Assembly (NCBI RefSeq): GCF_014191605.1
Contig: NZ_JACHWU010000001.1
Location: 558,001 to 622,000, forward strand
Source of the DNA: Prauserella isguenensis
GTDB taxonomy: Bacteria; Actinomycetota; Actinomycetes; Mycobacteriales; Pseudonocardiaceae
DNA length: 64,000 nt
Reading direction: 5' to 3'
Positions 1-64,000 of the stretch are shown here, piece after piece. The position numbers and the translations under genes were made by a program. Position 1 is the stretch's first letter, and every line of letters begins with the position of its first letter. Below the pieces are notes generated by a model. It did no database searches. It had not been told where the DNA came from and saw nothing but the letters and a program-made list of their open reading frames with translations.

Positions 1-306
1 GCCCTCGGTCTGCCAGGACTTCATGCCGCCCGCCACGTTGACGGCGTCGACCAGTCCCGCCGCGTTGAGCCACGCCGTCGCCTGCGCGGACCGGCCCCCG
101 GTGCGGCAGATGACGTACACCGGACGGTCATCGGGCAGTTCGGCCAGTCTGTCGGTGCTTGCGGGCAGGTCGCCGAGCGGGATGTGCACCGCGTCGGGCG
201 CGTGTCCCGCGGCCCATTCGTCGGCCTCACGGACGTCGAGCAGCACCGCACCGTCGGCGGGCAGGTCGGACACACGTGTCGTCGGGATCTCGGCTGGGTT
301 CACCAC
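1..306 (-). CDS. Rhodanese-domain sulfurtransferase, 3' end outside window
   Basis: The reading frame from GTG at 306 gives a single rhodanese-like domain of about 100 residues with no stop before the window edge, so the C-terminus is missing. The substrate-binding loop reads V-I-C-R-T-G-G-R-S-A, in which the Cys is the persulfide-carrying catalytic residue. Upstream, L-L-D-V-R-E-A-D-E-W is the usual CH2A-type motif. An overlapping ATG at 314 is out of frame. The protein most likely moves sulfane sulfur in the cytoplasm. It lies downstream of the symporter gene on the same strand with a 62-bp gap, and no functional link to that gene is visible. Confidence 0.85.
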   Translation of the reverse strand, partial: MVNPAEIPTTRVSDLPADGAVLLDVREADEWAAGHAPDAVHIPLGDLPASTDRLAELPDDRPVYVICRTGGRSAQATAWLNAAGLVDAVNVAGGMKSWQTEG

Positions 307-368
307 GAGCCCATCGTCGCACGAACCGCGTGACCACCGCGTAGGAGCGAGATCCGGCCCACGACCGG

Positions 369-2150
369 CTACTTGCGGTGGCGGCCCTGGGAGGTGCGGG
401 TGTGTTCCTCGGCGCGGCCGAACCGCTGCACGGCGCGGTCGCGCATGAAACCCAGTGGGTCGGGTGCGTGGAGCCGCAGCATGACGGCGCCGACGTCCTC
501 GGGGACACGGCTCGAGGTGCCGATGCTGACGAGGACGGTCAGGCCGAACGCCACCGGCACGGTGACGAGCGCGGGCCGTTCCAGCAGCCACGGCGCCCAC
601 CCGCCGGTGTGGGCGGACACGGCGTTCAGCACCACGGCCAGCAGGACGAGGCCGCCGCCGGTGCACATGCCGACCATCGCGCCGAGCCACGTGAGCCGCC
701 GCCACCAGACACCGAGCACGAGCAGCGGCGCGAACGTCGACGCGCCCAGCGCGAACGACATGCCGACGCTGAGGGCCAGGTCGTCGATCGGCAGGGTCAC
801 GGCCAGCAGCACGGCGATGCCGGCGACACCCACACTCGCCACCCGGTAGTCCCGTACCTTGCCCGCGAGCAGGTCGGTGGCGATGACGCCGGACATGCTG
901 GACACGAGGCCGGACGCCGTCGAGAGGAACGCTGCGAACGCCCCGGCCGCGAGCAACGCCGCGAGGATCTGCCCCGCCACACCCGACAGCATCGCCGTCG
1001 GCAGCGCGATCACCGCGGCGTCCGTCTCGCCGGTGATCAGCAGCTCCGGCACGAACATCCGCGACAGCATCCCCAGCATCACGGGGAACAGGTAGAAGAG
1101 CCCCAGCAGCAACAGCACCTGCACGGTGGTGCGCCGCGCAGCCTTACCGTCCGGGTTGGTGTAGAAGCGCGACAGTACGTGCGGCAGGCCCATCGTGCCG
1201 AGCAGCAATGCCAGCAGCAGCGAGTACGTCGACAGCAGCCCGGACAGGTCGGTGCTCGGCAGGAGCCAGTCGAGGTTGGCCGATGTCGCCTGGTCGACGG
1301 TCGGAACGGCGGCGCCTTCGGGGAACGTCAGCTCGGACCCGGCGTCGACGGTGTGCTGCGAGCCGGCGTGCCAGGTGGTCCAGCCCGCGCCGCCGGAGCC
1401 GTCGTCGACGCGCACCCGTGTCAGGGTGTCGACGCCGAGGGTGACGTCCGTGTCGACCGTGACGGTGGTGTGCGCGGCGAAGTTCGGCGGCGCGGGTTCG
1501 TCGAGGCTGCCCGCCGACCCCGGGGCGCCCGCACCACCGGCGACGAACACCGCGCACAGCACGAACGTCGGTGCAGCGATCGCGAAGAGCTTGAACCAGT
1601 ACTGGAACGCCTGCAGCAGCGTGATGGCGCGCATGCCGCCACCCATGACGTTGTAGGCGATCACCACCGTGACCAGCACCGACCCGACCCACGCCGGCGT
1701 CGGCATGATCATCGTCAGCGCCAGCCCCGCGCCCTGCAGCTGCGGCAGCAGGTACAGCACCCCGATGAACACCACGAACCACGTCGAAGCGGTGCGCAGT
1801 ACGGGCGAGGACAGCCGGGCCTCCATGAAGTCCGGCAGCGTGTAGGCGCCCGACCGCCGCAGCGGCCCGGCGACGAACAGCATCAGTGCGAGGAACCCGG
1901 CCGTGAACCCGATCGGGAACCACAGCGCGTCGGCGCCCTCCTTGAGCACCAGTCCGGCGATGCCGAGGAACGAGGCTGCGGAGATGTACTCGCCCGCGAT
2001 GGCGGCGGCGTTGCGCCGCGAGCGCACGGTGCGGCGGGCGACGAGGAAGTCGTGGGTGCTGCGCGCGAACCGCGATGTGCGGTGACCGAGGTAGAAGGTC
2101 ACCACCACGACCAGCGTGACGCTGACCAGGGCCCACGGGTTCACCTGCAC
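369..2150 (-). CDS. Sodium:solute symporter (SSS family), acetate/monocarboxylate-permease type
   Basis: 593 residues with about 13 hydrophobic segments. The A-G-E-Y-I-S-A-A-S-F-L-G-I-A-G stretch near residues 52-66 is typical of cation/acetate symporters (ActP/MctC/DhlC branch of SSS). A polar insert around residues 210-295 between membrane segments, rich in Val/Thr/Asp, is probably extracellular. GTG at 2150 is preceded by a strong GAGGAAGG ribosome-binding site. The gene sits 37 bp behind a small two-TM protein, which in turn follows a LytTR regulator, so the three probably form one transcript. By analogy with MctC of Corynebacterium and the pyruvate carriers controlled by LytS/LytTR pairs in enterobacteria, the substrate is likely acetate, pyruvate or propionate. 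The exact substrate cannot be read from the sequence. Confidence 0.88.
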   Translation of the reverse strand: MQVNPWALVSVTLVVVVTFYLGHRTSRFARSTHDFLVARRTVRSRRNAAAIAGEYISAASFLGIAGLVLKEGADALWFPIGFTAGFLALMLFVAGPLRRSGAYTLPDFMEARLSSPVLRTASTWFVVFIGVLYLLPQLQGAGLALTMIMPTPAWVGSVLVTVVIAYNVMGGGMRAITLLQAFQYWFKLFAIAAPTFVLCAVFVAGGAGAPGSAGSLDEPAPPNFAAHTTVTVDTDVTLGVDTLTRVRVDDGSGGAGWTTWHAGSQHTVDAGSELTFPEGAAVPTVDQATSANLDWLLPSTDLSGLLSTYSLLLALLLGTMGLPHVLSRFYTNPDGKAARRTTVQVLLLLGLFYLFPVMLGMLSRMFVPELLITGETDAAVIALPTAMLSGVAGQILAALLAAGAFAAFLSTASGLVSSMSGVIATDLLAGKVRDYRVASVGVAGIAVLLAVTLPIDDLALSVGMSFALGASTFAPLLVLGVWWRRLTWLGAMVGMCTGGGLVLLAVVLNAVSAHTGGWAPWLLERPALVTVPVAFGLTVLVSIGTSSRVPEDVGAVMLRLHAPDPLGFMRDRAVQRFGRAEEHTRTSQGRHRK

Positions 2151-2187
2151 GCACGCCTTCCTCGCGGAGTTTCCCGGCGGCTCGCCC

Positions 2188-2787
2188 TCAGTTCTCGATC
2201 ATGTTCACGAAGTCCTGTTCGCGCCGCTCGGCCAGCCGGTTGTACCACAGTCCGACGCCGAACATGAGCGGGAACGGCGCCACCGCGAGCAGCAGCCACG
2301 GCAGCGGAATGCCCGCCAGGCGCAGTTCGGCGGCCGCGGGGACGGCGTAGAACACCGCCGGGATGGCGCACAGCACCACCAGCACCAGCAGGCCGAGCAG
2401 CACGGCCGTGCGCAGCTGCACCTTGACGAGATCCTTGATGAGCAGTTCGCCCCAGCTGGTCTGCTGCTCGAGCTCGACCCGCGCGCGCAGGCTCGTCGAC
2501 GACCGGCTCGGTTCGGCCAGGACGACGCGCTGCCTGCGGATTCGCGGCTGCCGGGGCTCCGAGGCGCGGGGTTCGGGATTGCGCTGGTCCGAGGCGCGGG
2601 AGGCCGAGTGGGACGCCGCCGCGTGCGAAGGACCCCTCGACGACCGCGGCTGCTGCGGCTGCTGCGACGGCCCCTGAACGAACGGTTCGGGTGCGAACGG
2701 CTTCGCGGGCTTGCCGAGCGTCGGATCCGGCTCGCGGATGCCGCCCGGCCTGCCTGCCGGGTCCGGTGGGTCCGTCGGGTCCCCCAC
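2188..2787 (-). CDS. Small membrane protein with disordered N-terminus, symporter partner (DUF485-like position)
   Basis: 199 residues. The first 110 or so are Pro/Ser/Arg-rich and look disordered. Two hydrophobic helices follow (about residues 128-150 and 160-185), ending in a short charged tail. In many bacteria a two-helix DUF485 protein is encoded directly before SSS acetate permeases. The position and topology here match, although the sequence itself does not clearly show the DUF485 signature. The start lies 6 bp after the stop of the LytTR regulator and the stop is 37 bp before the symporter, which supports co-transcription. It may assist folding or regulation of the symporter (inference). 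Confidence 0.7.
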   Translation of the reverse strand: MGDPTDPPDPAGRPGGIREPDPTLGKPAKPFAPEPFVQGPSQQPQQPRSSRGPSHAAASHSASRASDQRNPEPRASEPRQPRIRRQRVVLAEPSRSSTSLRARVELEQQTSWGELLIKDLVKVQLRTAVLLGLLVLVVLCAIPAVFYAVPAAAELRLAGIPLPWLLLAVAPFPLMFGVGLWYNRLAERREQDFVNMIEN

Positions 2788-2793
2788 GGCCCG

Positions 2794-3633
2794 TCACCCT
2801 GCTCGCGAGGAGCCGACCAGTTTGTCCTTGAGCGCCCGCGTGTGTCTGCGGGAAACGGGCAGCACCTTCTCCTCGTCGCCCAACACGACCTGGTAGCCGC
2901 CCTGGGCCATGCGCAGTTCCGTGATCAGCGGCAGCGCGACGAGGTACGACCGGTGGATCCGCACGAACCCGGCGCCTCCCCAGCGTTCCTCGAGCTGGGC
3001 CAGCGGGATGCGCACCAGGTGGCTGCCCTCGGTGGTGTACAGCCGCGCGTAGTCGCCCTGCGCCTCGACCCACCGGACCGACGAACGGGGGATGAGCTTG
3101 GTCGTGCCGCCCAGTTCGACGGGGATGACCTCCTCGTCTCCCCCGGTGCCGTCGTCGGCGGCCGGTTCCGCGGCCGCACCTGCGACGGCACTGCGCACGG
3201 GCTGCGTGTCGAGTTTGTCGAGCACGCGGCCGATGGCCTTGTCGATGCGTTCCTGCCTGGCCGGTTTCAGCACGTAGTCGACCGCGCCGAGGTCGAACGC
3301 GTCGACGGCCTCGCTCGCATAGCCGGTGACGAACACCAGCACCGGCGCGGGGTTCAGCGATGCGAACACCCGCGACATCTCCATGCCGGACAGTCCGGGC
3401 ATGTTGATGTCGGCGAACACCGCGTCGACGGGCGGGAGGCCGGCGTCCTTGCGCCGGTTGATGTCCTCGTCCTCGGATCCGAGCAACCGCAGCGCCTCGG
3501 ACGCGTCGACGGCCGGAATCACCCGGCCGACGACGTCGTTCGACTCGAGACAGTGCCGGAGCTGGTCAAGGCCGGGTAGCTCATCGTCAACCGCCAGGAC
3601 GAGGAGCTTTCGGTTGTCATCACGAGCACTCAC
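2794..3633 (-). CDS. LytTR-type response regulator
   Basis: 279 residues. The N-terminal receiver domain has the acidic pair D16/D17, phospho-acceptor D75 (in F-A-D-I-N-M-P-G), T103 and K123. A stretch at about residues 53-68 (S-E-D-E-D-I-N-R-R-K) lengthens the receiver loop. After an Ala/Gly/Asp linker (about 140-170) comes a LytTR DNA-binding domain (about 170-275) with the typical W-V-E-A-Q-G-D-Y and F-V-R-I-H-R-S-Y-L-V motifs. GTG at 3633 is the start. The partner kinase is very likely the LytS-like protein at 4728-6527, separated by the SppA-like gene. The regulator precedes the symporter genes, its probable targets, as in BtsSR/YpdAB systems that control carboxylate carriers. Confidence 0.92.
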   Translation of the reverse strand: MSARDDNRKLLVLAVDDELPGLDQLRHCLESNDVVGRVIPAVDASEALRLLGSEDEDINRRKDAGLPPVDAVFADINMPGLSGMEMSRVFASLNPAPVLVFVTGYASEAVDAFDLGAVDYVLKPARQERIDKAIGRVLDKLDTQPVRSAVAGAAAEPAADDGTGGDEEVIPVELGGTTKLIPRSSVRWVEAQGDYARLYTTEGSHLVRIPLAQLEERWGGAGFVRIHRSYLVALPLITELRMAQGGYQVVLGDEEKVLPVSRRHTRALKDKLVGSSRAG

Positions 3634-3697
3634 AGTGAGCGTTATCCTGCCGTGAGTACAGCGCGACTGTCTACACCGCTCCGGGCGAAACTCTGTG

Positions 3698-4540
3698 TCA
3701 TAGGCCGAAACGTGACCATGCGGCGCGGTGCTCCAGTGCCGTCAGGACCGCGGCCGCGGGAGCGCCCAGTCCGAGCCGCGCGGCCAGCGACTTCTTCGGC
3801 TCGGCCACCACGAGCTCGGCGTCGGGATAGCGCTCCGACACCACGTCGCGCAGGTTGCCGACCCGGTCGACGAGGCCGAGCTCCGCGGCACGCTGGCCGA
3901 GCCACACGTCGCCGGTGAACAAGTCCCTCTCCGCCGAGAGCTTGCTCCCGCGACGCTCGCGGACCCACTCGGCGAACAACCCGTGCAGATCCTCGTGCAC
4001 GCCCTTGAGCCACTCGACGTCCTCGTCCTTCTCCGGGCTGAACGGGTCGAGCCTCGCCTTGTTCTGCCCCGCGGTGTACAGGCGCCGTTCGATGCCGAGC
4101 CGGTCGATGAGCCCGGTGAACCCGAACCCGCCGCTGATCACGCCGATCGAACCGACCTGCGACGTGCGGTGCGCGACGATCTCGTCCCCTGCGCAGGCGA
4201 GCCAGTAGCCACCGGAGGCGGCGATGTCCTCGCAGAACGCGATGACCGGCACGTTCTTCTCGTCGGCCAGCTGCCGGATGCGCTCGGCGATCAACCCCGA
4301 CTGGGTGGGCGCGCCGCCGGGCGAGTTGATCTGCAGCGCGACCGCCTTGAGGTTCTCGTGACCGAACGCCCTGGTCAGAGCCGATTCGACGGTCGAGAGG
4401 TTCAGCACGCCCCTGCCGACGGGTGACGCGTGCTGCGTGATGATGCCGTGCAGTTTCACCACCGCGACGACGTCCTTGTCCCTGCGCTCGATCCGGTCCC
4501 CTACGACGGGAATCCGGCCCGCCAGCCCGCTCTTCGCCAT
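3698..4540 (-). CDS. SppA-like S49 serine peptidase
   Basis: 280 residues from ATG 4540. An upstream in-frame start at 4657 exists, but the 4540 start has a G-rich site just before it and begins where family similarity begins. The S49 core shows I-N-S-P-G-G near residue 71, the catalytic Ser109 in A-A-S-G-G-Y-W and the general-base Lys161 in G-Q-N-K-A-R-L-D-P-F. This is the Ser/Lys dyad of short SppA peptidases, which cleave leftover signal peptides or membrane peptides. No N-terminal membrane anchor is visible, unlike many SppA proteins. The gene is inserted between the kinase and response-regulator genes of one two-component pair, on the same strand. Confidence 0.9.
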   Translation of the reverse strand: MAKSGLAGRIPVVGDRIERRDKDVVAVVKLHGIITQHASPVGRGVLNLSTVESALTRAFGHENLKAVALQINSPGGAPTQSGLIAERIRQLADEKNVPVIAFCEDIAASGGYWLACAGDEIVAHRTSQVGSIGVISGGFGFTGLIDRLGIERRLYTAGQNKARLDPFSPEKDEDVEWLKGVHEDLHGLFAEWVRERRGSKLSAERDLFTGDVWLGQRAAELGLVDRVGNLRDVVSERYPDAELVVAEPKKSLAARLGLGAPAAAVLTALEHRAAWSRFGL

Positions 4541-4727
4541 GCCCCCACCGTAGCGACGATCACCGCGTCGGGCGGCTCCGAAATCCGCCACGAACGGACC
4601 CGACCCGACCGGTGGCACCGGTGCGCAGGTCCGTCCGGGCGATACGAGCCCGATCACACCGGTTCCCGGTTCTGCCGGTTCTCAGTGCAGCCGGCCCTCA
4701 GCGGTGCAGGAACCAGTGTTGCCGGGC

Positions 4728-6527
4728 TCAGGTGGACCGGGGTGTGGACGTCGGGTCGGGCTCTTCGTCGGCCCGGCGTTTCCGTTCCGCGGGCTTGCCG
4801 CCGCGCGCGGCGGCCTGGGCTGCGCGGGCGGCCTGCTTCGCCTCGGATGCCTGGCGCGCGACCGGCCTGCGCGACGGCTGCGACGACGTCTGCCGTGTGC
4901 CCTGCCCCGGGGCGGGGTTCTCCTGGGGAGGTGCGGCGGGCGGCTGTTGCGTCGACGGGCGCTGCTGGCCCGGTGACGACGCCCCGTGCGCCGGTGTCAT
5001 CCCGGGGTGGGTCGAACCGCGCCTGCCCGCTGGCGAACTGGGCTGTGCCGGTGCCGGTCCTGCCGGTCCTGCCGGTCCGGGTGCGGGGCCGCCTCGTCCC
5101 GAGCCGGGCTGTCCCGAGCCGGGCTGGCCTGGGCCGGGCTGGCCGGGGACGGACTGCGCCGCGGCGGGCTGCGTGGGCGGTGTCGAGGGCGGCTGCGCCG
5201 GGGCCGGAGGCGCCGTGGGAGCTCCGGAGCCGTCCGGCACGGAACCGCTCGACGTCGCCGCGAGCGAACCGTCCGCCGCCACGCCGCCCGGAAGGGCGGA
5301 CGGGTCGTCGTCCGACGTGCCCTCGGCGGCGAACTTCAGCATGTCGGGCCGTACGCCGCGCACGAACTTCGGCACCCGCATCGTCACCTTCATGCCCGCG
5401 CCGGGAGCGGTCTCGACGACCAGCGAGTAGCGGTTGCCGAACACCTGACTCATCCGGCGGTTGATGCCGGTCAGGCCGATGTGCGCGCTGGAACGCGAGT
5501 CGCGCATGCCGTCGAGCTGCTTCGGGTCCATGCCGACGCCGTCGTCCTCGACACTGATCTCGGCCTCGGTGCCGTAGTCCTGCGCCGTCACGGTGACGGT
5601 GCCGCCGCCCGGCTTGTTCGCGATGCCGTGTTTGACGGCGTTCTCCACCAACGGCTGGATGAGCAGGAACGGCACGACGACGGACTGCACCTCGGGCGCG
5701 ATCTTCAGTCGCACGCCGAGCCTGCCGCCGTAGCGTGCGCTCTCGATGGTGAGGTAGCGGTCGATGTTGCGCAGCTCGTCCGACAGTGTCGTGAACGTGC
5801 CCTCGGTGCGGAAGCAGTAGCGCGTGAAGTCGGCGAAGTCCTGCAGCAGTTCGCGCGCCTCTTCCGGATCGGTGCGAATGAGCGAGGAGATCGTGTTCAG
5901 CGCGTTGTAGACGAAGTGCGGCGAGATCTGCGCCCGCAGTGCCTTGATCTCGGCCTGGTGCAGCTGGTGCTTGGTGTCCTCGAGCCGCGCCGCCTCGAGC
6001 TGGGTGCCGACGAACCGTGCGACGGCGTCTGCCATCTGCACGATGCGTTTGCCCTTGGTCTTGCCGACGACGATCAGCACCGCGTCGGTCTCGCCCTCGA
6101 CGATGAGCGGCACGAGCACGGCGGTGCGCATCCTGCAGGTGCCGCGGTGGTTGCAGGGCATTTTGTCGTGCGAGACGACCTCGCGGCGGTGTTTGCGGAT
6201 GCAGGTGCCGATGGTGTCGACCAGGTCGACGTAGTGGTCGTTGGCCTCGCCGTCCCAGGCCAGCAGCGTTCCCTCGCCGTCGGTGATGCCCACGGCGACG
6301 CCCTTCAGCAGCTTCAGCAACCTACTCGTCATCTTCTCCGCGGCGGCCTGGTCGAGACCTTCGCGGAGTTCGAGCGGCGCCTTCGCCATGACGTACACGG
6401 CCTCGAGCACGGCGTCGTCGATCGCGCTCGTCGGTTTCCGCCGCTTCAGCAGCACGATCGCGAGCGTGATCACGAGCAGCGCAATGATCGCCCCCAGGGC
6501 GATCGGCACGGTCAGCTGCTCGGACAC
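4728..6527 (-). CDS. LytS-like sensor histidine kinase with GAF-type sensor and long disordered tail
   Basis: 599 residues. One N-terminal membrane helix (about 7-28) is followed by a GAF-like sensor region (about 35-180) carrying C109, C125 and C131 (C-x15-C-x5-C). The His_kinase (PF06580) dimerisation box has phospho-acceptor H204 in S-P-H-F-V-Y-N-A-L-N. The ATPase domain has the N-box around N296 and D-D-G-V-G-M near 328-333. After residue 403 about 195 residues of Pro/Gly/Gln/Ser-rich sequence form a disordered tail ending in an Ala/Lys/Arg-rich stretch. GTG at 6527 is the start. The kinase should phosphorylate the LytTR regulator two genes downstream. The three cysteines could bind a metal or sense redox state, which is inference. 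Confidence 0.92.
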   Translation of the reverse strand: MSEQLTVPIALGAIIALLVITLAIVLLKRRKPTSAIDDAVLEAVYVMAKAPLELREGLDQAAAEKMTSRLLKLLKGVAVGITDGEGTLLAWDGEANDHYVDLVDTIGTCIRKHRREVVSHDKMPCNHRGTCRMRTAVLVPLIVEGETDAVLIVVGKTKGKRIVQMADAVARFVGTQLEAARLEDTKHQLHQAEIKALRAQISPHFVYNALNTISSLIRTDPEEARELLQDFADFTRYCFRTEGTFTTLSDELRNIDRYLTIESARYGGRLGVRLKIAPEVQSVVVPFLLIQPLVENAVKHGIANKPGGGTVTVTAQDYGTEAEISVEDDGVGMDPKQLDGMRDSRSSAHIGLTGINRRMSQVFGNRYSLVVETAPGAGMKVTMRVPKFVRGVRPDMLKFAAEGTSDDDPSALPGGVAADGSLAATSSGSVPDGSGAPTAPPAPAQPPSTPPTQPAAAQSVPGQPGPGQPGSGQPGSGRGGPAPGPAGPAGPAPAQPSSPAGRRGSTHPGMTPAHGASSPGQQRPSTQQPPAAPPQENPAPGQGTRQTSSQPSRRPVARQASEAKQAARAAQAAARGGKPAERKRRADEEPDPTSTPRST

Positions 6528-6629
6528 GGCGTCAATGCTGGAGGGTCACCGTCGCGGTGGCAAGGCCCGCAGGAGTACTTCGCGTATCCGATTCGACACT
6601 CACCGTCATGGGCCATATGGGCGAGGCCC

Positions 6630-7523
6630 TCACTTGACGAGCCGTGACAACCGCCGATCGGCGAGTGGTTTCCCGCCGGTCTGGCACGTCGCGCAGTACT
6701 GGAACGCCTTGTCGGCGAAGGAGACCTCACGCACCGTGTCGCCGCACACCGGGCACGGCAGGCCCGTCCGCCCGTGTACGCGCAGTCCCGACCGCTTCTC
6801 GCCCTTCAGCCGTGCGGCGTCCTGACCGACGGAACGCTCCACAGCGGCGGTCAGCACGCCGTGCAGAGCGTCGAACAGCGCGTCGAGGTCCTCGGACGTC
6901 AGCCTGGCCGGCGTCGCGTACGGCGACACCCGCGCGGTGTGCAGGATCTCGTCGGAGTAGGCGTTTCCGATGCCCGCGACGGTCTTCTGGTCGGTGAGCA
7001 CGGTCTTGATCCGGCGTGTCTCGCCGGTGAGCAGCGCTTCGAGCCGGTCGCGGTCCAGGTCGAGCGCATCGGGACCGAGCGCGGCGATGCTGGGCACCTC
7101 GGCGGGATCGGTGACGATCCAGACGGCGAGCCCCTTCTTCGTGCCTGCCTCGGTGAGGTCGAACCCCACGTGCCGGGGCGCGGAGCCCGGGTCGGCTGCC
7201 GCATCGTCGGCGGACAGGTGCGTGCGCAGGGCGAGCGGGTTCTTGCGGCCCGGTGCAGGCGGCTTCGCGGGCAGGTCGTCCGACCAGCGCAGCCAGCCCG
7301 CCCGGGCCAGGTGGACGATCAGGTGGAGGTCGCCGCACTCGACGTCGAGGTGCTTGCCGTGCCGCCCGGCGCCGGTGACCTCGCGGCCGCGCAACTCCGT
7401 GTATGCGGGCGTGACGGTCTTGAGCACGCTCAGCGACACGACGTCGATCCGGGTCACCGCGCGGCCGACCGCGTGCTCGCGCAGATGGTGTGCGAGCGCT
7501 TCGACCTCGGGTAACTCGGGCAC
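6630..7523 (-). CDS. Formamidopyrimidine-DNA glycosylase / Nei family repair enzyme
   Basis: 297 residues. The N-terminus M-P-E-L-P-E-V-E carries the catalytic Pro (after Met removal) and Glu of the Fpg/Nei family. A central H2TH region contains K-T-V-L-T-D-Q-K-T-V-A-G-I-G-N-A-Y. The C-terminal zinc finger is C-x2-C-x16-C-x2-C (about residues 253-276). It excises oxidised bases and nicks the abasic site. The family split between Fpg (MutM) and Nei cannot be decided here, although actinobacteria usually keep several paralogues. The start is GTG at 7523, and the fourth codon is TTA, a rare leucine codon in such GC-rich genomes. It follows the small membrane-protein gene by 5 bp, so the two are probably co-transcribed. 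Confidence 0.92.
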   Translation of the reverse strand: MPELPEVEALAHHLREHAVGRAVTRIDVVSLSVLKTVTPAYTELRGREVTGAGRHGKHLDVECGDLHLIVHLARAGWLRWSDDLPAKPPAPGRKNPLALRTHLSADDAAADPGSAPRHVGFDLTEAGTKKGLAVWIVTDPAEVPSIAALGPDALDLDRDRLEALLTGETRRIKTVLTDQKTVAGIGNAYSDEILHTARVSPYATPARLTSEDLDALFDALHGVLTAAVERSVGQDAARLKGEKRSGLRVHGRTGLPCPVCGDTVREVSFADKAFQYCATCQTGGKPLADRRLSRLVK

Positions 7524-7528
7524 GGTGG

Positions 7529-7969
7529 CTACTCCACGGGGTGCAGCGGACCTTCGAAGTCCGGCAAATCGTGCTGGGCGATCGACTTGGCGATCCGTTT
7601 CACCTCGCCGTTGATGTTGAACACGCCGCTGACCGTGCCGACCCAGCGTTCGGACGGGTGGTCACCGGTCGGGTCGCCGTCGGTCTCGGCCACGACGGTC
7701 CAGGGCCTGCGCAGCACCCACCGCAGCGGGAAGAACAGCGCGATCAGCAACAGGCCGTACGGCACGAACTCCGGGATGACCAGACGGTCCGGCATCGACA
7801 GCACCAGCGCACCCGCCAACGCCAGCGCCACGCCCGCCATCATGACTCCCGGCGTGTAGTTCGCGGCGGCGTCGTGCTCGAAGTCGTCGGCGGTCGCGGG
7901 CTGCCGCCACTCCATGTGCGCCCGGATGACCCATTCCCGGCCGTCGTTTCCCCGGACCAGCCGGTTCAT
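7529..7969 (-). CDS. Two-TM membrane protein of unknown function
   Basis: 146 residues from ATG 7969, chosen because GGAGGAACGTG lies directly before it. A longer frame from 8062 has no such site. The N-terminal 45 residues are polar, two hydrophobic helices lie at about 45-62 and 70-90, and a polar C-terminal part contains a G-V-F-N-I-N-G-E-V-K-R motif. I do not recognise a family. It is 5 bp upstream of the Fpg/Nei gene on the same strand, so co-transcription is likely, but a shared role is not evident. Confidence 0.75.
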   Translation of the reverse strand: MNRLVRGNDGREWVIRAHMEWRQPATADDFEHDAAANYTPGVMMAGVALALAGALVLSMPDRLVIPEFVPYGLLLIALFFPLRWVLRRPWTVVAETDGDPTGDHPSERWVGTVSGVFNINGEVKRIAKSIAQHDLPDFEGPLHPVE

Positions 7970-8058
7970 CACGTTCCTCCGCAGCCCGCCGGTGTCCCTG
8001 TCGGTGACAGAAGCACGTACCTCACCGTTCCTGTCGGTAACAGACGTTACCGGGAGTG

Positions 8059-10026
8059 TCACTCTCCGCGGAAGTAGGCGCCCGCCGGTTTCCGGCCTTG
8101 GTGGTCCGGTCCGGCCTTCGGAAGCGGGTGGTCGCCGCCGTGGGCACGCTCGTCACCGTCGTCGAGACGTGGCGCGGGTTCGGAGGCCGACTTCCGGGCC
8201 TTGTCCCCGGGCTCCGGGGCGCTGCGGTCCGGGGCGCTGGCGCTGCGGTCCGGAGCCGCGGCGCTGTGGACGCCGGGGCGTTCGGTCGGCGGTTCGAACC
8301 CGCGTGCGCGGTCCCGTCGGGCGTCCGCGGCCTTCTCCGCCCACGCGTGCGCGAGGCGTTTCGCCACCGCCGCCTTGTCCTCTGCGGGCGCCTTGTTCAG
8401 CCCCGGCGCGGCTTCGGGTCCCGGCGCCTTGTTCGGCCCCGGCGCCCGGTCCGGTCCCGCGGCCTGTTCCCCGGCCGGGGCGCCGTTGCGCTGCCCGCGG
8501 CCGGCGTTGTCGTCGCCGTCGGTGCCGCCGTCGCCGCCCGCGCCCACGTCCGAGCGCGCCGTGCCTCCCGACCGATCGGAGCGGACGTTCACACCAGCAC
8601 CCCTGGGAGAGTCCGCAGTTCCACCGTCGGCTCCCCGCCGGGGACCGCGCTCGGCGCCGGGTTCGGGTTGCCCCGCGCGAGGCTGTCCTGCGCGAGGCTG
8701 GGGCTCGCTGCCGGCCCGGGGCGCGTTCCGAGGCTGCTTCGCACGAGCGGAGTGGCCGCGCTCGGACCCGGGCACGGAGTAATCGGTGTCGGCCATCGGG
8801 CCGCGCTCGTCGCCGTCGCCGTCGCCGGGCGCGCGGTCGTCCTGTGTCCCGTTGTCCCGCACGGCGTGGTTCGGAACGGCACCGTTCTGCGCACCGTCGT
8901 CGGCCACGGCACCCTCGGCGGCCTCGCCCCGCTCGTCGCGCGGGGGGCCGTCACGGTCGGCTTTGCGGTCGACCTCGGGGCCCACCGGTGGCGGTTCGAC
9001 GAGTTGCAGGTCGCCGCGCGGCCCGCCGTGCAGTCCGATCGTCTGGCGGCCGTCGTCGGACAGGTCCGCGACACCCGCCACACCCGCGGCGCCGACCGCG
9101 ACCGTCGAGGCGACCGCGAGCCCGACCTTCACGTGCCCGCCCAACGCAGCCAGACCACCAGCCGTGCCGGACACGGAACCCGCCGCCGACCCGGAGGCAC
9201 CGGCCGCGGACCCGGCCACCTCCGACACGACACCCGAGGCGGCACCGCCCCAGTTCGCGACCACACCGGCCGCGGGCACGAGCAACACCAGCACGCCGGC
9301 GTGCGAACGGAGCGAGGAGCAGACATCACGCAGCTCGTCGTGCGTCGACCGGCACGACGAGCACGCCGACAGGTGCGCTTTGACCTTGCGCGCCTCCGCC
9401 CCGGTGACGCTGCCCGCGGTGTAGCCGCCGAGCTTCTCGACGATGGTGCGGCAGCCGTTGGAGCTGCGCCCGGTCGCGAGATGTGCCTGCAGGTACGCGG
9501 CGCGCAGTCCGATCCGGGCTCGCCGGGCGAGCGCCGCCGTCGCGTTGGGGCTGAGACCGAACTCGGGCGCCACGTTCGCGGGCTGCACCCCTTCGACCTC
9601 TGTCTGCCACAGCACGGTGCGCCACCGCTCGGGCAGACTCGAGAACGCGCGCGTGATCAGTGACGCCTCGGCGGTCGAGCTCTGTGCGTCAGCGCCGCCG
9701 CCGACACGGGTCGTCAGTTCGTCGTCGCTGACCGGGACGTCGCGGCGGGCGGCCTGCCACTCCCACGTGACGCGACGCGCGACGGTCAACAGGTACGCGC
9801 GGACGTTGTCCCTCGGCCCGTTGCCGCGGCGGACCGCCTGCAACACCCTGAAGAACGTCTCCGCGGTGATGTCCTCCGCCTCGGACCCGTCCCGCGCGAT
9901 CCCGCGGGCGAGCCGTCGAACGGAAGCCACGTGGAGCTCGAAGAGCTCCCCGAACGCGTCGTCCTCCCCTTGACGCAGCCGTTCGAGCAACCTCGCCTCG
10001 TCGGTCGCGGTCACCGTGCGGTCCAT
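8059..10026 (-). CDS. ECF sigma factor fused to zinc finger, membrane segments and long disordered tail
   Basis: 655 residues, about three times the size of a normal ECF sigma factor. Sigma-70 region 2 is at about 25-95 (E-D-I-T-A-E-T-F-F-R) and region 4 at about 125-178. A zf-HC2-like motif follows, with C192, H218, C222 and C225, of the kind usually found in separate anti-sigma factors. Two hydrophobic stretches lie at about 243-257 and 299-320, and the remaining 330 residues are Gly/Pro/Asp/Arg-rich and disordered. No separate anti-sigma gene is adjacent. The layout suggests a membrane-tethered, self-inhibited sigma factor that must be released. That is inference, supported by known ECF groups with C-terminal extensions. 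Confidence 0.9.
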   Translation of the reverse strand: MDRTVTATDEARLLERLRQGEDDAFGELFELHVASVRRLARGIARDGSEAEDITAETFFRVLQAVRRGNGPRDNVRAYLLTVARRVTWEWQAARRDVPVSDDELTTRVGGGADAQSSTAEASLITRAFSSLPERWRTVLWQTEVEGVQPANVAPEFGLSPNATAALARRARIGLRAAYLQAHLATGRSSNGCRTIVEKLGGYTAGSVTGAEARKVKAHLSACSSCRSTHDELRDVCSSLRSHAGVLVLLVPAAGVVANWGGAASGVVSEVAGSAAGASGSAAGSVSGTAGGLAALGGHVKVGLAVASTVAVGAAGVAGVADLSDDGRQTIGLHGGPRGDLQLVEPPPVGPEVDRKADRDGPPRDERGEAAEGAVADDGAQNGAVPNHAVRDNGTQDDRAPGDGDGDERGPMADTDYSVPGSERGHSARAKQPRNAPRAGSEPQPRAGQPRAGQPEPGAERGPRRGADGGTADSPRGAGVNVRSDRSGGTARSDVGAGGDGGTDGDDNAGRGQRNGAPAGEQAAGPDRAPGPNKAPGPEAAPGLNKAPAEDKAAVAKRLAHAWAEKAADARRDRARGFEPPTERPGVHSAAAPDRSASAPDRSAPEPGDKARKSASEPAPRLDDGDERAHGGDHPLPKAGPDHQGRKPAGAYFRGE

Positions 10027-10244
10027 TCAGCCAGCCACCCCCTAAGGCCTGCCCTGACCCCCTCGTCACGTGCAGGCACCAGTTGAATGTTGAACACGAT
10101 ACGGAGAGTGGAGCCGTTACGTCACCCCTCTGCCAGGCCCCTGACGCCAACGTGTAAACTTCTCCACCGTAACCGGGAAGGCACGCTGGACCGGGGACAC
10201 CGACAACTACACATGCGGGTCCACCACATGCGGACCCAAGGCAT

Positions 10245-10317
10245 GCGGACGTAGCGCAGCTGGTAGCGCATCACCTTGCCAAGGTGAGGGTCGCGGGTTC
10301 GAGTCCCGTCGTCCGCT
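10245..10317 (+). tRNA. tRNA-Gly (anticodon GCC)
   Basis: 73 bases fold as a standard cloverleaf. The acceptor stem GCGGACG pairs with CGTCCGC, the discriminator is T at 10317, the D-arm contains AGCGCAGCTGGTAGCGCA, the anticodon loop is TTGCCAA with GCC, and the T-arm contains GGTTCGAGTCC. CCA is not encoded. A strong hairpin follows three bases later. Confidence 0.97.
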
Positions 10318-10320
10318 CCG

Positions 10321-10359
10321 AAGAAGAGGCCCCCGTGCAGTGCACGGGGGCCTCTTCTT
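10321..10359 (+). terminator. Strong hairpin terminator after tRNA-Gly
   Basis: A near-perfect inverted repeat with an 18-bp stem (arms beginning AAGAAGAGGCCCCCGTGC) and a three-base AGT loop, ending in CTTCTTG. There is only a short T-run. The position immediately after the tRNA supports termination of the tRNA transcript, and the symmetry could also stop transcripts from the other side. Confidence 0.85.
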
Positions 10360-10622
10360 GTGGTTCCCCCTGATCCCTCTGTTTCCCCTCGCCCGTGGTT
10401 TCCTGTGGCCCGATTCCCCCTCGAAACCGGGCCACGGGTCAGCGAACCTGCCGCCGGCACCGCGTTCGGCGTCGGGATCGTGCCGGGCGCTCCGCTGTGA
10501 CCATGCGTCCACGATGCCGCGACGGCGGGGGCGCGGGCTTCAGGGAAACCCCGCGATCGGGGTGGGTGAAACTACTCAGGTTTCGCGCGGCCCGCCGCGA
10601 GCCGAGGCGAGAACGAGCGCGG

Positions 10623-11177
10623 TTACTGCTCGCGCCACGCGAGCGGCGACAGGGTGAGCGCTGCGTCGGCGACCCGGCGGGCGGTGGTCGTAGTCAGGTT
10701 CCGCAGGGCGCTGTCGATCCACTCGCCCGTACCGGCGACACCGACGTCGCGGTATTCGACGGCCTGGAGCAGCATCTCGAGCTTGTCGGCGTCGCGGGCG
10801 CAGCGCGCTTCGGGGCTCGCCGCGGTCTCGTACTCGTCGACGGCGTGGCGCACGCTGTCGCGGGACGCGTCCGGCAGCGCGGACGTCTGGTCAGCGGTGA
10901 TCAGCCGCGGGTCGGGCTTGTCGACGTACGGTTTCGCCGAGTGGGGCAGGTCGCCGGTGCGGGTCTCCTGGGTGTCGTGCCACAGCGCGAGGTAGGCGGC
11001 ACGGTCCGGGTTCGCACCCTCCTCCGCGGCGAGCAGGCCCGCGAGCTGGGCGACGCGCATGGTGTGTTCGGCGACGGACTCCGGGTCCCGCACGCCCGCC
11101 TGCCACCAACCGGCCCGCCGGATGCGCTTGAGCACGCCGAGTTCGTACCCGAACGCCGCGATCCGATCACCGGTCAT
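10623..11177 (-). CDS. HD-domain hydrolase (YfbR/HDDC2-like 5'-nucleotidase)
   Basis: 184 residues from ATG 11177, which has GGGGAGG about 10 bases upstream. Longer in-frame readings lack a site and cross a terminator. Metal-binding residues follow the HD pattern: H in V-A-E-H-T-M-R, H-D in L-A-L-W-H-D-T-Q-E-T-R-T-G-D, and a distant D in C-A-R-D-A-D-K-L-E. This matches YfbR/HDDC2 phosphohydrolases, which dephosphorylate deoxynucleoside monophosphates. The substrate here is not proven. The gene stands alone on the minus strand. Confidence 0.88.
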   Translation of the reverse strand: MTGDRIAAFGYELGVLKRIRRAGWWQAGVRDPESVAEHTMRVAQLAGLLAAEEGANPDRAAYLALWHDTQETRTGDLPHSAKPYVDKPDPRLITADQTSALPDASRDSVRHAVDEYETAASPEARCARDADKLEMLLQAVEYRDVGVAGTGEWIDSALRNLTTTTARRVADAALTLSPLAWREQ

Positions 11178-11261
11178 GGTCCGCGGAACCTCCCCTGTCG
11201 TGTCGTCTGCGCCGAGACTAGCGAAAGCCGGCCGCGTCCCACGTAGCCCCGGCTGCGGACA

Positions 11262-11300
11262 GAAAAAGACCCGGCCCCTCGAAAGCGAGAGAACCGGGTG
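11262..11300 (-). terminator. Rho-independent terminator behind the NYN mini-gene
   Basis: On the minus strand CCCGG-TT-CTCTCG, loop CTTT, CGAGGG-G-CCGGG forms a stem followed by TCTTTTTC, a textbook intrinsic terminator. It lies 40 bases after the stop of the 44-codon frame at 11341-11475 and before the HD-hydrolase start. Confidence 0.82.
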
Positions 11301-11340
11301 GTATGTGCATGTGCCCCTCGTACAACCACCGGAGCGGTTG

Positions 11341-11475
11341 TCACCACCCCACCGGCTTGGATACACCGGCGACGGGATCAGGCAGTTGATGCGCGAAGAA
11401 ACGGGCTCCGTAATAGACGTTGAAAGCGTCCACGTGGACACCGGTCCGCATCGACTCGCCAGCCGAATCGCTCAT
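11341..11475 (-). CDS. 44-residue truncated NYN-domain mini-protein
   Basis: Residues 9-25 (M-R-T-G-V-H-V-D-A-F-N-V-Y-Y-G-A-R) closely resemble the opening strand of NYN (PIN-like) RNase domains, usually R-x-G-V-Y-V-D-G-F-N-L-Y-Y. NYN domains normally extend 150 residues or more, but a TGA stops this frame after 44 codons and only the first acidic active-site residue remains. A rho-independent terminator follows, which shows a transcription unit boundary. It is probably a degraded NYN gene, or possibly a small protein that is still expressed. Confidence 0.6.
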   Translation of the reverse strand: MSDSAGESMRTGVHVDAFNVYYGARFFAHQLPDPVAGVSKPVGW

Positions 11476-11546
11476 CGTGGAACCTTAACGACCACACCCG
11501 ACAAGTCACCCAACACAGGCCCCCGCGCGGGACGAGCGCTCAGCGG

Positions 11547-11801
11547 GTGACCGGCTCGCGCAGCAACGCGACGGTCGACGCGGCGGGAAGCGGCCGTCCA
11601 CACGAGCGGGCCCGACAAGCCTCCCAGCGGGTCGATCCGGACGGACTGCGGTTCGCAGCCACCCGAGGCGAACCCTACGGCGTGGACTTCACCGCGCCGA
11701 TCCCGATCGGGCAGATGAACCATCTGCACCACAACGTGCTGCCGGAAGCCAAGGACACGCACTCGGATCTGCTGCCGTTCCTCGGACGCGACGACACCTG
11801 A
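11547..11801 (+). CDS. Hypothetical 84-residue protein, possibly a gene fragment
   Basis: GTG at 11547 opens an 84-codon frame with the strong third-position GC of real genes here, especially in its second half (D-G-L-R-F-A-A-T-R-G-E-P-Y-G-V-D-F-T). That half looks like a folded domain piece, whereas the first 30 residues look random. I recognise no family. It lies between the NYN fragment and the reductase gene (opposite strand, stop 8 bp away). It could be the C-terminal remnant of a larger gene. Confidence 0.4.
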   Translation: MTGSRSNATVDAAGSGRPHERARQASQRVDPDGLRFAATRGEPYGVDFTAPIPIGQMNHLHHNVLPEAKDTHSDLLPFLGRDDT

Positions 11802-11808
11802 GCCCGAG

Positions 11809-12384
11809 TCACGCTCCGGTCGACGGTCGTTTCGGGCGGTAGACGCGGCCGAAGCTGCGGGGGCTGTCGTCGTAGATGTCGACGAGTTCCCAGTCGACCC
11901 TGCGGCCACCGGCGACCTCGAAGATCCGCACGCCGTCGCCGAGGAACACCGGCGCCACGAAGACCTGCATCTCATCGATCAGGTCGTGCTCCAGCGCCTG
12001 CCTGGCGATGTCTGCGCTGATGATCTGGACGTCGGCATCCCCAGCGATCTCCTGCGCCCGGCGGACCGCTTCGACGACGTCGCAGTTCAGGGCGGTGACG
12101 TCCGGGTCGTCGGCGAGTTCCTCCGGACGGTGCGTCAGGACGAACTCGGTTCCGGACCACGCGCCGCCGTAGGGCTCGGACGTGAGCTCGTCCCGGTCTC
12201 CGCGCTGGGACTGCGCAGCGTCGTAGCCGTCGCGGCCGGAGATGATGACCGCGACCTCACCCGCCATACGTTCGATCGTGCCGTCGGCCAGCGATTCCGC
12301 CGCCGACATCCAGCTCATGTCGTGTCCGGGGCCCGCGATGAACCCGTCGATCGAACACGTGAATCCCCAGGCGACCTTGCCCAT
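11809..12384 (-). CDS. RibD C-terminal / dihydrofolate-reductase-fold oxidoreductase
   Basis: 191 residues from ATG 12384, preceded by GGGAGCTGAG. An ATG four codons upstream lacks a site. The protein has the RibD_C/YyaP-like fold: W-G-F-T-C-S-I-D-G-F-I-A-G at the N-terminus, V-I-I-S-G-R-D-G-Y and D-V-Q-I-I-S-A-D-I-A-R-Q-A-L in the middle, and V-A-P-V-F-L-G-D-G-V-R-I-F-E near the C-terminus. Such proteins use NAD(P)H. The substrate is unknown, and neither folate nor riboflavin genes are adjacent. Confidence 0.85.
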   Translation of the reverse strand: MGKVAWGFTCSIDGFIAGPGHDMSWMSAAESLADGTIERMAGEVAVIISGRDGYDAAQSQRGDRDELTSEPYGGAWSGTEFVLTHRPEELADDPDVTALNCDVVEAVRRAQEIAGDADVQIISADIARQALEHDLIDEMQVFVAPVFLGDGVRIFEVAGGRRVDWELVDIYDDSPRSFGRVYRPKRPSTGA

Positions 12385-12435
12385 CTCAGCTCCCATGCCG
12401 TGGTTCCACAAGACCACGGAAGTTAGTGGCACACC

Positions 12436-12503
12436 CCGACAATTCCGGTGCGGCGACAGTCCGGCGGGGGCGACAGTCCGGTGGGGGCGACAGTCCGGTG
12501 GGA
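12436..12503. repeat. 17-bp tandem repeat, about four copies
   Basis: Three near-identical 17-mers GCGACAGTCCGGYGGGG/A at 12453, 12470 and 12487, preceded by one degenerate copy (CCGACAATTCCGGTGCG at 12436) and followed by a partial one. The array lies in the divergent spacer between the RibD-like gene (minus, start 12384) and the two-TM protein (plus, start 12615), so it may affect either promoter. Confidence 0.8.
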
Positions 12504-12614
12504 ACGCAGTCCGTCCTGCGACACGAGCGGCACCACCGAACGACCACCGCGGAACCACCGGCCGGTCTCATCCTGCTCCCGCCGCCTGTCATGCCTGGCG
12601 AGGAGGGATGTCCG

Positions 12615-13148
12615 TTGAACGCTCACGCGCGCTACACGCGATACGTCAACGCACGGCTCATCAAGGAACGCGCGCAGGCCGTGGGGGTGACGGTCGTCGG
12701 CGTCGGCATGATCGTCCTCGGGATCATCGCGCTGAACGACGACGACGTCACGTGCGGCGGGCAGACCATGGAGCAGGGCGAGGTCTGCGAGTCGACCAGG
12801 AACGGCGAGACCACCGCCGAACGCGACTACGCGGCCCAGTCCGAGGAGAACACCCTCACCGGCTGGTTGCTCGCGGGCGGCGGAGCGGCGATGGTCGCAG
12901 GCGGCGGGTTCTGGACGGCCGCAGCGTTCGCGAGAAAGAAGCGCGTCACCGTCGACGAGGCCGCCGCCGGTCTCACACCTGCCACCGTGGTGGCGGCTCG
13001 CCGTTCCGGCGGCACGCAGCAGGCTCCGCCGTACCGACCCGGGCCTCCGCAGCCACCTCCGGGGTTCGCGGGCCAGCACCCGCCGGACGACGGCCGGGCC
13101 GCGAACGGCATGTGGCAACCCGGCGGACCACAGCACCCGTTCCGCTGA
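12615..13148 (+). CDS. Two-TM protein of unknown function with Pro-rich tail
   Basis: 177 residues. TTG at 12615 is taken as start because AGGAGGG sits 7 bases before it. The protein has an N-terminal helix-rich polar part, a membrane helix at about 24-41, a polar loop with two Cys (D-D-V-T-C-G-G and E-V-C-E-S) that could form a disulfide outside the cell, a second Gly/Ala-rich helix at about 80-100, and a Pro/Gly/Gln-rich cytoplasmic tail. No family is recognised. It lies upstream of a P-loop gene on the same strand, with a 102-bp gap. Confidence 0.7.
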   Translation: MNAHARYTRYVNARLIKERAQAVGVTVVGVGMIVLGIIALNDDDVTCGGQTMEQGEVCESTRNGETTAERDYAAQSEENTLTGWLLAGGGAAMVAGGGFWTAAAFARKKRVTVDEAAAGLTPATVVAARRSGGTQQAPPYRPGPPQPPPGFAGQHPPDDGRAANGMWQPGGPQHPFR

Positions 13149-13250
13149 CGACTGTTCCCGGGGCCGACTCCACCGCGAGGGCCTGTACTGTGCGGAACCC
13201 GTGAATGCCGGGACCGCGGAACATCCGCCCACGCGGATCGTTGACCGCAC

Positions 13251-13799
13251 ATGCTGCGGATGACGGTCGAGCCGACAGCCCTGGTGGTGATCGCGGGACT
13301 GCCGGGCTCGGGCAAGAGCACGTTGTTGCGCAGCGTCGAATCGGACACACCGTTCCTCGTGCTCGATTCGGACACCACCCGCGACCGGTTCGCGGACCGG
13401 CTGCCCGCGGGCGTGCCGTACGTCTGCTACCGGCCCGTGGTGCACCTGGTCCATCGGCTGTTGGTCAGCGTCGTCGTCCTGAGTGACCGGGGAACGGTCG
13501 TGGTGCACGACCCGGCGACCGGTGTGCCGACGCGCGCGTGGCTGGTCCTGCTCGGCGTGCTGAGCGGGCGGCCGCGACACTTCCTGTGGGTCGAATGCCC
13601 GCCCGACGACGCGGCCGCGGGCCAGCGCGCGCGGGGCCGCGTACTGCGCAAAGGCTCGTTCGCCCGCCACCTGCGGCGACTGCCGCGGGTCCACGCCGCC
13701 CTGCGCACCGGCCCGCGCGGCTGGCACACCACCACCGTCGTCGACCGCGACGCCGCAGTCGGGGGTCTGCAGCTGCGGGCACGCCGTGCGATGTCCTAG
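13251..13799 (+). CDS. P-loop ATP/GTP-binding protein (small kinase-like)
   Basis: 182 residues. A Walker A motif G-L-P-G-S-G-K-S-T lies at about residue 16-24 and a V-L-D-S-D-T-T-R-D-R-F motif follows, as in small AAA/zeta-toxin-like or gluconate-kinase-like phosphotransferases. Later parts are Arg-rich, with R-A-R-G-R-V-L-R-K-G-S-F a possible lid. The substrate is unknown. Starts at 13251 and 13260 are both possible and neither has a clear ribosome site. The TAG stop shares the palindrome CTAG with the convergent tctA-like gene. Confidence 0.72.
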   Translation: MLRMTVEPTALVVIAGLPGSGKSTLLRSVESDTPFLVLDSDTTRDRFADRLPAGVPYVCYRPVVHLVHRLLVSVVVLSDRGTVVVHDPATGVPTRAWLVLLGVLSGRPRHFLWVECPPDDAAAGQRARGRVLRKGSFARHLRRLPRVHAALRTGPRGWHTTTVVDRDAAVGGLQLRARRAMS

Positions 13800-15307
13800 C
13801 TCACGCCTGTCCGCTCCTGCCGCCTGCGCACGGTCTTCACAGTCGGTCCCGCGATCAGCGCGACGACGAGCAATCCGTACAGCACCAGCGCGATCGGGCT
13901 GGCGAACAACACTCCGACGTCGCCCTGGCTGATCGCCATGGCGCGGCGCAGTTCCGTCTCCGCCAACGGTCCGAGGATTACGCCGATCAGCACCGGTGCG
14001 ATCGGAAAACCGTGCCGCCGCAACAGGAAACCGAGCGCGCCGACGGCGTACAGCAGCACGACGTCGACGACCGAACTCTTCGCCGTGTACACGCCGAGCG
14101 TGGCGAACACGACGATGCCGGCGTAGAGGTAGTTGCGCGGAATCCGGAGAAGTTTCGCCCAGATCGGCGCGAACGGCAGGTTGATGAGCAACAGGATCAC
14201 GCTGCCGATGAACAGGCTCGCGAGCAGTGCCCAGATCAGCTCCGATTCCTCGGTGAACAACAGCGGACCGGGCTGCATGCCGTACTGCTGGAACGCACCG
14301 AGCATGATCGCGGCGGTCGCCGACGTCGGCAGTCCCAGGCCGAGCAGCGGCACCAGCGAGGTGGCCGTGGTGGCGTTGTTGGCCGCCTCCGGTCCCGCGA
14401 CGCCCTCGATCGCGCCGTTGCCGAACTCGCTGTCGCCCCGGCGTTGCGCCAGGTTGCGCTCCGCGCCGTAGGACAGGAACGTCGGGATCTCGGAACCGCC
14501 CGCGGGGATGATGCCGAACGGGACGCCGAGGGCCGTCCCGCGCAGCCACGGCCGCCACGAGCGTCCCCAGTCGCGACGCGACATCCACGGCCGTCCCGGC
14601 GTGACCGTCTGCGTGGCGGGCGTCTTGTGCGCGGTCGACGCCACGTACAGCACCTCACCGATCGCGAGCAGTCCGACGGTGACGACGACGATGCTGATGC
14701 CGTCGAGCAGCTGCGGCGATCCGAAGGTGAACCGCACCGCGCCGGACTGTTCGTCGATACCGACCAGTGCGATCGTCAACCCGAGCCCCAGCGAGGTGAG
14801 GCCGCGCAGTTTGTTGCCGGACACGATCGCCGCCGTCGCGACGAAGGCGAAGATCGCCAGCGCGAAGAAGTCGGCCGGGCCGAAGCTGACCGCGAGATCC
14901 ACCATCACCGGCGAGAAGAACACCACGAGCGTCACGGCGATGATGCTGGCGACGAACGACCCGATCACCGCGGCTGCGAGTCCCTGCGGCGCGCGGCCGT
15001 TCTTGGCCATGGGGAAGCCTTCGAAGGCGGTGACCATCGACGAGCTCTGGCCGGGTGTGTTCAGCAGGATCGCGGTCGTCGCGCCGCCGAACTGGCCTCC
15101 GAAGTAGACACCCGCGAACATGATGAACGCGCCGGTGGGTTCCAACGTGAACGTCAGCGGCACCAGCAGTGCGACCGCCATGGCCGTGCCGAGACCGGGC
15201 AGCACGCCGACGGCCGTGCCGAGCACGACGCCGATCAGGCACCACAGCAGGTTCTCCGGCGTGAGCGCCTCGGCGAACCCGCTGCCGAGCAGCGACAGGG
15301 TTTCCAC
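13796..15307 (-). CDS. tctA: Tripartite tricarboxylate transporter large permease TctA
   Basis: 503 residues, about 11-12 membrane segments. Family hallmarks are G-V-L-P-G-L-G near residue 35 and [18 protein letters not shown] near 70-87. It forms the main channel of a TctABC secondary transporter that works with a periplasmic binding protein. GTG 15307 directly follows the TctB stop (TGA-GTG), so the two are translationally coupled. The order C-B-A is conserved. Confidence 0.95.
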
Positions 15308-15898
15308 TCAGACCACCGCCCCGAGGATGCCGGCGGGCAGCGACATGCCCAGTCCCGCGGAGAAGGCCAGCTGCGCCACCGACGACATCACGAACGCCAC
15401 GCCGAGATCGCGCAGCACGTTGCGACCGCCGAGCGCGTAGGACACGCCGAAGAACAGGCCCGCACCGGCGATCAGCCATCCCAGCGGTTCGAGCAACACC
15501 ACGTGCAGCACCAGCGTCGCGGCCACCAGGCCGAACGGTTTCCAGTCGATCGCGGGCGGAACGTCCGATTCGGACGCCGCCTCGCCCCGACCGGCGGCAC
15601 CGTCGGCCACGTCGTCGGCGTCGGCCTTGTGCGTGTCGGTGGTGCCGACAGCGGCCGTGTCGGCGGGAGCCCCGCGAAGGTGCTGCACGACGAGCAGTGC
15701 ACTCAGCACGAGCAGCAGCCCGGAGACGATGTACGGGAAGAACTGCGGGCCGAGGAAGGCGCCGTTGTCGGGGACGTCCATCGTCACCGTGCGGACGCCC
15801 ACGACGACACCGATGACGGCGACCGTGCCGGCGACGAGCAGCTCGCCCCGCGGTTTACGGCCACGCGCAGTGCTCCGTGGAGTTGTCGTGGTCGTCAT
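15308..15898 (-). CDS. tctB: Tripartite tricarboxylate transporter small permease TctB
   Basis: 196 residues, ATG at 15898 overlapping the TctC stop by ATGA. Four hydrophobic segments (about 18-36, 50-70, 118-140, 165-190) surround a polar Asp/Ala-rich insert of about 40 residues, as expected for TctB (DUF1468). It is the small membrane subunit that pairs with TctA. Confidence 0.92.
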   Translation of the reverse strand: MTTTTTPRSTARGRKPRGELLVAGTVAVIGVVVGVRTVTMDVPDNGAFLGPQFFPYIVSGLLLVLSALLVVQHLRGAPADTAAVGTTDTHKADADDVADGAAGRGEAASESDVPPAIDWKPFGLVAATLVLHVVLLEPLGWLIAGAGLFFGVSYALGGRNVLRDLGVAFVMSSVAQLAFSAGLGMSLPAGILGAVV

Positions 15899-16926
15899 GC
15901 CAACCCCAGCTCCTCGCTGATCTCGGTGATGCGGGTGGTCTCCCGTTCGACGAACCGCTCGAACGGCTCGCCCGTGAGGAACGTGTCCTCCCACTCCTGG
16001 GTCTTGAGCGTGTTCTGCCACTGCTCGGTCCCGTGGACCTGCTTGAGCAGGTTCTCCAACTCGGTCCGCTGCTCGTCGGACAGCCCGGGCGGTGCGACGA
16101 CGCCGCGCCAGTTGGCCAGTTCGACGTCGACGTTCTGCTGCCGGAACGTCGGGACGTCGATGCCGTCGACCGGTTCGGCGGCCGACAGTCCCAACGCCCG
16201 CACCTCGCCGCTCTCGATCTGTGCCGCGAACTCGTCGTATCCGGAGACGCCGACATCGAGGCTGCCGTTGAGCAGACCGGCCACCGCCTCGCCGCCGCCC
16301 GCGTACGGGATGTAGTTCAGTCCGCCCGGGTCGGCACCCGCCTCGTCCATGAGCATGCCCGCGAGCAGGTGGTCGGTTCCGCCGACCGATCCACCACCGA
16401 CCGCGACGGAGCGAGGGTCGGCGCGCCACCGGTCCAGCAGATCGTCCAAGTTCTTGATCGGCGAGTCGGCGGGCACGACGACGACCCCGTAGTCGTTGGC
16501 CAGCCGGGCGATCGGGGTCACGTCGGTGAGGTCGTTCGGTGCTCCGGTGGCGACGATCGATCCCATCATGACCGTGCCGGTCATCATGAGCGTGTCACCG
16601 CGCCCGACCTGGTTGGCGACCCTCGCGAGTCCGATCGAACCGCCCGCACCGGGCACGTTCAGCACCTCGGTGGTGTTGACGTATCCCTTGTCATCCACAA
16701 CGGACTGGATCTCCCTGCCGACGCTGTCCCAGCCGCCTCCCGGTGCGGCGGGAACCGTGATGTTCAGCCGGTCCCGCGGGCCCGAACCGCCCTCCGCACC
16801 GGTCACGACGTCGACCACGGCGACGCCGACGAGCGCGACGGTGGCGGCGATCGCCGCCACACGCACCAGCGGTCTCATCGCTCGTCGCCCGGAGCTCGTA
16901 CTGCTCGGCGAGGGACTCGCGGTCAT
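15895..16926 (-). CDS. tctC: Tripartite tricarboxylate transporter substrate-binding protein TctC
   Basis: 343 residues. ATG 16926 has a GAAGGAG site. An N-terminal hydrophobic stretch (about 18-40) directs export, without an obvious lipobox. The Bug/TctC signature is visible: P-A-A-P-G-G-G-W-D near residue 58, V-L-N-V-P-G-A-G-G-S-I-G near 89-100 and Y-I-P-Y-A-G-G-G-E-A near 208-217. The protein captures a carboxylate and feeds TctAB. It diverges from an IclR regulator, which probably controls it. Confidence 0.94.
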   Translation of the reverse strand: MTASPSPSSTSSGRRAMRPLVRVAAIAATVALVGVAVVDVVTGAEGGSGPRDRLNITVPAAPGGGWDSVGREIQSVVDDKGYVNTTEVLNVPGAGGSIGLARVANQVGRGDTLMMTGTVMMGSIVATGAPNDLTDVTPIARLANDYGVVVVPADSPIKNLDDLLDRWRADPRSVAVGGGSVGGTDHLLAGMLMDEAGADPGGLNYIPYAGGGEAVAGLLNGSLDVGVSGYDEFAAQIESGEVRALGLSAAEPVDGIDVPTFRQQNVDVELANWRGVVAPPGLSDEQRTELENLLKQVHGTEQWQNTLKTQEWEDTFLTGEPFERFVERETTRITEISEELGLA

Positions 16927-17068
16927 GGTGCTCCTTCGCGTACGTCATCGGGCGCGGTGTCGGTCCACGGAGTCCACCAGACGGTCGAATCGGACCGCAC
17001 AGCGGATCGTGCGCTACGATAGAGATCGACCACGTCCACGACAAGGTCCGCGCAGGAGTTGATTTCGC

Positions 17069-17857
17069 GTGCCCACCACCGACGCCGCCCCGGAGGACGA
17101 CACTCCGGCCGGCGGCGCTTCCTCACCGGTCCGCAGTGTGGCGCGCGCACTGGACCTGCTGGCGCTGTTCACCGAGGACAACGCCACGTGGACCGTGCGG
17201 GAACTCACCGAGACCAGCGGACTGGCCAAAACCACGGTGCTTCGCCTCGTCGACACGCTGCAGCAGCGTGGCCTCCTGTGGTCCGGTGAGCAAGGCCGGA
17301 TCTCGGCGGGCCCCGGTCTGCTGCGTTGGGCCAACCTCGCCCGGACGACGTGGCAGGTGCCCGAGCAGGCCCGGCAGGTGATGCGAGACCTGTCCGACTC
17401 CTGCGGCGAGACCGTGAACCTCTACGTCCGCTCCGGCGCGACCCGGATCTGCGTGGAACAGCGGGAAGGCCGCCGCAGCGTGCGGCACATCGTGCGCGTC
17501 GGCGACGAACTCCCGCTGTGGGGCGGCGCCGCGAGCAAGGTGTTGCTCACCGGGGCCGACGACCGGGCACTCGCCGCGGTGGCGGCTCTCGACCCCGCGG
17601 GACGGACCGTCGACGGGTTGCGTGCCGAGGCCGCCGAGGTGCGGGAGCACGGCCACGCCGTCAGCCACGGCGAACGGGAGGTCGGCGCCTCCGGGGTCGC
17701 CGCGCCCGTGGTCGACGCCGACGGCGCAGTGCTCGCCGCGCTCGCTCTCGGCGGGCCCACTCCGCGGTTCACCGACGAGGCGGTCGCGGAGTTCACCGTG
17801 GCGGTACGGGACGCCGCACGGCGCATCTCACGGATCGGCATCGGAGGACGAGCGTGA
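17069..17857 (+). CDS. IclR-family regulator of the tricarboxylate cluster
   Basis: 262 residues. A winged HTH (about 20-85: V-R-S-V-A-R-A-L-D-L-L and S-G-L-A-K-T-T-V-L-R-L-V) is followed by the IclR effector domain (about 95-255). GTG 17069 start. It is divergent from tctCBA and overlaps the CoA-transferase gene by GTGA, so it can control both arms. The 142-bp divergent spacer contains a TACGAT box at 17015-17020 that could be its own -10 element. Confidence 0.93.
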   Translation: MPTTDAAPEDDTPAGGASSPVRSVARALDLLALFTEDNATWTVRELTETSGLAKTTVLRLVDTLQQRGLLWSGEQGRISAGPGLLRWANLARTTWQVPEQARQVMRDLSDSCGETVNLYVRSGATRICVEQREGRRSVRHIVRVGDELPLWGGAASKVLLTGADDRALAAVAALDPAGRTVDGLRAEAAEVREHGHAVSHGEREVGASGVAAPVVDADGAVLAALALGGPTPRFTDEAVAEFTVAVRDAARRISRIGIGGRA

Positions 17858-19059
17858 CCGACGGACTGTTGCACGGCGTGCGGGTACTCGACCTGACGAA
17901 CGTCCTCGCCGGCCCGTACGCCAGCTACCAGCTCGGCCTGCTCGGTGCGGACGTCGTCAAGATCGAGACACCGGAAGGCGGTGACCTCGCCCGCCAGCTC
18001 GGCGCCGACGCGGAGCTGAACGAGGCACACCTGGGCACGTCGTTCCTCGCACAGAACGGCGGCAAGCGGTCGCTGACGCTGAACCTCAAGAGCGCCGAGG
18101 GCAAGGAGATCTTCGCCGGGCTCGTCCGGGGCAGCGCCGTCGTACTGGAGAACTTCCGGCCCGGCGTGCTGGCCAGACTCGGCTTCGACCGGGACCGGCT
18201 GCACGACCTCAACCCGCGGCTCGTCTACTGCGCCATCTCGGGATTCGGGCAGCAGGGTCCGATGGCCGACCGGCCCGCCTACGACCAGATCATCCAGGGC
18301 CTGTCCGGAATGATGAGCGCCACCGGAACGCCGGAAACGGCACCGCTCCGCGCCGGGTACCCGATCTCCGACACGCTCGGTGGAATGGCCGCCGCGTTCT
18401 CGGTGTGCGCCGCGCTGACGCATGCGGAACGCAGCGGCGAAGGCGCCTTCCTGGACCTGTCCATGATGGACACCGCGATGACGGCGATGGGCTGGGCGAT
18501 GTCGAATTACCTGATCGCCGGTGTCGAACCGCGGGCGATGGGCAACGAGAACGCCACCGCGGCCCCGTCCGGCACGTTCCGCACGGCCGACGGCCACCTC
18601 AACATCGCCGCGAACAAGCAGGAGCAGTTCGAAGCGCTGTGCGCCGAGATCGGTCGTCCGGAGCTGGCCGGCGATCCGAGGTTCGCCGCCCGCGAGGACC
18701 GGAAGGCCAACCGCGACGCACTCCGCGAAGAGGTGGAGGTCGGCCTCACCGCACGGCCTGCGGCGCACTGGGAACGGGCGTTGTCCGCGGCCGGGATCCC
18801 GGCGGCACGGGTGCTCGACGTCCCGGAGGTGCTGGAGCTGGACCAGGTCCGCGAGCGGGAGCTGGTGCACGAACTGCCGTTCCCCGGCCGCGATTCCGGC
18901 ACGGTGCGTGTCCTGGGCAGCGGCGTGCAGGTGGACGGGAAGGCCGCCGCACCGAGCGGTTCGCCACCGCTGCTCGGCGAGCACACCGACGAACTGCTCG
19001 CCGAACTCGGCTACGGAACCGCCGAGATCACCGAACTGCGCAGCGCTGGAGTGGTGTGA
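17854..19059 (+). CDS. CaiB/BaiF family III CoA-transferase
   Basis: 401 residues from GTG 17854, preceded by GGAGGAC and overlapping the IclR stop. Family features are G-V-R-V-L-D-L-T at the start, G-A-D-V-V-K-I-E-T-P at 31-40, N-L-K-S/N-F-R-P-G-V-L around 77-106 and the catalytic Asp173 in G-Y-P-I-S-D-T-L-G-G. It moves CoA from a donor thioester to an acid. Flanked by TctABC and a citrate-lyase-type enzyme, it probably activates the imported tri- or dicarboxylate (citrate, citramalate or similar). The exact acid is inferred. Confidence 0.93.
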   Translation: MTDGLLHGVRVLDLTNVLAGPYASYQLGLLGADVVKIETPEGGDLARQLGADAELNEAHLGTSFLAQNGGKRSLTLNLKSAEGKEIFAGLVRGSAVVLENFRPGVLARLGFDRDRLHDLNPRLVYCAISGFGQQGPMADRPAYDQIIQGLSGMMSATGTPETAPLRAGYPISDTLGGMAAAFSVCAALTHAERSGEGAFLDLSMMDTAMTAMGWAMSNYLIAGVEPRAMGNENATAAPSGTFRTADGHLNIAANKQEQFEALCAEIGRPELAGDPRFAAREDRKANRDALREEVEVGLTARPAAHWERALSAAGIPAARVLDVPEVLELDQVRERELVHELPFPGRDSGTVRVLGSGVQVDGKAAAPSGSPPLLGEHTDELLAELGYGTAEITELRSAGVV

Positions 19060-19937
19060 CCGTGGCAGGCGACAACAGCGACAACGACGACAACGGCAAC
19101 ACCGGCGACAACCGCAACGGCAACGTCGGCACCGACGGCGGCGGACGTGACGAGGCTGCGGCCTACTGGGCGACGAACCTGGTGCGCATCCGGCCCGGCG
19201 AGATCGCGCTGCGCGGCTATCCGATCGAGGAGCTGATCGGCAGGTTCTCGTTCGTCGACATCACCTGGTTGATGGTGCGGGGCGAGCTGCCGACACCGCC
19301 GGAGTCGCGATTGCTGGAGGCGGCGCTGACCGCGGCGGTGGACCACGGCCCGCAGGCGCCGTCGATCGCGGCCGCGCGCATGGCCGCCACGTGCGGCGTC
19401 GGCCTCAACAACGCGATGGCCACGGGCGTGAACCTGCTGGGCGATGTGCACGGCGGCGCGGGACAGCAGTGCATGGAGGTGTTGCAGGACGTCCGCGACC
19501 GCGCGCCCGGAGCGGGGTCCGTCGAGGCGGCCGTCGAGCAGGTGCTGGCCGAACACCGCTACGTGCCCGGATTCGGCCACCGCTTCCACCCGCGGGACCC
19601 GCGCCGTGACCCGCTGCTCGGCCTCGTCGAGCAGGCCCGTGACGACGGCGTCGTGGCCGGTGAGCACCTCGCCGCGGCCGTCGAACTCGAACGGCAGCTG
19701 GCGCTGAGGTCGAGCAAGCCGATCCCGATGAACATCGACGGCGCGACGGCGGTCATCTACGGCGAACTCGGGTTCACGCCGGAACTGGCGCGGGGCCTGT
19801 TCGTGCTGTCGCGATCCGTCGGCATCCTCGCGCACGCCTGGGAGGAACGGCAGACCGGAACGAGGATCAAGGGACCGGTACCCCGCTCCGTGCTCGCCGA
19901 CTACACCGGACCCGACCTGCGCGAACCGCCCCGCTGA
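19056..19937 (+). CDS. Citrate-synthase-fold lyase (citryl-CoA lyase-like)
   Basis: 293 residues from GTG 19056, overlapping the previous stop by GTGA (GTG 19062 is an alternative). It is shorter than citrate synthase (about 370-430) but keeps the catalytic triad positions: His132 in G-D-V-H-G-G-A-G, His175 in P-G-F-G-H-R-F-H and Asp228 in N-I-D-G-A. This matches stand-alone citryl-CoA lyase-like proteins rather than synthases. The first 33 residues are Asn/Asp/Gly-rich and low complexity. With the CoA-transferase it likely cleaves an acyl-CoA such as citryl-CoA or a relative to acetyl-CoA and a keto acid. Confidence 0.88.
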   Translation: MTVAGDNSDNDDNGNTGDNRNGNVGTDGGGRDEAAAYWATNLVRIRPGEIALRGYPIEELIGRFSFVDITWLMVRGELPTPPESRLLEAALTAAVDHGPQAPSIAAARMAATCGVGLNNAMATGVNLLGDVHGGAGQQCMEVLQDVRDRAPGAGSVEAAVEQVLAEHRYVPGFGHRFHPRDPRRDPLLGLVEQARDDGVVAGEHLAAAVELERQLALRSSKPIPMNIDGATAVIYGELGFTPELARGLFVLSRSVGILAHAWEERQTGTRIKGPVPRSVLADYTGPDLREPPR

Positions 19938-19993
19938 ACGGACCCGCGATCCGGCATGGACCGACAGCCGGGCCCGGCGGCGAGCTATGCCGC

Positions 19994-20033
19994 GACGCGG
20001 TGGCGACGTCCGTTCCGGCGTCGCCACCGCGTC
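19994..20033. terminator. Bidirectional hairpin between convergent operons
   Basis: A perfect 15-bp stem (GACGCGGTGGCGACG and its complement) with a 10-base loop, followed by TTAC on the plus strand. It lies exactly between the lyase stop and the convergent small membrane protein, as expected of a shared terminator. Confidence 0.8.
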
Positions 20034-20052
20034 TTACGGCCCGTAGGAAGCG

Positions 20053-20307
20053 TCACGCGTCGGCGCTTTCGTTCCGCTTCGGCATGACATAGCTGCTTAC
20101 GAAACCGACGAGTCCGAAGGCGACGCCTGCCGTGATGCTGGGGGTCAGCAGCGTCTCCGCAGCCCACGAAACCCACTCGGCCTGCATGAGGACGACGCCG
20201 GCCAACTGGACACCGACGAGCACTGCCGCCATGGCGAGGAAGACGAGCAGGGTCACGATGAACGCTGCTCGGCACACGACCTGTGCGCGTTGTGTGGTGA
20301 CGGTCAT
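20053..20307 (-). CDS. Small two-TM protein, probable TRAP small-subunit equivalent
   Basis: 84 residues with two long hydrophobic helices (about 12-38 and 52-73) and a charged C-terminus (P-K-R-N-E-S). ATG 20307 has GGAAAGG upstream. It follows the large TRAP-type permease by 28 bp on the same strand. Normal DctQ subunits have four helices and about 160 residues, so this would be a reduced partner, or a different small component (inference). Confidence 0.75.
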   Translation of the reverse strand: MTVTTQRAQVVCRAAFIVTLLVFLAMAAVLVGVQLAGVVLMQAEWVSWAAETLLTPSITAGVAFGLVGFVSSYVMPKRNESADA

Positions 20308-20335
20308 TCGGAATCCTTTCCGGGAACGGGTCGGG

Positions 20336-21679
20336 TCAGGACAGAACCGGGAGCAGACCCCAGGCGATCAGGCAGCCGATGAGGGTGATCGGGACCATGT
20401 AGTAGGCGATCAGGGGCAGGAACGTCTTCTCGGCTTTCGCGCCGGTGAGCCCGGAAGCCACGAAGATCGACCCGGAGGCGGGCGGCGAAGCCCCTTCCGT
20501 CGAGGCGAACACGAGAATCGCCGTGACGGCCAGCACAGGGTCCACTCCGACGGAGACGAGCGCGAACAGGGAGACCTGGCCGACGGCCGTCAGCGTGGCG
20601 GTCGACGACAGCGGACCCGCGATGACGGCCACGAGAACACCCACGATCAGGGCCGTGACGTACTTGTCCAGCTGCAGGCCGTTCAGTACGGCGTCGATGT
20701 CGTCGGCGAGCCCCAGCTCCCCCAGGACCACACTCGCGGCGACAGCGAAGTACAGCAGCGCGCCGATGTTGGAGAAACGCGGCATCGCCGTGGTGAGCCA
20801 TTCACCCCATGCCCGCCCCCCGCGGGGGAGGGTGTTCCTGCCGACGACGAGTGCGAGGGCCGTCACCAGGACCGGGATCCAGGTGAGGATCGAGATGTCG
20901 TCGATGGATTCGCCGAGCGGGCTGCTGGTGATGAGCAGGTGCGCGACGGGGCCGACCGTGATCGCGATGGGCACGAGCGCGCCGAGAACGATGACGAGTG
21001 CCGTTCCGCCTTCCCTCAGGGCTCGGCGCAGCGGCTGCAATTCGTCGGCGGGTGCGCGGTGGATGCCGTCCTTCCTGACGAAGTAGGAGATGAGCAGAAC
21101 CCGCCACAGCAGTTGGTAGAGCCCCGCACACATCAGCGATAGATAGATCTGCCCGGTGGTCACCATGGACCCGGCGAAGCCGATCATGATGACCATCGAG
21201 GCACTCGGCGGCAGAGCGGCCCCTTGCCCGCCGTTGCCTGCCATGACGGTGGCACTGCGTTCCGGCGTCCACCCGGTGCGGACCATCCAGGGGCCGGTGA
21301 AAGCCCCGGTGGCCGCGGTGTTGCCGGAATTGGACCCGGACAGCGCTCCCATGACGGCCGAGCCCGCGGTGTCGACCAGTGCGGGACCTCCGCGGACACG
21401 GCCCACGAGGGAATTGAGAATCGTCAGCAGCTTCTGGATGAGCCCGGTGCGGTCGACGACGTAGGCCATGAACACGAAGGCCAACGCCGCGTAGAGCACC
21501 TCCTCCTCCAGTGCGGACCGCAGGCCGGTGAGAAGCACGTCGGGTGCAGCGGTGCCGCCGAACGCGGCGGTGGTGAGCAGGCCGAACAGCATGGCCTCGC
21601 CCATGTTCCGCTTGAGAACGACGTTGAAGACGATGATGACGGTGATGAACGCGCCGAGCGCGAGCAGTGCGGTGGGCAT
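20336..21679 (-). CDS. TRAP-type (DctM-like) large permease
   Basis: 447 residues, about 12 membrane segments. The S-G-S-N-S-G-N-T-A-A-T-G stretch near 113-124 and E-G-A-S-P-P-A-S-G-S-I-F-V-A-S-G near 402-417 are typical of DctM/TRAP large subunits of the ion-transporter superfamily. No DctP-type binding protein is encoded nearby. It lies between a small two-TM protein and the dehydrogenase-RraA fusion, so it should import the hydroxy- or keto-acid which that enzyme handles. Confidence 0.88.
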   Translation of the reverse strand: MPTALLALGAFITVIIVFNVVLKRNMGEAMLFGLLTTAAFGGTAAPDVLLTGLRSALEEEVLYAALAFVFMAYVVDRTGLIQKLLTILNSLVGRVRGGPALVDTAGSAVMGALSGSNSGNTAATGAFTGPWMVRTGWTPERSATVMAGNGGQGAALPPSASMVIMIGFAGSMVTTGQIYLSLMCAGLYQLLWRVLLISYFVRKDGIHRAPADELQPLRRALREGGTALVIVLGALVPIAITVGPVAHLLITSSPLGESIDDISILTWIPVLVTALALVVGRNTLPRGGRAWGEWLTTAMPRFSNIGALLYFAVAASVVLGELGLADDIDAVLNGLQLDKYVTALIVGVLVAVIAGPLSSTATLTAVGQVSLFALVSVGVDPVLAVTAILVFASTEGASPPASGSIFVASGLTGAKAEKTFLPLIAYYMVPITLIGCLIAWGLLPVLS

Positions 21680-21725
21680 GGGGAATCCCCTCTACGGCGG
21701 TGGAGTGGGGTGACGGGTGACGCGG

Positions 21726-23081
21726 TCAGCCGGCGCGTTCGCCGATGATCCGTTCGTAACGCGCGGCTTCGTCGGCGACGACGGCGCGGGTGGCCGCGAG
21801 GACTCGTTCGGCGTCGTGCTGCGGCACGACGATGACCCCGTCGGCGTCCGCGACCACGATGTCGCCGCGGTGCACGACGACCCCGCCGACGGACACGTCG
21901 GTGCCGAGGCGGGACGGACCCGACTTGTACGGGCCTGCGGGCGAAACCCCGACCGCCCATACCGGAAAGCCTGCTTCTCGTAGGGCGTCGACGTCGCGCA
22001 CGGCGCCGTCGATGATCATGCCCGCGATGCCACGGTTCATCGCACGATGCGCGATCAACTCGCCCATGAGGGCGCGACCGGAATGACCACCACCGTCGAC
22101 CACGAGCACGTCACCGCGCCCGGCCGTGGCCAACGCCTCGTGGATGCCTTGGTTGTCGCCCGGGCGGCAGAGCACGGTAAACGCCCGTCCGACCAGTCGC
22201 GCCCCCGTCCACATGGTGCGCACGCGCGGATCGACCACGCCCAGGCGATCGCGCGCGTCCCCGATCGCTGCGGTCGGCATGTCGGCGAAGCCGGCAAGCA
22301 GGTCGCCCAGGCTCCGCTCCGGTTCGAGGCTCAACGCGCGGTGCCGATTCGCCGCACCTGTGGTGGCGAGGGGCGCCACGCCGAGCGTGGCGAGCAGCTC
22401 AGCGGCCGCCTCGGTTTCGTGAGAGCGGCGCAGGGCATGCTTGCGGGTGCCGTTGTCAAGCCGGTCGAGCGCCTGTTCCCCTCCGACGAGCGCATCCGCG
22501 ATCTGCGTGCGGACCCATTCGGTCTCACCCGCCGCCGAACCTGCGTCCATGGCCTCGGCGATGACCGCGCCGAGCCCCTTCATGAACACCGTGCGGAGGA
22601 TTTTCCGCCGGGATGCGGCCCCCGGCTGTCCGCCGATCGCCTCCACGGGAGCGCCCAATGTGCGGAACATCGTCGCTGCCGCGTCGGACCCGGGCCCCGA
22701 CACGAGGAGAGCCGTCGCCGCACCGAAGCGGGGCACGGAGCCGATCACCGCGACATCGGCGAACTGCTCCGACGCCGACCCGAGGGCGGCCGCGACATTC
22801 CGTTTGCATTCCGGCGACGCGGCATTGAGATCGGCGTACACCGAGCGGGCTTCCAGTTTCGGCGTGACCTCTTCCGCAACGGCCACCGCGTGGGCGGCGG
22901 TCACGAGGCTCACCACCAGGTCGACGTCGTTGACGGCCTCCCGCGCGCTTGCGGCCCGGCTCACGCCTTGCGGCGTCGGTACGTCACAGGGGTCGAACCC
23001 GATAACGGTTGCGCCGGCCGCGACGAACCCTGCCGCGTAGATGGCTCCGGCCTCCCCCAGGCCGAGCACTGCGATCCTCAT
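21726..23081 (-). CDS. Fusion of NAD(P)-binding beta-hydroxyacid-dehydrogenase-like protein and RraA-like aldolase
   Basis: 451 residues in one frame. The N-terminal Rossmann domain (about 1-120) has V-L-G-L-G-E-A-G, and a 6PGDH-like/DUF1932-type helical domain (about 155-245) includes K160 and K168. The C-terminal RraA-like domain (about 264-450) carries G-G-G-H-S-G-R-A-L-M-G-E-L at 330-342 and the metal-site R362-D363 in D-G-A-V-R-D-V-D, which are hallmarks of the HMG/CHA aldolase branch. The pair suggests oxidation or reduction of a hydroxy acid coupled to pyruvate-releasing aldol cleavage or decarboxylation. Divergent IclR and adjacent TRAP genes support a catabolic role. The substrate is unknown. 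Confidence 0.9.
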   Translation of the reverse strand: MRIAVLGLGEAGAIYAAGFVAAGATVIGFDPCDVPTPQGVSRAASAREAVNDVDLVVSLVTAAHAVAVAEEVTPKLEARSVYADLNAASPECKRNVAAALGSASEQFADVAVIGSVPRFGAATALLVSGPGSDAAATMFRTLGAPVEAIGGQPGAASRRKILRTVFMKGLGAVIAEAMDAGSAAGETEWVRTQIADALVGGEQALDRLDNGTRKHALRRSHETEAAAELLATLGVAPLATTGAANRHRALSLEPERSLGDLLAGFADMPTAAIGDARDRLGVVDPRVRTMWTGARLVGRAFTVLCRPGDNQGIHEALATAGRGDVLVVDGGGHSGRALMGELIAHRAMNRGIAGMIIDGAVRDVDALREAGFPVWAVGVSPAGPYKSGPSRLGTDVSVGGVVVHRGDIVVADADGVIVVPQHDAERVLAATRAVVADEAARYERIIGERAG

Positions 23082-23095
23082 CGATCCATCCTAAT

Positions 23096-23201
23096 TATCA
23101 CTGTATGAAATATCCATTCACTTAGTGAGAGTCTTGATTACGGCGAGACTGAAGGTCAAGACTTCCGGCGGAAAAATGAGTTAAGTTCTCATACAGTGAT
23201 A
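23096..23201. promoter_or_regulatory. Divergent control region with inverted identical 13-mers
   Basis: TATCACTGTATGA at 23096-23108 and its exact complement TCATACAGTGATA at 23189-23201 lie 14 and 10 bp from the start codons of the two divergent genes. Each copy runs into a possible -10 box (GATAAT towards the fusion gene, GATACT towards the IclR gene). A third palindrome TCACTTAGTGA is at 23118-23128. The spacer is clearly AT-richer than its surroundings. These are likely IclR operators or shared promoter cores. Confidence 0.75.
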
Positions 23202-23211
23202 CTGTTGCGGG

Positions 23212-24003
23212 ATGAGTCCAGCGAAACCTTCAGCAGAAGGCACCCAGAGTCAAAGTCCGATGCGCTCGGTACATCGGGCGTTCGACGTGCTCAAGGTCCT
23301 CGAGCTCGCGCAGCAACCGCTGCGGCTCACCGATATCGCGCAACGCACCGCCCTCCATGTGGCCACGACACAACGGCTGGTGGGCGTGCTGACCGACCAC
23401 GGCTACGCGAGCCGCCACGCCAACGGCTACACGGCCGGACCCGCCGCACTGTCCACAGCGCACGCCTTCGCCACGACGAGTCCGCTCCGCCTGGTGGCTC
23501 GCCCCGTCCTCGAGGAGGTCGCCACGGCTACGGGTCTCACGGCGTCCCTCTACGTGCGCGTACAGGACACCCGAGTCCTCATCGACCGGGTCGAGGGCGG
23601 TCAGCGGCCGCACTACTCGCTGCCCATCGGTGAGCGACTGCCGCTGTACCCAGGCGCGGCAGGCAAGGTGTTTCTGGCCGGCGACCCCGACAACGACCTC
23701 GGGAAGATCGCGGACGAGCTGCAGCCGATCACCTTCGCCGACGGGACCGTCCTGGACGCATCCGCCATCCACTCCGACCTGCAACGCATTCGCGACAACG
23801 GATTCGCGACCTCGGTGGACGAACGTCGTTTCGACACCACCGCTGTGGCCGCCCTCATCAGGGACACGGCAGACCGTCCGCTCGGATCGATCGGCCTCAC
23901 CGGCGCGACGCATTCGCTGGGCGATGTCGGCGCGGGAGCGTTGCCCGCGGACGTCCGCCGCGCCGCACAGGCTATCGGCAGCCGCGTACCCGCAGGTGCC
24001 TGA
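23212..24003 (+). CDS. IclR-family regulator of the TRAP/RraA cluster
   Basis: 263 residues. The HTH lies at about 18-80 (M-R-S-V-H-R-A-F-D-V-L-K and Q-R-T-A-L-H-V-A-T-T-Q-R-L-V) and the IclR ligand domain at about 90-255 with S-L-Y-V-R-V-Q-D and L-P-L-Y-P-G-A-A-G-K. ATG 23212 is only 10 bp after the conserved 13-mer. It is divergent from the fusion gene and probably autoregulated. Confidence 0.92.
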   Translation: MSPAKPSAEGTQSQSPMRSVHRAFDVLKVLELAQQPLRLTDIAQRTALHVATTQRLVGVLTDHGYASRHANGYTAGPAALSTAHAFATTSPLRLVARPVLEEVATATGLTASLYVRVQDTRVLIDRVEGGQRPHYSLPIGERLPLYPGAAGKVFLAGDPDNDLGKIADELQPITFADGTVLDASAIHSDLQRIRDNGFATSVDERRFDTTAVAALIRDTADRPLGSIGLTGATHSLGDVGAGALPADVRRAAQAIGSRVPAGA

Positions 24004-24039
24004 CAACGATCTCGACCGGCTGTCCTCGCGCCGTCACCG

Positions 24040-24240
24040 GTCGAGATCGAACGCAACCCCCGCACGGTCGGCAACGCCACGAGGCGCAGTTCGGCAACAG
24101 GTCGATCGCGTCGTCGAGATCGACCTCGGACTCCCCGCGAGCGGAAGAACGTGGGATCGAGAGCGAAGAAGAAGTGGCCGATGTTGTGCCCCCGGGTCCA
24201 ACCCCTTTCGGCCACGCCGACCGCCGCGGCCCGTACGGCG
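24040..24240 (-). pseudogene. C-terminal remnant of an Ldh-family (malate/L-lactate-type) dehydrogenase
   Basis: On the minus strand just behind folA a frame reads G-H-N-I-G-H-F-F-F-A-L-D-P-T-F-F-R, which resembles the C-terminal N-x-G-H-F-F-x-A-I-D-P-A-x-F of the Ldh_2 family. Similarity fades after that and needs a frame change (E-S-E-V-D-L-D-D-A-I continues in another frame). No start, Rossmann part or full length is present. Such enzymes accompany hydroxy-acid catabolic genes like those next door, so this may be a decayed member of that cluster. Confidence 0.45.
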
Positions 24241-24241
24241 A

Positions 24242-24736
24242 TCACTCGGCCGCGGCGCTCCCCTGCCGGTCGGCAGGCCCCGCCCACTCGAGGATTCGAT
24301 AGTGCAGCCCGGTCGACGACTCGTGCCACGGCCCGGTGGAGTCCGGCGGCGTGCCGATGTCCGGCGCCGTCGTGTCGCCGTCGAAGTGTTCGCGGATCTC
24401 GGTGACCACGACGCGGTCGGCGATCGGCAACGCAGCCCGGTACACCGCCGCGCCGCCCATGACCCACACGTCGCCCGACGCCGCATCGAGCGCCTGCGCC
24501 AGGTCGGAGAACGTCTCGGCGTCGTCCTGCGGGGTGCGGGACAACACGAGGTTGCGCCGTCCCGGCAGGGGCCGGAACCGCGGCGGCAGCGACTCCCACG
24601 TGCGGCGGCCCATGAGCACCGTCGCACCCTCGGTCACGGCACGGAAGTGCTTGAGATCCTCGGGCAGGTGCCACGGCATGGTGCCGTCACGCCCGATGAC
24701 GCCGTTCGCGGACTGCGCCCAGATCAGCCCGATCAC
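24242..24736 (-). CDS. folA: Dihydrofolate reductase
   Basis: 164 residues from GTG 24736, which overlaps the thyA stop by GTGA. Typical DHFR features are [24 protein letters not shown] at the N-terminus, [10 protein letters not shown] near 42-51 and V-M-G-G-A-A-V-Y near 92-99. It regenerates tetrahydrofolate after the thyA reaction. The conserved thyA-folA pair is translationally coupled. Confidence 0.96.
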
Positions 24737-25530
24737 ACCGCCACCGGCGCCTTGATCCCGGGATGCGGGTCGTAGCCCTGGATCTCGAAGTGCTCGTAGG
24801 TGTAGTCGAACAGACTGTCCGCCGGCTTCAGGGCCAGCGAGGGGAACGGACGCGCCTCGCGAGAGAGCTGCGTATGCACCTGTTCGAGGTGGTTGTCGTA
24901 GATGTGGCAGTCACCGCCGGTCCAGACGAAGTCACCGACCCGCAGGCCCACCTGGTCGGCGATCATGTGCGTCAACAGCGCGTAGCTCGCGATGTTGAAC
25001 GGAACGCCGAGGAACAGGTCCGCACTGCGCTGGTACAGCTGGCAGGACAGCTCGCCGTCGGCGACGTAGAACTGGAAGAACGCGTGGCACGGCGGCAGCG
25101 CCATCCGCGGGATGTCGGCGACGTTCCACGCCGACACGATGATCCGCCGGGAATCGGGGTTCTCGCGGAGCGTGCGGAGCACCTCGCTGATCTGGTCGAT
25201 GTACTCGCCGTCCGGCGTCGGCCACGACCGCCACTGCACGCCGTAGATCGGCCCGAGGTCGCCGTCCGGCGCGGCCCACTCGTCCCAGATCGTGACGCCG
25301 TTCTCCCGCAGCCAGTTCACGTTGGCGTCGCCGCGCAGGAACCACAGCAGTTCGTAGGCGATCGAACGGAAGTGGACCTTCTTCGTCGTGATCAGCGGAA
25401 ACCCGTCGGACAGCCGATAGCGCAGCTGGTGACCGAAGATCGACCGCGTGCCCGTGCCGGTGCGGTCCGCCTTGTGGGCACCGCCCTCCAACACGTGCTG
25501 AAGCAAGTTCTCATACTGCGTATCCGGCAT
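24733..25530 (-). CDS. thyA: Thymidylate synthase
   Basis: 265 residues, matching ThyA of other bacteria (264). The catalytic Cys is in [19 protein letters not shown] and the C-terminal [10 protein letters not shown] (folate-closing residue) are present. It methylates dUMP with methylene-tetrahydrofolate. It is coupled to folA. Confidence 0.98.
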
Positions 25531-25624
25531 GCCCCGATCGTAGGCAGCCGCGCGAAGCGTGTCCGGTTGGGCGGTGGTGGGCGACGGGCGGGCCGTAAGG
25601 ACGAGCGCGGGGCATCATGGCCCC

Positions 25625-26782
25625 ATGGCGGAACACGCGGTCGTGGTGGGCGGCGGAATCGCCGGGCTGGCCACCGCCGCCGCGCTACGGCGCCGGTCGT
25701 GGCAGGTCACGGTGCTGGAGCGAAAACCGTCGATCTCCGAGGTCGGTGCCGGGATCACACTGTGGCCCAACGCGCTTCGGGCGCTCGACGCACTCGGCCT
25801 CGGTGAGCGGATCCGTCGCCTCGGGCTGGTGCAGGCCTCGGGTGGGATCCGCGACAGTCGCGGCCGGTGGCTCACCCGAACCGACACCGACGCGCTGGCC
25901 GCCCGGTTCGGCGACGGCATCGTGATCGTCGAACGCGGCGAGCTGCTGACCACTCTGCGGGAGGCGTGCCGCGACGTCCGGATTCGCACCTCGGCGGAGG
26001 TACGCGCCGTCGACGCGGACGGCGCCGACCCGGATAAAGCCGTGATCCTCGGCAACGGCGAATCCGTGCGTGGCGACGTGGTGATCGGCGCCGACGGTGT
26101 GGGGAGCGCGGTGCGCGGGTCGCTGTGGCCACGCGCCAGGGTCCGCTCGACCGGCATGCTCGCGGCCCGGTTCATCGGCCGGCTCGCCGACCCCGGCGAC
26201 GTGGAGGGTGGTGAAAGCTGGGGGCGCGGCGACTACGCGGGGCTCGCGCCGTTACCCGACGGGCGGCTCTACGTCTTCCTGGTCGTTCCCGTGGCCTCGG
26301 GCGTCCCGTCCGGGCCCGGCGAGGCGCTGCCGTGGCTGCGTCACCGGTTCTCCTCCTGGCACGACCCGCTGCCGCGGCTGCTCGCGAGTGTCGAACCGTC
26401 GCAACTGCTGATCAACGAACTCGCCGACCTTGCGCCACTGCGCACCCTGGTCCATGGGCGAACCGTCCTGGTGGGCGACGCCGCCCACGCCATGACCCCG
26501 AATCTCGGCCAAGGCGCGTGCCAGGCCCTCGAGGATTCCGTCGAGCTCGCGAGCGCCCTCGCCGCCGGAGCGGATCGCGACCCCGCCCAGCGGCTGCGGG
26601 TCTACGACCGTCGACGGCTGCACCGCGTGCATCGGCTGGCGCGCCGCTCCCGCAGCGCAGGAAGGGCGGCAGGGATGCGCGGCCGCATCACGACCACGGT
26701 CCGGAACGCACTCGTCGGCGCCGTCCCGGAGGCCCTGACACTCCGCGCGTTCGACGCCACGCTGGACTGGACACCGCCCTGA
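25625..26782 (+). CDS. FAD-dependent aromatic-type monooxygenase
   Basis: 385 residues from ATG 25625. It has the GxGxxG dinucleotide fold V-V-G-G-G-I-A-G-L at 6-14, the D-G motif V-I-G-A-D-G-V-G-S-A-V-R near 155-166 and the G-D motif V-L-V-G-D-A-A-H-A-M-T-P-N near 281-293, which define class A flavoprotein monooxygenases (salicylate hydroxylase/UbiH/kynurenine monooxygenase relatives). The substrate is not predictable. It stands alone, divergent from thyA. A longer frame from 25559 lacks support. Confidence 0.92.
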   Translation: MAEHAVVVGGGIAGLATAAALRRRSWQVTVLERKPSISEVGAGITLWPNALRALDALGLGERIRRLGLVQASGGIRDSRGRWLTRTDTDALAARFGDGIVIVERGELLTTLREACRDVRIRTSAEVRAVDADGADPDKAVILGNGESVRGDVVIGADGVGSAVRGSLWPRARVRSTGMLAARFIGRLADPGDVEGGESWGRGDYAGLAPLPDGRLYVFLVVPVASGVPSGPGEALPWLRHRFSSWHDPLPRLLASVEPSQLLINELADLAPLRTLVHGRTVLVGDAAHAMTPNLGQGACQALEDSVELASALAAGADRDPAQRLRVYDRRRLHRVHRLARRSRSAGRAAGMRGRITTTVRNALVGAVPEALTLRAFDATLDWTPP

Positions 26783-26858
26783 GCGGTTTCGCGAGCGGGC
26801 GTGGAGCTAGGCCGCGCGTCGAGCCGGCCACCGGCGGTCATCGCCTGTCCTCGCGGGG

Positions 26859-27050
26859 TTACCCGCCCGGCCGAGCCGTGTCGCCGGGCCAGGCGATGCC
26901 CAGGTCCTCGGCGAATCCGGTGGCGATGCGTTCGAGGACGTCGCGTTGCGTGCGCAACAGCTGGTTCTCGACGCGCAGCCATTCCAATTCGGCGCGTTCG
27001 TCGTCGTTCGGCTGTGGCCCACCCGGCCGCGGCCGCTCGTTCCCGGTCAT
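26859..27050 (-). CDS. 63-residue coiled-coil protein, IS3-OrfA-zipper-like
   Basis: A short protein whose centre (E-R-A-E-L-E-W-L-R-V-E-N-Q-L-L-R-T-Q-R-D-V-L-E-R-I) is a clear leucine-zipper coiled coil. It resembles the end of IS3/IS911 OrfA proteins, but the HTH, OrfB and inverted repeats of an element are absent. It ends with a Pro/Gly-rich tail. It lies 21 bp downstream of the DadA-like gene on the same strand and may be co-transcribed. Function unknown. Confidence 0.55.
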   Translation of the reverse strand: MTGNERPRPGGPQPNDDERAELEWLRVENQLLRTQRDVLERIATGFAEDLGIAWPGDTARPGG

Positions 27051-27071
27051 ACCTGCAGCTTTCGCCGGTGG

Positions 27072-28334
27072 TCAGCGGAGCGGGTCGAACTCGTGGAGCG
27101 CGTCCGGCCGTTTGCCGGTCACGATCTGCTCGGCGAGCAGACGCCCGGTGGCGGGACCCTGCGTCAGGCCCCACATGCCGTGGCCTCCCGCCGCGTACAC
27201 GTTGGGTGCGTTCGTGGCGCCGATGATGGGCTTGCCGTCGTGGGTGACCGGGCGGGCGCCGACCCATTCGTCGGTGCGTTCCTCCCAGCGGACCCCGTTC
27301 AGCAGCGGGCGGGCCGATTCGACGACGGCGTCGATCCGCGCGGGGTCGAGCGCATCGTCCACGCGGCGGAACTCCATGGTCCCTGCGACCCGCAACGCAC
27401 CCTGATACGGCGTGCAGGCCACGCGGATCCCCGGCAGGTACATCGGACCGGTCACCGGCTCGTCGGTGGGCACGGTGAACGAGTAGCCACGACCGGCGCG
27501 GACCGGCACCCGGATCCCGAACCGGCGACCGAGCCGGCTGAACCACGCACCGCCCGCCAGGACTGCGACGTGCGCCGACACCGTGGCCGACTCCGTCGAC
27601 CTCAGCGTCACGGCTTGATCGTGGGGCCGCACGCCGGCCACGTCGAAACCCTCGCGGATGACACCGCCTCGGGCGCGCACGGAGTCGGCGAGCGCCCCCG
27701 CGAACCCACCCGGGTCGATGTAGCGCTGCCCGTCGAGGCGGACCCCTTCGCCGAGCCGGTCGGACGCCTGCGGCAGGCGGTCCCGCAGCTCACCGGCGCT
27801 CAGCCGCTGGTACGAGACGTCCTGGCCCGCGTCGCCGAGCCGGTCGAACTCGCCGGTCAGCACGGCGGCCTGGTCGTGGTTCTCGAAAGCGGCAGTGATC
27901 GGAGCGTGCACCGCGTGGGTGTCCACACCGCCGGCGGCGAGGGTGTCGTAGGCCTTCAAGCTCTCGACGTTGAGCGGCAGGTTCGCGCGGGCCACGCGGT
28001 CCCAGCCGCTCGTGGTGCAACGCGCGGCGAAGCGGAGCAGGAACCGCCAGAGCGCCGGGTCGATCCTGGCCGGTACGTGCAGGGGTGCCGTGCGGTCGAA
28101 CAGCGAGCGCAGCCCGTAGCGGAGCACGCCGGGGTCGTTGAGCGGCAGCGCCAGCCCCGGCGAGAGCCAGCCCGCGTTGCCCCAGGACGCACCCGCGGCC
28201 ACGCCCCGGCGGTCGACGACGGTCACCTCGACCCCGTGTTCCTGCAGGAACCAGGCGGTCGACAACCCGACCACGCCTGCTCCGACGACGACCGCCGTCC
28301 GCGGGTGATCGGAGCTGCCTGCGGCGTTGAGCAT
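27072..28334 (-). CDS. DadA-like FAD-dependent D-amino-acid dehydrogenase / DAO family
   Basis: 420 residues from ATG 28334 with GGAAGG upstream. The N-terminal FAD-binding motif is V-V-V-G-A-G-V-V-G-L-S-T-A-W near 15-28, with S-W-G-N-A-G-W-L-S-P-G about 50-62 as in DadA. The C-terminal G-A-R-P-V-T-H-D-G-K-P-I-I-G and G-G-H-G-M-W-G-L-T-Q-G-P complete the family pattern. It likely deaminates an amino acid oxidatively and passes electrons to the respiratory chain. The divergent PucR regulator is its probable controller. Confidence 0.92.
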   Translation of the reverse strand: MLNAAGSSDHPRTAVVVGAGVVGLSTAWFLQEHGVEVTVVDRRGVAAGASWGNAGWLSPGLALPLNDPGVLRYGLRSLFDRTAPLHVPARIDPALWRFLLRFAARCTTSGWDRVARANLPLNVESLKAYDTLAAGGVDTHAVHAPITAAFENHDQAAVLTGEFDRLGDAGQDVSYQRLSAGELRDRLPQASDRLGEGVRLDGQRYIDPGGFAGALADSVRARGGVIREGFDVAGVRPHDQAVTLRSTESATVSAHVAVLAGGAWFSRLGRRFGIRVPVRAGRGYSFTVPTDEPVTGPMYLPGIRVACTPYQGALRVAGTMEFRRVDDALDPARIDAVVESARPLLNGVRWEERTDEWVGARPVTHDGKPIIGATNAPNVYAAGGHGMWGLTQGPATGRLLAEQIVTGKRPDALHEFDPLR

Positions 28335-28501
28335 GAGTACCTTCCCGTGTCCGGTCCGACTCCTGTGAGCATGACCGAACCGGGCCGCCACCGGGTTGTG
28401 CGAAATCGACAAACTCGGCTTGCGGGATTGTCCGGATCGGCCAGCGTACGATCGGCTCATCCGGGCGGTGTCCCGGCGGATTCGCGCAGGGCTGGTCGTG
28501 C

Positions 28502-30040
28502 ATGGTCAGGCTGGATCGCCTCATCAACGTGCTGGGCGGTTACGACGTACGTGCCGCGGGCCACAACCGGAGCAGGGACGCGGAGCTGCACAGCGTGGCG
28601 ATGCACGACCCGGCGGGCGAGGGGCCGGTCCTCGGCGACGCACTGCTGGCGGTCGGCGTCCCCGATGGCGCCCGTGCGCTCGAACTGGCGCGTGCCGCCC
28701 AGGCCAGGGCCGTACTGATCCGGGTCGACGGCGAGCTCGGCGAGGACGTCGTCGCTACGGCCAAGGCTGCAGAGATCTGCCTGTTGCTGGTGCCCGGGGA
28801 AGTGTCGTGGAGCCAGGTGGCGGGCGTCGTGTACGGCCTGGTGCTCGAGGGGCGGGAGACCGAGGCGGGCCGAGGGCCGAGTGACCTGTTCACCCTCGCC
28901 GACAGCATCGCCGCCGGTGTCGGGGCCCCGGTGACGATCGAGGATCAGCTGTCCCGCGTCATGGCCTACTCGAGCGTCCAGCACGACACCGACGCGGCCC
29001 GGCTCGACACGATCCTCGGCAGGCGCGTGCCGGAGCGGGTGCGGACACTGTTCGACGAGCGCGGCGTGTTCGGGCACCTGGCGGTGTCCGACGAACCGCT
29101 TCACGTCACCGGCGAACCGGAACACGGGTTACAGGACCGGACCGTCGTCGCGGTGCGCGCGGGCCGTGAACTCCTGGGATCGCTGTGGGTCACGTGTGAC
29201 GGCCCGCTCGATGCGGTCCGCACGCGGGTTCTCGCCGACGGCGCCCACACGGTGGCACTACACCTGCTGCGTTCCCGGGTGAGCGCCGATCTGGAACGAC
29301 AGGTCGAATCGGAGCTGGTGATCCAGTTACTGGAAGGCACTCCCGACGCGACCGCCGTCATCGGCAAACTCGGCCTTCCACCGCGACGTCACCGCGTCAT
29401 CGCACTGCAGGCACACACGGCGGCCGAACGGAACGCCGCGATTCTGCTGGCCTTCGAGCGGGCGACCACCGGTTTCGGCTGGTCGCGCCCAGGCAGGACA
29501 ACATTGTTCGGCAACACCGTCTACACCGTGCTTCCGTGCGGCGACGACCCCGCGCCCGCACTCGACTGGCTGCACGAACTCGGACAGGGGCTGCCGGTCC
29601 ACACGAGCCTCGCCGCGGGCGTCGGCGGACCCGCCGAACCCGGCGAGATCCCGGCGAGCAGGCAGGAGGCGGACGAGAGCCTCGCCCTGCACGCGGCACG
29701 GGCGGCCACCGAACCGGTCTGCTACGACGAAGCCTGGGACGAGATCCTGCTGCAGCGGCTCCGAACCGCGGCCACCGCGGGACGAGTCCCGTCGCGGGGA
29801 CCGATCGCGCACCTGGCGCGCCACGACGACGCGCACGGCACCCGATTGCTGCCCACGCTCCACGCGTGGCTCGAGGCGCAGGGCGACCTGAACGCCGCGG
29901 CCGACCACCTCGAGGTCCACCCCAACACCGTCCGGAACCGCCTGCGCAAGATGTCCGAACTCGCCGATCTACGCCTCGACGAACCACGCAAACGCCTCGC
30001 GATGCTGATCACCCTCGCCATCGGCGAACACGAACGATAA
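28502..30040 (+). CDS. PucR/CdaR-family transcriptional regulator
   Basis: 512 residues. The N-terminal half is a PucR-type sensory region, with a GGDEF-like degenerate middle part (about 255-400). The C-terminal HTH_30 domain reads L-N-A-A-A-D-H-L-E-V-H-P-N-T-V-R-N-R-L near 467-485. It typically responds to amines, purines or amino acids and activates a neighbouring catabolic gene, here the divergent DadA-like oxidase. At least two rare TTA leucine codons (at G-L-Q-D and I-Q-L-L) suggest that translation could depend on the rare leucyl tRNA (bldA-type control in Streptomyces). That is inference. Confidence 0.92.
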   Translation: MVRLDRLINVLGGYDVRAAGHNRSRDAELHSVAMHDPAGEGPVLGDALLAVGVPDGARALELARAAQARAVLIRVDGELGEDVVATAKAAEICLLLVPGEVSWSQVAGVVYGLVLEGRETEAGRGPSDLFTLADSIAAGVGAPVTIEDQLSRVMAYSSVQHDTDAARLDTILGRRVPERVRTLFDERGVFGHLAVSDEPLHVTGEPEHGLQDRTVVAVRAGRELLGSLWVTCDGPLDAVRTRVLADGAHTVALHLLRSRVSADLERQVESELVIQLLEGTPDATAVIGKLGLPPRRHRVIALQAHTAAERNAAILLAFERATTGFGWSRPGRTTLFGNTVYTVLPCGDDPAPALDWLHELGQGLPVHTSLAAGVGGPAEPGEIPASRQEADESLALHAARAATEPVCYDEAWDEILLQRLRTAATAGRVPSRGPIAHLARHDDAHGTRLLPTLHAWLEAQGDLNAAADHLEVHPNTVRNRLRKMSELADLRLDEPRKRLAMLITLAIGEHER

Positions 30041-30043
30041 GCC

Positions 30044-30169
30044 CGTGTTGTGCCTTCAGGGGCGCGTGTTGTGCCTTCGGGGGCCCGTGTCGTGCCTTCA
30101 GGGGCGCGTGTTGTGCCTTCAGGGGCGCGTGCTCTGCATTCGGGCCCGCGTGTCCTGCGTTCGGGCTTC
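30044..30169. repeat. Six tandem 21-bp repeats
   Basis: Units start CGTGTTGTGCCTTCAGGGGC and run uninterrupted with period 21 at 30044, 30065, 30086, 30107, 30128 and 30149. The first four are nearly identical and the last two diverged. They begin 4 bp after the PucR stop and end about 95 bp before the sulfatase start. There are no spacers, so this is not CRISPR. Confidence 0.92.
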
Positions 30170-30264
30170 GCGCCGTAGGCGCCCCCGACGTCGTCCTGAC
30201 GCTGCTCACACATCCCGTCGTGATCATGGTTCGCATGGCTGCGGGGTTCGACGGGAGAAGCGGT

Positions 30265-31866
30265 GTGCGAACGCTCGCGGCGTTGCTGGCGACGGTGCTG
30301 CTCGGCGCGGTCGCGCTGACCGGATGCAGCGCGCCCGCCCGGACGCAGGAGCCGGAACCGAAGCGCAAGCCCAACGTGGTCGTGGTGATGACCGACGACC
30401 AGTGGCTCGAGTCCATGCGCGTCATGCCGCGGACGCAGCACCTGATCGGTGACGCCGGAGTGACGTTCGACCGGAACTACGCGTCGTTCCCCCTGTGCTG
30501 CCCGTCACGCTCGACATTCCTCAGTGGACAGTTCGCGCACAACAACGGCGTTCGGCACAACTATCCGCCACAGGGCGGCTACCTCAACCTCGACGAGCAG
30601 GACACCCTGCCCGTGTGGATGCAGCGGGCCGGGTACACCACCTCGCACATCGGCAAGTACCCGAACGGCTACGGCTACCGGGACGAGACGGAGGTGCCAC
30701 CCGGCTGGGACGAATGGCGCGGCTCCGTCGACCCCACCACGTATCGCATGTGGGGATACCGGCTCAACGAGAACGGCAAGCTGCACACCTACGGCAGGCC
30801 GCACGTCGAGGACCCGGAGCTCTACCAGACCGACGTGTACCGCGACAAAGGCGCGGACTTCATCGCCCGCCACGCGACGTCACGTAAGCCGTTCTTCCTG
30901 AGCATGGCCTTCCTGGCCCCGCACTCGGAGAACACGGGCGTCGGGCCCGCGCCGCGGCCCGCACCGCGCCACGAGGGCGCGTTCGCCGACGAACCCCTGC
31001 CCAGCGGTCCCGCCTTCAACGAGAAGGACCTGGGCGACAAACCGTCCTTCCTGCAACGCAGGCCACGGCTCGACACGGCAGACCGGTCCAGGCTCACCGA
31101 GAGCTACCGGGGTCGACTGGCATCGCTGCGGGCCGTGGACGAGGCCGTGCAGAAGCTGGTCGACACGCTGCGAGCCACCGGCCAACTGGACAACACGTAC
31201 GTCCTGTTCACATCGGACAACGGGTTCTTCTTCGGCCAACATCGCGTGCACACCGGCAAGTACCTGCCGCACGAGGCGTCGGCGCACGTGCCGATGCTGA
31301 TCCGCGGCCCCGGCCTTCCGGCGGGCCGCCACTCCCGGGAACTGACCGGCAATGCCGACCTGACCGCGACGATCGCGGAGATCGCCCGAGCCGAGCCGGG
31401 CCACGCACTCGACGGGCGGTCCCTGCTGCCGTTCGCCGAGCATCCGCAGCGACGCACCACACGGCCGGTGCTGCACGAAGCCGCGACCGGTGCCCAGCCC
31501 GACGCACTGAAGGCCGACAGCGAGCGCGGTCTCGAGGGCGCGTCCGGCCGAGCCGCCGCGGAGGGCAACCTGGACCAGGAAGGCACGGCGTGGTCCAGGG
31601 TCGAGACCGACGAGCAGGAGAAGGGGGAGATCACCTCGGCGTCCTACGAGGCGATCCGCACCGACCGGTACCTCTACATCCGCTATGCCAGCGGGGATCG
31701 GGAGCTCTACGACCTGCGCACCGACCCGCACGAGCTGACCTCACGGCACGACGATCCCCGGTACACCGCGCCACGCCGTTTCCTCGACCGGCAACTGGAC
31801 GAGCTCCAGGACTGCCGGGGCGAGGAGTGCCGAACGGACATTTCGCCGGCTCCCGCGCCGACGTAA
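30265..31866 (+). CDS. Secreted lipoprotein sulfatase
   Basis: 533 residues from GTG 30265, which has GGGAG at optimal spacing and yields an immediate lipoprotein signal peptide (L-L-A-T-V-L-L-G-A-V-A-L-T-G-C, lipid Cys about residue 21). ATGs at 30226 and 30235 are less likely. The sulfatase core has N-V-V-V-V-M-T-D-D-Q near 39-48 and the formylglycine motif C78-C-P-S-R, whose Cys78 should be oxidised by a formylglycine-generating enzyme. F-T-S-D-N-G-F-F-F-G-Q-H is the second metal site. It resembles arylsulfatase A/N-acetylglucosamine-6-sulfatase-type enzymes that remove sulfate from sugars outside the cell. Confidence 0.93.
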   Translation: MRTLAALLATVLLGAVALTGCSAPARTQEPEPKRKPNVVVVMTDDQWLESMRVMPRTQHLIGDAGVTFDRNYASFPLCCPSRSTFLSGQFAHNNGVRHNYPPQGGYLNLDEQDTLPVWMQRAGYTTSHIGKYPNGYGYRDETEVPPGWDEWRGSVDPTTYRMWGYRLNENGKLHTYGRPHVEDPELYQTDVYRDKGADFIARHATSRKPFFLSMAFLAPHSENTGVGPAPRPAPRHEGAFADEPLPSGPAFNEKDLGDKPSFLQRRPRLDTADRSRLTESYRGRLASLRAVDEAVQKLVDTLRATGQLDNTYVLFTSDNGFFFGQHRVHTGKYLPHEASAHVPMLIRGPGLPAGRHSRELTGNADLTATIAEIARAEPGHALDGRSLLPFAEHPQRRTTRPVLHEAATGAQPDALKADSERGLEGASGRAAAEGNLDQEGTAWSRVETDEQEKGEITSASYEAIRTDRYLYIRYASGDRELYDLRTDPHELTSRHDDPRYTAPRRFLDRQLDELQDCRGEECRTDISPAPAPT

Positions 31867-31891
31867 CGAACGCGCCTGTCAGCGGGTTCCG

Positions 31892-32551
31892 CTACGACTC
31901 CACACCCAGGCCCACTGGGCACGACACCCCAGTGCCGCCGAGGCCGCAGTAACCGTTCGGCACCTTGGAGAGGTACTGCTGGTGGTAGTCCTCGGCGTAG
32001 TAGAACTCGCCGAGCGGCGCGAGTTCGGTGGTGATCTCACCCTGGCCCGCTGCACGCAGCGCCTGCTGGAACGCCTCCCGCGACGACTCGGCGACGGCGC
32101 GCTGCTCGTCGCCGTCGTAGTAGATCGCGGAGCGGTACTGGGTGCCGACGTCGTTGCCCTGCCGCATCCCCTGCGTCGGGTCGTGGCCCTCCCAGAAGAC
32201 CTTCAACAGGTGCTCGTAGCTCACCCGCGTCGGGTCGTAGACGACGAGCACCGCCTCGGTGTGGCCCGTCAGTGCGGTGCACACCTCGTCGTACGTCGGG
32301 TTCGGCGTGTGGCCGCCCGCGTAGCCGACGGCCGTCGAGTACACCCCGTCGGTCATCCAGAACAGCCGCTCGGCGCCCCAGAAGCAGCCGAGGCCGAACA
32401 CCGCGGTGCGCATGCCCTCCGGGAACGGCGGTTTGATACGCCGGTCCGGATACACCGCGTGCAGTTCCGGCGTCACCAGCGGTTCGGTGCGACCCGGAAG
32501 GGACTCGTCCGCGGAGACCCGGCGCGTCTTGTCTCGACCGAAAAGCGACAT
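31892..32551 (-). CDS. msrA: Peptide methionine sulfoxide reductase A
   Basis: 219 residues from ATG 32551. The catalytic Cys56 is in G-L-G-C-F-W-G-A-E, and resolving Cys residues lie in the C-terminal [26 protein letters not shown] and T-Q-Y-R-S-A-I-Y are family motifs. It reduces methionine-S-sulfoxide in proteins. The C-terminal extension with a second Cys is of the longer MsrA type. It is convergent with the sulfatase. Confidence 0.96.
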
Positions 32552-32700
32552 ACAGCCATGGTAGGCGACACATTCTCGCGCGAACCGCTGATAACAACCG
32601 TGCATCGGCCAGTACTGTGCTCGGCGTACGCGCGGCCGCCGGAACGGCGAGCGGCCCCGCCCGCGCCCACCCGAGCACGAAGACCCACAGGGGAGCCCGC

Positions 32701-33924
32701 ATGAGCTGGCAAGAAGAGCTGCGACGTCTCGATGCCCAGCTCACCGCCGGTGCCCTCACCGAGGCCGAACACCGGCGCAAACGGGACGAGATCCTCGCCG
32801 AGGCCTCCTCCGACGGCGACGGCGGTGGAAATGGCGGTGGCCACGGCGACGGCGGTGGCACCAGCAACACCGGTGACGGCGACCCCTCGCCGCAGCAGGG
32901 CGCCACCGGCCGGTCGACGACGGCCCCTGCCGCCGGGTCCGGGGAGCAAACCTCCGACGGGCCGACGTGGGCGGCCGCCAACCCCGCAGCCGCCGCGCAG
33001 CTGTCCGCGAGCCGCGACTCCTCCGACGTCCGGCCCGACGCGAACCGGCCGAGCTCGTCGCAGAACCGCTCGTCGCTGAACCCGTCGTCGCAGCCGCCCT
33101 CGACGGCCCGCCGGGCACCCGCTCCCCTGTTCGTGCCGCACACGCCCGCGAACGGCTCCACCAGGCCGGCCGAGCAGGGCCAGTTCGGTGCGGGCCTGCC
33201 GCCGGTGGACATTGACGAGACGTCCCAGGCGAGCGACTATCCCGACTTCTCGGCACCTGCGAAGAAGCGCAGAGGCACCTGGATCGTCGTGCCGCTGGTG
33301 ATCCTCCTGGTCCTCGGTGGCGTGATCGGCGGTGCATGGTGGCTCGGCACCTCCGGGGACGGCGCGACCTCATCCGCTCCGGCGTCCGACACGCTGGCCG
33401 ACCCGGACGGCGACGACGAGGGCGGCGGCGAGGGCAGCGGCGACGAGGCCTCACTCAGCGACCGCCTTCCCGAACTGCCCGGCGAGCCGAGTCCTGACAA
33501 CTCGACGATGTCGGTCGACCGCGCCCTCGACCTGGGATTCATCACCGACGTCGACGCCGAGTCGATGCGCAAGTTCGGCGTGGCCGACCTCGTCTACCGC
33601 GCCTCCGCCGAGGGCCGACAGGGTTACAGCCTCCTCGTGGCACGTAGCCCCAGCGAGCAGAAGGCCGTGGGCCTGCAGCGCGCCATGAACACGACCCTGG
33701 TCAAGGAAGGGTTCAGCAACGGGCGGCTGCACGACGACCCGCGGTTCATCTCCTTCACCGGCGAGCAAGCCGACGGCCGGGTGAGCATCGTCTGGTACGC
33801 GTCCGGCAACAAGGCCGTCGGCATCGGCGTCTCCCAGCCGACCGGCGGCGACGAGCGGAAACTGATCGGCCGTCTCGAGGAAACCCTCACCTCCCTGCAG
33901 GACGCGCTCCCCGCGTCGTCGTGA
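32701..33924 (+). CDS. Single-pass membrane protein with SHOCT-like N-terminus (paralogue A)
   Basis: 407 residues from ATG 32701. The N-terminus [20 protein letters not shown] is a short helical-hairpin motif like SHOCT or tail-interaction modules. It is followed by about 165 disordered Gly/Ser/Pro residues, one membrane helix (about 202-222, [15 protein letters not shown]), an acidic linker, and an outside domain of about 140 residues ([15 protein letters not shown] onward). The next gene has the same architecture and N-terminal motif, so the two are paralogues. Function unknown. They head the glycan-like region. Confidence 0.85.
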
Positions 33925-34128
33925 AGCCGCGGCGGTCGGGTTCCGCCACCCACGTGGACGAGCACGTCGTTCGAAAGAAGCGTTCCGGTGACCGGCCGGA
34001 ATCGGCGAGGTCACAAAATGACCCACGCCTCCTCACGGCCTGCACGCCGTGCAGAATGAGCGCAGTTCGAACACATCGCAGGAAGCGGCCGCCCGTGCCG
34101 GCGGCGCTGATCGAGCAGGGGGTACGTG

Positions 34129-35613
34129 GTGTCCTGGCAGGAAGAGTTGCGCAAGCTGGACGAGGAGCTTGCAGCCGGCAGACTCTCCGCTGACGACTAC
34201 CGCGTGCGGCGCGACCAGGTGCTGTCGTCGGCCGTCACGCATGGTGACGAAGCCGCGGGCGCCGCTCAGGCTCAGACACCGGGGCAAGCACCCGGCCAGC
34301 CCGGCCAGACCCAGCAGCCCGGTCAGCCGGACCCGGCCCAGCAACAGCAGCCCCAGCAACAAGCGCAGCAACAGCAGCCGCCCCAGGCACAGCAGGCCCA
34401 GCCGCCCCAGGCACAGGCACCACAGCAGGCGCAGCAGCAGAACCCCCAGAAGCCCGAGCCGCAGAACCCGCAACAGCCCCAGCAGAACCCGCAGCAACCC
34501 CAGAACCCGCAACAGCCCCAGAACCCCCAGCAGCCGGCGAACCAGAACCAGGGCGGCGACGCCAGTTCGACGCAGGTCATCGCCCCGGTGACCCCGCCGC
34601 CCGGGCAGGCGGCCCAGCCGTCGCAGGCCGCCCAGCCGAATGGCGACCCCGAGGCCACGCAGGCGGTTCGCCCCTCGGACCCGGAGGCGACGCAGGCGGT
34701 CCGGCCCGGTGACGCCGAGGCCACGCAGGCCGTCCAGCCGGTGGCTCCGCCGCAGCCGCCGTACCAGCCGCAGGCCTCCCCCGCCGCGGGCTTCCCGCAG
34801 CCCGCGCAGGCGCAGCAGCCGTGGAACGCGCCCGAGGTCGACCAGAGCCCGCCGTGGGGCGGCGAGTTCCCGCCGGTCTCGCCCGGAAACTCGGCCGACT
34901 GGGGCCAGGGCCCCGAGGACTCGTTCGAGAGCGAGTCGAAGGGCGGCAAGGGCAAGATCTTCGCGATCCTCGGCGCCGTCGTGCTGCTGGCTGGTATCGC
35001 CACGGGCGCGTTCTTCCTGTTCGGCTCCGGTGACGCCGACAACCAGGCGGGTGGCGGCAACCAGGGTCAGCAGGGCGGTGGCGGCAACAGCAGCAGCCAG
35101 GCCCCGCCGCCGCAGGACGACATGCCACTCGAGGGCCAGCAGGGCGAGATCGAGGACAGCGCATCGCTCGACTCGTGGGACGACATCGCCAGCATCAACC
35201 TGCTCACCGACGACGAGTCGTCCGCCTACCAGAGCGCGGGCCCCGGCGAAGCCGAGTACGCCGTGTACCGGCACGACGGCGGCAAGGTCAAGACGGTCGT
35301 GCTCATGGTGAAGGTCGCCGACCAGGACGCCGCGTCGGCCGCGGTGGGCGAGCTGCGCGACATCCAGCTCAAGAACAACCAGAAGAACACGTCCGTCAAC
35401 GGCGTTCCCGGTTCGGTCCAGGTCACCGAGATCCAGCAGAAGAAGGACAAGGGCAAGGTCACCCAGCCCGCGACGATGCGTGCGCACTACCTGTCCGGCG
35501 ACGTGCTGGTGCGCATCGAGGGCTGGTCCGGCGAGGAGAAACTCGGCGCCATCCGGGACAAGTTCGAGGCGACGTTGAACACCCAGCTCGAGAACCTGCC
35601 CGCCGATGAGTGA
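34129..35613 (+). CDS. Gln/Pro-rich single-pass membrane protein (paralogue B)
   Basis: 494 residues from GTG 34129, six bases after AGGGGG. GTG 34126 is possible but too close. The N-terminal S-W-Q-E-E-L-R-K-L-D-E-E-L-A-A-G matches paralogue A. Next comes a Gln/Pro-rich stretch (about 45-145), three 11-residue D-P-E-A-T-Q-A-V-R-P repeats (Thr177, Thr188, Thr199), a membrane helix near 284-304 and an extracytoplasmic domain (about 340-494). The stop overlaps the start of the giant glycosyltransferase by 8 bp, so translation is coupled. The repeats resemble Ser/Thr-kinase sites read by FHA domains (inference). Confidence 0.85.
   Translation: MSWQEELRKLDEELAAGRLSADDYRVRRDQVLSSAVTHGDEAAGAAQAQTPGQAPGQPGQTQQPGQPDPAQQQQPQQQAQQQQPPQAQQAQPPQAQAPQQAQQQNPQKPEPQNPQQPQQNPQQPQNPQQPQNPQQPANQNQGGDASSTQVIAPVTPPPGQAAQPSQAAQPNGDPEATQAVRPSDPEATQAVRPGDAEATQAVQPVAPPQPPYQPQASPAAGFPQPAQAQQPWNAPEVDQSPPWGGEFPPVSPGNSADWGQGPEDSFESESKGGKGKIFAILGAVVLLAGIATGAFFLFGSGDADNQAGGGNQGQQGGGGNSSSQAPPPQDDMPLEGQQGEIEDSASLDSWDDIASINLLTDDESSAYQSAGPGEAEYAVYRHDGGKVKTVVLMVKVADQDAASAAVGELRDIQLKNNQKNTSVNGVPGSVQVTEIQQKKDKGKVTQPATMRAHYLSGDVLVRIEGWSGEEKLGAIRDKFEATLNTQLENLPADE
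34645..34743 (+). repeat. Three 33-bp in-frame repeats coding D-x-E-A-T-Q-A-V-x-P
   Basis: Three consecutive 33-bp units within paralogue B encode D-P-E-A-T-Q-A-V-R-P-S, D-P-E-A-T-Q-A-V-R-P-G and D-A-E-A-T-Q-A-V-Q-P-V. The codons differ between copies (ACG/GCG/GCC mixtures) while the residues stay, which suggests selection on the peptide rather than recent duplication. Confidence 0.85.
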
Positions 35614-38600
35614 GCCGACGCAGGCCAGCGGCGACCTGACCGTGGTCACCGCGTGCACCATCGTCGCCCGCAACTACCTGCCCGCGGCACGTGTGCTCGC
35701 CGCGTCGTACCTGAAGCACCATCCGGGGCACCAGTTCGTCGTCGGCGTCATCGACAGCGACCGCGGTATCGACACCACGGCCCCGGGCGACGACGAGACG
35801 GTCATCGACGGGATGCACATCGTCGGGCCGTCGGCGTTCGGGATCGACTCCGAAACGTACCTGCGCATGGCGACGGCGTACTCGATCACCGAGCTGGCGA
35901 CCGCCGTCAAGCCGTACCTGCTGCGTGAACTCCGGGCCAGCTCGTCGGTGGTGATCTACCTCGACCCGGACATCCAGGTGTTCTCGCCGATGCCGGAGGT
36001 CGCCGAGCTGGCCCTCGAGCACAGCATCGTGCTCACCCCGCACTTCACCGCGCCGCTCCCGCGCGACGGCAAGGAGCCCGACGACGCGGTCATCATGGGT
36101 ACCGGCATCTTCAACCTCGGGTTCGTCGGTGTCGGGCCGGGTTCGGAGGAGTTCCTCGAGTTCTGGGCGGGCAGGCTGCGGCAGGACGCGATCGTCGCGC
36201 CCGCCGAGCAGCTGTTCACCGATCAGCGCTGGGTCGACCAGGTGCCCGCGTTGTTCCGGCACGTGGTGCTCACCGACCCGGGCTTCAACGTCGCGTACTG
36301 GAACCTGCACGAACGCCCCGTCGAGCGCGCCGACGACGGCACGCTCACCGCGGGCGACCACCCGTTGCGATTCTTCCACTTCTCCGGGTACCGCCCCGAG
36401 AAGCCGTGGCTGCTGACGTTCCACTGCGCCCGCAACCCGCGGGTGCTGCTGTCGGACAACCCTGACCTGCGCGCCCTGTGCGACGCCTACGGTGCGGCGC
36501 TCAAGTCCTCCGGGTACGCCGAGACCCTGGACGCGATCCCGTACGGCTTCGCCACATTCGGCGACGGCACACCGCTGCCCGCGGGCTGCAGGCGACTGTT
36601 CCGCGACGGGTGGATCGCCGCCGAGACGCCGGACGAGACGGGCCGCGGCGCGGGCCGCCGCGAACCGATGCCGCCGCATGCCTACGGCGAGGACGGTGGC
36701 GAAGCGCTGCGCGCGTGGCTGTCGGCGCCCGCCGACCACGCGCAGGCCGCCGCAGGCCTGAACCGCATGACGATGGCGGTCTGGCGCGAGCGGACGGACC
36801 TGCAACTGGCGTTCCCGCACCCGACGGCTGCCGACGCCGAGGGATTCCGGGCCTGGTGCGACGGCTCCGGTGTCGCCGAACAGGTGCTGCCCGACTGGGC
36901 ACTGCCCCACCGGCAACCCGAGCCGCGCGAACCGGACGAGGACTTCGGCGTCAACCTCCTCGGCTACCTGACCGCGGAGCTCGGCCTCGGCGAGATGGGC
37001 CGCGTCATCCACGACGCGATCGTCGACGCGGGTGTCGAGGTGGCGTCCGTGGTCGAGGAGAAGGCGGTGTCGAACCGCACCGGCGTCCAGCGGCCCGCCA
37101 CGGTCGGCGACCCGCGGTTCCCGCTCAGCATCATCGCCGTCAACGCCGACCAGACACGCCTCGCAGCGTCGACGCACCCCGACGTCGTCCACGACCGGTA
37201 CCGCATCGGCCTGTGGGCCTGGGAGCTCGAGGACTTCCCCGAGTGGCAGCACGAGGCGTTCTCGATGGTCGACGAGGTGTGGACGGTCAGCGACTTCTGC
37301 CGCGACGCGTTCGCCGCCCACGCGCCCGTGCCGGTGAAGACCATTCCCGTGCCGGTGCGCGATCCGGGCCCGACCGCGCGCATGCGCAAGGCGGGCGATC
37401 CGACGCGGTTCCTGTACGCGTTCGACTTCAACAGTGTCGGCGAGCGCAAGAACCCGTGGGGTGCGGTCGAGGCGTTCCGGATCGCATTCGAGAGCCGCAC
37501 CGACGCGCGGCTCGTGCTCAAGACGATCAACGGCGACCTGCACCCGCAGGCCGCGGAACGCCTGCGCACGATGGTCGCCGACGACGCCCGCATCGAGCTC
37601 GTCGAGGGCTACCTCAGCGCCGGCGAGCTGGCCGACCTGTATGCCTCCGCCGACTGCTATGTGTCGCTGCACCGCAGTGAGGGCTTCGGGTTGACCGTCG
37701 CCGAGGCGATGGCGCGCGGCATGCCGGTGATCAGCACCGCGTACTCGAGCACCACGGAGTTCCTCGACGCCGACACCGGCTGGCCGATCCCGTACCGGCT
37801 GGTGTCGGTCGGCGACGACTGTGAGCCGTACCACCCCGGTGCGCTGTGGGCCGAGCCCGACGTCGACGCCGCGGCCGAGGCGATGCGCCAGGTCGCCGAC
37901 GTGCCCGCGGAGGCCTCCCGCCGGGGCCGCGCCGCCAGGGAACACATCCTGCGCACGCGATCGATGGAGACCGCGTCGAGGTGGTTGCGCACCGAGCTGG
38001 CACGCGCGCACCGAACGTGGCTCGACCGCCGCAGGGCCGCCGAGGAGACACCCGCGCCCGAGGACCCGTTGACGCCGATGCGGCAGTCCCGCGAGGCGCT
38101 GCGCTGGCGGCCCGAAACGGGGGCCGCCGCGCGCTCTCCGATCGCACCCGCGCTGCGGAAGGCCGTGCTGCGACTGCTGGACCACTACGACGTCCACCAG
38201 CGCAAGGTGCTCGGCACGCTGCAGGACGGGTCCGAAGCGACCATGCAGCGGTTGCTCGGCCGGATCGAAGCGCTCGAACGGTCCGTGGAGGCGACGTCGA
38301 GCGACGCCGCGGAGGCGCGCGAGGCGGCCCGCAGGCAGGAGAAACGGGCCGAGCAGCTGCGCCGCACCGTGGACGAGCTGCGCCAGGCCGAGACCGTCGG
38401 CGTCGACGAGTTCCGCAGCAGCAGGGCCGACATCGGGAAGGTCGCCGACCGGCTCGCGCACCTGTCGGCCGACGTCGACCGGCGGCACGAGGCGATGCAC
38501 GAACTGATCCAGGCGCGGGACCAGCGGTTCGACAACGACGAGCACGCCCTCCAGCGGCTCGGCCGCGACCTCGAGGCGGTGCTGGAGGCGGCACGGCTCG

Positions 38601-39385
38601 TGCACGCCCCCATCCCCGAGGGCGGCGACGTCGTCGTGTGCGACGCCGGTGCGCTGCTGCTGCCCGTCGACGACGTGATGCTGCCGTGGATCCGCCACCA
38701 CCGGTCGTGGGAACGCGACGAGGCACAGCTGTTGACGCAGCTCGCGCAGCGGCGGCCGGGCGCGTTCCTGGACCTCGGCGCCCACGTCGGCTATCACACG
38801 TTGAGCCTGCTGCGGTCGTCACCGGCCGTCACGAACGTCGTCGCCGTCGAGGCCGATCCGACGAACGCGGAGTACCTGCGCCGCAACCTGGCCGTGAACC
38901 TGCCGAAGGACCGTTCGGGACTGGTCAGCGTGCTGGAAGCGGCCGCATGGGACGGCGACGGCAACCTCGTGCTGGCCCACCCCGACGAGCGCAACAGCGG
39001 CGACCACCGGGTCCGCGAACCGGACGGCACGGCCGGACTCATGGTTCACGCCGTGCGGCTCGACGGCCACACCGACGTGCTGCGGCAGCCGGTGGGCCTG
39101 GTCAAGACCGACCTGCAGGGTCGCGACCATCGGGCGCTCGCCGGGTTGCAGGAGACCCTCGAGCGGGACCGGCCGGACGTGCTGTGCGAGTTCTCGCCGG
39201 AGGCGATCGAGGAGTTCGGCGACGACCCGATCGCCGTGCTGAGCGCCTACCGGAAGTGGGGATACCAGCCGGTCGAACTGCTCGCCGACGGCACGCTCGC
39301 CGACGACGAGCCGGACGACACACTCGTCCACCGCGCCCGCATGGACCAGCGCGGCTTCACCACCCTCTGGCTCCGCCCCCAGTAA
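35606..39385 (+). CDS. Trimodular glycosyltransferase - glycosyltransferase - coiled coil - FkbM methyltransferase
   Basis: 1259 residues. Module 1 (about 10-330) is a GT8-like nucleotide-sugar transferase with D-P-D (Y-L-D-P-D-I-Q-V) as metal site. Module 2 (about 446-815) is a GT4-type glycosyltransferase, with N-L-L-G-Y-L-T-A-E-L-G-L-G-E opening it and S-E-G-F-G-L-T-V-A-E-A-M near 689. Then comes a heptad-rich coiled coil (about 870-1000). Module 4 (about 1020-1259) is an FkbM-type methyltransferase with F-L-D-L-G-A-H-V-G-Y-H-T near 1053. It should build and methylate a surface glycan at the inner membrane face. ATG 35606 overlaps paralogue B, implying coupled synthesis. No signal peptide is seen. 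Confidence 0.92.
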   Translation: MSEPTQASGDLTVVTACTIVARNYLPAARVLAASYLKHHPGHQFVVGVIDSDRGIDTTAPGDDETVIDGMHIVGPSAFGIDSETYLRMATAYSITELATAVKPYLLRELRASSSVVIYLDPDIQVFSPMPEVAELALEHSIVLTPHFTAPLPRDGKEPDDAVIMGTGIFNLGFVGVGPGSEEFLEFWAGRLRQDAIVAPAEQLFTDQRWVDQVPALFRHVVLTDPGFNVAYWNLHERPVERADDGTLTAGDHPLRFFHFSGYRPEKPWLLTFHCARNPRVLLSDNPDLRALCDAYGAALKSSGYAETLDAIPYGFATFGDGTPLPAGCRRLFRDGWIAAETPDETGRGAGRREPMPPHAYGEDGGEALRAWLSAPADHAQAAAGLNRMTMAVWRERTDLQLAFPHPTAADAEGFRAWCDGSGVAEQVLPDWALPHRQPEPREPDEDFGVNLLGYLTAELGLGEMGRVIHDAIVDAGVEVASVVEEKAVSNRTGVQRPATVGDPRFPLSIIAVNADQTRLAASTHPDVVHDRYRIGLWAWELEDFPEWQHEAFSMVDEVWTVSDFCRDAFAAHAPVPVKTIPVPVRDPGPTARMRKAGDPTRFLYAFDFNSVGERKNPWGAVEAFRIAFESRTDARLVLKTINGDLHPQAAERLRTMVADDARIELVEGYLSAGELADLYASADCYVSLHRSEGFGLTVAEAMARGMPVISTAYSSTTEFLDADTGWPIPYRLVSVGDDCEPYHPGALWAEPDVDAAAEAMRQVADVPAEASRRGRAAREHILRTRSMETASRWLRTELARAHRTWLDRRRAAEETPAPEDPLTPMRQSREALRWRPETGAAARSPIAPALRKAVLRLLDHYDVHQRKVLGTLQDGSEATMQRLLGRIEALERSVEATSSDAAEAREAARRQEKRAEQLRRTVDELRQAETVGVDEFRSSRADIGKVADRLAHLSADVDRRHEAMHELIQARDQRFDNDEHALQRLGRDLEAVLEAARLVHAPIPEGGDVVVCDAGALLLPVDDVMLPWIRHHRSWERDEAQLLTQLAQRRPGAFLDLGAHVGYHTLSLLRSSPAVTNVVAVEADPTNAEYLRRNLAVNLPKDRSGLVSVLEAAAWDGDGNLVLAHPDERNSGDHRVREPDGTAGLMVHAVRLDGHTDVLRQPVGLVKTDLQGRDHRALAGLQETLERDRPDVLCEFSPEAIEEFGDDPIAVLSAYRKWGYQPVELLADGTLADDEPDDTLVHRARMDQRGFTTLWLRPQ

Positions 39386-39459
39386 TCCTCTGTAGGCGGG
39401 TTCGTGCCCCCGGTTCGTGACGCCCACGTGCGCGGAATCGTTACGCCGCGTCGACGTCG

Positions 39460-40629
39460 CTACGGGTTGAGCTCGGCGTACGCCAGCAGGTAGGCGCCCC
39501 ACCAGGCGCCTGCGACACACGCGAGGGACAGCACGACCGCCGACACCCATCGCGGCACGCGGGCCAGCAGGAACGCCACCGGGACGGCGAGCGTGATCGC
39601 GGGCAGCAGGAACCGGGCCCGGCAGTTCCAGAACGCGCCCGTGCCGAGCGCCGAGGCCATCATCGCCGCGGTGTAGACGTGTGCGGGCAGCGGAATCGAC
39701 CGAACGAACCACGACGCGACGAGCAGCCCGACGCTCACGACGACGACCGCGGCGAGAATCACCGACCACATGGGCTCGTCGCCGGACACCACCCTGCCGA
39801 GGGTGATCCAGGTGAGCTCGCCGCCGTCGAAGCCCATGTGCCAGGCGTGCTCCTGGATCCAGAACCACGCGTCGAGGCGACCGCCGCGCCACGCGACGTA
39901 CAGCAGGTAGGCGGCCAGTCCCAGCGGTGCGAGCAGCGCGGCGGCCCAGGGGCGCCAGCCGTCACGGCGGCGTGCGATCGCGATCAGCGCCGCGACGCCG
40001 ACGGCCGCGATGAGCGCCACCGCGGTACTTCGCGACAGGCCCGCGAACAGTGTCAATCCGCCCGCGGCCACCCACTGCCGCCGTTCGAGCGCCAGCAACG
40101 TCCACACCGCGATGGCCACGAACAGCGACTCGGAGTAACCCATACGCAGCACGATCGCGCCGGGCGCGACCGCCCAGAGCACAGCCATGAGGTTGCCGAC
40201 GCGCGGACCTCCGAGGCGTGTGCCGAACACGTGCAGTCCCCACGCGGCAACTCCCCCCGCGAGCAGCGACACCAGCAGCAACGCGGCCGCCGCGGGCATG
40301 CCGAACAGCCCGAACACCGACGCCAGCGCGGGCAACAGCGGGAAGAACGCGAGGCTGACCGGTTCGGGGTTGCCGTCGGCGTCGAGGAGGACGTCCTGAC
40401 GGTAGCCGTGCTCGGCGATCTCGGCGTACCAGTGGACGTCGTAGCTGCCGACCAGTTCCGTGAACGACACGCCCGCGCGGTCGGCGACGAGCGCGATGAC
40501 GACGTACGAGACGACCTGGACCGCGTAGAACGCCGTCAGCGCGGGCAGCACCGGCCGGAGCGCGTGCCACGCCCGCTGGCGAAGTGTCGCGGGCGCCGCC
40601 GTCGGGAGCGCGGCGGTCGTGTCGGTCAT
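39460..40629 (-). CDS. PIG-V-like multi-TM mannosyltransferase
   Basis: 389 residues from ATG 40629 (GTG 40641 adds four residues, and neither has a clear ribosome site). About 9-10 membrane helices. The first outside loop reads G-S-Y-D-V-H-W-Y-A-E-I-A-E-H-G-Y, the acidic W/Y motif of PIG-V/GT-C transferases, followed by L-A-F-F-P-L-L-P-A-L. It is expected to use a polyprenyl-phosphate sugar and act on the outer face. Convergent with the trimodular gene, it may add sugars to the same glycan. Confidence 0.85.
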   Translation of the reverse strand: MTDTTAALPTAAPATLRQRAWHALRPVLPALTAFYAVQVVSYVVIALVADRAGVSFTELVGSYDVHWYAEIAEHGYRQDVLLDADGNPEPVSLAFFPLLPALASVFGLFGMPAAAALLLVSLLAGGVAAWGLHVFGTRLGGPRVGNLMAVLWAVAPGAIVLRMGYSESLFVAIAVWTLLALERRQWVAAGGLTLFAGLSRSTAVALIAAVGVAALIAIARRRDGWRPWAAALLAPLGLAAYLLYVAWRGGRLDAWFWIQEHAWHMGFDGGELTWITLGRVVSGDEPMWSVILAAVVVVSVGLLVASWFVRSIPLPAHVYTAAMMASALGTGAFWNCRARFLLPAITLAVPVAFLLARVPRWVSAVVLSLACVAGAWWGAYLLAYAELNP

Positions 40630-40793
40630 GCGCGGCGTCACAGCTCATCGGTCGGACGGGGATTCCACAGCCATGCTAACTGCGGATACGCTGCCGTTTG
40701 CCCGATTCACCGTTGGAGTGAACCAGAGCACCGGAGGTCGTCGCAGCCGGGAACGGGAGGATCGGCAGGGACACAGAGCGGCACGCTGAGGGG

Positions 40794-42881
40794 GTGAGTG
40801 CGTTGGACAGGACGTCGCGCGCTCGGCCGAAGCCGCTCGAAGGCGACGACAAGACCCGCATCTCGTTCGTCGACATGGGCCGTGCGATCGCGGCGCTGCT
40901 GGTGGTCTACTCCCATATCGCCCACCCGTGGGTGCAGGTGAAGGGCGAGAACGCGCCGGTCATCGAGTTCGTGGAGACCTTCAGCAGCGAACCGATGCGC
41001 ATGGCCACCCAGGGCATCGGCCAGGTCGCGGTGCCGTTCTTCTTCCTGGTCAGCGGGTTCATCGTGACCCCGATCGCGATCCGCCAGGGGTACCGGAAGT
41101 TCGCGCTCAACCGGTTCATCCGCGTGTACGCGCCACTTCTGTTCGTACTGTTGTTGACGTCGGCCGCGCTGTGGGCGGGACTGGAACCGCAGTCGACGGG
41201 CCAGTCGCAGGAGCTGACGCCGTGGACGATGTTCACCAACTGGACCCTGGTGAACTACATCCTGTATCCGCAGGTCGTCCTCATGCCGGTGGCCTGGACC
41301 ATGATCATCGAGATCCTCTTCTACCTGATCCTGCTGGCGCTGCTGCCGGTACTGCGGCGGGCGGTGTGGCTGGCGATCGGCATCGAGCTGACGTTCGTGT
41401 TCGTCGTGCTGTCGAGCCGCAGCGAGCTGAACGAGTCGTGGTCGCTGTTCGCGGTCAACGTGTCGTACCTGCCGATCCTGATCATCGGTCAGATCATCTG
41501 GGCGACGACGTCGAAGAAGATCCCGCTGTGGGCGGGCGGCGGGCTCGGCGCGCTGGCGTGGATGCTGTACGTGTACGCCGACATCATCGACGTCGGGCGC
41601 ATCGACGACTCGTACAACCTCGCGATGTCGATCGCCGTGATGTTCTTCCTGATGGGCTACTTCGCCGAACCGAAGCTGCGACAGTTCCGCTTCTGGACGG
41701 CCATGTCGGAGCGCTCGTACTCCATCTATCTGCTGCACGGACTGGGCATCTTCGTCACCCTCGGCCTGCTGCGCCCGACGGTGCCGTTCGCCATCGCGCT
41801 CCCGGTCTCCCTGCTGGTCACGGCGGCGCTGGTCGAGGTCAGCTACCGCGGTGTGGAACGACCGAGCCACGATCTGGCCCGAAGACTGTCACGCCGCGTG
41901 GGCAACGGCGTGGGACGCGGATCCGGTACTGGTGACGCGTCGGACGGTGCTTCGGGTGGCGCCGGCGTGGACGAGTCCCGACGCGAGGACGCCGACGCCG
42001 GAGCCGGACCGCCGAGTGCCGACACCGCCGAGCCGACCGTGCGGCTCCCGGCCGATCACGGCGGCGCGGGGCGGTCCGAGCGCCGCCGTCCCAGCGGCCC
42101 GGAGTCGCTGCCCTCGGAGTCGTTGTCGTCGGGTCCCCAGTCGTCGGAGTCGTTGTCGTCGGGTCCCCAGTCGCCGGGGCCCCTGTCGTCGGAGCCGCTG
42201 GCCTCGAGGTCGCTGTCGGAACCGGCGCCTGTCGACCCGACCCGCTCTCAGCCGCCACGACCGGGCCGGCCGGGACCGCCACAGTCGCAGGCGGAGGGTC
42301 GGCGCTCGGAGCCTGCGCGCCCGGAGCCGCCGGGAACCGATCGTAGGTTCCGGGAACCGCGACCGCCGCGGAACGGACCGCGGTCCGCACCCGAGCCGTC
42401 TCCAGACCATCACGGCCGCGGCGCCGATCCTCACCTCAACGGACGCGGTGGCCCGGGCGACCATCCCGATGCTCGGCCTCGGCCTCGCCCTCGACCGGAC
42501 GGAGCCGAGCCGGTCGCGAACCGCCGCCCGGAACCACCTCCGGACGGGTCCCCGCAGCCGCAACGGTGGCACCCACAGCAGGCTCCGGGCCCCGGTGCCG
42601 ATCCGCGCTGGGAGCAGCCGCGGGCAACCCGCGCGCCCGGATCCTGGCCGGCCGAACGTCCCGACCGGCCGAAGGAGGAACGAAACGGGTCGGAACACGC
42701 CGGCCCCGGGCAGGCACAGCAACGACCGGAACGGATGTCACAGCCACGCCCGCCGGGACCCGAACCGCACCCCCGGCCACCCCGTAGGCCGCCGCGACAA
42801 TCGCCTGAGGATCCGTCTGACGAACGTCGGGTTCCGCCCCGACGTCCGGACGGCGACGACGGTCCGCGGCATGCTCGTTGA
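40794..42881 (+). CDS. Acyltransferase-3 family membrane protein with 300-residue disordered tail
   Basis: 695 residues from GTG 40794. TTG 40803 is better placed behind GAGGGG and may be the true start. The first 365 residues form the acyltransferase-3 fold: F-V-D-M-G-R-A-I-A-A-L-L-V-V-Y-S-H with the catalytic-type His, F-F-F-L-V-S-G-F-I near 83-91 and about ten helices. It would O-acylate a surface sugar. The rest is Pro/Arg/Ser/Gly-rich, disordered and cytoplasmic, with an internal 30-bp repeat. The long tail is unusual for the family. Third-position GC stays high, so it is real coding sequence. Confidence 0.88.
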   Translation: MSALDRTSRARPKPLEGDDKTRISFVDMGRAIAALLVVYSHIAHPWVQVKGENAPVIEFVETFSSEPMRMATQGIGQVAVPFFFLVSGFIVTPIAIRQGYRKFALNRFIRVYAPLLFVLLLTSAALWAGLEPQSTGQSQELTPWTMFTNWTLVNYILYPQVVLMPVAWTMIIEILFYLILLALLPVLRRAVWLAIGIELTFVFVVLSSRSELNESWSLFAVNVSYLPILIIGQIIWATTSKKIPLWAGGGLGALAWMLYVYADIIDVGRIDDSYNLAMSIAVMFFLMGYFAEPKLRQFRFWTAMSERSYSIYLLHGLGIFVTLGLLRPTVPFAIALPVSLLVTAALVEVSYRGVERPSHDLARRLSRRVGNGVGRGSGTGDASDGASGGAGVDESRREDADAGAGPPSADTAEPTVRLPADHGGAGRSERRRPSGPESLPSESLSSGPQSSESLSSGPQSPGPLSSEPLASRSLSEPAPVDPTRSQPPRPGRPGPPQSQAEGRRSEPARPEPPGTDRRFREPRPPRNGPRSAPEPSPDHHGRGADPHLNGRGGPGDHPDARPRPRPRPDGAEPVANRRPEPPPDGSPQPQRWHPQQAPGPGADPRWEQPRATRAPGSWPAERPDRPKEERNGSEHAGPGQAQQRPERMSQPRPPGPEPHPRPPRRPPRQSPEDPSDERRVPPRRPDGDDGPRHAR
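42114..42173 (+). repeat. Two 30-bp direct repeats in the acyltransferase tail
   Basis: TCGGAGTCGTTGTCGTCGGG is the first part of a 30-bp unit present at 42114-42143 and 42144-42173, encoding S-E-S-L-S-S-G-P-Q-S. Degenerate copies flank it, which suggests that the disordered tail grows by slippage. Confidence 0.8.
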
Positions 42882-42962
42882 CGCGACGCCGGGGGCCTGC
42901 CGACGAACCCGCTGACCGGCGATGATGGGAACAAACCCGCCGGGCGAGCACGAGGAGTGGCC

Positions 42963-43316
42963 ATGACCCTGTACACGCGGTGGCTCGACGAACTGTGGAA
43001 CGGCGACCTCGACGACCTGGAATCGATCGCGGCGCGGATCGTTGCCCGCGACTTCGTCGGCCACTGGCCGGGGCGCCCCGCACTGGTCAACGGCCCCGAT
43101 CAACTGGCGGCCGTGATTCGTGAGGGCCGCGGGATGTTCGACGAGCTCACATTCGCCCTCGACGTCGGACCGATCGTCGACGGTGACCTGATCAGCGCCC
43201 GCTGGGTCGCCCACGGCCACCGGAAGGGAACGCCGGCCGAATTCCACGGCCACGACGTCCTCCGCCACGACGGCCGCGTGTTCGTCGAGTACTGGGTGAT
43301 CGCCGAAACGCCGTGA
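42963..43316 (+). CDS. SnoaL-like / NTF2-fold protein
   Basis: 117 residues from ATG 42963 with GAGGAG five bases before. The pattern L-Y-T-R-W-L-D-E-L-W-N-G-D-L with F-V-G-H-W-P-G-R-P and the later V-A-H-G-H-R-K-G-T-P and F-H-G-H-D-V-L-R motifs fit SnoaL-like polyketide-cyclase folds. Substrate unknown. The gene stands 81 bp after the acyltransferase. Confidence 0.8.
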   Translation: MTLYTRWLDELWNGDLDDLESIAARIVARDFVGHWPGRPALVNGPDQLAAVIREGRGMFDELTFALDVGPIVDGDLISARWVAHGHRKGTPAEFHGHDVLRHDGRVFVEYWVIAETP

Positions 43317-43421
43317 CCCGCGTGCCTGACCGCACCATGACCCGCGGAACCGGGCGTGGCGCCGGTCGCGCGATGACTGGCCACGCCGTGGAACACCGGC
43401 GCCCACGCCGACTCGGCTGAA

Positions 43422-45209
43422 TCACCGGCCGACGGCGTAGCCCTGCATCCCACGCGCGTTCGCCGCACCGCGGAGGGTCCCACCGTTCGGGTCGCGCGAC
43501 ACCGCCGAAAGGCGTCCCAACGCCCACGGCCCGGCGTCGACCACGTCGTGACCGCGGTCCGCCAGGTCGGCAAGCGCCTCCTCGCCGACGCGCGATTCGA
43601 CGACGAGCTCCTTCGGCGTCCACGACCTGGGGTAGAACGAGCTCGGGAACGCCGTCGTGTGCCATGCCGGCGCGTCGATCGATTCCTGGAGGTTCAGTCC
43701 GGCACCGACGTGCGCGAGCCAGAAGCAGAGCTGCCATTGGTCCTGCTGATCGCCGCCCGGTGTGCCGAACGCGAGAGTCGGTTCGCCATCCCGCAGTGCC
43801 ATCGACGGCGACAGCGTGATTCGCGGCCGCTTCCCGGGCGCGAGCGAGTTGGGAAGCCCGTCTTCGAGCCAGAACATCTGGGCCCGGGAGTCCAGGCAGA
43901 AGCCAAGCCCCGGGATCGTCGGCGACGACTGGAGCCAGCCACCGGACGGTGTCGCGGACACAATGTTGCCCGCTGCGTCGACGACGTCGATGTGCACGGT
44001 GTCACCGCGAGTTCGACCCTGCGGCTCGACGGTGGGTTCGCCGATCGAGCCGGATCCGGCGGTCGTGCCACGCGTATGTTCGATCATCTCCGGTAGGCGG
44101 GCGCCGTCCCCGCCGGGACGCAACCGGTCGCTCGCTTCGTCGCCGATCAGGGCCCGGCGGTGCGCGGCATACTCGCGTGACAGAAGACGGTCGATCGGCA
44201 CGTCACCGGAGTCGCCGTACCAGGCTTCGCGGTCTGCGAAGGCGAGTTTCGCGGCTTCGGTGGCCAGGTGGATCGTGCGTGCCGTCGGTTTACCATCCAC
44301 ATACGACAGGTCGAGTTCCTCGAGAATGCGGAGTTGCTGCACAAGGGTGGGGCCCTGCGTCCATGCGCCGCATTTGACGAGGCTCCACTCTCCGAAGTCG
44401 GCCACGACGGCATCCTCATAGGACGCCTCCCACGACGCGAGGTCGTCGCCGGTCAGAAGCCCCGCGTGGTCACGACCCGAGTCGTCGCGGAATGCGGTAC
44501 GGCTGAACGTGTCGACGGCCTCGGCGACAAATCCCTGTGACCATGCCCGTCGCGCGGCGTCGATCTGCTCCTCCCTGCCCGACACTGTTTCGGCTTCGCC
44601 GAGCAGTCGCTCCCAGGTCCGGGCGAGGACGCGGTTCGAATGTAGCGAACCCACGGTCGGCGCATCACCGCCAGAAAGCCACAGCTGTGCGGATGTCGGC
44701 CAGTGCGTCGTGAACAGGTCGGACACCGCGTCGATGGTCGAAGCGATTCGACCGAGAATGGGGATGCCGTTCCAGGCGTACGAAATGGCGTACCCGAGCA
44801 CTTCGCGGAGCGACTTCGTGCCGTAATCACGGAGAAGGAGCAACCAGGCATCCCACGCACCCGGCACCGTGGCCGACAGCAGTCCACTGCCGGGAATCAG
44901 CTTCAGTCCGAGGTCGTCGAAGTGACCGATCGTGGCCGCAGCCGGTGCACCTCCCTGACCACAGAGCACCCGCGGGCCCCCACCTGCCGGAGCGAAGATC
45001 GCCGGCACCTGTCCACCAGGTCCGTTCAGGTGCGGCTCGGCGACCTGGAGGACGAAGCCCGCGGCGACTGCGGCGTCGAACGCATTGCCCCCATCTTCCA
45101 GTACGGCCATGCCCGCCGTCGACGCGAGCCAGTGCGTCGAGGCGACCATGCCGTGGGTTCCGACAAGTTCGGGCCTGGTGGTGAACGCGGAAGGATTCGC
45201 AGCAGACAC
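43422..45209 (-). CDS. Gamma-glutamyltransferase family protein
   Basis: 595 residues. The Ntn-hydrolase nucleophile is Thr404 in G-D-T-V-H-I-D-V-V-D-A-A-G-N, where the precursor would cut itself into two subunits. G-G-N-A-F-D-A-A-V-A-A at 40-50 and N-G-P-G-G-Q are family motifs. No signal peptide is visible. The region after the nucleophile (S-A-T-P-S-G-G-W-L-Q-S-S-P) differs from classical GGT, so a cephalosporin-acylase-like or other gamma-glutamyl substrate is possible. It follows the ugd gene by 47 bp on the same strand. Confidence 0.88.
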   Translation of the reverse strand: MSAANPSAFTTRPELVGTHGMVASTHWLASTAGMAVLEDGGNAFDAAVAAGFVLQVAEPHLNGPGGQVPAIFAPAGGGPRVLCGQGGAPAAATIGHFDDLGLKLIPGSGLLSATVPGAWDAWLLLLRDYGTKSLREVLGYAISYAWNGIPILGRIASTIDAVSDLFTTHWPTSAQLWLSGGDAPTVGSLHSNRVLARTWERLLGEAETVSGREEQIDAARRAWSQGFVAEAVDTFSRTAFRDDSGRDHAGLLTGDDLASWEASYEDAVVADFGEWSLVKCGAWTQGPTLVQQLRILEELDLSYVDGKPTARTIHLATEAAKLAFADREAWYGDSGDVPIDRLLSREYAAHRRALIGDEASDRLRPGGDGARLPEMIEHTRGTTAGSGSIGEPTVEPQGRTRGDTVHIDVVDAAGNIVSATPSGGWLQSSPTIPGLGFCLDSRAQMFWLEDGLPNSLAPGKRPRITLSPSMALRDGEPTLAFGTPGGDQQDQWQLCFWLAHVGAGLNLQESIDAPAWHTTAFPSSFYPRSWTPKELVVESRVGEEALADLADRGHDVVDAGPWALGRLSAVSRDPNGGTLRGAANARGMQGYAVGR

Positions 45210-45256
45210 GCCGCGACCCTACGGCGAATCAGGTAGTTACCTCAACTAACGAGATG

Positions 45257-46567
45257 TCACCCGACGGCAGGGGTGGCGTATTCGACCACCCGTGGCCTGC
45301 CGATCCCCTGCCAGCTCAGGCCCGCGTCGAGCACCGTGGCCGGGTCGAGCAGGTTCCGCGTGTCCAACACTGTGTCGCCGTGCATCGCCTCGGCCATGAC
45401 GTGCCAGTCCAGCCTGCGGAACTCCGGCCACTCCGTGAGTACGACGACCGCGTCGGCACCTTTCGCCGCCCGGTATGCACTGTCGACCACGAGCATCCCG
45501 GGCTGCTCCTCGGCGACCGCCGGGTCGTAGGCAGTGACCTCCGCCCCGTGGGCGCACAACACCGAAGCCACACCCAGTGCAGGCGAATCGCGCAGGTCGT
45601 TGGTGCCCGCTTTGAACGCAAGCCCCAGCAGGCCGATCCGAGCGCCGGAAAGGTCACCGCCGACCGCCCTCGCGATCTTCGAGATGACACGCTCCCTCTG
45701 GGCGAGGTTCTCAGCGATCGCGGCACCGAGCAGATCGAACCCGAAGCCGACCGATTCGGACATACGCAGCAAGGCACTCGTGTCCTTGGGCAGGCACGAA
45801 CCTCCCCAACCCGGGCCGGGTTCCAAGAAGGACCGTCCGATGCGCCGGTCGTAGCCCATGCCCTCCGTGACCGACTTGATGTCCGCGCCGAACCGTTCGC
45901 ACAGCTCTGCGACCGAATTCACGTACGACAGCTTCATCGCGAGGAAGCAATTGGCCGCGTACTTGACCAGTTCCGCACTTGCCGCGTCCGCAACGACCGA
46001 CGGTGCACCCAGCTCGGAGTACAGGTCGACGACGGTCTGCGCCGCCTCCGGCGTATCGGAGCCGACGACGATCCTGTCCGGCCCCAGGAAGTCGTCGACC
46101 GCGCTACCTTCGCGCAGGAACTCCGGGTTCGACACCACCGGCACATCGGACCGACCGAGCAGAGCACTGATCCGCCGTGCCGTCCCGACCGGAACGGTCG
46201 ACTTGGTGACCACCACGCAGCCGGACGGCAACCTGTCTGCCAGCTCGGTGACGACCTTTTCCACAGCTCGGAGGTCGGCTGCGCCACCGGCACCCATGGG
46301 GGTCGGCACACACAGGAACACCGCATCCGCGTCCGCGACCGCGTCCGCGGCGCCTACGACGAAAGACAATGTCTCGTCCGCGAGCCCGCGCTGCACCAGT
46401 TCCGGCAGGCCGGGCTCGACGATGTCCACGCGGCCTGCCGACAGCCGCGCGACCTTCACTCTGTCCACATCCGCACAGGTCACCCGATGACCAAGACTTG
46501 CAAGGCAGGCGCCCGTGGTGAGTCCGACGTATCCCGTTCCGACCACGACGATCCGCGCAGGGTTCAT
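45257..46567 (-). CDS. ugd: UDP-glucose 6-dehydrogenase
   Basis: 436 residues from ATG 46567. It starts with a Rossmann fold V-V-V-G-T-G-Y-V-G-L-T-T-G at 7-19. The catalytic Cys is in G-P-G-W-G-G-S-C-L-P-K-D-T, and A-F-K-A-G-T-N-D-L-R-D-S-P is the C-terminal signature. It makes UDP-glucuronate for glycan synthesis. The open frame continues upstream of 46567 but loses similarity, and the 46567 start gives the family's normal length. Confidence 0.95.
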   Translation of the reverse strand: MNPARIVVVGTGYVGLTTGACLASLGHRVTCADVDRVKVARLSAGRVDIVEPGLPELVQRGLADETLSFVVGAADAVADADAVFLCVPTPMGAGGAADLRAVEKVVTELADRLPSGCVVVTKSTVPVGTARRISALLGRSDVPVVSNPEFLREGSAVDDFLGPDRIVVGSDTPEAAQTVVDLYSELGAPSVVADAASAELVKYAANCFLAMKLSYVNSVAELCERFGADIKSVTEGMGYDRRIGRSFLEPGPGWGGSCLPKDTSALLRMSESVGFGFDLLGAAIAENLAQRERVISKIARAVGGDLSGARIGLLGLAFKAGTNDLRDSPALGVASVLCAHGAEVTAYDPAVAEEQPGMLVVDSAYRAAKGADAVVVLTEWPEFRRLDWHVMAEAMHGDTVLDTRNLLDPATVLDAGLSWQGIGRPRVVEYATPAVG

Positions 46568-46699
46568 GAGGGAACGGTCACAGTCGCCGGTGACCTGCGG
46601 GCGAACGTCGAGGGAACCAGCAGGCGGACATTGGTCAACGAATCGACCGCGTGACCACGTACGCTCAGCCTGCTCGAAGACGTGCGAGAAGGGACGAGC

Positions 46700-47458
46700 A
46701 TGCAGATCAAGGACACCGCGGCCATCGTGACGGGTGGCGCTTCCGGACTCGGCGGCGCTGCCGCGAAGGCGCTGGCCGCCAAAGGCGCCCGTGTGTTCGC
46801 ATTCGACCTCGCGGCCTCGATCGAGAAGGCCGAGGAAATCGAAGGTGTCACCTACGTCGAGGCCGACGTGACCGACGGTGCTGCGCTGCGGACTGCCGTC
46901 GACCAGGCTTCGTCCAGTGATGTCCCGCTGCGCATCGTCGTCAACTGCGCCGGCATCGGCCCGTCGGCACGGATCCTGTCGAAGAATGGCACGCACGACC
47001 TCGACCTGTTCCAGAAGGTCGTGAACATCAACCTGGTCGGGACGTTCAACGTCATGACACTCGCGGCCGAGGCCATCGCGAACACTGAGCCGCTCGAGGA
47101 CGGACAGCGCGGCGTCGTGATCAACACTGCGTCGGTCGCCGCCATCGAGGGTCAGATCGGCCAGATCGCCTACTCGGCCTCGAAGGGCGGTGTCGTGGGC
47201 ATGACCGTGCCGGCCGCCCGCGATCTGGCCTCGCAGGGCATTCGCGTCATGACCATCGCACCGGGCATCATCGACACGCCGATGCTGGCGACCGTGAGCG
47301 ACGAGTTCCGCGCCGGCCTCGCTTCGGGGGTGCCGTTCCCCAAGCGGCTCGGCCGTCCGGACGAGTACGGGCAGCTGGCAGTCGACATCGTCGAACACGA
47401 CTACCTCAACGGTGATGTGATCCGCCTCGACGGTTCCCTTCGCATGGCCCCGCGCTGA
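46700..47458 (+). CDS. Short-chain dehydrogenase (HSD10 / 3-hydroxyacyl-CoA dehydrogenase type)
   Basis: 252 residues from ATG 46700 with GAAGGGA upstream. T-G-G-A-S-G-L-G near 12-19 binds NAD(P), the catalytic Tyr/Lys is in Y-S-A-S-K-G-G-V, and N-C-A-G-I-G is present. Similarity to HSD17B10 (T-L-A-A-E and V-I-N-T-A-S-V-A-A-I-E-G-Q-I-G-Q-I-A-Y-S) suggests a 3-hydroxyacyl-CoA or 2-methyl-3-hydroxybutyryl-CoA dehydrogenase. It is divergent from ugd. Confidence 0.93.
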   Translation: MQIKDTAAIVTGGASGLGGAAAKALAAKGARVFAFDLAASIEKAEEIEGVTYVEADVTDGAALRTAVDQASSSDVPLRIVVNCAGIGPSARILSKNGTHDLDLFQKVVNINLVGTFNVMTLAAEAIANTEPLEDGQRGVVINTASVAAIEGQIGQIAYSASKGGVVGMTVPAARDLASQGIRVMTIAPGIIDTPMLATVSDEFRAGLASGVPFPKRLGRPDEYGQLAVDIVEHDYLNGDVIRLDGSLRMAPR

Positions 47459-47565
47459 CGCCGATAGCCGACCAGTCACGGCTCCCGTTCGGCAGTGCCG
47501 CCTCCATGCCGGTGGTGCGCCGGCACCGCTCGTGTCGATTGCGACGCGTCGCCGTGCACACAACC

Positions 47566-47607
47566 GCATTCCGCCCCCGAGATCATTCCGCCTCGGGGGC
47601 GGAATGC
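47566..47607. terminator. 16-bp perfect hairpin after the SDR gene
   Basis: GCATTCCGCCCCCGAG and its exact complement CTCGGGGGCGGAATGC are separated by a 10-base loop. It lies 108 bp after the SDR stop. There is no T-run, so it is a terminator-like structure of uncertain strength. The right arm continues into the palindrome GAATGCATTC. Confidence 0.65.
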
Positions 47608-48008
47608 ATTCTCGACACCGAAATACCCAGCACCGCTCAGTCTTCCTGACACGTCGGAGACATGCAGCTCCGGGCGATGATCCATGCCCGGCACACGAAC
47701 GCCACAACATCATCGGCCCCCTTTTCCACATCACGCCTGTCGGAAAGGCCCACTTCGCGGCGTCGTCATCACTGCGGGGCTGATCTGTGGAACGTTCGGC
47801 TGAACCGGGACCACCGTGACTTCGGTCCGACCTGGACTTCGGCCTGACCTGTGACTTCGAGTGGCGCTGTACTGATGGCACTGTGCCCTTGGCACACGGA
47901 GCGGACCCGCCCGCACTTGCGACCACGGTCGGTGTGCGGGCGCAGGGTCGAGTGTGGCACAGGCGCACAGGTCACAGTGTCGCCTGATCGAGTGGTTCGA
48001 ACATAGGT

Positions 48009-48036
48009 TTGCCAAGATCTCGGATTCGTGTGTAAT
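48009..48036 (+). promoter_or_regulatory. Predicted housekeeping promoter of the DUF222/HNH gene
   Basis: TTGCCA (48009-48014) and TGTAAT (48031-48036) are separated by 16 bp, close to the sigma-70 consensus. The start codon at 48065 follows with a GAGGGGG ribosome site. Confidence 0.6.
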
Positions 48037-48064
48037 GTTGCCGCCCACGAAACGAGGGGGATCG

Positions 48065-49390
48065 ATGAGGATTGCCGATGTCGTACACGCCTGGCGCCGA
48101 GTCGGCGAGGCACAGGCGGAATACCTGAAAACACTCGCCGCGTACTCGGAAGAGCACGAGAGAACCACCGATGTGACCGCCGAGCTGGCACTCGCACGAG
48201 GCGAGTCCGAACACGTGGTGCGGCGAGAACTCGAATGGGCCCGTCAGCTGACATCGCGACTGCCGAACACCTCGGCCGCGCTGGCACGTGGCGACATCGA
48301 TCTGTTCAAGGCATCCAAAGTGGTCAATCAGACGACGCCACTTTCCACAACGAAGGCCAGCCGTGTGGACACCATCGTCGCGGACAAACTGATAGACCGC
48401 AGTGCTTCCTCCATTCGCCGGATCGCCTACAACGCGGTCCATCGTGTGGATCCCGACGGCGCCGCAGCACGAGCACGTCAGCGACGTACGGAACGAAAGG
48501 TGGCGCTGCGCCACCGCGAAGACGCGATGGCGACGGTTTCCGCCTACCTGCCCGCAGAACAGGCCTCGGCTGTATATGCTCGTATCGACCGGAGTGCCCG
48601 CGCCATGCGCAGCCGCACTGAAGACCGGACGACGGACCAGTTACGTGCCGACCTGCTCGCCGACCACCTGCTGGCCGACTGTTCCTGCGGACGCTATGAG
48701 GGGTCCGGTGGCACGCGGTCATCCGCGAGACTTCTGCCGACGAGTCGAACGGGCAAAGCCGAGATTTACATCCACATCGACTTCGACACGCTCATCGGCA
48801 TCCGTGACAACCCCGCGCAGCTGTCAGGCCACGGCCCCGTGCCCGCGGAAGTGGCGAGGCGGATCGCTTCCGACCGGACGTCGACATGGCGGCGAATCAT
48901 CACCGACCCCCACACCGGTGCCCCGCTGGATATCGGCAGAGAGCGGTACCGGCCGCCGGCAGTCACAGCCGATTTCGTGAAAGTTCGCGACCGCGAATGT
49001 CGATTCCCAGGCTGCCACCGTCCGGCCCAATTCGCGGATCTCGACCATGTGCAACCGCACGGATGCGAGGGACCGACGTGCGCGGCGAACCTGGTTGGGC
49101 TCTGCCGACGGCACCATATCGTCAAGCACACACCCGGCTGGGCATTCGAACTCGAAGCCGACGGCACAGTCCGCATAACGACGCCGGAGGGAACCGTCCG
49201 CACCGGAAAACCCATCCATCTCGAGAACGCCACCGACCGGCAAAAGCGTGCGGAACGGAAACGACGTCGACGTCGCGGCAACCGCCGCAACGGGAATCGG
49301 GCCAGAACGAACCATGGTACGACCGGAAATCGAGCGAACAGCGGACAGAACGGTGCTCATCGCACGTCGAGCGTCACAGGTCATCCATGA
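48065..49390 (+). CDS. DUF222 / HNH endonuclease (13E12 repeat family)
   Basis: 441 residues from ATG 48065. The N-terminal DUF222 region (about 1-300) is followed by an HNH domain with C-R-F-P-G-C-H-R-P-A-Q-F-A-D-L-D-H-V and L-C-R-R-H-H-I-V-K-H. This is the family repeated many times in mycobacterial genomes as 13E12/REP13E12. The C-terminal tail is Arg/Asn-rich. Codon third positions contain more A/T than the neighbours, including a TTA codon, so it may be a recent arrival. The 3' end overlaps the opposite nuclease gene by 17 bp. Confidence 0.93.
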   Translation: MRIADVVHAWRRVGEAQAEYLKTLAAYSEEHERTTDVTAELALARGESEHVVRRELEWARQLTSRLPNTSAALARGDIDLFKASKVVNQTTPLSTTKASRVDTIVADKLIDRSASSIRRIAYNAVHRVDPDGAAARARQRRTERKVALRHREDAMATVSAYLPAEQASAVYARIDRSARAMRSRTEDRTTDQLRADLLADHLLADCSCGRYEGSGGTRSSARLLPTSRTGKAEIYIHIDFDTLIGIRDNPAQLSGHGPVPAEVARRIASDRTSTWRRIITDPHTGAPLDIGRERYRPPAVTADFVKVRDRECRFPGCHRPAQFADLDHVQPHGCEGPTCAANLVGLCRRHHIVKHTPGWAFELEADGTVRITTPEGTVRTGKPIHLENATDRQKRAERKRRRRRGNRRNGNRARTNHGTTGNRANSGQNGAHRTSSVTGHP

Positions 49391-51071
49391 ACGGGACCTC
49401 GGTCATGGCACGCTCACTGATCCACAAGCGCAAGGCGTGCGTGGCGAGCACGTCGTCCTCGTTGTACTGGAGCAACCTGGAACGCTGCACCACGTCAGGT
49501 TCCGCGCCGTCCATGCCGACCGCGTCGCGATACCACCGCATCGACGCTTCACCGCCCGCCTCCGCATCGCGCCAGGCGAAACCGGCCACCGGTGCAACCA
49601 CCTTGAGCCCCTTGCCGTGCGAACACAGAAACTGATCGGACACGCTTCGGAACAGGTCGACCCACTCGTCCGAATCGACGAACGCCCGCACCTCCGCCTT
49701 CGACGGCACGCCGGGGAACCCGGCGAACCGCTCCGCGGAGGCGTACAACCAACGGTTCTCGGCCAACGCGTTGTAGCAATACGCACGGAACTGCAACCCG
49801 GCGGCGTCCGTGCGCCGGCGTACGTCCGTCAGCCACGCCCAGAACGCGGCGAACGACCGCGCCTCGTCGTCCGTCGGCAGCGGCTCCCACGTAGCGAACG
49901 AGTGATAACCGCGCTCGACACCGATGTCCGCCCCGTTGAGCAGACAGCCCCACAGGTACGCGCCGGCGTCGCCAAAACTCTCCATGTCTATGTCGACCTC
50001 GACGTCACCACGCGACACCGTCACTTCCGGGACCCGCCGCACCATCGTCAGGTCCGCAAGCCACGCCTTCGCCAGCGACACGGCATCCGAGAACGACACA
50101 CCCGTCCACTGAATAGGCGGTTCGTCGTGGACGTCGAGAGCGGCGAGCTTGTCCACCGTCGCGATGCCGGCGCGACGGAGCTCCATGGCGTCCTCGCCCC
50201 GCACCACAAGGCTCACGTCACGCACCCTCTTGAGCTCTGCCTCGCAGGTCGGCCACCACGGGCAGCCCTTGCATTCGAGGATTCGCGATGGCTCGGCAAG
50301 CGGCTCATCACGTGCAGCGGCAGCACGCGCCACGGCGAGGCGATCGGCGAACCGGCTGTCATACTCCTCGAGCGCGGCCCGCCCGCCCGGCCACGTTCCA
50401 GCTTCCAGGTCGTGCCACAGCACCACATCCGCATCGAGCCCGATCACGCCTCCGATCGCCCGATCCGGCTCGGCGAACCCTGCAGCCTGGAGAAGTCGGT
50501 AGGTGTGAGCGAGTCGCAGCTGGTCCCGCGGGTGCGACCGCACCTTGCGGTCCGGGTCGGTCAACGCGTTGGCAGGGTCCAGGTCCGTCAGCGCGGTCGT
50601 CCGCGCACCCTCGCCCGGGTCCGTGATGCGGTGCCGAACGACGAGCACCGGCACGTACCCGTCGACGGTTCGGACGAGCAGCTGAATGCCACCGCGACGC
50701 CCGGCCTCCCGATCGCGCGGCAGCAACCCACCCCAGATGTAGGCGACGCCTTCTTCGAGCGCGGTGAGCGTGAGCCCGGCGCGATCCGCCGGAGGCAGGT
50801 CGGTGGGGACGACGGCCCATGCCGTCCCGGCCGACTCGTCACCCGTCCCAATCGGGGCCGCCGGATTCTCGTCGTCACCGATCGGGGCGGTAGCCGCCTG
50901 TAGCCGCTCCGAGACGTCGATCCGGTGGGCTTCCGCGTCGGCGATCCGCTGCTCAGCGGAGGGGTCGGGCAGTGCGAGCTGCGTTCCCACCATCGTGGGG
51001 TCGTTGTCGAGATGCACCCGCCGACGACACCGTGTGACCACGCCCGCGTCGAGCAACACCTCGTCAACCAT
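49374..51071 (-). CDS. TM0106-family RecB-like putative nuclease
   Basis: 565 residues from ATG 51071 (no strong ribosome site; an in-frame GTG at 51080 is close). The Cys cluster C-K-G-C-P-W-W-P-T-C lies near residue 265, and V-D-I-D-M-E-S near 360 gives acidic residues for an RNase-H-like C-terminal part, with Y-N-E-D-D-V near the end. This is the two-part layout of the TM0106 family (RecB-type nuclease plus RNase H-like domain). Role unknown, probably DNA repair. Its 3' end overlaps the HNH gene. Confidence 0.85.
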   Translation of the reverse strand: MVDEVLLDAGVVTRCRRRVHLDNDPTMVGTQLALPDPSAEQRIADAEAHRIDVSERLQAATAPIGDDENPAAPIGTGDESAGTAWAVVPTDLPPADRAGLTLTALEEGVAYIWGGLLPRDREAGRRGGIQLLVRTVDGYVPVLVVRHRITDPGEGARTTALTDLDPANALTDPDRKVRSHPRDQLRLAHTYRLLQAAGFAEPDRAIGGVIGLDADVVLWHDLEAGTWPGGRAALEEYDSRFADRLAVARAAAARDEPLAEPSRILECKGCPWWPTCEAELKRVRDVSLVVRGEDAMELRRAGIATVDKLAALDVHDEPPIQWTGVSFSDAVSLAKAWLADLTMVRRVPEVTVSRGDVEVDIDMESFGDAGAYLWGCLLNGADIGVERGYHSFATWEPLPTDDEARSFAAFWAWLTDVRRRTDAAGLQFRAYCYNALAENRWLYASAERFAGFPGVPSKAEVRAFVDSDEWVDLFRSVSDQFLCSHGKGLKVVAPVAGFAWRDAEAGGEASMRWYRDAVGMDGAEPDVVQRSRLLQYNEDDVLATHALRLWISERAMTEVPFMDDL

Positions 51072-51241
51072 GGTGTTCACTTTATGAGAAGGCCCCGACA
51101 CTCCCGGAGGCGACGTGCTCCCGGCCCGGTATGAGCAGTAAGTTCTGCCGCAACCGTCAACACGAGCACGGTGCTCCGGAGTCCCGACACCGGGAGCCCG
51201 TGCACCACGTAACCGACCGGAACCGGAGGCGAGGAACGGCG

Positions 51242-51844
51242 ATGGCCCGCACATCCCGCAACACAGGCCACGAGGACGACGTCTTGTCCGAGCCCTCGGA
51301 GCCCTCCACGTTCCCGGACGTCTCCGAGTCAGCGCCGGCCAAGTCGAAGAAGGCGGCGAAGAAGGAGCGGAAGGCAGCGAAGAAGGCCGCCAAGTCCGGC
51401 GAGCACGAGTCGGGCCTGACACCGCAGAAGGCGAAGAACGCGGTCAAGGTGGCGAAGATCGTCATCCCCGCGGTCGGACCCGCACTGGTGCCGCTGGCCG
51501 TGCGCGCCGCGGGCACCGTTCGCGAAGCGTACGACCGCTACCAGGCGCGCAAGATCGGCGTCCCGGTCGAGCAACTGTCCGAGTACAGCGGCCACGGCGG
51601 CGGCCTACTCGCCCGCATCGCCGGCGCGGCTGACGGCCTGGCGGAGCTACGGCGCGCGCCGCAGGTCACCGACGACGACGTCTCGTTCGCCCAGCACGCC
51701 CAGGGCACCCTTGAGCAGCTCACCGCCTCGGTGCGCGCCGCGGAACACATGCCGTCGACCCGCCGCAAGGCCGCCCACAAGGCCATCGCCTCCGAGCTCG
51801 ACAACCTCGAGTCCGAGCTGCTGCGGCGCCTCGGCGTGGCGTGA
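51242..51844 (+). CDS. Conserved actinobacterial protein, DUF6474-like
   Basis: 200 residues from ATG 51242 with GAGGAA upstream. It has an acidic/Ser-rich start, a Lys/Ala-rich stretch (K-K-A-A-K-K-E-R-K-A-A-K-K-A-A-K), a hydrophobic helix (I-V-I-P-A-V-G-P-A-L-V-P-L-A-V), then a helical part with Y-D-R-Y-Q-A-R-K-I-G-V-P. The pattern fits DUF6474-type proteins, with moderate certainty. The Lys-rich part could bind DNA or acidic lipids. Function unknown. Confidence 0.65.
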   Translation: MARTSRNTGHEDDVLSEPSEPSTFPDVSESAPAKSKKAAKKERKAAKKAAKSGEHESGLTPQKAKNAVKVAKIVIPAVGPALVPLAVRAAGTVREAYDRYQARKIGVPVEQLSEYSGHGGGLLARIAGAADGLAELRRAPQVTDDDVSFAQHAQGTLEQLTASVRAAEHMPSTRRKAAHKAIASELDNLESELLRRLGVA

Positions 51845-51872
51845 CCCAGCGTGGCGTGGCCGGTGCACGACG

Positions 51873-51902
51873 TCGCACGCACGGCGGGCACCGTGCGTGC
51901 GA
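51873..51902. terminator. 12-bp hairpin between convergent genes
   Basis: TCGCACGCACGG and CCGTGCGTGCGA form a perfect stem with a six-base loop between the DUF6474-like stop and the opuCC-like stop. A shared terminator without a T-run is the simplest reading. Confidence 0.65.
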
Positions 51903-51908
51903 GACGGC

Positions 51909-52889
51909 TCAGCGGATGAAACCCTTCTCCCGCATCCAGTCGTAGGCCACCTGGGACGGGTCGGCACCGTCGACGTCGACCTTCTTGTTCAGCTCGATGA
52001 TCTCGTCGTTGTCGAGGGCGTCGGCGACCGGCGCCATCACCTCGGCGATCTGCGGGTGCTCGTCGTAGAAGTCCTTCCGCACCGTCACGGCCGCGTTGTA
52101 CTGGGGAAAGAACCGCTTGTCGTCGGCGAGCACCCGCAGGTTCAGTCCCGCGATGCGACCGTCGGTGGTGAACACCTCGCCGAAGTTGCACGTGCCGTTG
52201 GCGACCGCCGCGTAAATCGCTCCCGTACCGAATGTCTTCGTCGTCGTCACAGGGAAGCCGTACGTCTCGGTCACGCCCGGCATGCCGTCCGGGCGGCTGG
52301 CGAACTCCGTCTCAACGCAGAACACGGACTCCTTCGGGTGCTGCTTCACGAACTCCGTCATATCCGACATCGTCCGCAGCCCGTGCTCGCGCGCGAACTC
52401 CTCCGTGGTCGCGAATGCGTACGTGTTGTTGACGTCCGAGTACGGCAGCCACATCAGGTCGTTGCGCTTCAGATCCGCCTTGCGCACCGCCTCGTACTGA
52501 GCACGTTCGTCCGCGATCGGCGTGTCCTCTCCGAGATACGACAGCCACGCGGTGCCCGTGTACTCCCATTGCACGTCGATCTGCCCGTCCTCGAGGGCGT
52601 ACCGGGCGCTGTTCGAACCGGCGATGTTCGTCAGGTCCACCGTGTCGGCACCTGCCGCCTCCAGGGCGAGCTGCGCGATGTAGCCCAGAACGATCTGTTC
52701 GGTGAAATCCTTCGACCCGACCGTCACCTCGACACCGTCGAGCGCAGGCATCCGGGGGATCGACCCCGGCTCCACGTCGTACGGCAGCGCGGCGTTGACG
52801 GTCAGCCCGCACCCTGCGGTCGTCGTCAGCAGCAGCCCGGCCGCGACCATCGACCGCACTCTGCGACCGATCCGCTTCCCGATCCTCAT
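51909..52889 (-). CDS. Osmoprotectant ABC transporter substrate-binding lipoprotein (OpuCC/ProX-like)
   Basis: 326 residues from ATG 52889, overlapping the permease stop by ATGA. A lipoprotein signal ends in L-L-L-T-T-T-A-G-C. V-G-S-K-D-F-T-E-Q-I-V-L-G near 58-70 and D-V-Q-W-E-Y-T-G-T-A-W near 104-114 are the OpuAC-type (glycine betaine/choline/carnitine binding) motifs. It is the last gene of the operon. Confidence 0.94.
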   Translation of the reverse strand: MRIGKRIGRRVRSMVAAGLLLTTTAGCGLTVNAALPYDVEPGSIPRMPALDGVEVTVGSKDFTEQIVLGYIAQLALEAAGADTVDLTNIAGSNSARYALEDGQIDVQWEYTGTAWLSYLGEDTPIADERAQYEAVRKADLKRNDLMWLPYSDVNNTYAFATTEEFAREHGLRTMSDMTEFVKQHPKESVFCVETEFASRPDGMPGVTETYGFPVTTTKTFGTGAIYAAVANGTCNFGEVFTTDGRIAGLNLRVLADDKRFFPQYNAAVTVRKDFYDEHPQIAEVMAPVADALDNDEIIELNKKVDVDGADPSQVAYDWMREKGFIR

Positions 52890-53662
52890 CGCAGCCCCTT
52901 CGGTCCGAGCAGCTGTTCGGCCAACGCACCGAGCCAGTCGACGAGCAGCGCCAACCCGACGGCCAGCACCGCCCCGACGACAAGCACCTCGGGCCGGTTC
53001 AGCTTGTATCCGGTGTCCACCAGCTCGCCGAGCCCACCGCCGTTGACGAAGAACGCCAGCGTCGCCGTGCCGACCGCCAGCACCAGCGACGTCCGTATGC
53101 CCGCCAGCACCATCGGCAGCGCGAGCGGCATCTCCACCCGCAGCAGCACCGACCGCGGCGACATGCCGATCCCCCGCGCGGCGTCCACCAGCGCCGGGTC
53201 GACGGACTGGATGCCGACGATCGTGTTCCGCAGCACAGGCAGCAGCGAGTAGAACGCGATCGGCAACGCCGCCGCCCACAGGCCCTCCCAGCCCGTCCAC
53301 AGGAAGAACAGCACCAGCACACCCAGGGCGGGCGCCGCCTGCCCGATGTTCGCGATGCCGAGGAACAGCGGCGCCACGGGCTTCGCCCACCGCCTCGTCA
53401 GCATCGCCCCCAGCGGCACCGCCAGCCCGACCACGATCGCCGTCACGACGGCCGTGATCAGCAGGTGCTCCCACGTCTTCGTCAGCAGCACGCCCGCCTG
53501 GATCGATTGGGCCTCGATCTCGTCGTTGTTCCTGGTGAACGCCCACACCAGCACCGCGCCCACGACCACGAGCACCACCAACGGCTGCGCCAGCAGCCGC
53601 GCCCGGTCGGCCTTCTTCGCCCGCGACTCGGCGGCACTCCCGGCCACGTCGACGTCGCTCAT
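52886..53662 (-). CDS. Osmoprotectant ABC permease (OpuCD-like)
   Basis: 258 residues, about six helices. The binding-protein-dependent permease motif is V-D-P-A-L-V-D-A-A-R-G-I-G-M-S near 156-170. The start overlaps the ATPase stop. A leading cytoplasmic part of about 25 residues precedes the first helix. It partners with the second permease at 54926-55573. Confidence 0.93.
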   Translation of the reverse strand: MSDVDVAGSAAESRAKKADRARLLAQPLVVLVVVGAVLVWAFTRNNDEIEAQSIQAGVLLTKTWEHLLITAVVTAIVVGLAVPLGAMLTRRWAKPVAPLFLGIANIGQAAPALGVLVLFFLWTGWEGLWAAALPIAFYSLLPVLRNTIVGIQSVDPALVDAARGIGMSPRSVLLRVEMPLALPMVLAGIRTSLVLAVGTATLAFFVNGGGLGELVDTGYKLNRPEVLVVGAVLAVGLALLVDWLGALAEQLLGPKGLR

Positions 53663-54933
53663 GACGCACTCGCTCCGGGTTCGGCCGCCGCCCCGGCGCC
53701 GCCGGCCGAGTCACCACCGTCGCCGGCGTCGTCGGCCGAATCGCCACCGTCGGTGTTCTCGTGTTCCTCCCGCAGCTGTGCCAGCACGCCGGTCACCGTC
53801 TCGATGTCGATCATCCCGACGTACTCGCCGCGGGTGCCGGTCACGACGGCGTGGCCACCCTCGGCGAGGATCGCCTCGAGCGCGTCCTGCAACGTCGACC
53901 GGGTGCTCACCGTGTCGCCCACCGGCCTGCCGACGCCGGCCAGGGACCTCACCGACGACAGGTTGCGCACGTGCACCCACCGCTGCGGCCTGCGCCTCCG
54001 GTCGACGAGCAGCGCGTACGTCTTACCCGCCTTCGCCATCCTCGCCCGCAGGTCGGACGGCGATTCGCTCTCGTCGGCGGTCATCGCGATGTCGGGATAG
54101 TCGACGTCGCGCACACGCAGCAGGGTCAGCTGCTTGAGCGACGCGCCCGCGCCCACGAATCCCGCGACCATGTCGTTCGCCGGGTTGGCGAGAATCGCCT
54201 CCGGGGTGTCGTACTGCTGGATGCTCGACGCCTCGCCCAGCACGGCGATCCGGTCGCCGAGCTTGACGGCCTCGTCGAAGTCGTGCGTGACGAACACGAT
54301 CGTCTTGCCGAGGTCGGCCTGCAGGCGCAGCAGTTCGTCCTGCAGGATCCCGCGCGTGATCGGGTCGACCGCGCCGAACGGCTCGTCCATCAGCAGCACG
54401 GGCGGATCCGCGGCCAGCGCCCGTGCCACACCGACGCGCTGCTGCTGCCCGCCGGACAACTGCCGCGGGTAGCGATCGCGGAACTGGGCGACGTCGAGGC
54501 CGACGAGGTCCATCAACTCGTCGACCCGTTCGGCGATGCGCTTTTTGTCCCAGCCGAGCAACCCGGGCACGACGGCGATGTTCTGCGCCACCGTGAAGTG
54601 CGGGAACAGGCCGGCCTGTTGGATCGCGTAGCCGATCTTGCGGCGCAGCTTCACGTCGTCGAGCTTCAGCGCGTCCTCGCCGCCGATGGTGATGCGGCCG
54701 GACGTCGGCTCGATCAGCCGGTTGATCATCCGCATCGTGGTGGTCTTGCCGCAGCCGGACGGGCCCACGAGCACGACGATCTTGCCCGCGGGGATCGTCA
54801 TCGTCACGTCCTTCACCGCGGGCTCCGCCGACCCGGGGTAGCGCTTCGTGACCCCCTCGAGCTGGATCTCGGCGCCGGACACGGCGCCGGCGGTCGAATC
54901 GGGAGTCACGGCGGTCTCGCCTTTGTCAGCCAC
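53659..54933 (-). CDS. Osmoprotectant ABC ATPase with CBS domains (OpuCA-like)
   Basis: 424 residues. Walker A G-P-S-G-C-G-K-T-T near 58-66, the signature L-S-G-G-Q-Q-Q-R-V near 159-167 and Walker B V-L-L-M-D-E-P are present. Two C-terminal CBS-like repeats (about 265-395), as in OpuCA/OpuAA, could sense ionic strength or adenylate. The last 35 residues are Gly/Asp/Ala-rich and disordered. Confidence 0.94.
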   Translation of the reverse strand: MADKGETAVTPDSTAGAVSGAEIQLEGVTKRYPGSAEPAVKDVTMTIPAGKIVVLVGPSGCGKTTTMRMINRLIEPTSGRITIGGEDALKLDDVKLRRKIGYAIQQAGLFPHFTVAQNIAVVPGLLGWDKKRIAERVDELMDLVGLDVAQFRDRYPRQLSGGQQQRVGVARALAADPPVLLMDEPFGAVDPITRGILQDELLRLQADLGKTIVFVTHDFDEAVKLGDRIAVLGEASSIQQYDTPEAILANPANDMVAGFVGAGASLKQLTLLRVRDVDYPDIAMTADESESPSDLRARMAKAGKTYALLVDRRRRPQRWVHVRNLSSVRSLAGVGRPVGDTVSTRSTLQDALEAILAEGGHAVVTGTRGEYVGMIDIETVTGVLAQLREEHENTDGGDSADDAGDGGDSAGGAGAAAEPGASAS

Positions 54934-55573
54934 GGATACCTCTCGAAACGGTGAAGCGGGCGATGAGGAAGTAGACGCCCTCGAGCAGCAGCGCGAGGAC
55001 CACGACGCCGAGCGTGCCCGCGAGTGCCTGGTTCGTCGCGTTGGCGCTGCCCGCTCTGGTCAGTCCAGAGAACACCTCGCCGCCGAGACCTGGTCCCTTG
55101 GCGTACGCGGCGATGACGGCGATGCCCATCAGCATCTGCGTGGCCACGCGCATACCTGCGAGGATCGCGGGCCACGCGAGGCGCAGCTCGACCCGCGTGA
55201 GCACGGCGGTCCTGCCCATGCCGATGCCCTTGGCGGCGTCGGTCACGGCGGGGTCGACGCCGGCCAGGCCGACGATCGTGTTGCGCGTGATCGGCAACAG
55301 CGCGTACAACACCAGCGCCACGACGGCGGGCGTCGGCCCGAGGCCGAACACCGGGATCAACAGCCCGAGCAGGGCGAACGACGGGATCGTGAGGATCGTG
55401 CTGGCCAGCGCGGTGGCCACGGCGGAGCCGACCGGGCTGCGGTACACCGCAACGCCGATCAGCACGCCCAGCACCGCAGCCAGCAGCGTGGACTGCACGA
55501 CCTCACTGACGTGCAGCCACGACTGCAGGGCCAGCCGATCCCACCGATCGGCGATGTAGTCGAACAGGCTCAC
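54926..55573 (-). CDS. Osmoprotectant ABC permease (OpuCB-like)
   Basis: 215 residues, about six helices. V-D-P-A-V-T-D-A-A-K-G-I-G-M-G near 118-132 is the permease loop that docks to the ATPase. It overlaps both neighbours by a few bases, so the operon is tightly coupled. Confidence 0.93.
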   Translation of the reverse strand: MSLFDYIADRWDRLALQSWLHVSEVVQSTLLAAVLGVLIGVAVYRSPVGSAVATALASTILTIPSFALLGLLIPVFGLGPTPAVVALVLYALLPITRNTIVGLAGVDPAVTDAAKGIGMGRTAVLTRVELRLAWPAILAGMRVATQMLMGIAVIAAYAKGPGLGGEVFSGLTRAGSANATNQALAGTLGVVVLALLLEGVYFLIARFTVSRGIRG

Positions 55574-57480
55574 CGGCGCCGCGCTCTCAATCCACGGCGC
55601 CGCGCCCGGCGCTCTTCGATGCGTTCGTCATGAATCTCCTCCAGCGACCTGCGCATCTCGTCCTCCTTGAGGATCAGCGGGTCGCTACGCAAGTCCTTCC
55701 ACAGCGACACGCACAGCCCGACCATGACGAACACGAACGGCACGGCGATCAGGATCGTCAGGTATTGCAGCCCGTCGAGTCCGGTCTCGCCACCGGCGAT
55801 GAGCATCACCGCGGCGACCGCACCCATGATCACGCCCCAGAAGATGACGACGTTGCGCTTGGGCTCGACCGACCCCTTCTGCGACAGCGTGCCCATCACG
55901 ACCGACGCGGCGTCGGCGCCCGAGACGAAGAAGATCGACACGAGGATCATCACGATGATCGCGGCGGGCAGGAACCACGGCAGGTTCTCGAGCATCGTGA
56001 ACGTGATGACCTCGGACGAGACGTCCCCGCCCTGGTACAGGTCGGCGCCGCCGTTGCCGGGGATGCCGTCCGTGCCGCGCTGCTGGATGTCCATCGCGGC
56101 GCCGCCAAAGATCGCGAACCAGACGAGGCTCACGGCGCTGGGCACGGCGATCACGCCGACGATGAACTGGCGGATCGTCCGGCCACGCGAGATGCGCGCG
56201 ATGAACATGCCCACGAAGGGCGTCCACGAGATCCACCAGGCCCAGTAGAAGATCGTCCAGGTGGACAGCCAGTCCTGCATGGCCTGACCACCGGTGGCGC
56301 CGGTGCGGCCCGCCATCTCCGGCAGCTCGCGCACGAAGTTACCGATGGCGTTCGGGACCAGGTTCAGGATCATCACCGTCGGCCCGACCACCAGGATGAA
56401 CACGGCCAGCACGGCGGCCAGCACCATGTTGATGTTCGACAGCCACTGGATGCCCTTGGCCACGCCGGACACGGCCGAGGCGATGAAGCACACCGTCAGC
56501 ACGGCGATGATCCCGACCAGCAGCCCGCTACCGGGGCTGTCGATCCAGCCGACCGCACCGAGACCACCGCCGACCTGCAACGCACCCAGGCCGAGCGAAG
56601 CGGCCGAACCGAACAGCGTCGCGAAGATCGCCATCACGTCGATGGCCTTGCCCAGCGGACCGCCGGTGTGCCGCCCGCCGAGCAGGGGCCAGAACACCGA
56701 ACTGAGCAGCTGGCTACGGCCGCGGCGGAACGCGCTGTAGGCGATCGCGAGGCCGACGACGGCGTAGATCGCCCACGGGTGCACCGTCCAGTGGAACAGG
56801 GTCGTCGCCATCGCGGTGTGCAGTGCCTCGTCCGAGTTCGGCGCGAGGCCGGTGCCGGGTGGCGGCGAGGCGAGGAACGTCACCGGTTCGGTGGCGCCGA
56901 AGAACATCAGTCCGATGCCCATGCCGGCGCTGAACATCATCGCCACCCACGACGAGGTGCGGAACTCGGGCCGCTCCTTGTCCCGGCCGAGTTTGATCCG
57001 CCCGTAGCGGCTGATCGCGAGGGCGAGCGCGAACACCACGAAACCGCTGGCCGTGAGCACGAACACCCACCCGCCGAACGGGATCACGGCGTCGAACAGC
57101 AGCGCTTCGGACACCGACAGCAGACTGTCGGGCTTCAGCACACCCCAGGCGATGATCGCGAGGGCCAGGATCGCCGCGATGACGAACACCGGCCGGTCGG
57201 TGACGGCCTCCCGGTCGGCGGCGGACAGGACCGGTTCGCCGGCACCGTCGACAGGGACAGCGCCGTCAACAGGGACGGCACCATCGGCGGGGTCGACACC
57301 ACCCGGACCCGCCGCTTCGGGCGGATTCGCGTGCGCGGCCACCGTCGCACGGCCGCCGGACGTCGCCGAGCCCTCGGGACCGCTCCCCTTGCCGTTGCCC
57401 GCTACCGGCTCTGCGGTCGGGTCGCCGGGCACGTCCGGGTCTCCACCCGTCGCGCCGTCCTTACCGGATTGTGTGGACAT
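55570..57480 (-). CDS. BCCT-family betaine/choline/carnitine transporter
   Basis: 636 residues from ATG 57480 (GTG 57486 two codons earlier). About 90 disordered N-terminal residues, then 12 helices. The family signature is W-T-I-F-Y-W-A-W-W-I-S-W-T-P-F-V-G-M-F, and F-F-G-A-T-E-P-V-T-F is a second family motif. The cytoplasmic C-terminal helix rich in Arg/Glu resembles the osmosensing tails of BetP. It heads the operon with the OpuC ABC transporter, which adds a second route for the same solutes. Confidence 0.95.
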   Translation of the reverse strand: MSTQSGKDGATGGDPDVPGDPTAEPVAGNGKGSGPEGSATSGGRATVAAHANPPEAAGPGGVDPADGAVPVDGAVPVDGAGEPVLSAADREAVTDRPVFVIAAILALAIIAWGVLKPDSLLSVSEALLFDAVIPFGGWVFVLTASGFVVFALALAISRYGRIKLGRDKERPEFRTSSWVAMMFSAGMGIGLMFFGATEPVTFLASPPPGTGLAPNSDEALHTAMATTLFHWTVHPWAIYAVVGLAIAYSAFRRGRSQLLSSVFWPLLGGRHTGGPLGKAIDVMAIFATLFGSAASLGLGALQVGGGLGAVGWIDSPGSGLLVGIIAVLTVCFIASAVSGVAKGIQWLSNINMVLAAVLAVFILVVGPTVMILNLVPNAIGNFVRELPEMAGRTGATGGQAMQDWLSTWTIFYWAWWISWTPFVGMFIARISRGRTIRQFIVGVIAVPSAVSLVWFAIFGGAAMDIQQRGTDGIPGNGGADLYQGGDVSSEVITFTMLENLPWFLPAAIIVMILVSIFFVSGADAASVVMGTLSQKGSVEPKRNVVIFWGVIMGAVAAVMLIAGGETGLDGLQYLTILIAVPFVFVMVGLCVSLWKDLRSDPLILKEDEMRRSLEEIHDERIEERRARRRGLRARRR

Positions 57481-57627
57481 AGGCACACGCCCGTCCGATC
57501 ACGACGGACGCGTTCTCCTTCCTGGTCGCGAGCCAACCTTCCCTGCGCACGAGGTGGTGTTCGCTCGTTCGGAGCAGCATCTTAAGCACATCGCATGACG
57601 TGACGGGCCGCGCCCGCACGGTGCACT

Positions 57628-57654
57628 GTTGCCGATCGGGCACCGATGGGCAAC
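57628..57654. promoter_or_regulatory. Palindrome in the divergent BCCT/copper spacer
   Basis: GTTGCC-G-ATCGG-GCA-CCGAT-G-GGCAAC is an almost perfect inverted repeat of 27 bp, centred between the osmoprotectant operon and the membrane-protein gene. It is a candidate operator for either operon. Confidence 0.6.
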
Positions 57655-57745
57655 GGTTTCCGCCGTTCTCGCGGACTGTTTCACCTGCGCTTCCGGCATC
57701 TACGACCAAACGGGACGCGATCAACGCGGCCGATAGGCTGACGGC

Positions 57746-58282
57746 GTGCGCACACGAACGCCGTCCGAACGCCTCATGCCGGCCGTTCGTGGTGTTCTAC
57801 TCGCGGCGACGTCGGCGGCACTGTCGGTAACCGCGCACGGCGCCGCAGGCGGTGGACTCCCCCATCCGGCGACAACGGTCGTCGTGTCGTCACTCATCGG
57901 ATGGGTCGCCACGGCCACCGCGCACCGTGCGCGCGGCATCCGCGGCATCCTGCTGTTCCTCGGATCGGGTCAGCTCGCCGCGCACATCCTGCTCACTACG
58001 CTGTCCGGCCACGGCGGCGAAGGGCCCGCCATGCTCGCCGGTCACGCGCTGGCCACCGTCGCCACCGCGTGCGTCCTCGCCCACGCCGAGGCCGTGCTCG
58101 CACGCGCGAGCACGGCCGTCCGCGCGATCCTGCCGGTGGTCACGTGGCGATGGCGGCCGTACCGGCGGCCGCAGCACGTCGCCGCCCACCCGCCGCTCGC
58201 GCTCCCCGACGCCGCAACCACCGTCGTCGACGTCCTGCTCCGCCGCGTACACGGCCGCCGCGGTCCGCCCGCCGTCTCCTGA
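57746..58282 (+). CDS. Membrane protein of the copper locus, function unknown
   Basis: 178 residues from GTG 57746 with several hydrophobic stretches (about 13-32, 42-60, 70-84, 95-120) and a basic, Pro/Arg-rich C-terminus. Histidines in the outside loops and its place before YcnI-CopC-CopD suggest a part in copper handling. This is inference from the neighbourhood. Confidence 0.75.
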   Translation: MRTRTPSERLMPAVRGVLLAATSAALSVTAHGAAGGGLPHPATTVVVSSLIGWVATATAHRARGIRGILLFLGSGQLAAHILLTTLSGHGGEGPAMLAGHALATVATACVLAHAEAVLARASTAVRAILPVVTWRWRPYRRPQHVAAHPPLALPDAATTVVDVLLRRVHGRRGPPAVS

Positions 58283-58418
58283 TCGAGAAGTTCGTCCACC
58301 CCGCGCGCAGGTCCGCGCGGGCCCTCGCCGCGTCGACCCGCGGGCAGCCGCGCCATCGCGCTCGTCCACGTCGTCGCCGCGGCCACGCCATCGTCAGAAA
58401 TCATCAGGAGAAACCACC

Positions 58419-59192
58419 ATGTCGACATCCCTCCCCGCCCGACGTGTCCCGCGTTCCCGGGCCCGGCGTCACGCTCGCGGCGCCGCGCTGACCACGACGC
58501 TCGGCATCGCCCTCACCGCCGGTGCTGTGCTCGGGGCTCCGGCCGCGTCCGCGCACGTCACGGCCAACATCTACGGCGACGCCCCCGAGAAGGGCGGCTA
58601 CGGCGCGATCACTCTCCGCGTGCCGAACGAGGAGGAGAAGGCGGGCACCACGAAGCTCGAGATGACCGTCCCCGAGAAGTACGAGATCTCCAGCGCGCGC
58701 ACCCAGCCGGTGCCCGGCTGGACCTCCGAGGTCACCACGAACGGCTCCGACGTCGTCACCAAGGTCACGTGGACGGCGGACGGCGAAGGGATCCCGGCGG
58801 GACTGGACTCGTACCAGGAGTTCGGCGTGCAGCTGGGCGCGTTGCCCGACAACACCGACGAGCTGATGCTGCCGACGAAGCAGACCTACTCGGACGGCAC
58901 CGTGTCGAACTGGAACCAGCCGCAGGAAGGTGACGCCGAGCCGGAGAGTCCGGCACCGGTGGTCCCGCTCGCCGAGTCGTCGGGCGGGCACGGCGCGCAC
59001 TCGTCGCACCGCGACGGCGAGAATGCTTCGGGTGATGCCGGGTCCGGCGACCGACAGCACGCATCCGAGGGCGGTACCGACGACACGGCACGCTGGCTCG
59101 GCGGCGCGGGCCTGCTGGTCGGCGCACTCGGCGTCGGTGTCGGCACGGGCGCCACGCTGCGTGCACGCAAGAACGGGAAGGTGGACTCGTGA
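58419..59192 (+). CDS. YcnI-like copper-binding protein (DUF1775)
   Basis: 257 residues from ATG 58419 with AGGAG upstream. A Sec signal peptide ends A-S-A-H-V-T, so the mature protein would begin with the His that coordinates copper in YcnI. The DUF1775 domain spans about 45-165, including Y-G-A-I-T-L-R-V-P-N-E and S-N-W-N-Q-P. A His/Ser/Glu-rich linker and a C-terminal membrane helix (about 230-248) follow. Confidence 0.93.
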   Translation: MSTSLPARRVPRSRARRHARGAALTTTLGIALTAGAVLGAPAASAHVTANIYGDAPEKGGYGAITLRVPNEEEKAGTTKLEMTVPEKYEISSARTQPVPGWTSEVTTNGSDVVTKVTWTADGEGIPAGLDSYQEFGVQLGALPDNTDELMLPTKQTYSDGTVSNWNQPQEGDAEPESPAPVVPLAESSGGHGAHSSHRDGENASGDAGSGDRQHASEGGTDDTARWLGGAGLLVGALGVGVGTGATLRARKNGKVDS

Positions 59193-59794
59193 CCGCGCAC
59201 ATCACCCCTGACAGGCGCCCGTCCCGGCGTCTCCGCGCAGCCGCACTGTCGCTCGCGACGCTCGTCGCACTGCTGGTCACGGCGACACCGGCGGCCGCGC
59301 ACAACCAGCTGATCGAATCGGACCCCGCCGAGGGCGCATCGCTCGACAAGGCGCCGGAGCGGGTCACGCTGACGTTCGACCAGCCGGTGCAGCGCGGCGC
59401 GGGCGAGGGCGTCAACCAGATCGCCGTCACCGGCCCCGACGGCGGCCAGTGGACGAAGGGCGATGTGCAGGTCGACGGAGCGAGCGTCACCGCTCCGCTG
59501 CACCCACTCGGACCCGCCGGCGAGTACGTCATCGGATTCCGGATCCTCTCGGCCGACGGTCACCCCGTCAGCCAGGAGCTCCGTTTCACGCTGACCTCCC
59601 ACGGGCCCGGCGCCGACACCCCGCCGGGCGGGCAGAACGCCGCACCGTCCGCGGCGAACGCCGACGACGCGCCCTCCGCCGATGGCGGTGATTCCGGCGG
59701 CGGCATCCCCGTGTGGGTGTGGATCGCCGCCGCGGTCGTGCTGCTCGGCGCGGGCGTGACGGTGGCGCTGCGCACCGGGTCAGGCCGGTCGTGA
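59189..59794 (+). CDS. CopC-domain copper-resistance protein
   Basis: 201 residues, GTG 59189 overlapping the YcnI stop by GTGA. The signal peptide ends A-A-A-H-N-Q-L-I-E-S-D-P-A, leaving an N-terminal His as the copper ligand. L-S-A-D-G-H-P-V-S supplies the second His. A C-terminal membrane anchor (about 175-195) follows a Pro/Gly/Asp linker. It chaperones copper outside the membrane for CopD. Confidence 0.94.
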   Translation: MTAHITPDRRPSRRLRAAALSLATLVALLVTATPAAAHNQLIESDPAEGASLDKAPERVTLTFDQPVQRGAGEGVNQIAVTGPDGGQWTKGDVQVDGASVTAPLHPLGPAGEYVIGFRILSADGHPVSQELRFTLTSHGPGADTPPGGQNAAPSAANADDAPSADGGDSGGGIPVWVWIAAAVVLLGAGVTVALRTGSGRS

Positions 59795-60798
59795 GCCGCG
59801 CCGAGACCACCTCGCGTCCCCGCGTCGACACGCTGACCAGTCTGCTCACCGCCGCCGTGGCGGGCGCGCTGATCGGCTTCGCGGGCGCCGCCTCCGGCCC
59901 CGTCCGGGGCATCACGGCGGCCAACGAGGTGGTCTCGGCGGGCATCCCGGTGGCGAGGGCGGTGATGAACGTCGCCGCGGTCGTCACCGTGGGGCTGGCC
60001 CTGCTGCCGGTGTTGCTCGGCGGTTCACGGCAGAAGCTGACACGTCCCGTGCTGGCGTCCGCCCAGCCCGTCGCGGTGGCGGCGTCGCTGTTGTGGACGG
60101 TGGCGGCGGGCGCAGCGCTCATGCTGCAGGCGGCCGAGTACCGGCCCGCAGCCCTCGACGTGACCGGGTACGTCGCCGACATCGCGGCGGGCAAAGCGCT
60201 GGTGCTGGTCGTGGTGCTGGCGCTCGGCCTGGTCGCGCTGAACGTCGTGGCGCTGCGCCGGCCGGACACCGTGCCCGCCGAGGTGCGCGTCGGCCTCGGA
60301 CTGTTCGCGTTGCTTCCGCTGCCGGTCACCGGGCATGCGACGGGATGGTCGCTGCACGACTACGCGTCGATCTCCGTCGAACTGCACGTCCTGGCCGCCG
60401 TGACCTGGACGGGAGGGCTCGCCGCGATCGCCGCCGTCCTGGGCACCAACCGCACGTTGCTGGCCACGGCGCTACCCCGGTTCTCGACGCTCGCCACCGT
60501 CTGCCTGGCCTGCGTCGCCGTGACCGGGGTGTTCAACGCGATCGTCGAGCTCGGCGGCGACCCGGAGCTGTCGTTGCCCGCCGCGGTGTTCGGCACTGCG
60601 TACGGCGTGCTCGTGCTGGTCAAGGTCGTGTGCCTGGCGGGCGCCGCCGCGCTCGGTGCGCACCTGCGGAGAAGGCTGTTGCCGCAGGTGTTGCGTCACC
60701 GCCGGACGGCTCTCGCCACGTGGGCGGCCGTCGAACTGACGATCCTCGGCCTGGCGTTCGGGTTCGCCGTCGCACTCAGCCGCACTCCGCTCGGCTGA
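59791..60798 (+). CDS. CopD-domain copper import membrane protein
   Basis: 335 residues from GTG 59791 (overlap GTGA with copC). About eight membrane helices. G-Y-V-A-D-I-A-A-G-K-A-L-V and V-E-L-H-V-L-A-A-V-T-W-T-G-G-L are CopD-like, the latter with the conserved His. It is the membrane partner of CopC, and together with YcnI it forms the typical actinobacterial copper set. Confidence 0.93.
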   Translation: MSRAETTSRPRVDTLTSLLTAAVAGALIGFAGAASGPVRGITAANEVVSAGIPVARAVMNVAAVVTVGLALLPVLLGGSRQKLTRPVLASAQPVAVAASLLWTVAAGAALMLQAAEYRPAALDVTGYVADIAAGKALVLVVVLALGLVALNVVALRRPDTVPAEVRVGLGLFALLPLPVTGHATGWSLHDYASISVELHVLAAVTWTGGLAAIAAVLGTNRTLLATALPRFSTLATVCLACVAVTGVFNAIVELGGDPELSLPAAVFGTAYGVLVLVKVVCLAGAAALGAHLRRRLLPQVLRHRRTALATWAAVELTILGLAFGFAVALSRTPLG

Positions 60799-60918
60799 GC
60801 GGCATCCCGCATCGCAGGCCCCGGTGCGCGATCGGTCCCACCGAATGTCGACGAGAAACACCGCCATCCGGACCAAACGCCGAACGGTTGGTTTCTGTCG
60901 TTGAACGACGAGCGGTTG

Positions 60919-61785
60919 TCACCCTGCGCGGTAACGCGTCCACCGATGGTGGAGGTTCCCCGCCTTCAGATCCGCGATCCGGCGGTGCGCCTCCCGGCGT
61001 ACTCCGGGGGCACGGTCGGCCGTGGGCAGCACGCTCGTCGCCAGCTTGAGTTCCCGCATATCGCGCAGCACCTCGAACCCGTCCCAAGCGGTGACGTCGA
61101 AGCCGTAACGGTCCGCGAGCTCGGCGTATCGCGAGGGCGGGTCGCCGAACCGTTCACGTCCCACGGCCGCCGGGACGAGATCCCATTCCGGCGGGCCGTG
61201 GCAGGCCGAGTCGAAGTCGCACAACACCGGCCTCTCGGGCCCGACGATCACATTGCCGACGTGCGCGTCGCCGTGAATCAACGTCCTGGCCAGGGGAAAC
61301 TCCAGGTCGTCTGCCTTCGCTTCGAGTTCGTCGCACCGGTCGAGAAGGAACCCGCGATCGGCGGCGGTCAACTCGTCGGACCCCGCCGCCACCCGCGCCC
61401 GCACGTCGTCCAGCGGCGCCCACGCACCCGCACCGTCGTCCGGAAACCCGTCGTCCGGAATCCCCGCGGCGTGCAGCTCGCGTAGCAGCTCCGCCAGCTC
61501 GCCGGGGGTTGCGTGGCCACCCGCGTCGGGGACCCGATCCCACACCGTCGCCAGGTGTTCGCCCACCCGCACCGGCTGGTCGACACCGGCCGCGAGCCGC
61601 ACCGCCGGTACGCCGAGTCGCTGCAGGTGACGCGCGAGCCGCACGACCTTCGGCGCACGGTGGCGCAGCGCAGGCGTACCGACGATGCGCACGACGAGCG
61701 GCCGATCGGCGAGCGCATAGACCGCGTTGTTCGTGAACCGCAGCAACGTGGCGCCGCGGGGATCGGCCCCCAGCCGTGCGCACAC
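60919..61785 (-). CDS. Aminoglycoside-phosphotransferase-fold kinase
   Basis: 288 residues if GTG 61785 is used. Codons upstream (A-L-D-N-V-L-A-A) look genuine but lack a normal start, so the true start may be non-canonical or coupled to the XRE gene, whose stop is 32 bp upstream. The Brenner motif H-G-D-A-H-V-G-N-V and the D-F-D-S-A magnesium site identify the APH/CHK fold. The small-molecule substrate is unknown, and antibiotic resistance should not be assumed. Confidence 0.85.
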   Translation of the reverse strand: MCARLGADPRGATLLRFTNNAVYALADRPLVVRIVGTPALRHRAPKVVRLARHLQRLGVPAVRLAAGVDQPVRVGEHLATVWDRVPDAGGHATPGELAELLRELHAAGIPDDGFPDDGAGAWAPLDDVRARVAAGSDELTAADRGFLLDRCDELEAKADDLEFPLARTLIHGDAHVGNVIVGPERPVLCDFDSACHGPPEWDLVPAAVGRERFGDPPSRYAELADRYGFDVTAWDGFEVLRDMRELKLATSVLPTADRAPGVRREAHRRIADLKAGNLHHRWTRYRAG

Positions 61786-61817
61786 GGCCGCCAGGACGTT
61801 GTCGAGCGCGCCGCCGA

Positions 61818-63236
61818 CTAGGCGAAGAATGCGTTCATCCGTTCGACGAAGTCCCTGGCGTCGGGGTTGTTCGACCGGCGCGCGGCCTCCTTCTTCAGCG
61901 GCTCCATCCGCTGCTCGACGCGGGCGGACTTGAGCCCATCCGCCGAGTCGAGCGCCTTGCCACCGGTGCGTACGCCCTGGTCGATGTCGCCGTCGATCAT
62001 GTGGTTCGTGGCGAGCATGCCCAGGTTGAACACCTTGCTGCGGGCCATGTCGTCGTTGTAGGCGTCGATGGCCCTGCTCAGCGCCGGGATGGCGTACTTG
62101 GTGTGCATCGGGTCGGCCGATTGCGCCAGCTCCGTGTGCACGGTGCCGACCATCGCGTGCACGTCCGTCTCCGTGAAGAACTTGACCCACGACTCGGCGT
62201 TGACGAGATCGGCACGCGCGAACTCGTCCCGCGTCCTGCCCAGCAGTTTCACGGCCTGGTCGGAGTTGCCCATCATCGCGTACGCCCACGCCTCGTTGGC
62301 GCACAGCACGGCCACGGCCAGTTCCGAGCCCGACTCCTGCGCCGCGATCTGACCCAGCTGGAACAGCTTCAGCGCGTCGTTCGGCGCCTCCTGGTGCAGG
62401 TACACGCGTCCCATGCGGTACAGGATGTTCGCGACGAGCGGGTGGTTGTCGCCCTGTTTCGCCAGGTTGAGCGCATTCGCGAAGTGACCGCGGGCCGAGT
62501 CGATCAGCCCGGTGTCGAACGACGTCCAGCCGGCGAGGCTGTGCAGGTCGGCCAGCGCGACGAACAGCCGCGATCTGACCCCGTCGGTGGTGCTGGCCTG
62601 CATCATCTGCTGCCCCCAGGACAGCTGCGCCACGACGGCGTCGCGGCAGAAGCCGCCGCCGTACTGGTAGTCGAGCGCACGCAACGCCCTGGTTGCGGCT
62701 TCGACCTGCCGGACATCGGTGACCCCGATGCGCCCCGGCGCGGGTGTCCTTGCGGGGCTCGCCGCCCAGGCCTCCGCCGACGATCCGAAGACCGCGGCGC
62801 CCATCGTGACCTGGGCCGCGTGCGCGAGGAACTTCCGCCGTTTCACGGACTCGTCCTCCTCAGCCTGCTGCTCGCCGGAGGTTCCGGCGACCTGAATCTC
62901 GGTGGCCTCGTCGTATGCGAGACCCATGTATCCACGGGGAATACCCAGGCCCGCGGCGATCCTCGCCAGCACGTCGTAGGCCATGACCTGACGGCCTTTC
63001 AGGATCTCCGAGACCTCGGACTGTGACTGGCCGGTCATCGCAGCGATCTGGCGTTGCGACACACCGTGTTTGCGCAGTTGGCGATAGACCTCACTGACGT
63101 TTCGCACGGAGAGCGCGTCGCGCATCTCGTCGCCTTCCCAGACCTCCGGGTTCAGGCGGCTGGGCGCGAGCTCGGACGAGTCCTCGGTCGCGCCTCCCGA
63201 GATGCGGGCGATCGCCGTGTTGTCGGTGGTGTCCAT
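61818..63236 (-). CDS. XRE-family regulator with TPR-like sensory region
   Basis: 472 residues from ATG 63236, which has GGAGGGG ten bases upstream. The HTH is at about 46-104 (S-Q-R-Q-I-A-A-M-T-G-Q-S-Q-S-E-V-S-E-I-L). A basic R-R-K-F-L motif at 133-137 followed by a short hydrophobic stretch (about 138-158) looks like a Tat signal but sits inside the protein. The rest is helical TPR-like repeats (about 190-470). Such regulators often bind peptides or ligands and control morphology or secondary metabolism. Confidence 0.9.
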   Translation of the reverse strand: MDTTDNTAIARISGGATEDSSELAPSRLNPEVWEGDEMRDALSVRNVSEVYRQLRKHGVSQRQIAAMTGQSQSEVSEILKGRQVMAYDVLARIAAGLGIPRGYMGLAYDEATEIQVAGTSGEQQAEEDESVKRRKFLAHAAQVTMGAAVFGSSAEAWAASPARTPAPGRIGVTDVRQVEAATRALRALDYQYGGGFCRDAVVAQLSWGQQMMQASTTDGVRSRLFVALADLHSLAGWTSFDTGLIDSARGHFANALNLAKQGDNHPLVANILYRMGRVYLHQEAPNDALKLFQLGQIAAQESGSELAVAVLCANEAWAYAMMGNSDQAVKLLGRTRDEFARADLVNAESWVKFFTETDVHAMVGTVHTELAQSADPMHTKYAIPALSRAIDAYNDDMARSKVFNLGMLATNHMIDGDIDQGVRTGGKALDSADGLKSARVEQRMEPLKKEAARRSNNPDARDFVERMNAFFA

Positions 63237-63777
63237 GCGCCCCTCCACAGTCCTTCCGGGCGTCGTCAGCAGCGTAGGCACTTCACATTGAACCGCGCGA
63301 AACCCGATTTGTGACCCCTGATCGGCCCTGCCGAACTTCGTCGACCGCTTAACGGCCAGCCGTTGCCGGTCGCCGCTGCCCGACCCACCGAGGCTTCTAT
63401 CGGCGTTTCATTCATCGCAATCTAGTTCTCGGGATCGACGTGACCACCCGAACACGGTCCGCGATCACCCGGGAGATCCACCCGACCGGAACTCCTGTGC
63501 ACGACGAGAGCGGCACACGAGAACCGCACGACGAGAACCGCACCACCCACAACCGAACACCGGCCGGATCCGGCGACACACGGACCGGCCGTACGGGCCC
63601 TCCGCACCCGGGGTTCCGTACGGAACGAGTCCGGGCAGGCGGGTGCGGCGCGACGACTGCGAAGACGACCACTACGAAGACGACCACTGCGAAGAACGAC
63701 GACCACGAAGACAGCGACACCTGTGAACGGCACGGCGAAACGCCCGTGAGCACCGACGAGTACGGAACGGAGACGAC
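63237..63777. other. 541-bp spacer without a clear gene
   Basis: Upstream region of the XRE gene on one side and of the partial gene on the other. An open plus frame from GTG 63440 continues past the window end but has weaker third-position GC and no ribosome site. About four 15-bp units of the type ACGACCACTRCGAAG lie at roughly 63652-63715. Confidence 0.6.
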
Positions 63778-64000
63778 GTGGAGATCGCATCCCCGGCCAC
63801 CGCGCGTGGCACGTCGTCCCTGTCCCGGCCCTCGTCGGTGCCCGGTGCGCCGTCGACGCCCGACACCTCCCGCGAGTCCGGGTCCGCGCTGCCGGACTCT
63901 TCATTGCCGGGAGCGGCGCTGTCCGAGTCCGCAGGGTCGGGCGCCGCACTGTCGACCGCGCCGCTCCCGCCTGCCGCCGGTCCTGCCGCTGCCGCCGGCT
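63778..64000 (+). CDS. Ser/Pro/Ala-rich protein, N-terminus only
   Basis: GTG at 63778 has GGAG five bases upstream and strong third-position GC. The 74 visible residues are a low-complexity Ser/Pro/Ala/Gly-rich stretch and remain open at the window edge. No domain can be named. The disordered start is common in actinobacterial membrane or secreted proteins. Confidence 0.6.
   Translation, partial: MEIASPATARGTSSLSRPSSVPGAPSTPDTSRESGSALPDSSLPGAALSESAGSGAALSTAPLPPAAGPAAAAG

Follow-up and report, generated by a model that had tools for sequence, protein, structure and literature searches.

A widespread Pseudonocardiaceae protein joining two predicted glycosyltransferase modules, a coiled coil and an FkbM methyltransferase module

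A single gene at 35606-39385 of the window (the whole 64,000-nucleotide stretch of Prauserella isguenensis DNA that was analysed) encodes a protein, P0001, in which a GT8-like module, a GT4-type module, a long coil and an FkbM module follow one another. The best reading, to which we give a probability of roughly 0.6, is that P0001 is a glycan-assembly enzyme with three catalytic modules, which extends and O-methylates a surface glycan and uses the coil as a spacer. The observed support for this consists of the modules, their intact motifs, their conservation among relatives and the gene neighbourhood. Even with no ruler in it, this is an apparently undescribed, conserved glycan locus of the Pseudonocardiaceae; the open-licence literature yielded no description of the fusion. 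The features of the gene are as follows (groups A and B are defined below):

35606-39385, + strand: whole gene of P0001; ATG open reading frame, 1259 aa, frame conserved among relatives
35633-36595, + strand: GT8-like GT-A module, residues about 10-330; fold match to glycogenin/GT8, no Pfam or NCBIfam profile match
35960-35971, + strand: L-D-P-D, residues 119-122, the D-x-D of the GT8-like module (D120, D122)
36941-38005, + strand: GT4-type GT-B module, residues about 446-800; Pfam PF13692, PF00534 and PF20706, fold matches such as 3oy2 and 7qsg
37679-37705, + strand: GT4 motif E-x7-E at residues 692-700; from the motif count among relatives
38141-38260, + strand: conserved motif of 40 residues (846-885) at the coil's base; mean pairwise identity 65.0% in A, 64.1% in B
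38147-38599, + strand: helical stretch spanning residues 848-998, with the variable coiled coil at 886-996; from periodicity and AlphaFold2 helices
38618-39382, + strand: FkbM methyltransferase module, residues about 1005-1259; PF05050, TIGR01444 and motif I

The frame of 1259 codons first called is confirmed as one forward-strand open reading frame with an ATG start, and the FkbM methyltransferase called at its C-terminal end is matched above curated cut-offs by both PF05050 (residues 1056-1221; E 1.1e-13; 52.1 bits against a Pfam cut-off of 22.7) and TIGR01444 (residues 1054-1197; E 2.6e-19; 70.1 bits against 37.7). The module thus belongs to the FkbM family by profile; it has motif I, and methyl-transfer activity is predicted for it. 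PF05050 has one match in the whole genome (4.95 Mb), which is P0001. The GT4-type assignment was likewise borne out: P0001 has the profile match and the E-x7-E motif by which membership is judged, the Pfam matches being confined to residues 573-791 (best E 4.8e-13). In an AlphaFold2 model of residues 441-1259 (whole-model pTM 0.48, the methyltransferase fold having higher confidence than the coil), the GT4 fold is matched best by 3oy2, GlgM and BshA; a mycobacterial methylmannose-polysaccharide mannosyltransferase stands at rank 12.

The first module is another matter. Residues 1-455 match nothing in Pfam (E up to 0.1) or NCBIfam (E up to 0.01), GT8 profiles included. The AlphaFold2 model of these residues (pLDDT 80.0) has a GT8 enzyme, rabbit glycogenin 1ll0, as its top Foldseek match (E 5.2e-07, 14% identity); it also matches LgtC and other GT8 chains, but GT6 chains too. 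The original prediction of a GT8-like D-P-D module therefore stands by fold and by its D-x-D, and not by sequence profile. We take the stretch HFSGYRPEKPW (residues 258-268) to resemble a GT8 signature.

P0001 is 97% identical to a protein of Prauserella aidingensis, and the gene was found in all seven genomes sampled from the genus (in G003 the match falls into two pieces within a single 1293-aa frame). Matches were obtained in 44 of 60 genomes, and 36 of 46 genera, in the family sample (E up to 1e-30; 11 candidates scored per genome). Sixty-eight rows were tabulated: 26 with the whole fusion, methyltransferase included by definition (‘A’: P0001 and 25 others); eight that have the two GT modules but lack the methyltransferase (‘A′’); two from another family of the same order, with the GTs, a shorter coil and no methyltransferase (‘O’); and 32, 30-35% identical, with the complete layout (‘B’: L052-L055 and L115-L142). 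Left out were L095 (same place as L018, P. muralis) and, as partial, a second frame of L113, L146 and L058-L060. Among the B rows, N stretches occur in L129, L135 and L141, and L140 stops at a contig end.

As A is defined by carrying the methyltransferase, the fusion within A is not itself a result; the fair count runs over A and A′ together, where 26 of 34 rows have the whole fusion and eight end before the methyltransferase. Homologues split at the linkers had been named as a sign against the original prediction. The methyltransferase is indeed absent in those eight of 34 rows, but the GT8-like and GT4 modules are joined in 34 of 34, and no splitting was seen among the 26 fusion rows, a group defined by its methyltransferase. 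The proposed search for the same domain order was answered: it recurs in 26 genomes, that of the window included, at 46-97% pairwise identity. In 98 genomes sampled from the class and 100 from the phylum (E up to 1e-20; up to six candidates scored per genome), the window's own was the only whole-fusion match among the matches listed, and among 87 plasmid records none covers 80% of P0001.

The catalytic motifs divide these groups. D-x-D of the GT8-like module (D120, D122) is present in 26/26 A, 0/8 A′, 2/2 O and 0/32 B rows; the GT4 lysine, K615, in 26/26, 8/8, 2/2 and 0/32; E-x7-E in 25/26 (in L105 the second glutamate is Q), 8/8, 2/2 and 0/32; and FkbM motif I in 26/26, 0/8, 0/2 and 30/32, the two exceptions in B being L140, cut at its contig end, and L141, masked there. 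The A′ rows, then, lack D-x-D and FkbM together in eight cases of eight and nevertheless keep GT4, a pattern which suggests that the GT8 and FkbM modules serve the same product. The link is not general: in the 32 B rows an FkbM module is present although neither GT site survives, and both O rows retain D-x-D without a fused FkbM. Some of the A′ changes at D-x-D are mild (LHPD, LQPD, LDAE), so that loss of GT8 activity in A′ is something we infer from the residues.

A quick tree (68 rows, residues 10-800) places B in a single clade (SH-aLRT 100) and needs at least two origins of A′ on its starred branches. In a careful tree built from GT4 only, the starred branches force no more than one; A′ is a single clade in 0 of its 200 bootstrap trees, and the AU test rejects that clade (p 0.023). 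The quick tree, the bootstrap and the AU test together indicate that the state lacking both D-x-D and FkbM probably arose more than once; loss may be likelier than late gain, as B shares the coil and the methyltransferase.

The B proteins have their catalytic residues gone from two GT modules whose mean pairwise identity is still 54.0% and 49.2%; the transferases are apparently dead, the GT-like sequence being kept as in a scaffold. At 31 of 32 loci the B gene comes after a gene for glutamine synthetase; we take this to be the glnA2 locus. This second ancient copy, whose coil and methyltransferase sit on a pair of apparently dead transferases, may be a measuring or methylating scaffold. Even with no ruler, B marks a paralogue family whose transferase modules seem turned into scaffolds. 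The two derived paralogue types, A′ (without FkbM and without D-x-D) and B (with apparently dead transferases), are both new here.

The genes around P0001 were compared with those of the 25 other A loci (flanks of 3 to 7 kb, some ending at contig ends; neighbour genes called with our own codon-usage script). Those of the window are:

32701-33924, + strand: second SHOCT-like protein; SHOCT match under cut-off, same blast family as the 34126-35613 protein
34126-35613, + strand: SHOCT-like protein, probably membrane-anchored; weak DUF1707/SHOCT-like match under cut-off, membrane segment from sequence
39460-40629, - strand: membrane protein weakly like a family of cell-surface glycopolymer formation; NF046093, 33 bits against a cut-off of 150
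40794-42881, + strand: Acyl_transf_3 membrane O-acyltransferase; PF01757, E 3.4e-26

The last 8 nt of the adjacent SHOCT-like gene are also the first 8 nt of the fusion gene. Of the 25 A loci, 23 (all but L109 and L110) have a homologue as the next gene upstream, with the same 8-nt overlap in 17 of 25, and all eight A′ loci have one beside the gene. In both SHOCT-like proteins of the window the linkers are of low complexity and rich in Pro and Gln, and a membrane segment is likely. The convergent membrane protein, a possible GT-C enzyme, has homologues in 11 of 25 A loci. Of the 25 A loci 24 have an Acyl_transf_3 homologue close by, as do two of eight A′ loci; the single A locus without one, L105, has an AlgX-type SGNH protein (Pfam ALGX, 1.5e-21), a family also found near five further A loci, which do have Acyl_transf_3. 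AlgX-type SGNH proteins lie beside loci without Acyl_transf_3 at L111 4459-5751, L112 10848-12149, L113 7707-8966 and L105 5242-6441.

Methylation recurs around the locus. Among the A′ rows, L111 and L112 have a separate class I methyltransferase gene, overlapping or adjacent, and L051 has two separate methyltransferases nearby, one of them assigned by blast family; genes of the same blast family are also near three A loci that retain FkbM. At L051 3362-6877 a 1171-aa protein fuses a class I methyltransferase to a GT2 beside the A′ gene. Apparently outside the conserved block, the window has a nucleotide-sugar dehydrogenase (TIGR03026; 45257-46459, 6 kb downstream) and a sulfatase (30265-31866, 4 kb upstream).

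In the coil, residues 853-996 have a hydrophobic periodicity power of 9.3 at period 3.5, a value reached by none of 1000 shuffles, and a maximum of 15.3 at 3.54; among 16 segments of 144 residues along P0001 the periodicity is 12.7 in the one at 865 and at most 4.1 elsewhere. AlphaFold2 places helices at 848-927 and 933-998, with ten-residue pLDDT means of about 46-71 (low to moderate, in a monomer model). Periodicity and modelled helices together give a helical stretch of about 150 residues, variable in its 886-996 portion, so that the ‘about 130’ heptad-rich residues first reported were a fair estimate. The 40-residue motif at its base was considered as a membrane-anchoring amphipathic helix and rejected: with a moment of 0.44, outside the top 20 segments, it is not unusually amphipathic, and membrane contact through it is therefore not supported.

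Mean pairwise identity in A is 69.7% in the GT8-like module, 69.7% in GT4, 65.0% in the motif, 33.0% in the coil and 60.0% in the methyltransferase; the coil is the least conserved region and is present in all 26 rows despite its diverged sequence. Its length, taken as the distance from D862 to R997, ranges over 122-155 residues in A (136 in 10 of 26) and 88-164 in B (159 in 17 of 32, 157 in six of 32): it drifts where the transferases are intact and is steadier where they look dead. Loss of conservation in the coil had also been named as a sign against the original prediction; presence of the coil is kept, sequence (33%) and length (122-155) are not. A comparison by eye of the length classes for phase-preserving indels was only mildly suggestive. 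The coil of L015 (P. halophila) has 18 more residues than those of its near relatives, at about residues 933-950 of that protein, and retains its heptad peak (17.1 at 3.54). The added stretch partly resembles the 18 residues before it. A tandem duplication was considered here and rejected; the two units match at only 31 of 54 bases, and the change is thus termed an insertion.

In the favoured reading P0001 would be a cytoplasmic, membrane-associated protein, and the co-translated SHOCT-like protein would be its likely membrane partner. Sugars would be added by the GT8-like and GT4 modules to an acceptor, probably lipid-linked; the FkbM module, at the far end of the roughly 150-residue helical coil, would O-methylate the sugar chain; and the neighbouring Acyl_transf_3 enzyme would probably O-acylate the product. 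Acceptor, sugars, membrane association, place of the methyl group and order of steps are conjectural in this scheme. The coil would hold the methyltransferase away from the transferases and oligomerise the protein; an oligomerising spacer between the two is its most likely role.

A second perspective, somewhat short of an even bet, makes no polymer at all: P0001 would tailor a small glycolipid or glycan branch in three steps, GT4 adding one sugar, GT8 another and FkbM a methyl group, and the coil would only oligomerise the protein. All the steps are then in one gene, and no polymerase, flippase or exporter was identified beside it; the A′ rows, which lack D-x-D together with FkbM but retain GT4, also fit. 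However, two rows (L056 and L057) retain GT8 without FkbM, and by sequence such tailoring is indistinguishable from chain building. As the product may be a polymer or a short glycolipid, this alternative and the next overlap with the favoured reading.

The third perspective, that of the original prediction, supposes a built-in ruler: a repeat would be polymerised by the two GT modules, the coil would set the span, and FkbM would methylate the end, stopping growth. We consider it unlikely, and an actinobacterial single-protein glycan machine with its own ruler is possible but not the best reading. In published ruler systems, as far as the cited accounts describe them, the terminator sits at the end of the coil far from the polymerase, and the product leaves by ABC export (PMC11231755, PMC3482155, PMC9587256). 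P0001 resembles them in having two GT modules, a coil and a methyltransferase in one chain, with the terminator distal (PMC11231755); GT modules and would-be terminating enzyme do lie at opposite ends of the coil, as a matter of layout only. A methyltransferase as terminator has a parallel in E. coli O8 WbdD, described in one account as a simple methyltransferase (PMC3482155). Retention of the coil in every A row through so much divergence, and the intact heptad peak of the L015 insertion, also favour it.

Against the ruler stand the drift of coil length in A; the more constant coil of B, whose transferases are apparently dead, whereas a polymer ruler would need the opposite; and the lack of any sign of a repeat polymer. 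Nor was an exporter found in the window: ABC2_membrane (PF01061) has no match there and 15 elsewhere in the genome, the closest of those on this contig lying some 81 kb off, and Wzt_C (PF14524) has none in the whole genome (a control search matched in two of 14 genomes). Of the claim that polymerase, ruler and methyl cap are one protein, then, the layout survives and the function does not gain from coil length, exporter or polymer; polymer, terminal methyl and length control are all unsupported. Were the ruler real, a Gram-negative O-antigen mechanism would extend to actinobacteria, and the natural coil series (122-155, with the 18 extra residues of P. halophila) would predict graded glycan lengths and test it without engineering.

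Nor is joining these parts in one protein as novel as was claimed: polymerase, coil and terminator are already established as one chain in WbbB of Klebsiella pneumoniae O12 and Raoultella terrigena, and a comparable chain is described for ORF6 of K. pneumoniae O7. By the cited accounts, WbbB like P0001 combines a pair of GT modules with a helical spacer and a distal terminator (PMC11231755, PMC9587256); unlike P0001, it has an N-terminal Kdo transferase (GT99) as terminator, its GTs are C-terminal, and an ABC transporter that bears a carbohydrate-binding module exports its product. P0001 has the reverse module order, FkbM as the far-end enzyme and no linked exporter found in the window. O7 ORF6 likewise combines a methyltransferase (with a kinase), a coiled coil and two GT modules (PMC11231755), but the methyltransferase is N-terminal and, as those papers describe it, unlike FkbM and closest to CgnL; kinase and CBM are present, both GT modules are GT2, and the product is a Gram-negative O antigen. 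WbdD and WbdA of E. coli O8 and O9a again provide a dual GT enzyme and a methyltransferase with a coil (PMC11231755, PMC3482155), but as two proteins, WbdD recruiting WbdA, with Wzm/Wzt export. Relative to the single-chain systems these sources describe, what is new here is the actinobacterial setting and the reversed module order.

A frame fusion, assembly error or chance open frame is next to impossible: the window is GC-rich, with many long shadow ORFs (one of 1112 aa on the opposite strand), but the same fusion in 26 genomes, at the identities given above and with catalytic motifs kept, rules it out. A more distant protein has the transferase half alone: WP_148219843.1 of Azospirillum sp. 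B510, a GT8-GT4 protein of 914 aa, is 37% identical over 58% of P0001, in two pieces, and retains the D-P-D, RKNP and EGFG motifs; unlike P0001 it lacks coil and methyltransferase, and a separate methyltransferase gene lies nearby in the sugar locus.
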